IMG/VR virus record: IMGVR_UViG_3300037193_000818
Coordinates: 1-21,882 of that record
DNA length: 21,882 nucleotides
Direction: 5' to 3' (one strand)
From: a virus
Shown here piece by piece: positions 1-21,882 of this stretch. How positions within the stretch are numbered: the first letter of the stretch is position 1; each line of letters begins with the position of its first letter. The notes under the pieces are model-generated. The model had not been told where the DNA came from, made no database searches, and saw only the letters and a list, made by a program, of their open reading frames with translations. Position numbers and translations under genes: made by a program.

Positions 1-9
1 GACACCGTC

Positions 10-816
10 ATGAGCGGCGAGTTCGACTTCACCAAGCTTGGACAGGTCGCTCCCGGGGTACCGACTCCGTGGGAAAGCCTCAATGCAGCCTGCCGCAAGG
101 CAGGCTGGTACTTCGGCGAAAGTGCCATCGTCATGGGCAACCGCGGAACTGGAAAGACGGGCACCATGATCCACGCCGCGTTCACAGCGTTCAAGCACGG
201 CTACAAGCCAGCTTATGCGACCCTCGAAATGACCTACGAAGAGGTGGTCAAGCGCCAGATCCGATGCCTCTGCGGCGACGATGAACCACCCCGCGACACC
301 CTGCGATATGCAGCCTTTCAGGCGGCGGTCGAGCGTGTGCAAGCGATGAACATGCCGATCTACGACCCCCGGCAAATGGTCGGCGGCGACAGGTCCGTGG
401 AAAAGCTCGTCTCTTGGGCCTACGACATCCGGACCACGCATGGCGTGGACATCCTGTTCGTTGACTACGCCCAGAAGCTCGTTTCCAAGCGCAAGTCGGA
501 GGGCAGAACCCGGGAGATGGATTACTGCGCAGACATGATCGACGACCTGACCAAACAAACGGGAATGGCTGCGGTGGTGGGCTCGCAGCGAACCGAGGAC
601 CAGAACACAAAAGGCGCCTGGCGGTCCAAGGATTCGATCAAGTGGGAGGACAACGCCGCCCTTGTCGTCCAGCTCCGTAAGCCCAAGGAATCCGACGACG
701 CGAAGATCAACGTGAGTAAGAACCGCAACGGCCGCGAGCCTAACTTCCCTGTGAAATTCATCGGCCCCGAAGTCAAGTACGTCGAGACCGACTACGACCC
801 GTTCGCCGACGAGTGA
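10..816 (+). CDS. DnaB-type replicative helicase, RecA-like ATPase domain (5' end probably outside window)
   Basis: This is a RecA/DnaB-fold ATPase that would unwind the replication fork in the cytoplasm. A Walker A loop GNRGTGKT lies at residues 43-50 (Lys49). A Walker B strand ILFVDYAQ ends in Asp152, with the Tyr-Ala-Gln that often follows it in DnaB and RadA-like proteins. Gly-Ser-Gln-Arg near residue 197 fits the sensor region. The 268 residues cover only the C-terminal ATPase domain; the N-terminal primase-interaction domain of DnaB is missing. The frame is open to the left edge (codons for D, T, V precede this ATG), and no ribosome site can be seen in the nine bases available, so the gene probably starts upstream. 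A stand-alone phage RecA-like ATPase is the alternative. It is the only replication gene in view. Confidence 0.82.
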   Translation: MSGEFDFTKLGQVAPGVPTPWESLNAACRKAGWYFGESAIVMGNRGTGKTGTMIHAAFTAFKHGYKPAYATLEMTYEEVVKRQIRCLCGDDEPPRDTLRYAAFQAAVERVQAMNMPIYDPRQMVGGDRSVEKLVSWAYDIRTTHGVDILFVDYAQKLVSKRKSEGRTREMDYCADMIDDLTKQTGMAAVVGSQRTEDQNTKGAWRSKDSIKWEDNAALVVQLRKPKESDDAKINVSKNRNGREPNFPVKFIGPEVKYVETDYDPFADE

Positions 817-859
817 CCCAACCCAACAACGCCCCGATACCCATGGAAGGAACCAAGCA

Positions 860-1417
860 ATGATTCAGGTACCCAGCGAAGTCGTAAACCTCTTCATCGG
901 CGTTTGGGCGGAGACCTGGCGTGGCCGCCTGGACACCGATCCACTGCCAATCAAAGATTCCCGGAAAGCGGCTTTGGAGCGCCAAAACATCGAGAAGCCG
1001 ATCATGCGGACTGAAGACTGGGGAACGATCATCGAGGCATCCGCCGGCTATGAGGAGCGCTCACTCCTGGTTCCCTACTCTGGGCCACGCGCTCACATCG
1101 GCCACCGGATCATTGACGATCCTGATCCCCGGCTATTCTTGTTCCTGACGGTGGAAGAGGCAGTGCTTTCTCTCCACCCAGCGGCGAGGGCACTGGCCGA
1201 CCACACTTGGATCTACCGCCGGGGCGATCGTGAGTTCCACTTCGAGGCTAAAGAGGGGCAGAGGAACCCTGTTCCCAAGGGGAGGTCCAAGGTCGATTGG
1301 TGCAAAAAGGTCAGGGCCCGATGGGTGCGGCCGCGGATCGGGGAGGCGATCGGATCTCATGCGCCGGAGAACATTGTCGAAAAATCGCTGTGGGATATTG
1401 GACTGCTCAAGAAATGA
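860..1417 (+). CDS. hypothetical protein, 185 aa
   Basis: I do not recognise a family. The ATG follows GGAAGGAA by about 8 bases, a good ribosome site. The protein is soluble, with no signal peptide or membrane segment. It mixes hydrophobic strands and helices (for example a Leu/Phe-rich stretch near residue 95) with a basic, Arg/Lys/Trp-containing C-terminal third (around residues 130-165) that could bind nucleic acid. It follows the helicase by 43 bases on the same strand and is the last gene before the regulatory region at 1482-1668. A role in replication or early functions is only a guess from position. Confidence 0.7.
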   Translation: MIQVPSEVVNLFIGVWAETWRGRLDTDPLPIKDSRKAALERQNIEKPIMRTEDWGTIIEASAGYEERSLLVPYSGPRAHIGHRIIDDPDPRLFLFLTVEEAVLSLHPAARALADHTWIYRRGDREFHFEAKEGQRNPVPKGRSKVDWCKKVRARWVRPRIGEAIGSHAPENIVEKSLWDIGLLKK

Positions 1418-1481
1418 CCCTTGGTGCCACAATTTTCAGAGAATTTTCAGGTTCAAAATGGGACTTTTTGAGGTTTTCAGT

Positions 1482-1511
1482 TTGTCATCGCAGGTTCAAG
1501 TGTGCTATCTT
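1482..1511 (+). promoter_or_regulatory. sigma70-like promoter candidate before the lysis module
   Basis: TTGTCA (1482-1487, 5 of 6 to TTGACA) is followed after 18 bases by TATCTT (1506-1511, 4 of 6 to TATAAT). A transcript would start near 1518, run through a small hairpin (CGCAA/TTGCG, about 1516-1530), and reach the terminator-like hairpin at 1541 only about 25 bases later. A 9-base direct repeat CAGGTTCAA occurs at 1448-1456 and 1491-1499, the second copy inside the spacer, so it could be a binding site. No experimental support. Confidence 0.4.
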
Positions 1512-1540
1512 TCCCGCAACGCTTATTGCGCCTGCACGAA

Positions 1541-1574
1541 GCCTCAGAGCCGTTGGTTCTGGGGCTTTTCTGTT
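1541..1574 (+). terminator. rho-independent terminator
   Basis: GCCTCAGAGCC (1541-1551) pairs with GGTTCTGGGGC (1555-1565) over 11 pairs, two of them G-U, around a 3-base loop. TTTTCTGTT follows directly. It can end transcription of the helicase operon, or cut short a transcript started at the 1482-1511 promoter candidate. Confidence 0.7.
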
Positions 1575-1629
1575 GATCAGGAAGCCAGACGCGCCTAGCG
1601 TCACCCGTGCCTGCTCAAAACCTGCACAT

Positions 1630-1668
1630 GCGGCGGTTGTTGGTTGCAGCCGCCGCCTCTTTCCTTTG
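1630..1668 (+). terminator. second hairpin with T-rich tail, directly before the GH25 gene (possible attenuator)
   Basis: GCGGCGG (1630-1636) pairs with CCGCCGC (1650-1656). The stem can extend inward through T-A and G-C pairs. CTCTTTCCTTT follows, and the GH25 start codon lies only 8 bases after that. If the gene began at the upstream GTG (1607) or ATG (1628) this DNA would instead encode a signal-peptide-like stretch (Arg-Arg-Leu-Leu-Val-Ala-Ala-Ala-Ala). The two readings compete. The similar layout at 3198-3236 favours a regulatory hairpin. Confidence 0.5.
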
Positions 1669-1675
1669 TGAAGCT

Positions 1676-2296
1676 ATGGACCCCAAGATCGTTGACCTGA
1701 GCCACCACCAGCCCGACGTGCAGTTCGGCGAGCTGAAGGCATCAGGCATTGAGGCGGTGATCCTCAAGGCGACCCAGGGCACGTACCGGGTGGATCCCAA
1801 GTTCACGGAGTATGTGACCCGCGCCAGGTCCAAGGGTCTGGAGGTGGGCGCCTACCACTTCATGACCGGCGAGGATGCCAAGGCGCAGCTCGAGTTCTTC
1901 CTCGCCACGGTTGAGCCCTACCGCAGATCGGCGCGCATGGTGCTTTGCCTGGACTATGAGCACAACCCCAATGCCGGCGGGCAGCCGACACCCGCGATCC
2001 TGGCCGCCATGGTCCAGGGCATGGTGAAGAGGCTCGGGCGCCACCCCGTGCTGTACGGGTCAGACGCGGCGATCAACGCCCTGCTCAAGAAGCGCGGCAC
2101 CAGCAGCTTTGTCCGGACATGCCGGCGCTGGATCGCCCGGTACAACGACGATCCGCCGGTTACCGACAGAGTTGACATCTGGCAGTACACCCAAGAGGGC
2201 CAGATCAAGGGTGTCAAGGGGAATGTGGACCTGAACCGGATGGTGAGCCAGGACTACCCGACGGTTGAGGCATTCTGGCGGCGGTTTGAGATTTAG
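1676..2296 (+). CDS. GH25-family muramidase (endolysin)
   Basis: The product hydrolyses the N-acetylmuramic acid to N-acetylglucosamine bond of peptidoglycan during lysis. The GH25 (Cpl-1/cellosyl) pattern is complete: DLSHHQ with Asp7, KATQG, GAYHF, LDYE with the catalytic Asp93 and Glu95, WIARY, IWQYT, and a final G-VDLN. The 206 residues correspond to the catalytic barrel alone, with no cell-wall-binding domain. I chose ATG 1676 because it starts just before the first beta strand. The frame stays open upstream to GTG 1607 and ATG 1628. From 1628 the added residues (two Arg, then a hydrophobic run ending in Phe-Leu-Cys-Glu-Ala) resemble a weak signal peptide, so a secreted or signal-arrest endolysin is possible. 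No upstream start has a clear ribosome site. The next gene begins 2 bases after the stop. Confidence 0.9.
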   Translation: MDPKIVDLSHHQPDVQFGELKASGIEAVILKATQGTYRVDPKFTEYVTRARSKGLEVGAYHFMTGEDAKAQLEFFLATVEPYRRSARMVLCLDYEHNPNAGGQPTPAILAAMVQGMVKRLGRHPVLYGSDAAINALLKKRGTSSFVRTCRRWIARYNDDPPVTDRVDIWQYTQEGQIKGVKGNVDLNRMVSQDYPTVEAFWRRFEI

Positions 2297-2298
2297 CC

Positions 2299-2631
2299 AT
2301 GATGACACTGACGGAATACCGAGAGAAAATGGGCACCATCGCCGACCTTTACAAGGCCGGCGAGATCAAGTTCGAGGACTCAGACCTCACCTATGCGGCG
2401 ATGGCAAGATGCCCATGTGGTGCAGGTTTAGCGCACGTCAAGAACCCCAGGAATCTCGGAATGGAGTTTTGGGATTGCTCGGCCTGCCTCAAAGGTGAAG
2501 CTATCCCGAAGGGCCAAGAGGGTTCTGTTGAACACACAGCCCTGAGGCCCTTCGTCTTTTGGGAGATCAAGAGCGAGAACCAGCCGTCTGCTGCCGGGAT
2601 GACTACAAGACCTAAGGCTCAGACCCGATGA
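2299..2631 (+). CDS. hypothetical zinc-ribbon protein, 110 aa
   Basis: Family not recognised. Cys38-x-Cys40 and Cys60-x-x-Cys63 make a likely zinc ribbon, with a Trp just before the second pair. The N-terminal 35 residues look helical and charged. The C-terminal 40 residues are Pro/Ser/Lys-rich and probably disordered. It starts 2 bases after the muramidase stop (ATG 2299 or the adjacent ATG 2302) and overlaps the next ORF by ATGA, so it is translated as part of the lysis operon. It might bind nucleic acid or simply be a small accessory protein. No lysis function can be shown. Confidence 0.65.
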   Translation: MMTLTEYREKMGTIADLYKAGEIKFEDSDLTYAAMARCPCGAGLAHVKNPRNLGMEFWDCSACLKGEAIPKGQEGSVEHTALRPFVFWEIKSENQPSAAGMTTRPKAQTR

Positions 2632-2792
2632 CCGTAAAACGAGAGCTGACTGAGAGCGAGATTCAGCAGGTCAAGCTGGCGTGCATGAAGGCAAAACAAG
2701 ACGTAGCGGAGTGGAGAAGAAGGACCCGCCCGAGCACAGAGCAGATGCGGCAACCGGTTTCCCACATCAGAGACCTTCGACCACGAACCTAG
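2628..2792 (+). CDS. hypothetical small basic protein, 54 aa
   Basis: The start codon overlaps the stop of the zinc-ribbon gene (ATGA). The product begins MTVKRELTESEI and has one predicted amphipathic helix (residues 8-32), followed by an Arg-rich tail (WRRRTRPST and later RDLRPRT). It has no Cys pair, signal or membrane segment. The translational coupling makes it more credible than its length suggests. A small DNA- or RNA-binding regulator is possible but unproven. Confidence 0.5.
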   Translation: MTVKRELTESEIQQVKLACMKAKQDVAEWRRRTRPSTEQMRQPVSHIRDLRPRT

Positions 2793-3197
2793 AAAAGAAT
2801 TTGGCCTAGTCCGAGGATCCGGAATTGCGCGCAGCGGGATGCTGGTGCTACAGCTGGAACCAGTCTTTCGGTAAAGCGCCGAATGGTAGCTGGCGATCCC
2901 CGTCAGCCTCTGGAGTGCCGCGTCCGCAAAGAAGACGGCAAAGTAGGGCGGCCCCACCCGAGAGGAAGGCCGCCCACCCTAACGAGTTCGCCGGTCCATC
3001 GGTTCAGTACCCAGAGCTGATAACCGGCAACACAAACCCAGCGGGGCGGATAACGGTTGGATGCTCCGAGTCCAAAGGGCTGTGACAAGGCCAGCCACGG
3101 ACACCAACCGCCGCGAAAACAGGGGCCCCTGACCCGCCGGCCAATTTCAGGCCAGAGAGCCTGGAGAAACCAAACCATCAAGGCAGACGCTGACTTA
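2793..3197 (+). other. stretch without a convincing gene, with inverted repeats
   Basis: Between the 54-residue ORF and the terminator at 3198 I see no ORF with a clear ribosome site. One 45-codon ORF (2883-3020, starting MVAGDPRQPL and rich in Arg and Pro) and one 86-codon frame (2825-3085) are present but unconvincing. A GC-rich inverted repeat, GGGCGGCC (2946-2953) with GGCCGCCC (2968-2975), has no T-tract after it. AGGGGCCCCT (3122-3131) is a perfect palindrome. The stretch could be a decayed gene or a leader RNA for the next gene. Confidence 0.4.
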
Positions 3198-3233
3198 GCC
3201 CGCCGCTTAGTAACGGGGCGGCGGGCTCTTTTT
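3198..3233 (+). terminator. strong terminator-like hairpin abutting the next start codon (possible attenuator)
   Basis: GCCCGCCGC (3198-3206) pairs perfectly with GCGGCGGGC (3218-3226) around an 11-base loop, and TCTTTTT follows. The ATG of the YkuD-like gene is at 3237, three bases after the T-tract. That leaves no room for a separate promoter or ribosome site, so any transcript covering this gene must pass the hairpin. Confidence 0.75.
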
Positions 3234-3236
3234 CCC

Positions 3237-3839
3237 ATGAGCATCATTCCCAAGTCCAGGCCGAAACTGCCGTCGATCGATGTGCGCAAGATCGCTCAGG
3301 CTAAGGATGTGCATATCCCAGTGGATGGCCCGGTTGCCGTTCTGGCGATCCGGGATTACTACCGCGACTCCATGGGAACCGAGCGGAATGAGTACAACGA
3401 TGCGGCTTGGATCATCCTCCACGATCGATGTCTCCCCTTCAACTTCTCCACCGATCCGAGCGCATGGCGCCGTGGCATGGCCACCCTCCAACCCGGCGTA
3501 TGGCGGATGATCGCCGGCAAGCATAAGGTCGCCTCACCATCCGGATACCCCGCCTTCCGGCAGTACGGCAATGTGACCGTCTACCGGGATAACGAGAAGG
3601 ACGATACCGGCTATTTCGGGATCAACCTCCACCGCGGGGGCTTCAACGGGACCAGCAGCGAGGGATGCCAGACCGTTCCACCCCTTCAGTGGGATGAGTT
3701 CAGGCGGGCGATCTACAGCGCTCTGGGCACCGATGACGCCAGGGTGATGAGGCAGCCACAGGGCGTTCCAGGCAAGGCCTTTGACTACATCTTGGTCACC
3801 AGGGCTGAGGCGGAGAAGATCCTTGGGAGGAAGCTGTAG
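3237..3839 (+). CDS. YkuD-like (L,D-transpeptidase fold) putative cell-wall enzyme
   Basis: The 200-residue product contains INLHRGGFNGTSSEGCQT, with His132 and Cys144. This matches the spacing logic of the YkuD active site (His-x-Gly ... Ser-x-Gly-Cys), in which the Cys is the nucleophile acting on peptide stems of peptidoglycan. Upstream, GVWRMIAGKH and the SPSGYPAF segment resemble the substrate-loop region of this fold. Whether it cross-links or cleaves stems cannot be told; in a phage lysis module, cleavage or wall remodelling is more likely. ATG 3237 is chosen because the domain starts soon after it. The frame is open to ATG 3057, but that extension would run through the terminator hairpin and is Arg/Pro-rich with no domain character. 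Four bases separate it from the membrane protein gene at 3843. Confidence 0.68.
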   Translation: MSIIPKSRPKLPSIDVRKIAQAKDVHIPVDGPVAVLAIRDYYRDSMGTERNEYNDAAWIILHDRCLPFNFSTDPSAWRRGMATLQPGVWRMIAGKHKVASPSGYPAFRQYGNVTVYRDNEKDDTGYFGINLHRGGFNGTSSEGCQTVPPLQWDEFRRAIYSALGTDDARVMRQPQGVPGKAFDYILVTRAEAEKILGRKL

Positions 3840-3842
3840 CCG

Positions 3843-4130
3843 ATGGAACCAAACGCCACCACCGAGATACTCAAGGTCGCCTCGGGATTCGGCCTCGTCG
3901 GAACCGTGGCGGTGATCCTTGGATTCAAATTCCTGAAAGATGGAAACAAGCGAGAGGAGCGGGCCCAGCAGATCGCCGACGAGGATCGAAAGTGGATCCG
4001 CGATGTCGGGGAGAAGCAGATGGTCCTTATGGCGAGCATGGTTGATACCATCAAGACAGCTGGGGACACGATGAAAGCCGTCTCTGAGACAAACACCAAG
4101 CTTGTGGTGATCTTGGAGAGCAAGAAGTGA
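3843..4130 (+). CDS. small membrane protein, holin-like
   Basis: 95 residues. A single hydrophobic segment at about residues 9-31 (Val-Ala-Ser-Gly-Phe-Gly-Leu-Val-Gly-Thr-Val-Ala-Val-Ile-Leu) is followed at once by basic residues (KDGNKREER) and then a long charged helix to the C-terminus. The layout (short acidic N-terminus outside, one membrane helix, cytoplasmic coiled coil) suits a class III or BhlA-like holin or holin partner. It lies directly after the two wall hydrolases and overlaps the next membrane protein gene by GTGA, which supports a lysis role. The family assignment is by layout only. Confidence 0.6.
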   Translation: MEPNATTEILKVASGFGLVGTVAVILGFKFLKDGNKREERAQQIADEDRKWIRDVGEKQMVLMASMVDTIKTAGDTMKAVSETNTKLVVILESKK

Positions 4131-4321
4131 GCCTGATGGAGGTACTGGAGCGCGAGTTTGTCAGGCCAAAGGCGGACACAGCCGTTCATCCCGATCAGCC
4201 CATCATGGAGTCCAACGAAAGGGCTCCTATGCTGACTCACCATCAGAGCAACGTTGTTAGGCTGGTCCTCTGGCTCACGTTAGCCGTGGCCGCAGCCTTT
4301 GCAATCCAGGTCATCTTCTAA
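4127..4321 (+). CDS. small tail-anchored membrane protein, lysis module (holin or antiholin candidate)
   Basis: 64 residues starting at GTG 4127, which overlaps the preceding stop (GTGA); ATG 4136 is an alternative. The N-terminal 40 residues are polar. The last 20 residues (Val-Arg-Leu-Val-Leu-Trp-Leu-Thr-Leu-Ala-Val-Ala-Ala-Ala-Phe-Ala) form one membrane helix at the very C-terminus, opposite in layout to the preceding protein. Two coupled small membrane proteins next to endolysins commonly act as holin and antiholin, but the sequence cannot say which is which. Confidence 0.55.
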   Translation: MSLMEVLEREFVRPKADTAVHPDQPIMESNERAPMLTHHQSNVVRLVLWLTLAVAAAFAIQVIF

Positions 4322-4389
4322 GACCCGACCTGGTTCACACCCCTACGCCGCCTAGCGCGGCTTCGCAGATAGGGACGCCCGCCAACCCA

Positions 4390-4455
4390 ATGACCACCAC
4401 CGTCGCCAATCCGGCGAGCGATCCCGTTCCAGTCGCCGACACCAAGAGCGACTGA
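4390..4455 (+). CDS. possible 21-aa ORF in the gap before 4525
   Basis: ATG 4390 opens a 21-codon frame (MTTTVANPASDPVPVADTKSD) in the 203-base gap between the lysis module and the next gene. Third codon positions are mostly C or G, like the neighbours, but no ribosome site is visible and it resembles nothing I know. A short hairpin GCCGC/GCGGC lies at 4347-4361. Treat as doubtful. Confidence 0.2.
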   Translation: MTTTVANPASDPVPVADTKSD

Positions 4456-4484
4456 CAAAACCCTGTGCATTTCACGCACTAACT

Positions 4485-4503
4485 CAGGTTCACCACGAAC
4501 CTG
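4485..4503 (+). promoter_or_regulatory. perfect inverted repeat before gene 4525
   Basis: CAGGTTC (4485-4491) and GAACCTG (4497-4503) are perfect arms around a 5-base centre. This sits 21 bases before the ATG at 4525 and just ahead of its AAGGAG ribosome site. There is no T-tract, so it is not a terminator. It could be an operator or an RNA hairpin that sets access to the ribosome site. Confidence 0.35.
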
Positions 4504-4524
4504 GCATTAAAGGAGACAAAACTG

Positions 4525-4851
4525 ATGGATTTGAAACTGCAAGTGTATCGTGACGACCGCGAGGTCCCCGGCACCGTCGATTGGGACCAGCGAAGGAGCG
4601 AAGGCGAGTTCCGAGGCGCCCAGGAGGGCATGCACGTCAAGACCCTCGGAGAGATCCGCGTCGATGACGCAACCGCCGCCCTGCTCACGGATCCGGACAA
4701 GCTGGCTGACTTCATTCAGGAAGGTGACTGCGTGATGGATGTAATCACCCGGGCGCTGGCCGGCTTCAAGCCCGGCGATTCCCTCCCCCTTCCAACCGGC
4801 GCGGCCTTACCCTGGAACAGGGTAGGGATCCTCGCCTACGACAACGACTAG
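4525..4851 (+). CDS. hypothetical protein, 108 aa
   Basis: Family not recognised. A strong AAGGAG ribosome site precedes the ATG. The protein is acidic and soluble, with alternating strand-like segments at the start (MDLKLQVYRDDREVPGTVDW), a helical middle (ATAALLTDPDKLADFI) and a strand-rich end (NRVGILAYDND). It has no signal, membrane segment or metal site. The next gene starts 8 bases downstream after another good ribosome site, and both lie directly before the terminase genes. Small proteins of unknown function are common in that place. Confidence 0.7.
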   Translation: MDLKLQVYRDDREVPGTVDWDQRRSEGEFRGAQEGMHVKTLGEIRVDDATAALLTDPDKLADFIQEGDCVMDVITRALAGFKPGDSLPLPTGAALPWNRVGILAYDND

Positions 4852-4859
4852 GAGGGCCT

Positions 4860-5120
4860 ATGCGCAGCTTCACCCAGTATGTGGATTCCGTAACCGGCGA
4901 GTTCTGCACGAAAGCGTACGCACTTCGGAATCCAAGCACTACCCAGAGCAGGCTCCGGGAGGTTAAGCCCAAGGAAGATCCCCACAAGGCGGTTCTGAGC
5001 CACATCGTGGACGGCATCAACCGGGCTAAGGCTGAGGATATCGATGAATGGGTGGTGGACGGGATTGAAGCCCTTCTCCACTGCGGACAGAAGCGCCAAG
5101 AAGCCCTCTTTGGGGGCTAG
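4860..5120 (+). CDS. hypothetical protein, 86 aa, upstream of terminase
   Basis: The start follows AGGAGGG by a few bases, a near-ideal ribosome site. The N-terminal third is polar. The C-terminal half (residues 42-85, from HKAVLSHIVDGI through EALLHC) is predicted helical, with charged and hydrophobic residues alternating, and could dimerise. Its stop is immediately followed by the ATG of the probable small terminase, so the two are translated together. I do not recognise a family. Confidence 0.68.
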   Translation: MRSFTQYVDSVTGEFCTKAYALRNPSTTQSRLREVKPKEDPHKAVLSHIVDGINRAKAEDIDEWVVDGIEALLHCGQKRQEALFGG

Positions 5121-5615
5121 ATGGCGGAGTATCCCAACCAAGACAAGCGCTGGCCATCCAAGGCCCACTTCGAGCAGATACTCACCGTTGGCAAGGGCAA
5201 AGGCTCAGCAAGGTGTCAGTGCTGGAAGTCGGACCGTAGTCAGCAGTGCGGTAAGCCGGCGATGCCGCCTTACAAGGCTTGCGACAAGCACGGCGCCAAA
5301 GGTGCCCAGGCCAATGAGAACTTCCACCAGCGCAAGCAGTTCCTGGACATCCTTGGTGATGCCGAGACCGTCCGGGAGCTGATCAGCAAGCTTCATGAGA
5401 TCGCCCTCAAGGGCAACCTCGAAGCCATCAAGTACATCCTCGACCAGCTCTATGGCACAGCGAAGGCGACGATTGTCAATGAGATCGCCGATCGTGACCT
5501 CTTTGCCCGCATGGTCAGAGCGACGGCCCAACACCTCACGGGCCAAGCGTTCGAAGAATGGTTGAAAGACCTCGAGAGCGAGATGAACGGCGACTCCGGG
5601 TCGACCAAGCTGTAG
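5121..5615 (+). CDS. probable terminase small subunit with N-terminal zinc-binding motif
   Basis: 164 residues directly upstream of, and overlapping, the large terminase. Small terminase binds the packaging start site and delivers DNA to the motor. Cys32, Cys34, Cys43, Cys54 and His57 (with a CGKPA segment between and HG at the end) form a likely zinc knuckle of a kind seen in small phage proteins next to terminases. The rest (from about residue 75) is helical: a FLDILGDAETVRELISKLHEIALKGNLEAIKYILDQ-type region resembles the helical hairpins of phage small subunits. No classical helix-turn-helix is obvious. The name rests on gene order plus this layout; a separate zinc protein is the alternative. 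Confidence 0.6.
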   Translation: MAEYPNQDKRWPSKAHFEQILTVGKGKGSARCQCWKSDRSQQCGKPAMPPYKACDKHGAKGAQANENFHQRKQFLDILGDAETVRELISKLHEIALKGNLEAIKYILDQLYGTAKATIVNEIADRDLFARMVRATAQHLTGQAFEEWLKDLESEMNGDSGSTKL

Positions 5616-7186
5616 CCTACGCAAGGGACATCGCCAAACAGGTTTGGGATGAAGACAGGAGGCTAGCCGACCAGGCGCAGGCCCTGTCGCTGGACCATAT
5701 CTCATGGCTCACTCGGAAGTTCCCGGGAGCGGTCAGTAAGCCGTTCGGCGATCACCACCTCGAGTACTGGGAACACATCGAATCGATCAAGGCGGGAGTC
5801 AAGCCCAAGGCTTACTTCATGCCGTGGGCTCGTGGCGGCGCTAAGTCCAAGTCGATGGAGCTCGGCGTTGTCCGGCTTGGCCATAAAGGGGTTCGCAAGT
5901 TTTGCCTTTACGTTTGCGGGACGCAGATCCAAGCCAACCTTCACGTCCAGGCGATAGCCAAGCACTTCGAAGACCTCGGCGTTGAGAAGGCGGTCAACAA
6001 ATATGGCCGTGATCGAGGTTGGTCAGCATCCAAGCTGATCACATCGATCGGATTCTCGGTAATCGGGATCGGACTGGACACCGCAGCTCGTGGATTCCGT
6101 GTTGATGACGACAGACCCGACATTATCGTCTTCGACGACATCGATGCTGAATCAGATTCCCCATCGGTTGTTGAAGGCAAAGAAGAAGCAATCAAATCAG
6201 CATTGCTCCCCGCAGGGTCAACAGAAACAGCCGTCTTCTTTTGCCAGAACTTAATCCACGATGGCGGGGTGCTCAACCGCCTAATCACCGGTCGAAGCAA
6301 GTACCTACTCGATCGTGTGCCGCCAAAAATCGTGCCCGCTGCGACTGGGCTTAAGGTCGACACCTACACAGATGAAGACGGGAGCACCAAGTACAAGGTC
6401 CTCGATGCGACGCCTACTTGGGCGGGGCAGGATAAGGAGACAATTGAAGCCCAGATCAATGAGATCGGGCTCGAGACCTTTCTTCGGGAAGCACAGCATG
6501 AAGTCGAGGGCGTTTCCGGACTCTTCTTCGAGCACACGAAGGTCAAGTATGTTGATGCGCTTCCGAAGCTCCCGGCCGGGCAGAAGTGGAAGTTCATCAG
6601 GGCTTGGGACTTCGCCGCAACGCTAGGTGCCGGCGACTACACGGTGGGTGTCCTGATCGCCCTCCACCCGAACCGCAGATCAATCTACATCCTGGATGTG
6701 ATCCGCCATCAGTACGATCCCGGGCGAGCGGAGCAGCTCCTCCTCAGAACCACGCAACGCGACAAGAAGGGAGAGGTCTGGTCGAACGACAGAGTTGACA
6801 AGCGCGGCAACGTCTTGGCGGCTGGGGAGAAGTTATTCAACTTTGACGGCTGCACCAATGTGCGTCTTCCCGAGGATCCTGCGGCTGCGGCCAAGTATCA
6901 GGTAGCTGCGTTCAAGAAGCTGCTCGAGCCTGTCGGAGTCACGCTCACGATTAAGCCGGTTGTCGGAAAGAAGGCGGTTCGTGAGAAGGGTTTGGCGGAG
7001 ACGACTAACCGCGGCGACACCTATTTTGTCAAAGGGGACTGGAACCACGCAGCGAGCGAGGAGATGCGTCTCTTCCGAGAAGACGAGAAGCACGAGCACG
7101 ACGATATCTGCGACGCGATGGCGGACGGCCATAACGAACTAGTTCCGAAGGCAGAAAAGAAGACCGCGCAGAGTCGGCAAGGCTAA
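5558..7186 (+). CDS. terL: terminase large subunit (packaging ATPase-nuclease)
   Basis: 542 residues, a usual length. The ATPase half has a variant Walker A, WARGGAKSKS with Arg92 and Lys96, and a Walker B DIIVFDDID with Asp193 and Asp194. A coupling-type motif (TAVFFCQN) follows. The RNase H-like nuclease half carries RAWDFAAT with Asp351 and HDDICDAMADG with Asp515/Asp516, the metal-binding acids that cut the concatemer. It translocates DNA into the procapsid through the portal. ATG 5558 overlaps the small-subunit gene by 58 bases. I find no ATG, GTG or TTG between the end of that overlap and the ATPase core, so this start is close to forced. The portal gene starts 3 bases after the stop. 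Confidence 0.93.
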   Translation: MVERPRERDERRLRVDQAVAYARDIAKQVWDEDRRLADQAQALSLDHISWLTRKFPGAVSKPFGDHHLEYWEHIESIKAGVKPKAYFMPWARGGAKSKSMELGVVRLGHKGVRKFCLYVCGTQIQANLHVQAIAKHFEDLGVEKAVNKYGRDRGWSASKLITSIGFSVIGIGLDTAARGFRVDDDRPDIIVFDDIDAESDSPSVVEGKEEAIKSALLPAGSTETAVFFCQNLIHDGGVLNRLITGRSKYLLDRVPPKIVPAATGLKVDTYTDEDGSTKYKVLDATPTWAGQDKETIEAQINEIGLETFLREAQHEVEGVSGLFFEHTKVKYVDALPKLPAGQKWKFIRAWDFAATLGAGDYTVGVLIALHPNRRSIYILDVIRHQYDPGRAEQLLLRTTQRDKKGEVWSNDRVDKRGNVLAAGEKLFNFDGCTNVRLPEDPAAAAKYQVAAFKKLLEPVGVTLTIKPVVGKKAVREKGLAETTNRGDTYFVKGDWNHAASEEMRLFREDEKHEHDDICDAMADGHNELVPKAEKKTAQSRQG

Positions 7187-7189
7187 CAA

Positions 7190-8533
7190 ATGGCAACGAA
7201 ATCCGATCTCCAGCGCGCTTTCGAGGCCTTGAGGCAGAAGCAGGTCCCGTACAACCGGTTTTGGCTTTACTACGACGGCGATCAGCCACTCATCTACAAC
7301 TCAAACCGGCTGAAGGAGCTCTTCGACAAGATCACCGCCAGGTTCACCATGAACTGGTGCGCGGTGGTTGTGGACTCGGTCACTGAACGGATCGACCTTA
7401 AAGGTTTCACGATCGAGGGTGACGAGACGGCCACCGAAGCAGTTGAGAGGCTCTGGCTTCGCACCGAGATGAACCTCGACTCGGACGATGCCCACAAAGC
7501 TGCCATCGTGACTGGCGAGGCGTTCGTGATCGCCCAAAAGGTCGATGAGGAGGTCCAGGCCTTCTATAACGATCCACGTCTGTGCGTCATCTTCTACGAT
7601 CCGGAGAACCCACGCAAGAAGCAGTTCGCCGCCAAGTGGTGGAATGACGAGCAGGCCGACAGGATCCGCCTGACGCTCTACTACCCGGACCGGTTCGAGT
7701 ACTACGTCAGCACCAAGACCTGCAAGAGCGTGGACTCTTGGAAGCATTTCATTGCCGCCGAGACGCCGCAAGAAGCCAACCCGACAGGCGAGATACCTGT
7801 CTTCCACCTGCGAAGGGAACGCCGGCGGATCAGTAGCGAGCTCGACTCAGTCTTGGTGATCCAAGATGCGATCAACAAGCTGTTCGCCGACATGATGGTC
7901 CAAGCGGAGTTCAGCGCATTCAAGCAGCGGTTCATCATCAGCAACGCTGATACGAGCCAGCTCAAGAACGCTCCTAACGAGGTTTGGGAAATCCCGCAGA
8001 CTGGGAAGGATGATCACCATCCGGTTCAGGTAGGACAGTTTGAGGCTGACGAACTCTCCAACTTCCACGAGACCATCGACAAGCTAGCCACCACCATCGC
8101 GATCATCACCCGGACTCCCAAGCACTACGTGATGAAGCAGGTGGGGGATCCAAGTGGCGAAGCCCTCATCACGATGGAATCGCCCCTGGTCAAGAAGTGC
8201 TACTCGTACATTGAGCGATTCTCCCCCGTTTGGGCTGATCTGGTTCGCTACATGACGAAGCTCGCTGGCGTCGAGATCGCCATCGAGAAGATCACGCCGA
8301 TTTACGAGAAGTGCGAAACCGTTCAACCCAAAACTCAAGCTGAGATCCGCCAGACCAACGTAAACGCCGGCATCCCACTCAAGACCCAACTCCGTGATGA
8401 GGGGTGGTCCGAGAAGCAGCTCGATGAGTTGGAGCAGGATCGCTCTGAGGAGCAGAAGTCCAGGATGAATGAGAAGGCGCAAACTACCGAGCTCGCCCTG
8501 AAGGCATTTGACCGCGGCGGTCCAGTTGAGTAG
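7190..8533 (+). CDS. portal protein, SPP1 gp6-like family
   Basis: 447 residues, the usual size for the family. It forms the dodecameric ring at one capsid vertex through which DNA enters and leaves. Typical features are the N-terminal YYDGDQPLIY segment, the NWCAVVVDSVTERIDLKGF core, a VVVD-type strand, the helical stem region around IAIITRTPKHYV, and a Lys/Glu/Gln-rich C-terminal helix (residues about 385-440). It follows terL by 3 bases and precedes the MuF gene, the standard order. Confidence 0.92.
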   Translation: MATKSDLQRAFEALRQKQVPYNRFWLYYDGDQPLIYNSNRLKELFDKITARFTMNWCAVVVDSVTERIDLKGFTIEGDETATEAVERLWLRTEMNLDSDDAHKAAIVTGEAFVIAQKVDEEVQAFYNDPRLCVIFYDPENPRKKQFAAKWWNDEQADRIRLTLYYPDRFEYYVSTKTCKSVDSWKHFIAAETPQEANPTGEIPVFHLRRERRRISSELDSVLVIQDAINKLFADMMVQAEFSAFKQRFIISNADTSQLKNAPNEVWEIPQTGKDDHHPVQVGQFEADELSNFHETIDKLATTIAIITRTPKHYVMKQVGDPSGEALITMESPLVKKCYSYIERFSPVWADLVRYMTKLAGVEIAIEKITPIYEKCETVQPKTQAEIRQTNVNAGIPLKTQLRDEGWSEKQLDELEQDRSEEQKSRMNEKAQTTELALKAFDRGGPVE

Positions 8534-8610
8534 CTCTCAGCCCTCTCCAGACAAGACCACGGGCGAAGATTGGACTGAGTGGGATTCAGGCGAAGACCGC
8601 CGGCCGCACG

Positions 8611-10359
8611 ATGCCTACCATTTACGAAGCGGCAAAGTCGTTCCGCAGGGAGCTGCTCGAACACGACGCGAGACTGGCAGGTCAACTTGTTGCGGCATAC
8701 GGCACTGCGTATAGCCGAATCACCTTCGCCCTCCAGGAGCTGCAAGCCAAGATGGCTGCGGCCACGGCGCGTGGGGAGACGATCACCGCATCATGGCTGG
8801 CCAGACAGAGCCGACTGGAATCGTTCCAAAACCAGGTCTCACTCGCGATCATCGAGTTCTCCAACTACGCTGATCGGTCGATCCTAAACGGGCAGACAAG
8901 AGCGGTCCAGGATGCCGAGCGGCACGCCTTCGCTCTGATGCGGATGGGCGCCGAGCGTTCGCGAGAGATCAGTTCAGCGGTCCAGTTCAACCGCGCTCCG
9001 ATCGAGGCTCTTCAAAAGCTCGTCGGATACCTGGCGGATGGCTCTCCACTGCGGAGCCTGTTCGCTCAGAACGGCGCTTTTGCTGCCCACGCAGCCGAAG
9101 AGGCGATGATCGCCGGGATCACCCTCGGCTGGAATCCCGATCGCACTGCCAGAGAGCTCCGGGACGCCCTTGAGATCACCAAGGTTCAAGCCAGGACAAG
9201 AGCCCGGACCGAGACCCTAAGGGCATACCGCGGATCTACAACCGAGACCTTAAAGGCCAACTCCGATGTGGTGGAAGGCTACATCTGGGTCGCCTCACTC
9301 GGCATCCGGACGTGCCCAGTCTGTTGGGCTCTGCACGGAACGTTTCACGAGTCGAACGAAGAGTTCGCGACCCATCCAAACTGCCGGTGCACGCAGGTGC
9401 CTGCAATCCGAGGTGCACATCCGGAGATCAGATCCGGAAAGGATGCCTTTGCGGCGCTTACGCCAGAGCAGCAGCGAGAGGTCCTTGGCCCACGAGCATT
9501 TCAAGCCTATCGGGCGGGCACGATCCAGCTATCCGACCTCATTGAGGAGACGAATAGCACCCGCTGGGGGCGTGGGCGCCGGTTGAGATCAGCAGCATCA
9601 CTGAACCTGCCGCCAGTCCACCACCAAGCCCAACAAGTAGCGGCGCCACCAGAACCGCCAAAGCCTCCAAGAAAGAAGACAGCAAAGGCGAAGGATCCGG
9701 ACGAACGGGACAAGCAGACCCAGGAGCTTTACGCTGGCAAGATCACCTCTACCTTCGGCTCTCCATTGGCGAGGGAGACCGCAAAGACGATCTTCGGCAA
9801 GCGCGTTACCGCCAAGCAGGTGGCTACCATCGTGGGAGCACCTGGCGGATCGGATGTTCGCATCGTAGGCTACGGATCGTCCCTGACTGTCGAAGTGCGG
9901 AACTCTGCACTTGGGCTGAGCATGACGCGTCTATTCAGCCGCGATGCAGCTGGTGCGAAGGTCTATCACAGCTACTTCAGGTTGGCCAGCGGGCCAAGCG
10001 GTTCCGGATCGCGCATCTTTGGAACGGCCGTGAAAGAGTACGTGAAACTCGGTCTCACGCAGATCGATGTGGATGCGGCGGGCGATCCGCTTTCAACCAG
10101 CTACAACGGCTACTACACCTGGGCCAGGTTCGGATACAGCGCACAGTTCACTCCAAGGATTCTAGGGAAACTTGGACTGGGCGGCTTCGTTGCAACCAAT
10201 CACCACGAGCTCTTCATCAAGTACGGCGAGCTTGGCGCACAATGGTGGAAGGCCAACGGTGAAGGTGGCCACATGGTCTTTGATCTCGCTGATGGCTCAC
10301 TTAGCCGGATGCGTCTGGATGACTACCTTCGCCACAACGGGATTAACGTCGGGAAATGA
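8611..10359 (+). CDS. MuF-like minor head protein fused to a GNAT-like C-terminal domain
   Basis: 582 residues, much longer than a plain MuF protein (about 250-350). The MuF domain (about residues 185-275) has RARTETLRAYRGSTTE, then CPVCWALHG (Cys235, Cys238, His242) and HPNCRC (His255, Cys258, Cys260), a probable zinc site. MuF proteins sit inside the head at the portal. A Pro/Lys-rich linker (about 335-380) follows. The last 200 residues then show a SGPSGSGSRIF loop (460-470), a helix ending KLGLTQIDV, and YNGYYTWARFGYS (498-510). That pattern resembles the acetyl-CoA loop and following strands of GNAT acetyltransferase-like domains of phage and toxin proteins. The start is 77 bases after the portal stop, with a weak ribosome site. 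The stop overlaps the next ATG. The GNAT reading is by pattern only. Confidence 0.85.
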   Translation: MPTIYEAAKSFRRELLEHDARLAGQLVAAYGTAYSRITFALQELQAKMAAATARGETITASWLARQSRLESFQNQVSLAIIEFSNYADRSILNGQTRAVQDAERHAFALMRMGAERSREISSAVQFNRAPIEALQKLVGYLADGSPLRSLFAQNGAFAAHAAEEAMIAGITLGWNPDRTARELRDALEITKVQARTRARTETLRAYRGSTTETLKANSDVVEGYIWVASLGIRTCPVCWALHGTFHESNEEFATHPNCRCTQVPAIRGAHPEIRSGKDAFAALTPEQQREVLGPRAFQAYRAGTIQLSDLIEETNSTRWGRGRRLRSAASLNLPPVHHQAQQVAAPPEPPKPPRKKTAKAKDPDERDKQTQELYAGKITSTFGSPLARETAKTIFGKRVTAKQVATIVGAPGGSDVRIVGYGSSLTVEVRNSALGLSMTRLFSRDAAGAKVYHSYFRLASGPSGSGSRIFGTAVKEYVKLGLTQIDVDAAGDPLSTSYNGYYTWARFGYSAQFTPRILGKLGLGGFVATNHHELFIKYGELGAQWWKANGEGGHMVFDLADGSLSRMRLDDYLRHNGINVGK

Positions 10360-10508
10360 GACAAAAGCCAGACAGCGAACTGAAAGAGGAGATGCCGCTC
10401 AAAGACGCGGACACCTCTACGGTGGATGCTGAAGCTGCGGAGCAACGCCGCCGACTGGGGATCCCGGATCCCGAACCACCTACTTGGAAACCCGAGAAGG
10501 ACAAATAG
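10356..10508 (+). CDS. hypothetical 50-aa protein
   Basis: The ATG overlaps the MuF stop (ATGA), so it is translationally coupled. The product is highly charged (MRQKPDSELKEEMPLKDADT at the start, a Pro/Trp/Lys-rich end) and probably disordered apart from one helix. Similar short acidic ORFs occur between MuF and scaffold genes, but I cannot assign a function. A 9-pair hairpin with one mismatch (10513-10536) follows the stop without a T-tract. Confidence 0.5.
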   Translation: MRQKPDSELKEEMPLKDADTSTVDAEAAEQRRRLGIPDPEPPTWKPEKDK

Positions 10509-10689
10509 AAACGCCCCTGGTCCGAGAACCAAGGGCTGTCCGTTCGACACCACTCTCCGCAGGGATGGTGATCAAGCCACCTTACGGTACATGCGCCTGC
10601 ACATGGAAACTGCCGGCGACGTAGTCCAGGTTTCCTTCTGGGAACGACCTGATCAGGATACCCCCTGATCCAACACAACACGATTTTAG
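10509..10689 (+). other. gap between the MuF operon and the terminator
   Basis: No supported gene. A frame running from ATG 10426 to 10668 passes through it and ends in a plausible peptide (ETAGDVVQVSFWERPDQDTP), but it starts inside the 50-aa ORF in another frame, is rich in Arg and Asn, and lacks a ribosome site. With the terminator that follows, the stretch is best seen as the 3' end of the portal-MuF transcript. Confidence 0.35.
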
Positions 10690-10722
10690 AGCCCGCTCTC
10701 CATTTCAGGAGGCGGGCTTTTT
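10690..10722 (+). terminator. rho-independent terminator inside the head gene run
   Basis: AGCCCGC (10690-10696) pairs with GCGGGCT (10712-10718). The stem continues inward as CTCC/GGAG past one bulged T, with a 6-base loop, and ends in CTTTTTGG. It should stop transcripts from the packaging/portal side before the scaffold and capsid genes. Confidence 0.8.
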
Positions 10723-10770
10723 GGTTTGGGCGAGACGCCCTGATCACACGGCGGGAGGCCGACTCATCAC

Positions 10771-11493
10771 ATGAACACACGAACAGGAATTGGCGCACTA
10801 GGCATCTGCTTTGCTCCGAACGATGGTGCTGGCTCTGGGGGATCCGGAGGCGGTGCAGGCGGCGGAGATGGAAGCGGTGCAGGCGCTGGGGCTGGACAAG
10901 GCGGAAATGGTGGAGCCGGCAATGGCTCAGGAAATGGCGGGGGCGCCGGCGCGGGAAGCGGCGGAGGCTCGGGAGCCGGGAATGGATCAGGTGGGGGACA
11001 AGGTGCGGGAGGCACCACGCCAACCTGGGAGGAGTTCCACGGATCGCTGAACGACCACCAAAAGGGGTTAGTCGAGACGCACACCAAAGGTTTGAAGACC
11101 GCCCTTGACTCGGAGAGAGACGGAAAGAAGGACCTCGAAAAACAGCTTCGTGAACTAGCCGGCAAGGCTGAGAAAGGGAGCGAATTCGAGAAGCAACTGA
11201 CCGAGACCGCTGACAAGCTGGCCACCGAGGAGAAGAAGAGCGCCTTCTACGAGGCCGCTCACGCTGGCGGGGTGAAGAACCTCAAGCTCGCATGGACGGT
11301 CGCCGTGACGGATGACCTCTTCAAGCGGGACGGCTCTCCGGATATCGAGGCCATCAAGAAGGACTACCCCGAACTGTTCGCATCGACGAATTCCAATGCC
11401 AACGCAGGAGCTGGCGCCGGCGCAGGCCAAGGCGCAGGCAATGGCCAGGCAGATATGAACGCCCTCATCCGACAAGCGGCAGGGCGACCCTAA
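10771..11493 (+). CDS. scaffold-like protein with glycine-rich N-terminal region
   Basis: 240 residues placed directly before the capsid gene, where scaffolding proteins lie. Residues about 19-87 are almost entirely Gly, Ala, Ser and Asn. A second Gly/Ala/Asn-rich stretch lies near the C-terminus (about 208-228). Between them is a long charged coiled coil (roughly 95-165, rich in Lys, Glu and Leu) typical of phage scaffolds, which guide capsid assembly and then leave. The C-terminal 12 residues (MNALIRQAAGRP) are a short basic helix, as expected for the capsid-binding end. GGGAGG lies about 13 bases before the ATG. The low-complexity part is unusual; only the start position and frame make it clearly coding. 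Confidence 0.8.
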   Translation: MNTRTGIGALGICFAPNDGAGSGGSGGGAGGGDGSGAGAGAGQGGNGGAGNGSGNGGGAGAGSGGGSGAGNGSGGGQGAGGTTPTWEEFHGSLNDHQKGLVETHTKGLKTALDSERDGKKDLEKQLRELAGKAEKGSEFEKQLTETADKLATEEKKSAFYEAAHAGGVKNLKLAWTVAVTDDLFKRDGSPDIEAIKKDYPELFASTNSNANAGAGAGAGQGAGNGQADMNALIRQAAGRP

Positions 11494-11505
11494 CAGGAGA
11501 TTCAC

Positions 11506-12483
11506 GTGCCAAATTTCAACAGTGCCATCGATAGAAGTGGCGCACAAGCTCTGATGCCCGAGGAAGTGACTCGGGAGATCATTCAATCTGTTCCGGAAGG
11601 CTCGGCCGTCATGGCTCTTGCGACAAAGCTTCCGAACATGTCGCGCAAGCAGCAGCGCATGCCGGTTCTATCTATGCTGCCCGACGCCTACTTCGTAACA
11701 GGCGACACCGGGCTCAAACAGAGCACCCAGCAGGCCTGGAGCAACAAGTACCTCGATGCAGAAGAGATCGCGGTCATTGTCCCCATCCCTGAAGCCGTCC
11801 TCGACGATGCCGATTACGACATCTGGGGGGAGGTCAAGCCGAAGGTCGGCGAAGCCATCGGGCGTAAGTTCGACCGCGCCGTTCTCTTCGGTGAGGATGC
11901 CCCCACCGCCTGGCCAGACGACATCAAGACCGCGGCGATCGCTGCAGGCAACTCAGTGGACTATTCCACGATCACAACTGCCGGCGGCGACCTCTTCGAC
12001 GCGATCCTTGGTGAAGACGGAACCATCGGCAAGATTGAGGAAGACGGCTATCTAGCTACTGGCCACATTGCCGCACTCACGCTTCGCCGGCGCCTTCGCG
12101 GGTTGCGAGATGCCAATGGCCAACCGCTCTTCATGCGGTCCCTGGCCGGTGGTGGGCAGAACATGCAGTCGCCGACGAACTATGAGTTCGACGGCAACCC
12201 GATTGTCTTCCCCAAGAACGGCGGCATCGATCCGGCGGAGATCCTGGACGTGGTAGGCGACTGGCGACAGCTGGTCTTCTCGATCCGGCAGGACATCACC
12301 TACAAGATCTTGGATCAGGCTGTGATTCAGGATGGCGCCGGCAACATCATCTGGAACCTGGCCCAGCAGGACATGGTCGCTCTTCGCGCCGTGATCCGAA
12401 TCGCCTGGCAGGTACCGAACCCCATCAACCGGGTTCAGGAGACCGAAGCCAGCCGGTACCCGTTCGCCGTCCTCGTGCCCTAA
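11506..12483 (+). CDS. major capsid protein, HK97 fold
   Basis: 325 residues starting at GTG 11506 after AGGAGA. HK97-type features include an N-terminal arm, MALATKLPNMSRKQQRMPVLSMLPDAYFV, YLDAEEIAVIVPIPEAVLDDADYDIW (spine helix and strand entry), GEAIGRKFDRAVLFG, and a C-terminal half with YEFDGNPIVF, DWRQLVFSIRQDITYKI and a closing beta strand. There is no long N-terminal delta domain, which fits the separate scaffold gene upstream. It forms the icosahedral shell around the genome. Confidence 0.93.
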   Translation: MPNFNSAIDRSGAQALMPEEVTREIIQSVPEGSAVMALATKLPNMSRKQQRMPVLSMLPDAYFVTGDTGLKQSTQQAWSNKYLDAEEIAVIVPIPEAVLDDADYDIWGEVKPKVGEAIGRKFDRAVLFGEDAPTAWPDDIKTAAIAAGNSVDYSTITTAGGDLFDAILGEDGTIGKIEEDGYLATGHIAALTLRRRLRGLRDANGQPLFMRSLAGGGQNMQSPTNYEFDGNPIVFPKNGGIDPAEILDVVGDWRQLVFSIRQDITYKILDQAVIQDGAGNIIWNLAQQDMVALRAVIRIAWQVPNPINRVQETEASRYPFAVLVP

Positions 12484-12523
12484 CCAGGCCACTGACCAAT
12501 TCACTTATAAGGAGAACAAGAAA

Positions 12524-12898
12524 GTGGCTGAACAAAACGGCACCTTCGTCATTGCTCTTACCGCGGGCGACGGCTCGGGCGTCATCGTGTCCGAGGCTAA
12601 CCCAGAGGATCGCGATCTTTACATCACCCGTGTGATTGTCGAGATCGAGACTCAGTCGGCCGGCGCGAGCACCCTCGATATCGGTGTTGCGGCTGACGCG
12701 ACGACCAGTAACGACACGCTGATCGATGGCCTGTCGGGAGCAACCGCCGGCATCTTCTGCAACGGCAAGGATCCGGGATCCAACGGCAAGCTCGGCAAGA
12801 AGTGGGGCTCTTCGGAGTTCTTCAACGTTGCCGAGGCGTCCGGAGATGTCACGGGGCTAGTCGGCAAGATCTATGTCGACTACGTCGCGATGCTCTAA
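12524..12898 (+). CDS. probable head decoration protein, 124 aa
   Basis: GTG start at 12524 after AAGGAGAA. The protein is almost entirely beta strand, rich in Gly, Ser, Thr, Asp and Val, with no signal or membrane segment. A strand pattern such as DRDLYITRVIVEIETQSAG and a C-terminal GKIYVDYVAML suit a small beta sandwich that coats or cements the capsid. It lies directly after the capsid gene. A minor capsid role is the alternative; there is no diagnostic motif. Confidence 0.65.
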   Translation: MAEQNGTFVIALTAGDGSGVIVSEANPEDRDLYITRVIVEIETQSAGASTLDIGVAADATTSNDTLIDGLSGATAGIFCNGKDPGSNGKLGKKWGSSEFFNVAEASGDVTGLVGKIYVDYVAML

Positions 12899-12914
12899 GG
12901 AGGGATGAGGAACT

Positions 12915-13526
12915 ATGGGACTCTACCCCTTCAATAAGCGCCGCGCGCAGAACATGCAGACTGACCAGGAAGGAAAGGTTAACCGCCGATCCTTCATCTC
13001 GCGCCTGATTCTCAGTGCTGCTGAGGCCGTTGCCGCCGCCGCTGCCGGCGTTCATGCTGCAGTAACGGACACCGGCTCTCAGCAGGTTGTCACCACCGGG
13101 ATCACCAACCCGCCTTACCCGCGAAACATCACGGCCACGGCGGGCGGGACTGCTGGAGACATCAAGGCGATCCAGGTCACAATTGCCGGCACCAACTGCA
13201 ACGATGAGGCCATCTCGGAGACGCTCCCCGCGTTTACTGAGAACACCGCCGGCATCGTTCAGGGCAATAAGTGCTTCAAGACGGTCACGAGCATCACCAT
13301 CCCGGCCCACGATGGAACGGGAGCGACGACGGCGATCGGCTTTGGCGACAAATGTCAGATCCCTGACAAGCTCCCCAGCAACACCGTCCTACATGCAATG
13401 CTTGGCGGCGTTCGCGAGACCACCTTCCCGACGATCGTGGTCGATGACGACGAGATCGAGAAGAACACCTTCGACCTCAACTCAGCGCTCGACGGCTCTG
13501 CGGTCGAGCTCTTCTACATGGTCTAA
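12915..13526 (+). CDS. beta-rich head protein, possible second decoration or fibre protein, 203 aa
   Basis: AAGGAGG lies upstream of ATG 12915. The first 30 residues are basic, then an Ala-rich helix (AAEAVAAAAAGVHAAV, about 35-50). The rest is a beta sandwich with a TGITNPPYPRNITATAGGTAGD segment and an FKTVTSITIPAHDG strand pair. This pattern recurs in phage head-surface proteins and is Ig-like in appearance. The Ala-rich helix could be mistaken for a signal peptide but lies too far in. Position between decoration and connector genes supports a virion role. Exact function unknown. Confidence 0.65.
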   Translation: MGLYPFNKRRAQNMQTDQEGKVNRRSFISRLILSAAEAVAAAAAGVHAAVTDTGSQQVVTTGITNPPYPRNITATAGGTAGDIKAIQVTIAGTNCNDEAISETLPAFTENTAGIVQGNKCFKTVTSITIPAHDGTGATTAIGFGDKCQIPDKLPSNTVLHAMLGGVRETTFPTIVVDDDEIEKNTFDLNSALDGSAVELFYMV

Positions 13527-13530
13527 ACCT

Positions 13531-13974
13531 ATGGCCGCGACTGACGATCAGATTGCCGAGCTTCGCAGGCTCGTCGCTGAACCTACTACGGACACGTATT
13601 CGGATGAGGCAATCGCGGCCTACATCGAGCGGTATCCGTGCCTTGACGAGCGTGGCCAAGAGCCTTATACGCTCGACACGTCCACGGAACCGCCCACTCA
13701 AGACGAGAACGAATCTTGGATTCCCACCTACGACATGCACGCCGCTGCGGCCGATGTGTGGGAGGAAAAAGCAGCCCTCGTCGTTGCCGACTTTGATTTC
13801 CAATCCGATGATCAAGGCTTCAAGCGGAGCCAGAAGCACGAAATGGCGATGAAGATGGTTCGGCACCATCGATCGCGCCGCCGACCAAAGACTTCCACCG
13901 CCGTGATGTGGCCGCCAAGGCGAAGCACGGACAACACGCCCTGGATCGGGAACCTTCCAGAGGTTGACGACTAA
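13531..13974 (+). CDS. head-tail connector (adaptor) protein
   Basis: 147 residues from ATG 13531, 4 bases after the previous stop. The frame is open far upstream, but that part overlaps the previous gene. The opening IAELRRLVAEPTTDTYSDEAIAAYIERYP is typical of gp6/gp15-like adaptors, which add a ring under the portal. A helical middle (MHAAAADVWEEKAALV) and a basic C-terminal arm (RHHRSRRRPKT) follow. Pro/Thr/Glu-rich residues about 45-60 are an insertion. Confidence 0.7.
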   Translation: MAATDDQIAELRRLVAEPTTDTYSDEAIAAYIERYPCLDERGQEPYTLDTSTEPPTQDENESWIPTYDMHAAAADVWEEKAALVVADFDFQSDDQGFKRSQKHEMAMKMVRHHRSRRRPKTSTAVMWPPRRSTDNTPWIGNLPEVDD

Positions 13975-13985
13975 GGAGAACCACG

Positions 13986-14732
13986 ATGGCTACAGTAAAG
14001 TTTCAGCACCCTAAGACCAAGCAGATCCACGAGATCGAGGACAATCCCAAGTTCACGGCGCCACTTACACGAGCCGGCTTTCGCCGCATGAGCCCGAAGT
14101 CGTCAGACGGGCCGGTAGCGGGACAAATCTCAGAGGCCGTTGTTGGCAACGATCTGGAACTCACCGGGATCGAGAAGCTCAAGGCGTTGATCGACGCCTT
14201 TGAGGACGGTTTGGACAGCCTCACTTTCGAGGAAGGTAGCGATGATGGCGTGGAGGCGAAGCAACTCCTTAGCGACTGTGTCCAGCCGATCTACGTCGCG
14301 CTCCAAGAGGAGGAGCCGGAACTCGATCCTGTCGTGGCCCTTGCGACAGTCGCGATCCCGACTCTGATGGTGGGACTGGAGCAGCACCTACCAAAGCGAG
14401 ATCCCAGTCTTCCACCTTCAGTTGGCGACGCTGAGCCGACTGATGACCAGGTCAAGCTTGTTGAGGCACTCAAGGAACTCCTTGCAATGCCATCCTTGGC
14501 TGACTACCTGCCCGTACCTGCCGTCTCGGAATCCCCGAAGACCCCTGCAGTCACCGACGCTGAAGCCGCCACCGCAGAGGCACTAAAGTCCGCTACGGAA
14601 TCTGGCCAGGGGGGCGCTGGTGATGCTTCAGAGGGACGTGATACTTCTAGTGCTACCAGTGCTCCGGCTGCTTCCGATCAGGCTAAGACCAAGAAGGCCA
14701 AGCCGGACGATAAGCCTGCGGAAGGAGGCTAG
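13986..14732 (+). CDS. hypothetical acidic protein, 248 aa, neck region
   Basis: AAGGAG precedes ATG 13986. The N-terminal 35 residues (MATVKFQHPKTKQIHEIEDN then a GFRR) form a small domain that recurs in the next ORF. Residues about 60-180 are helical and acidic. The last 65 residues are a low-complexity Ala/Ser/Thr/Lys tail, probably disordered. It lies between adaptor and head-closure genes. I do not recognise a family. A structural or assembly role is inferred from place only. Confidence 0.65.
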   Translation: MATVKFQHPKTKQIHEIEDNPKFTAPLTRAGFRRMSPKSSDGPVAGQISEAVVGNDLELTGIEKLKALIDAFEDGLDSLTFEEGSDDGVEAKQLLSDCVQPIYVALQEEEPELDPVVALATVAIPTLMVGLEQHLPKRDPSLPPSVGDAEPTDDQVKLVEALKELLAMPSLADYLPVPAVSESPKTPAVTDAEAATAEALKSATESGQGGAGDASEGRDTSSATSAPAASDQAKTKKAKPDDKPAEGG

Positions 14733-14740
14733 GGAGCCCC

Positions 14741-14890
14741 ATGGCAACGTTTCGAAAGAAGAAAACCGGCGAGATCCGGATCGTCGATAACCCCAGCGCA
14801 AAGGATGTGAGCATCCTCATCGCCAAGGGTTGGCAGCGCTTGCCGGATCAGAAGCAGGCTGCGCCCTCAAAGCCATCCAAGAAGAAATAG
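14741..14890 (+). CDS. small 49-aa protein related to the N-terminus of the preceding gene
   Basis: AAGGAGG lies 10 bases before ATG 14741. The product (MATFRKKKTGEIRIVDNPSA then AKGWQRL) lines up with the first 35 residues of the preceding protein: MAT, KT, an I-x-x-x-DNP, then a Gly-aromatic-x-Arg. It ends in a Lys/Ser/Pro tail. The head-closure gene starts 2 bases after its stop. It is probably a real small structural protein that arose by duplication of that domain. Confidence 0.6.
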   Translation: MATFRKKKTGEIRIVDNPSAKDVSILIAKGWQRLPDQKQAAPSKPSKKK

Positions 14891-14892
14891 AG

Positions 14893-15288
14893 ATGCCGGG
14901 GCTTCTCACCACAGACGAGCTCGCTTCCATGCGAGAGACGATGGAGTCCGACTTCGATCAGACGTGCACCCGCACTCGAATCGCGGCCGGCTCCATTTCC
15001 ACCTATGGCGACCAGCAGGACGGAGCGACAACGACCGCGAGCTACGCTTGCAGGGTCCGCCACGACAAGAGTCGGAACGATGCCGAGCCCGTTGTAGGCG
15101 ATGCCCCGACTTCGGTCAACGACTGGCGTATCCTGTTGCCACACAACGCCGACGTCACCCCCAAGGACACCTTGACCGTCGGCTCCGATGTCTTCCAGGT
15201 CCAGGAAACAGATGAGGAGAAGAGCGATCGCCTGTGCCTGGTCGCCACATGCTCCAAGCTCACCCCCAACCCCGCTCGCAGCGCATAA
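14893..15288 (+). CDS. probable head closure (stopper) protein
   Basis: 131 residues from ATG 14893. An earlier ATG at 14830 in this frame lies inside the 49-aa gene and gives a Cys/Ala-rich stretch without domain character. The sequence LLTTDELASMRETMESDFDQTCTRTRIA resembles the opening of SPP1 gp16-like and related stopper proteins. The beta-barrel part includes WRILLPHNADVTPKDTLTVGSDVFQV, a pattern shared by this group. It would plug the connector after packaging and bind the tail. It lies 3 bases before the neck gene. Confidence 0.7.
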   Translation: MPGLLTTDELASMRETMESDFDQTCTRTRIAAGSISTYGDQQDGATTTASYACRVRHDKSRNDAEPVVGDAPTSVNDWRILLPHNADVTPKDTLTVGSDVFQVQETDEEKSDRLCLVATCSKLTPNPARSA

Positions 15289-15291
15289 ACC

Positions 15292-15702
15292 ATGGGCGGA
15301 ATGAAGATACTCTTCAACCGGACCCCGGAGATCAAGAAGGCGGTCACGGTTGAAGTCGGCAAGGAAGTCCGCAAGACCACACTCTTGGTGGAAGGCGGTG
15401 CAAAGCTCAGGATCCAGACCGGGCCGAAGACTGGCAAGAGATACGGCAAACACCAAGCGTCCGCACCAGGAGAAGCACCGGCCACCGACACCGGCCACCT
15501 GGTCAACACAGTCCAAAGCCACTTTGACCACCCGCTACGAGGCACGGTAGACGTTCCGGCGGAGTATGCCACCGCCCTCGAGTTCGGTTCGGAAGATGAG
15601 ACCTTGGAGGCTCGCCCGTTCCTCAAGCCTTCGGTCGATGAGCAGCAAGACGCCTTTGAAAAAGCCGTTGAAGATGCCGTTCGGCGCGGTTCGAAGAAAT
15701 AA
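15292..15702 (+). CDS. HK97 gp10-like neck/tail-completion protein
   Basis: 136 residues from ATG 15292 (ATG 15301 is possible). The family hallmarks are all present: APGEAPATDTGHL (58-70), EYATALEFG (91-99) and ARPFLKPS (107-114), followed by a C-terminal helix. HK97 gp10-like proteins act where the tail joins the head. The preceding stopper gene ends 3 bases upstream. The stop lies one base before the end of the tRNA-like element on the other strand. Confidence 0.88.
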   Translation: MGGMKILFNRTPEIKKAVTVEVGKEVRKTTLLVEGGAKLRIQTGPKTGKRYGKHQASAPGEAPATDTGHLVNTVQSHFDHPLRGTVDVPAEYATALEFGSEDETLEARPFLKPSVDEQQDAFEKAVEDAVRRGSKK

Positions 15703-15703
15703 C

Positions 15704-15797
15704 GACCTCGACTAGGGAGTCGAACCCAGCTAACCATAGCTTCCGAATCGAACGGGACAGGTTATGAACCTGGCAGACCGCTGCATTTATCGAGGTC
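15704..15797 (-). tRNA. tRNA-like element, CAU anticodon, 94 nt, atypical
   Basis: Read on the minus strand, GACCTCGA pairs perfectly with TCGAGGTC to make an 8-pair acceptor stem closed at both ends. A D-arm-like GCAG-CGGT-CTGC follows. Then CAGG-TTCATAA-CCTG makes an anticodon arm with CAT in the central position. Near the 3' end GGG-TTCGACT-CCC is a consensus T-loop. Between anticodon arm and T-arm lie 28 nt instead of about 5. These contain a second T-loop-like hairpin (CCG-TTCGATT-CGG) and an AGCTA/TAGCT hairpin. The base after the acceptor is G and no CCA is encoded. The D-region spacing and the T-stem (3 pairs plus a bulge) are irregular, so it may be a degenerate tRNA, a class II (Ser/Sec-like) form, or a tRNA mimic. 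It lies opposite to all genes around it. Confidence 0.55.
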
Positions 15798-15821
15798 TAT
15801 GCAAGTTTACCAAGACGAAGA

Positions 15822-16241
15822 ATGAACACTTTGCAGGCGGTAGATAGATGCATCACTGAGATCAAGGATGATGCTCAGCTCATCACACTCTGCGGAGGCC
15901 GCGTTTACCGTGTTAGCCCTCCGCAGGGTGCTATCTACCCACTCATCCGCCACAACCTTTACGGCCGTGCTAACGACCGAAACCACCTAGGCCCATTTCG
16001 CTCTTGGACCAAGGGCCAGAAGCTTGTCAAGGCGGTTACGACCGGCGACGGGTTTGACACTGCCGAGCAGATCATGACCCGGGTGGATGAACTGCTTCAC
16101 CTAAAAAAGGGCACCTATGACGGCTTCAGGGTGATGCCGCTTTACCGGGTGGCGATCCTGGAGCCTTACACGGAGGTCGTTTCCGGGGTCCGGTTCAACC
16201 ACTACGCATTTCTCTACGAGTTCTTCAGCTACGCGCTTTAA
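15822..16241 (+). CDS. tail completion / tail terminator protein
   Basis: 139 residues starting at ATG 15822 with a weak ribosome site. It begins with a helix (TLQAVDRCITEIKDDAQL), then IYPLIRHNLYGRANDRNH, an FDTAEQIMTRVDELL helix and closing strands FNHYAFLYEFF. This alternation matches DUF3168/gpU-like tail terminators, which cap the tail tube at the head end. Position between the neck and major tail genes fits. The tRNA-like element separates it from the gp10-like gene. Confidence 0.7.
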   Translation: MNTLQAVDRCITEIKDDAQLITLCGGRVYRVSPPQGAIYPLIRHNLYGRANDRNHLGPFRSWTKGQKLVKAVTTGDGFDTAEQIMTRVDELLHLKKGTYDGFRVMPLYRVAILEPYTEVVSGVRFNHYAFLYEFFSYAL

Positions 16242-16271
16242 GAGCAATTCCCAACAGGAGATCAATCAAAA

Positions 16272-17561
16272 ATGGCAGAACGCGCTTCAGTATTTGAAGG
16301 CATTTATCTTGGTGCCGAGAGCCTCACGGCGCCCGGCACGGCTGTGCCGGCGCTGAAGCAGATCGGCGATTTCGGCATTGAGCTTGGCCCGCAGATCCCG
16401 GTCGACGAAGTTGTTCCTTATGGATCAAAGGTCGCAACCGGCGTCGTTGTTCGCAAGGAGTGGACCGATGGCGAACTGAATGGATCGCCTGGATTCCTCA
16501 GTCTCCCCTACGTATTCAGCTCCACTGTCTGCAAGCCGGTGATCACCACCCCAGGCGGCGCCACGGATACCCGGCGGTGGACGTTCACGCCCAAGGCAAG
16601 AAGGCCGGACAAGCTCCAGACCTACACCATGCAAAAAGGTGGGGACGCTGGCGTTTCTGAGGCCGTTAATGTTTTCCTGCAAGGCTTCCAGATTAGCCTC
16701 AGCAATGAAGGCTCAACTCTGGGCGGCTCGGTCATGGGCCAGCAGCTCGACGAAACCGATGTTGTTCTCTCGGGAAACGAAATCCAACTCATCGACATGG
16801 ACGGCGCGACCGGTGGTTCTTTCACCGCAACGCTAGGGGCGGCTACTCCGGTCACCATTAACTGGGACGACACGGCGACAGAGGCCCAAACGGCTCTTGA
16901 GTCCCTGTCGACGGTGGGTACCGATAACGTTAGGGTCACCAAGCCTGCATCTGACCAGTTCAGGATCGAATTCAAGAACGACCTTGGCCAGCAGAACGTT
17001 GCCACTCTGACGTGCAACTTTGCGGGACTCACTGGATCTGGCGGCGGTGCAGCGATCTCGGTGGTAACGGCCGGTGTGGCTCCCACAATTCTCGACTGCA
17101 TTCCGATCAGCCCGAGATACCCTGATCTTTACATCGGCGATAGCATTGCCGGACTCGAGCAGCTTGATCGAGCAGACATGGTGGAATTCGGGATTGGCGA
17201 GCGCCAAACCCCGTACTTCACTCTCGACAGTCGCGAGCAGAGTTTCTCGGCCTCAGTTGAGAAGAAACCCCAATTCTCCATCAACTTCCGGCTGATGCAT
17301 AACTCGGTCTCTTTGGCGCTGCTCGATGAGCTTCGCGCCGGCCAAACGAAGATCTTCCGGATCCTCATTGAGCAGGATGAGATCGAGTCTGGCTTCCCCT
17401 ACCGACTCCAGATCACCATGGGTTGCAAGATGGCGAACCCGGTTCGCGGGGACAACAACGACGTCTACTCCAACACCATGGAGCTCATCCCCGTACCCAC
17501 ATCCGAACTCTCAGGCAACTATCTTGAGATCGTTCTGGACACGACTAACACCGCCCTTTAA
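16272..17561 (+). CDS. major tail tube protein with inserted beta domain
   Basis: 429 residues, longer than a simple tube protein. AGGAGAT precedes ATG 16272. The N-terminal part is beta-rich with the opening GIYLGAESLTAPGTAVPALKQ. Residues about 174-269 (from DMDGATGGSFTATLGAATPV to SVVTAGV) look like an added beta domain. It has the pattern Gly-Gly-x-Phe-Thr, a run of Ala/Thr-rich helix (TEAQTALESL), NVRVTK, and QNVATLTCNFAGL, which recurs in many phage surface proteins. The C-terminal half returns to tube-like strands. It polymerises around the tape measure. Confidence 0.82.
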   Translation: MAERASVFEGIYLGAESLTAPGTAVPALKQIGDFGIELGPQIPVDEVVPYGSKVATGVVVRKEWTDGELNGSPGFLSLPYVFSSTVCKPVITTPGGATDTRRWTFTPKARRPDKLQTYTMQKGGDAGVSEAVNVFLQGFQISLSNEGSTLGGSVMGQQLDETDVVLSGNEIQLIDMDGATGGSFTATLGAATPVTINWDDTATEAQTALESLSTVGTDNVRVTKPASDQFRIEFKNDLGQQNVATLTCNFAGLTGSGGGAAISVVTAGVAPTILDCIPISPRYPDLYIGDSIAGLEQLDRADMVEFGIGERQTPYFTLDSREQSFSASVEKKPQFSINFRLMHNSVSLALLDELRAGQTKIFRILIEQDEIESGFPYRLQITMGCKMANPVRGDNNDVYSNTMELIPVPTSELSGNYLEIVLDTTNTAL

Positions 17562-17569
17562 GGAGGCTT

Positions 17570-18016
17570 ATGGCACTTAGATCAAACACGGTCCGAGAGA
17601 GGATCGAGACCGTCAAGGTTAACGTCTTCGGCGAAGAGCTGAACCTTGGCGTAAGGCTTGGGGTCCTGACCAAGGACTACATTCGCCAGGTAGACATGAT
17701 CGGGGAGGGACTCACCCCTGAATTCATCGACACTGAGGGACTCAGCGATGAGCAAGCCGAGGAGCGGCAAAAAGAAGCTGATGCCCGAATGGAGGCCAAG
17801 GTCGCCGAGGCAAAGGCGGAGATGGATCAGCACCTCTCCACGGTGATCGCCACGTGGGATTACATCAACGACGACACAGGCGAACCGTTCCCGATTACCT
17901 ACGAGACTTTTGAAGTGCACGTGCCGGGTGTTCTTTCAAACGCTATTTGGCAAGCCATCCGAGAGGCACAAGAGGTCCCAAAAGCATCCTCGACGGGCTC
18001 TTCTCGGCGCTCGTAA
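17570..18016 (+). CDS. tail assembly chaperone, unshifted product
   Basis: 148 residues, with AAGGAGG before ATG 17570. The protein is acidic and helical, with a strand-rich first part (VKVNVFGEELNLGVRLGVLT) and a Lys/Glu/Ala-rich helix (about 60-90). It lies between the major tail protein and tape measure genes, where the lambda G-type chaperone belongs. A -1 slippery site near its end extends it into the next frame; this entry is the product that reads to the zero-frame stop at 18014-18016. Confidence 0.8.
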   Translation: MALRSNTVRERIETVKVNVFGEELNLGVRLGVLTKDYIRQVDMIGEGLTPEFIDTEGLSDEQAEERQKEADARMEAKVAEAKAEMDQHLSTVIATWDYINDDTGEPFPITYETFEVHVPGVLSNAIWQAIREAQEVPKASSTGSSRRS

Positions 18017-18213
18017 TTGGCAAAGGGATCGTCCCCGATCGCTACATCGACTATAAGGTCGCTCAAGCGATCGGAGTCCCCTTCCCACAAATAGACCAAG
18101 TCCCCCGCGACTTCTACAACATGGGTCTCGCCTTCCTTGAGACCGAAAACAAAGCCGAGAAACGGATAGCCGATCTCGCCGCCATGCGCAACAAGCGCAA
18201 CTCCCGATCATGA
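17570..18213 (+). CDS. tail assembly chaperone, -1 frameshift product (G-T type fusion)
   Basis: Slipping -1 on C-CCA-AAA (17977-17983) joins the first 138 residues to a second frame that continues to TGA 18211-18213, giving about 214 residues. The added part (SILDGLFSALVIGKGIVPDRYIDY then a helical DFYNMGLAFLETENKAEKRI) has no good start of its own: its in-frame ATG at 17947 lies inside the first gene without a ribosome site. In lambda-type phages the longer form recruits tape measure and tube proteins during tail assembly. Its stop overlaps the tape measure ATG. Confidence 0.78.
17977..17983 (+). promoter_or_regulatory. -1 ribosomal slippery site CCCAAAA
   Basis: In the zero frame the codons read GTC-CCA-AAA-GCA. 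The heptamer C-CCA-AAA is of the X-XXY-YYZ kind, so P- and A-site tRNAs can re-pair on CCC and AAA. Re-reading continues into the frame that ends at 18213. A short stem GATCG/CGATC lies at 18027-18040, probably too far downstream to act. I found no closer strong structure. Confidence 0.75.
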
Positions 18214-20669
18214 CCACCGCCGCCAAGCTGCAAGCCGTAATTGAAGCGCAGACCAAGCACTTCGACAAGCGGATGGATGAAGTCGACGCCAGGCTTGATG
18301 TTCTGGCGGTTGAAGGCTCCAAGAAGGTTGAGACGTTCGAGAAGCGGACTAAGGCTTCGTTCGATCGGACTGGCAAGGCACTGAAGAGCTTTGCCGCAAA
18401 CATGACGATCGGACTCTCCCTTCCTCTCACTGCGCTTGGCAAGACCACATTCGACGCGGCGATTCAGATGGACGGGTTAAAGCGGACCCTCCAAACGATC
18501 ATGGGCGACTCCAGGGCCGCCGCCATCGAGTTTGACAAGCTATCCAGGGCAGCCAAGTTGCCGGGCCTGGATCTTAGGCAGGCAATACAAGGCTCAGCCA
18601 ACCTCCAATCGATCGGTTTCTCCGCCGATGACGCACGCCGATCACTGGTCCAAGTGGCCAATGAACTCGCCAAATTTGGTGGTGGCAAGGAGGAGTTCAG
18701 TCGGATGGTCGTCAACCTGACGCAGGTGAGCGGCGCTGCAATGCTCGCGGGTGACGAGCTCCGTGAGATGTCTGCCATCGTTCCGACCCTTCGCAAAGCA
18801 TTGGTCGAGATGTACGGTACCGCAGACACCAAGAAGATCAAAGAACTCGGGATCAGCGGAAAGCAGTTCATCCAGGACTGGACCAACTGGCTTGCCAAGC
18901 AGACGAGGGCGTCCGCTGATTCCATGAAGAATATGGTGGACAACTTCGAGCAGGAGCTTTTTGAGATGAAGGCTCAACTCGGAGAAGCTCTAATTCCGGT
19001 TGCGAGGGAGATCCTTCCTCAGATAATCAAAGGTGTCAAAGACCTGGTCACCTGGTTCAAGAATCTGGCCCCCGAGACTCAAACCCTAGTAGTTAAGATG
19101 GGTTTGCTCGCTGTTGCTCTGGGACCAGTGTCAGGGGTGCTCTCAGGCCTCGTTGGCATTCTGCGAGTAGGCGGGAGCGTTATCACCTGGTACCGAAGCC
19201 TCTCGGTGGCAACGGATAGCGCGACGGCGGCTCAACTGAGGCTTAATGCAGCGATGCTGAAGGGTATCGGATTCGCCGGCAAGGCGGCGGGCCTGGCTGG
19301 TGTTGCGCTGTCACTTGGCGGAACAGACGACTACCAGGCTGCAAATTCACGGAGGTTCCAAAGTTGGCTAAAGGACACGACAGAGGGCAAGGAACTAGCC
19401 GATCTGGTCCGTAAGGGAGGCCCCTCCGCACTCATGGAGAAGTACCTCAAGGAGTACGCCCAATACGGATCTAAAGCCAAGATGGCAGCAGCTGACTCCG
19501 TGAAGAAGGTGCTTCCGGACATTTATTCGGCCTTCCCAGACATCAAGAAGAAGTGGACCAAAACGGTGTCTGGAAAGCCTCTTGAACTTCAATTGTTAGA
19601 CACGGTGGACTGGATGCGTGGAATGATCACAAGCCAGGGCGTTGTAAACGGATCATCGAAGTTAAACGGGGGGAATGTGCCATTCAAGGTCGATCCTTCC
19701 GCGATCTCAAGCCCCGGTGTCGCATTTGGTGAGAACATCGGGGGAAACATCTCAAAGCTGGTTGACTGGGAGGGATTAGCTGCCTTCGTGGAGCCGGCAA
19801 CCGCAGCCCTGAACAAATTTAAAGAGGGGCTGAAGCAGGTCGCAGTGGAGCGCGCAAAACTGCTCGACCCGCGGACTGAGGTTGCCGACTTCTTCCAAAT
19901 GGATCTTGGCGAGTTCAAACTATTGGATGAAGAGACTCAGAAGCTTGCTCGCGGCCGCTTTGAGGTTGAACGATGGGCTAAGGCAATCCCCGACCTGTTT
20001 AATTACCTTAATGGCCTAGGCGACACTGCTCAGTCGGCATTCGACCAGGCGGCGGATGCTCAGAAGCGTTGGGCGGAGAACGGAATCGCCGCTTTCAAGG
20101 CTTGGTTTCAATCGCTGCAGGATATCAAATCGGCTGGGCTTGCCAAGGAACTCCAGCATGCTGTCGATGCAGCCAGTGAGCAGATCGACAAGTTTGGATC
20201 CGATGAGATCGTAACCAAAGCTCAGCGGATGAAGGATCTCTGGCTCGACGTAGCTGATGGCATCGGTGGCGCTTTTGCGAACGCCTTTCGTGATCTGGAT
20301 CAGGGCTTCGATAACTTCTTCAGCAACGTGGTCGAGGGCGTCAACGACATGATCCTCGACATCTCCGCTCAGATCATCAAGGCCCAACTTACCAAGCTGA
20401 TAGTCGGCGCCTTTGGTCTTGGAAGTATCGCCGGCAAAGCATCCGGCGGCCCCGTCAGTGGTGGCACCCCTTACGTAGTCGGCGAGAAGGGCCCTGAGCT
20501 ATTCATTCCAAAGAGTAGCGGGCACATCGTTCCGAACCACAAGATGGGCGGTGGCACCACCATCGTGATGAACATCACCACCCCTGATGCAGGCAGCTTC
20601 CGGCGATCACAGAACCAGATCATGCAGGACGCTTATCGGCGGGCTGCTTTATTGGATCAGCAAGGTTGA
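18210..20669 (+). CDS. tail tape measure protein
   Basis: 819 residues. ATG overlaps the frameshift product stop (ATGA). The N-terminal 60 residues are a coiled coil (FDKRMDEVDARLDVL). Residues about 75-270 show the tape measure helical core (MDGLKRTLQTIMGDSRAAA, then FSADDARRSLVQVANELAKFGGG). A hydrophobic region at about 293-320 (LLAVALGPVSGVLSGLVGIL) could cross the membrane at DNA entry. Near the C-terminus ASGGPVSGGTPYVVGEKGPELFIP (about 744-767) is a frequent signature of these proteins. It sets tail length; at about 0.15 nm per residue the tail would be near 120 nm. Confidence 0.92.
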   Translation: MTTAAKLQAVIEAQTKHFDKRMDEVDARLDVLAVEGSKKVETFEKRTKASFDRTGKALKSFAANMTIGLSLPLTALGKTTFDAAIQMDGLKRTLQTIMGDSRAAAIEFDKLSRAAKLPGLDLRQAIQGSANLQSIGFSADDARRSLVQVANELAKFGGGKEEFSRMVVNLTQVSGAAMLAGDELREMSAIVPTLRKALVEMYGTADTKKIKELGISGKQFIQDWTNWLAKQTRASADSMKNMVDNFEQELFEMKAQLGEALIPVAREILPQIIKGVKDLVTWFKNLAPETQTLVVKMGLLAVALGPVSGVLSGLVGILRVGGSVITWYRSLSVATDSATAAQLRLNAAMLKGIGFAGKAAGLAGVALSLGGTDDYQAANSRRFQSWLKDTTEGKELADLVRKGGPSALMEKYLKEYAQYGSKAKMAAADSVKKVLPDIYSAFPDIKKKWTKTVSGKPLELQLLDTVDWMRGMITSQGVVNGSSKLNGGNVPFKVDPSAISSPGVAFGENIGGNISKLVDWEGLAAFVEPATAALNKFKEGLKQVAVERAKLLDPRTEVADFFQMDLGEFKLLDEETQKLARGRFEVERWAKAIPDLFNYLNGLGDTAQSAFDQAADAQKRWAENGIAAFKAWFQSLQDIKSAGLAKELQHAVDAASEQIDKFGSDEIVTKAQRMKDLWLDVADGIGGAFANAFRDLDQGFDNFFSNVVEGVNDMILDISAQIIKAQLTKLIVGAFGLGSIAGKASGGPVSGGTPYVVGEKGPELFIPKSSGHIVPNHKMGGGTTIVMNITTPDAGSFRRSQNQIMQDAYRRAALLDQQG

Positions 20670-20675
20670 CCCATA

Positions 20676-21014
20676 ATGGAGCCCATGAGGCGGTTGTGGC
20701 TCCTCCTTCTGATTATGATCCTCGGGTGCGGAAGTGATGCCCCGCCCGCACCTCCCGAGCTGAAAGGGGATCGATATTGGGCTTGGAGTAATGCAAAGAT
20801 CTATGTCGAGAACGCCGTAGGCGCTGTCGGATCGCCAACCTTCGTCCAAGACCACCAAGTGAAGATCGAGGATCTGACTAACCACGAATGGCGACTAACC
20901 GGTTGGGTTAAGTACTCGGACAAACACGAAAAGCGGGTAAGGCGGGAGTTTGTGATCACCCTTCGAAAGGTGGGCGATATCAGTTTCGATCTCGTGAAGC
21001 TCACGTTTAAGTAG
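20676..21014 (+). CDS. putative phage-encoded lipoprotein, 112 aa
   Basis: The N-terminus (MEPMRRLWLLLLIMILGCGS) is a lipoprotein signal: two Arg, a Leu/Ile-rich core and the lipobox ILGC with lipidated Cys18 (ATG 20685 would give the same signal). The mature part of about 94 residues has alternating charged strands (HQVKIEDLTNHEWRLTGWVKY, then REFVITLRK) suggesting a small beta fold. Ribosome site weak. It lies 6 bases after the tape measure and converges with the minus-strand pair that follows. Phage lipoproteins of this size are known to block superinfection or act as spanins. Which, if either, cannot be told. Confidence 0.7.
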   Translation: MEPMRRLWLLLLIMILGCGSDAPPAPPELKGDRYWAWSNAKIYVENAVGAVGSPTFVQDHQVKIEDLTNHEWRLTGWVKYSDKHEKRVRREFVITLRKVGDISFDLVKLTFK

Positions 21015-21016
21015 GC

Positions 21017-21397
21017 TCAGTAACCCGAGTTCCGCATTTGTCGTTCGATGTCTTCCTGGGCTTTCCGCATGTCCTCTTGAACCCCCTGCTCAATCCTGCT
21101 CTTGAATGCATCATCCGACTCCAAAAGCCCCTCTTTCTGAAGCGCTTTGACAGCCAAAGGCCACTGCGTTTTTGCCTGCAGAAATGGCATACCGGTGATT
21201 GCGTCCAAAGAGACAAAGGTCTCCGAGAAGGTGAAGTGCACCTTCGGAACCAGCTTTGTGCCCATAGATGACGAGACCACATGGTGTGAGCCAAAAACGT
21301 AGACTCCGATCACGGCAAGGATCGCCAGTAGCCATAGCAAGAAGCGCCGATCCTTGGACGGCGAGGGGCCTGGCATCGAGACGGGCGGGTTGCTCAT
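21017..21397 (-). CDS. putative single-span membrane protein, 126 aa
   Basis: On the minus strand, with AAGGAG five bases before ATG 21397. A Pro-rich cytoplasmic N-terminus (SNPPVSMPGPSPSKDRR) is followed by one membrane helix (about 19-36, FLLWLLAILAVIGVYVF) and an outside part of 90 residues. The outer part begins with strands (KVHFTFSETFVSL) and ends in a charged helix (DDAFKSRIEQGVQEDMRKAQ). It starts 2 bases after the stop of the lipoprotein gene at 21400, so the two are one operon. The N-in, single-span, helical-end layout is compatible with an inner-membrane spanin or a receptor/exclusion partner. Function unknown. Confidence 0.65.
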   Translation of the reverse strand: MSNPPVSMPGPSPSKDRRFLLWLLAILAVIGVYVFGSHHVVSSSMGTKLVPKVHFTFSETFVSLDAITGMPFLQAKTQWPLAVKALQKEGLLESDDAFKSRIEQGVQEDMRKAQEDIERQMRNSGY

Positions 21398-21399
21398 CG

Positions 21400-21801
21400 C
21401 TACTCCTTGGTGAATTCAACTTCGTAGACGACGGTAGCGCCGCCGCCATTTTGAGTGACCGAGACGTTTCCGCTGAGTCCGCCGGAGGTCTCCACCAGTG
21501 AACCAGAGTAGTTGAACACCAGGTTTCCAGGGTAGGTGAACTTGCCGGAGATATCTCCATCAGTCGCCATTAGCCCGGTGACGCTCCCGGCGCCGTGAGA
21601 CGGGTGGTCGATGAAACCGGTGATTTCAGAGTCAGAGGACACCACCACATCGAGGTTGCCTTGAGTGACCGCAATCGGATCCTCCCAAGTCCCATCGTAG
21701 CTTCCCGCAAAGGGTGAGTCGGTTCCAAAGCGTGTGTGTCCAGCTCCTCCACACCCAGCAACAAAGATCGCAAGACCGCAAATAAGCCAAGTCAGCTTCA
21801 T
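21400..21801 (-). CDS. putative lipoprotein, beta-rich, 133 aa
   Basis: On the minus strand. The signal MKLTWLICGLAIFVAGCGGA ends in lipobox VAGC with Cys17. The mature part is Gly-rich and strand-rich (SYDGTWEDPIAVTQGNLDVVV, then DGDISGKFTYPGNLVFNYSGSL and VVYEVEF). It looks like a small lipocalin-like or beta-barrel domain. ATG 21801 sits 9 bases after a TAGAAT-type -10 element on that strand. It is coupled to the membrane protein gene downstream. The pair faces the tail genes, as accessory (moron) genes do. A role in lysogenic conversion or superinfection exclusion is inference. Confidence 0.7.
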   Translation of the reverse strand: MKLTWLICGLAIFVAGCGGAGHTRFGTDSPFAGSYDGTWEDPIAVTQGNLDVVVSSDSEITGFIDHPSHGAGSVTGLMATDGDISGKFTYPGNLVFNYSGSLVETSGGLSGNVSVTQNGGGATVVYEVEFTKE

Positions 21802-21810
21802 GACCTAAGG

Positions 21811-21819
21811 ATTCTAACA
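21811..21819 (-). promoter_or_regulatory. extended -10 promoter candidate for the minus-strand lipoprotein operon
   Basis: On the minus strand TGT-TAGAAT (21819 down to 21811) is an extended -10 with 5 of 6 matches to TATAAT. No good -35 is visible. The ATG at 21801 follows after 9 bases, so transcription would start at or just before the start codon (leaderless or nearly so). The site sits in the 19 bases between two divergent genes and overlaps the region between ribosome site and start of the plus-strand gene. Confidence 0.4.
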
Positions 21820-21820
21820 G

Positions 21821-21882
21821 ATGGCTTTTGATGAAGTAAGACTGCCGGACGATATCTCGCAGGCTTCACAGGGCGGTCCAGC
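21821..21882 (+). CDS. tail protein, DUF2460-like (N-terminus only, cut by window edge)
   Basis: AAGGA lies 11 bases before ATG 21821. The 20 visible residues (MAFDEVRLPDDISQASQGGP) match the start of DUF2460 / GTA tail proteins, which typically open with M-x-F-x-E-V-R-x-P-x-D-I-S and a later GGP. In phages and gene transfer agents these lie after the tape measure and are part of the tail tip. The rest of the gene lies beyond the window. Confidence 0.72.
   Translation, partial: MAFDEVRLPDDISQASQGGP

Follow-up and report, generated by a model that had tools for sequence, protein, structure and literature searches.

The described RNAs closest to the 94-nt element analyzed here, which lies in a 21,882-base virus contig from IMG/VR (the window, meaning this whole stretch of DNA), are bacterial tRNA-Sec (RF01852), the allo-tRNAs, stable RNA C of phage T4, and the phage RNAs ROOL and GOLLD. 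With tRNA-Sec the element shares an 8-bp outer stem, a 4-nt D-loop with GGU and a long variable part, whereas it differs by an extra T-arm, CAU instead of UCA, and the lack of a CCA. The allo-tRNAs (8/4 and 9/3 types as well as irregular five-stem forms from soil) are alike in the 9/3 branch and in being tRNA-like with an extra stem (Mukai 2017, via the review PMC7609411). According to that review, the irregular forms were unusable for translation in E. coli and the extra loop is located between the acceptor and the D-arm; it describes no second T-arm. T4 stable RNA C (species 1 RNA; NC_000866) is a tRNA-array RNA annotated as a non-tRNA, and it also has a T-arm and an outer stem, but it is 139 nt long, carries only one T-arm, and has a weak score of 22.5 bits with the larger of our two family models (R2, see below). 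ROOL and GOLLD are structured phage RNAs of unknown function that are often found near tRNA islands (PMC12286853); unlike the element, they are hundreds of nt long, form RNA nanocages and are not tRNA-like. As far as the descriptions consulted show, none of these RNAs has two T-arms.

The genes of the window, all on the plus strand, encode helicase, endolysin, terminase, portal, head, neck and tape-measure proteins. A 119-base gap (15703-15821) between the neck gene and the next structural gene houses the element on the minus strand (Table 1). An initial annotation had placed the element inside the plus-strand structural run; it is antisense to that run, but it occupies an intergenic gap and not a gene of the run. 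All motifs named in that annotation were found on the minus strand, including the CGGT D-loop, the TTCATAA loop, the T-loops GTTCGATTC and GTTCGACTC, and the G after the stem. The proposed 8-pair acceptor stem consists of eight Watson-Crick pairs and is extended by a ninth, G-U pair, and the long variable part does hold a second T-arm, together with a 5-bp UGGU hairpin that had gone unnamed. The minimum-energy fold is a six-way junction (MFE -35.5, z -3.06), in which the 9-bp outer stem closes five hairpins in the order D-like (CGGU), anticodon-like (CAU), T-arm 1, UGGU hairpin and T-arm 2; its stability was matched by 1 of 200 shuffles. The acceptor branch is made of 9 + 3 pairs separated by an unpaired UA, which falls among the 12- or 13-bp branches (9/3, 8/4, 8/5).

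Table 1. Features of the double-T-arm element and its flanking genes in the window (E-values are rough, owing to a shortened calibration)
Feature	Position	Strand	Basis or remark
Upstream gene, tail completion / Neck1 protein	15292..15702	+	phrog_5, E 3e-10
Whole double-T-arm tRNA-like RNA, 94 nt	15704..15797	-	fold z -3.06; R1 E 9.1e-7; R2 38.2 bits, E 1.8e-12
Outer (acceptor-like) stem, 5' strand, GACCUCGAU	15789..15797	-	pairs with 15704-15712: 8 Watson-Crick + 1 G-U
D-like hairpin GCAG-CGGU-CUGC, 4-nt loop	15773..15784	-	fold; aligned to D-arm by tRNA-Sec model
Anticodon-like hairpin, UUCAUAA loop, probably non-decoding	15758..15772	-	fold; relatives' loops here mostly 4-5 nt
T-arm 1, CCG-UUCGAUU-CGG, 3-bp stem	15743..15755	-	motif, fold, alignment to T-arm 1 of family model
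Second D-like hairpin AGCUA-UGGU-UAGCU, between T-arms	15728..15741	-	fold; UGGU enriched in class
T-arm 2, GGG-UUCGACU-CCC, 3-bp stem	15715..15727	-	motif, fold, family model
Outer stem, 3' strand, GUCGAGGUC	15704..15712	-	then G, then UUA; no CCA
Downstream gene, function unknown	15822..16241	+	in relative L003 start overlaps upstream stop codon

ARAGORN detected no tRNA anywhere in the window, and no Rfam family, the tRNA family included, matched it at the gathering threshold. In a lax Rfam search, tRNA-Sec gave the best match, spanning the element end to end with 22.9 bits (cut-off 47), which bears out the Sec-type likeness seen initially in that tRNA-Sec is the nearest tRNA shape. Where a canonical tRNA has a single T-arm after the variable region and a 3' CCA, this RNA has two T-arms and a 3' end of G-UUA; it is possible that the host adds CCA. 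The element might be a functional, codon-reading non-canonical tRNA of the allo-tRNA or tRNA-Sec type, with a 9/3 branch and a 4-nt D-loop. Its 9-bp outer stem and 3-bp T-stem reproduce the 9/3 shape of some allo-tRNAs (PMC7609411), tRNA-Sec is its best Rfam match, and UUCAUAA fits an anticodon loop. However, the extra T-arm, the negative ARAGORN result, and the relatives presented below, in which loops at the anticodon position are mostly 4-5 nt and CCA is rare, make such a decoding role improbable. Database searches and a literature search of partial coverage returned no description of an RNA class with a double or extra T-arm.

A first scan of IMG/VR, for pairs of T-arms separated by 15-45 bases, retrieved at least 119 stretches. 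Among the matches listed, the first T-arm (T1) was part of an ordinary tRNA in 63, and about 60 were standalone, many of them closed by an outer stem. Two narrower scans of IMG/VR yielded 89 and 32 stretches; because the T-loop consensus (and, in the 89-stretch scan, also UGGU) was built into the search patterns, its presence in the loci retrieved by them carries no evidential weight. Folding of the scanned loci revealed a recurrent 85-110-nt architecture with the same arm order as in the window, and the elements come from unrelated phages. An outer-stem score of at least 20 was observed in 29% of loci versus 7% of controls with swapped downstream flanks. Because 4.6% of the swapped controls reach the window's own score of 21.5, the stem alone is only modest evidence for the window element. 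In the scan that did not require UGGU, this motif lay between the T-arms in 26 of the 59 standalone elements listed, against 7.7 expected and a maximum of 16 in 500 shuffles, whereas no enrichment was seen where T1 belongs to a normal tRNA (8 of 61 among the matches listed, 5.6 expected). Therefore, UGGU is a feature of the standalone class. The class is mainly viral, since the pattern occurred in 89 stretches of IMG/VR versus 17 in 257 Gb of prokaryote genomes.

In 61 of the loci listed from the first scan (L005, L013 and L098 among them), an ordinary tRNA is followed, 15-45 bases on, by another perfect T-arm hairpin. Neither nested nor mini-module models of a simple kind clearly beat controls for these extra T-arms: the closing stem of a 40-nt 'mini elbow' module after full tRNAs was no commoner than in swapped controls, and nested tRNAs (a tRNA within a tRNA) were only mildly in excess and not established.

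Two covariance models were built with the window left out. The first (R1), from eight similar members on different contigs aligned without structure, matched precisely 15704-15797 on the minus strand with 27.5 bits, although some ordinary tRNAs score nearly as high with R1 alone. The second (R2), from 31 members aligned to R1, had the element as its sole match in the window and scored it above ordinary tRNAs, which reached up to about 30-32 bits (among 100 sources). Compensatory changes were present in 14 of the 21 pairs of the unfitted alignment of the eight R1 members. The 31-member alignment, whose selection and fitting relied on models that reward pairing and which thus leans towards structure, has 95.2% of cells paired, 218 cells changed on both sides, and a covariation of 0.853, compared to 0.19 for shuffles and no more than 0.16 for slid controls. 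Such changes are seen in the outer stem and both T-stems of the class; single-sequence folds of the other members tested were not unusually stable. Judged from these alignments, the covariation supports the class and not the window copy, which is isolated, antisense and without a close sequence relative. The window element follows the class order (outer stem, D-like hairpin, second hairpin, T1, UGGU, T2, outer stem), and very probably it belongs to this double-T-arm phage RNA class. The element was confirmed as a genuine tRNA-like RNA gene carrying two T-arms. An unlikely alternative origin is a decaying phage tRNA of the Met or Ile2 type, by now a pseudogene, that underwent a duplication of its T-arm: the CAU loop resembles a proper anticodon loop, a local duplication could yield the extra T-arm, the T-stems are short and CCA is lacking. 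Yet every stem is intact, the same arm order recurs with compensatory changes in unrelated phages, and a model without the window scores the element above ordinary tRNAs.

Class members are about 85-110 nt in size and contain a D-like hairpin with a GG loop, a short second hairpin, and a UGGU-containing linker or hairpin. Among the matches listed, same-strand tRNAs lie within 400 bases of 27 of the 60 elements, and CCA is encoded by 6 of the 60 versus 86 of 109 neighbouring tRNAs. The loop of the second hairpin has 4-5 nt in most members (GACG, UAGCU, UCGCU and others) and is not a 7-nt anticodon loop. As a class, the RNAs appear to have neither a functional anticodon nor a 3' end to which an amino acid could be attached. 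Because the class rarely encodes CCA and mostly has these short loops, the CAU of the window element is probably not a decoding anticodon. This member is atypical in that a 7-nt CAU loop may form on its second hairpin, and both of its T-stems have 3 pairs versus the usual 5, a 5-bp T-stem not being a condition of membership. Among the options listed initially, 'T-arm duplication' and 'mimic' come closest to this comparative picture, 'unusual elongator' is disfavored by the same loops and scarcity of CCA, and 'attachment-site relic' found no support. Standalone members have no common neighbour gene, with only polymerase, terminase, RusA and unknowns nearby. At the gathering threshold, Rfam named neighbouring tRNAs, ROOL and GOLLD on the class loci (both ROOL and GOLLD are present in contigs with double-T-arm candidates) and none of the elements themselves; a rescan of four class contigs returned no known family except a sub-cut-off tRNA-Sec in one. 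Members of the class are heterogeneous; single-T-arm relatives, T4 RNA C for instance, or tRNA-plus-T-arm pairs may mark its outer edge.

Several other loci were recorded. In Streptomyces sp. MP131-18 (L239, 70-240), three T-arms lie within about 170 bases with no tRNA called nearby, and a GGGCC-GAC-GGGCCC-like hairpin precedes the third. Between the called tRNAs of the T5-like Salmonella phage GSW6 (L125, 1460-1700) lie two tRNA-like elements that have T-arms but no annotation; BLAST with a related Acinetobacter phage element returned about 200 phage records, mostly Salmonella and E. coli. Candidates within tRNA arrays are also carried by laboratory phages, namely Synechococcus phage S-CRM01 (gap 136479-136572) and T5-like phages. 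At L149 (204-336), a match to abiF RNA (RF03085) stops 3 bases short of a double-T-arm element, and the two may form one RNA. Double-T-arm elements with very long outer stems of 22-26 pairs occur at L077, L111 and L114, with no tRNA genes at the examined loci. On a chromosomal-size contig of the Armatimonadetes MAG SZAS-3 (L252), a tRNA array includes three or more double-T-arm candidates. Streptomyces phage NootNoot and relatives (L127, 395-483) have a weak unannotated candidate between tRNA-Gly and tRNA-Arg, with related DNA in 73 Streptomyces phage records.

With regard to strand, the plus strand of the element region folds equally well (z -3.56), and gene order makes only plus-strand transcription certain here; no sigma-70-like promoter match was found on the minus strand for the window element. 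These observations would suit a plus-strand mRNA structure between late genes (insulator, processing or regulatory hairpins) whose tRNA look is secondary. However, it is the minus strand that carries the T-loop consensus, the UGGU loops and the family match, and array members are co-oriented with tRNAs, so that we consider this reading to have little probability. Minus-strand expression of the window copy is putative.

No direct DNA relative of the locus was found in named phages or plasmids, where no match exceeded 26 bases. A search with the flanking proteins identified one clearly related phage (L003; IMG/VR 3300028592_000072), with 62-73% protein identity. In this relative the upstream gene's stop codon and the downstream gene's start codon overlap, leaving no gap, and the family model had no match on the whole 27.8-kb contig. 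The element was therefore either gained in the window lineage or lost in that of L003, and by this comparison it is not a conserved part of the operon. In temperate phages, tRNA 3' ends are commonly found at attP, and the element might be the attachment-site relic of a tRNA gene. This idea was rejected: identity to known phage or plasmid DNA extends over no more than the 26 bases, no integrase is recognisable among the scanned window proteins, and an attachment site would have no need of the compensatory base changes seen in the class. A chance arrangement is opposed by an independent model without the window (E ~1e-12), and relic and chance together are very improbable.

We propose that the element is a small minus-strand RNA gene that would have been inserted between two structural genes. 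In an ordinary tRNA, G18 and G19 of the D-loop dock with the T-loop. By analogy, each T-loop may dock on a GG-bearing D-like loop, giving one RNA with two tRNA elbows, which would be folded, processed and perhaps modified as a tRNA yet be unable to act as an adaptor. It might then act in trans as a tRNA mimic that does not decode, keeping elbow-binding proteins occupied or serving as their decoy; guessed targets are RNase P, RNase Z, TruB or TrmA, and tRNA-cutting defence nucleases. Such a trans-acting mimic or decoy is the simplest reading. With moderate confidence, we favor a phage-borne, non-decoding two-T-arm tRNA mimic, a class member inserted between structural genes and likely acting in trans; the mimic or decoy role by itself is tentative. 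The decoy is plausible because phage tRNAs help evade tRNA-cutting defences (PMC11555353; PMC13096335), which is not evidence for it.

We see about an even chance that the class is a widespread undescribed phage family with two complete elbow sets (two GG D-like loops and two T-loops) per cloverleaf, made alongside tRNAs and engaging enzymes that bind tRNA, whether of the host itself or of its defences, with the window element as a free-standing antisense member. Recent work connects the tRNA arrays of phages with defence against tRNA-cutting immune systems (PMC11555353; PMC13096335). If these arrays also encode decoys or mimics missed by tRNA finders, they would be read differently, and there would be a concrete RNA for knock-out in lab phages. 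The class also gives the old T4 stable RNA C a testable context, that of non-decoding tRNA-like phage RNAs, and RNA biologists gain a natural two-T-arm cloverleaf.
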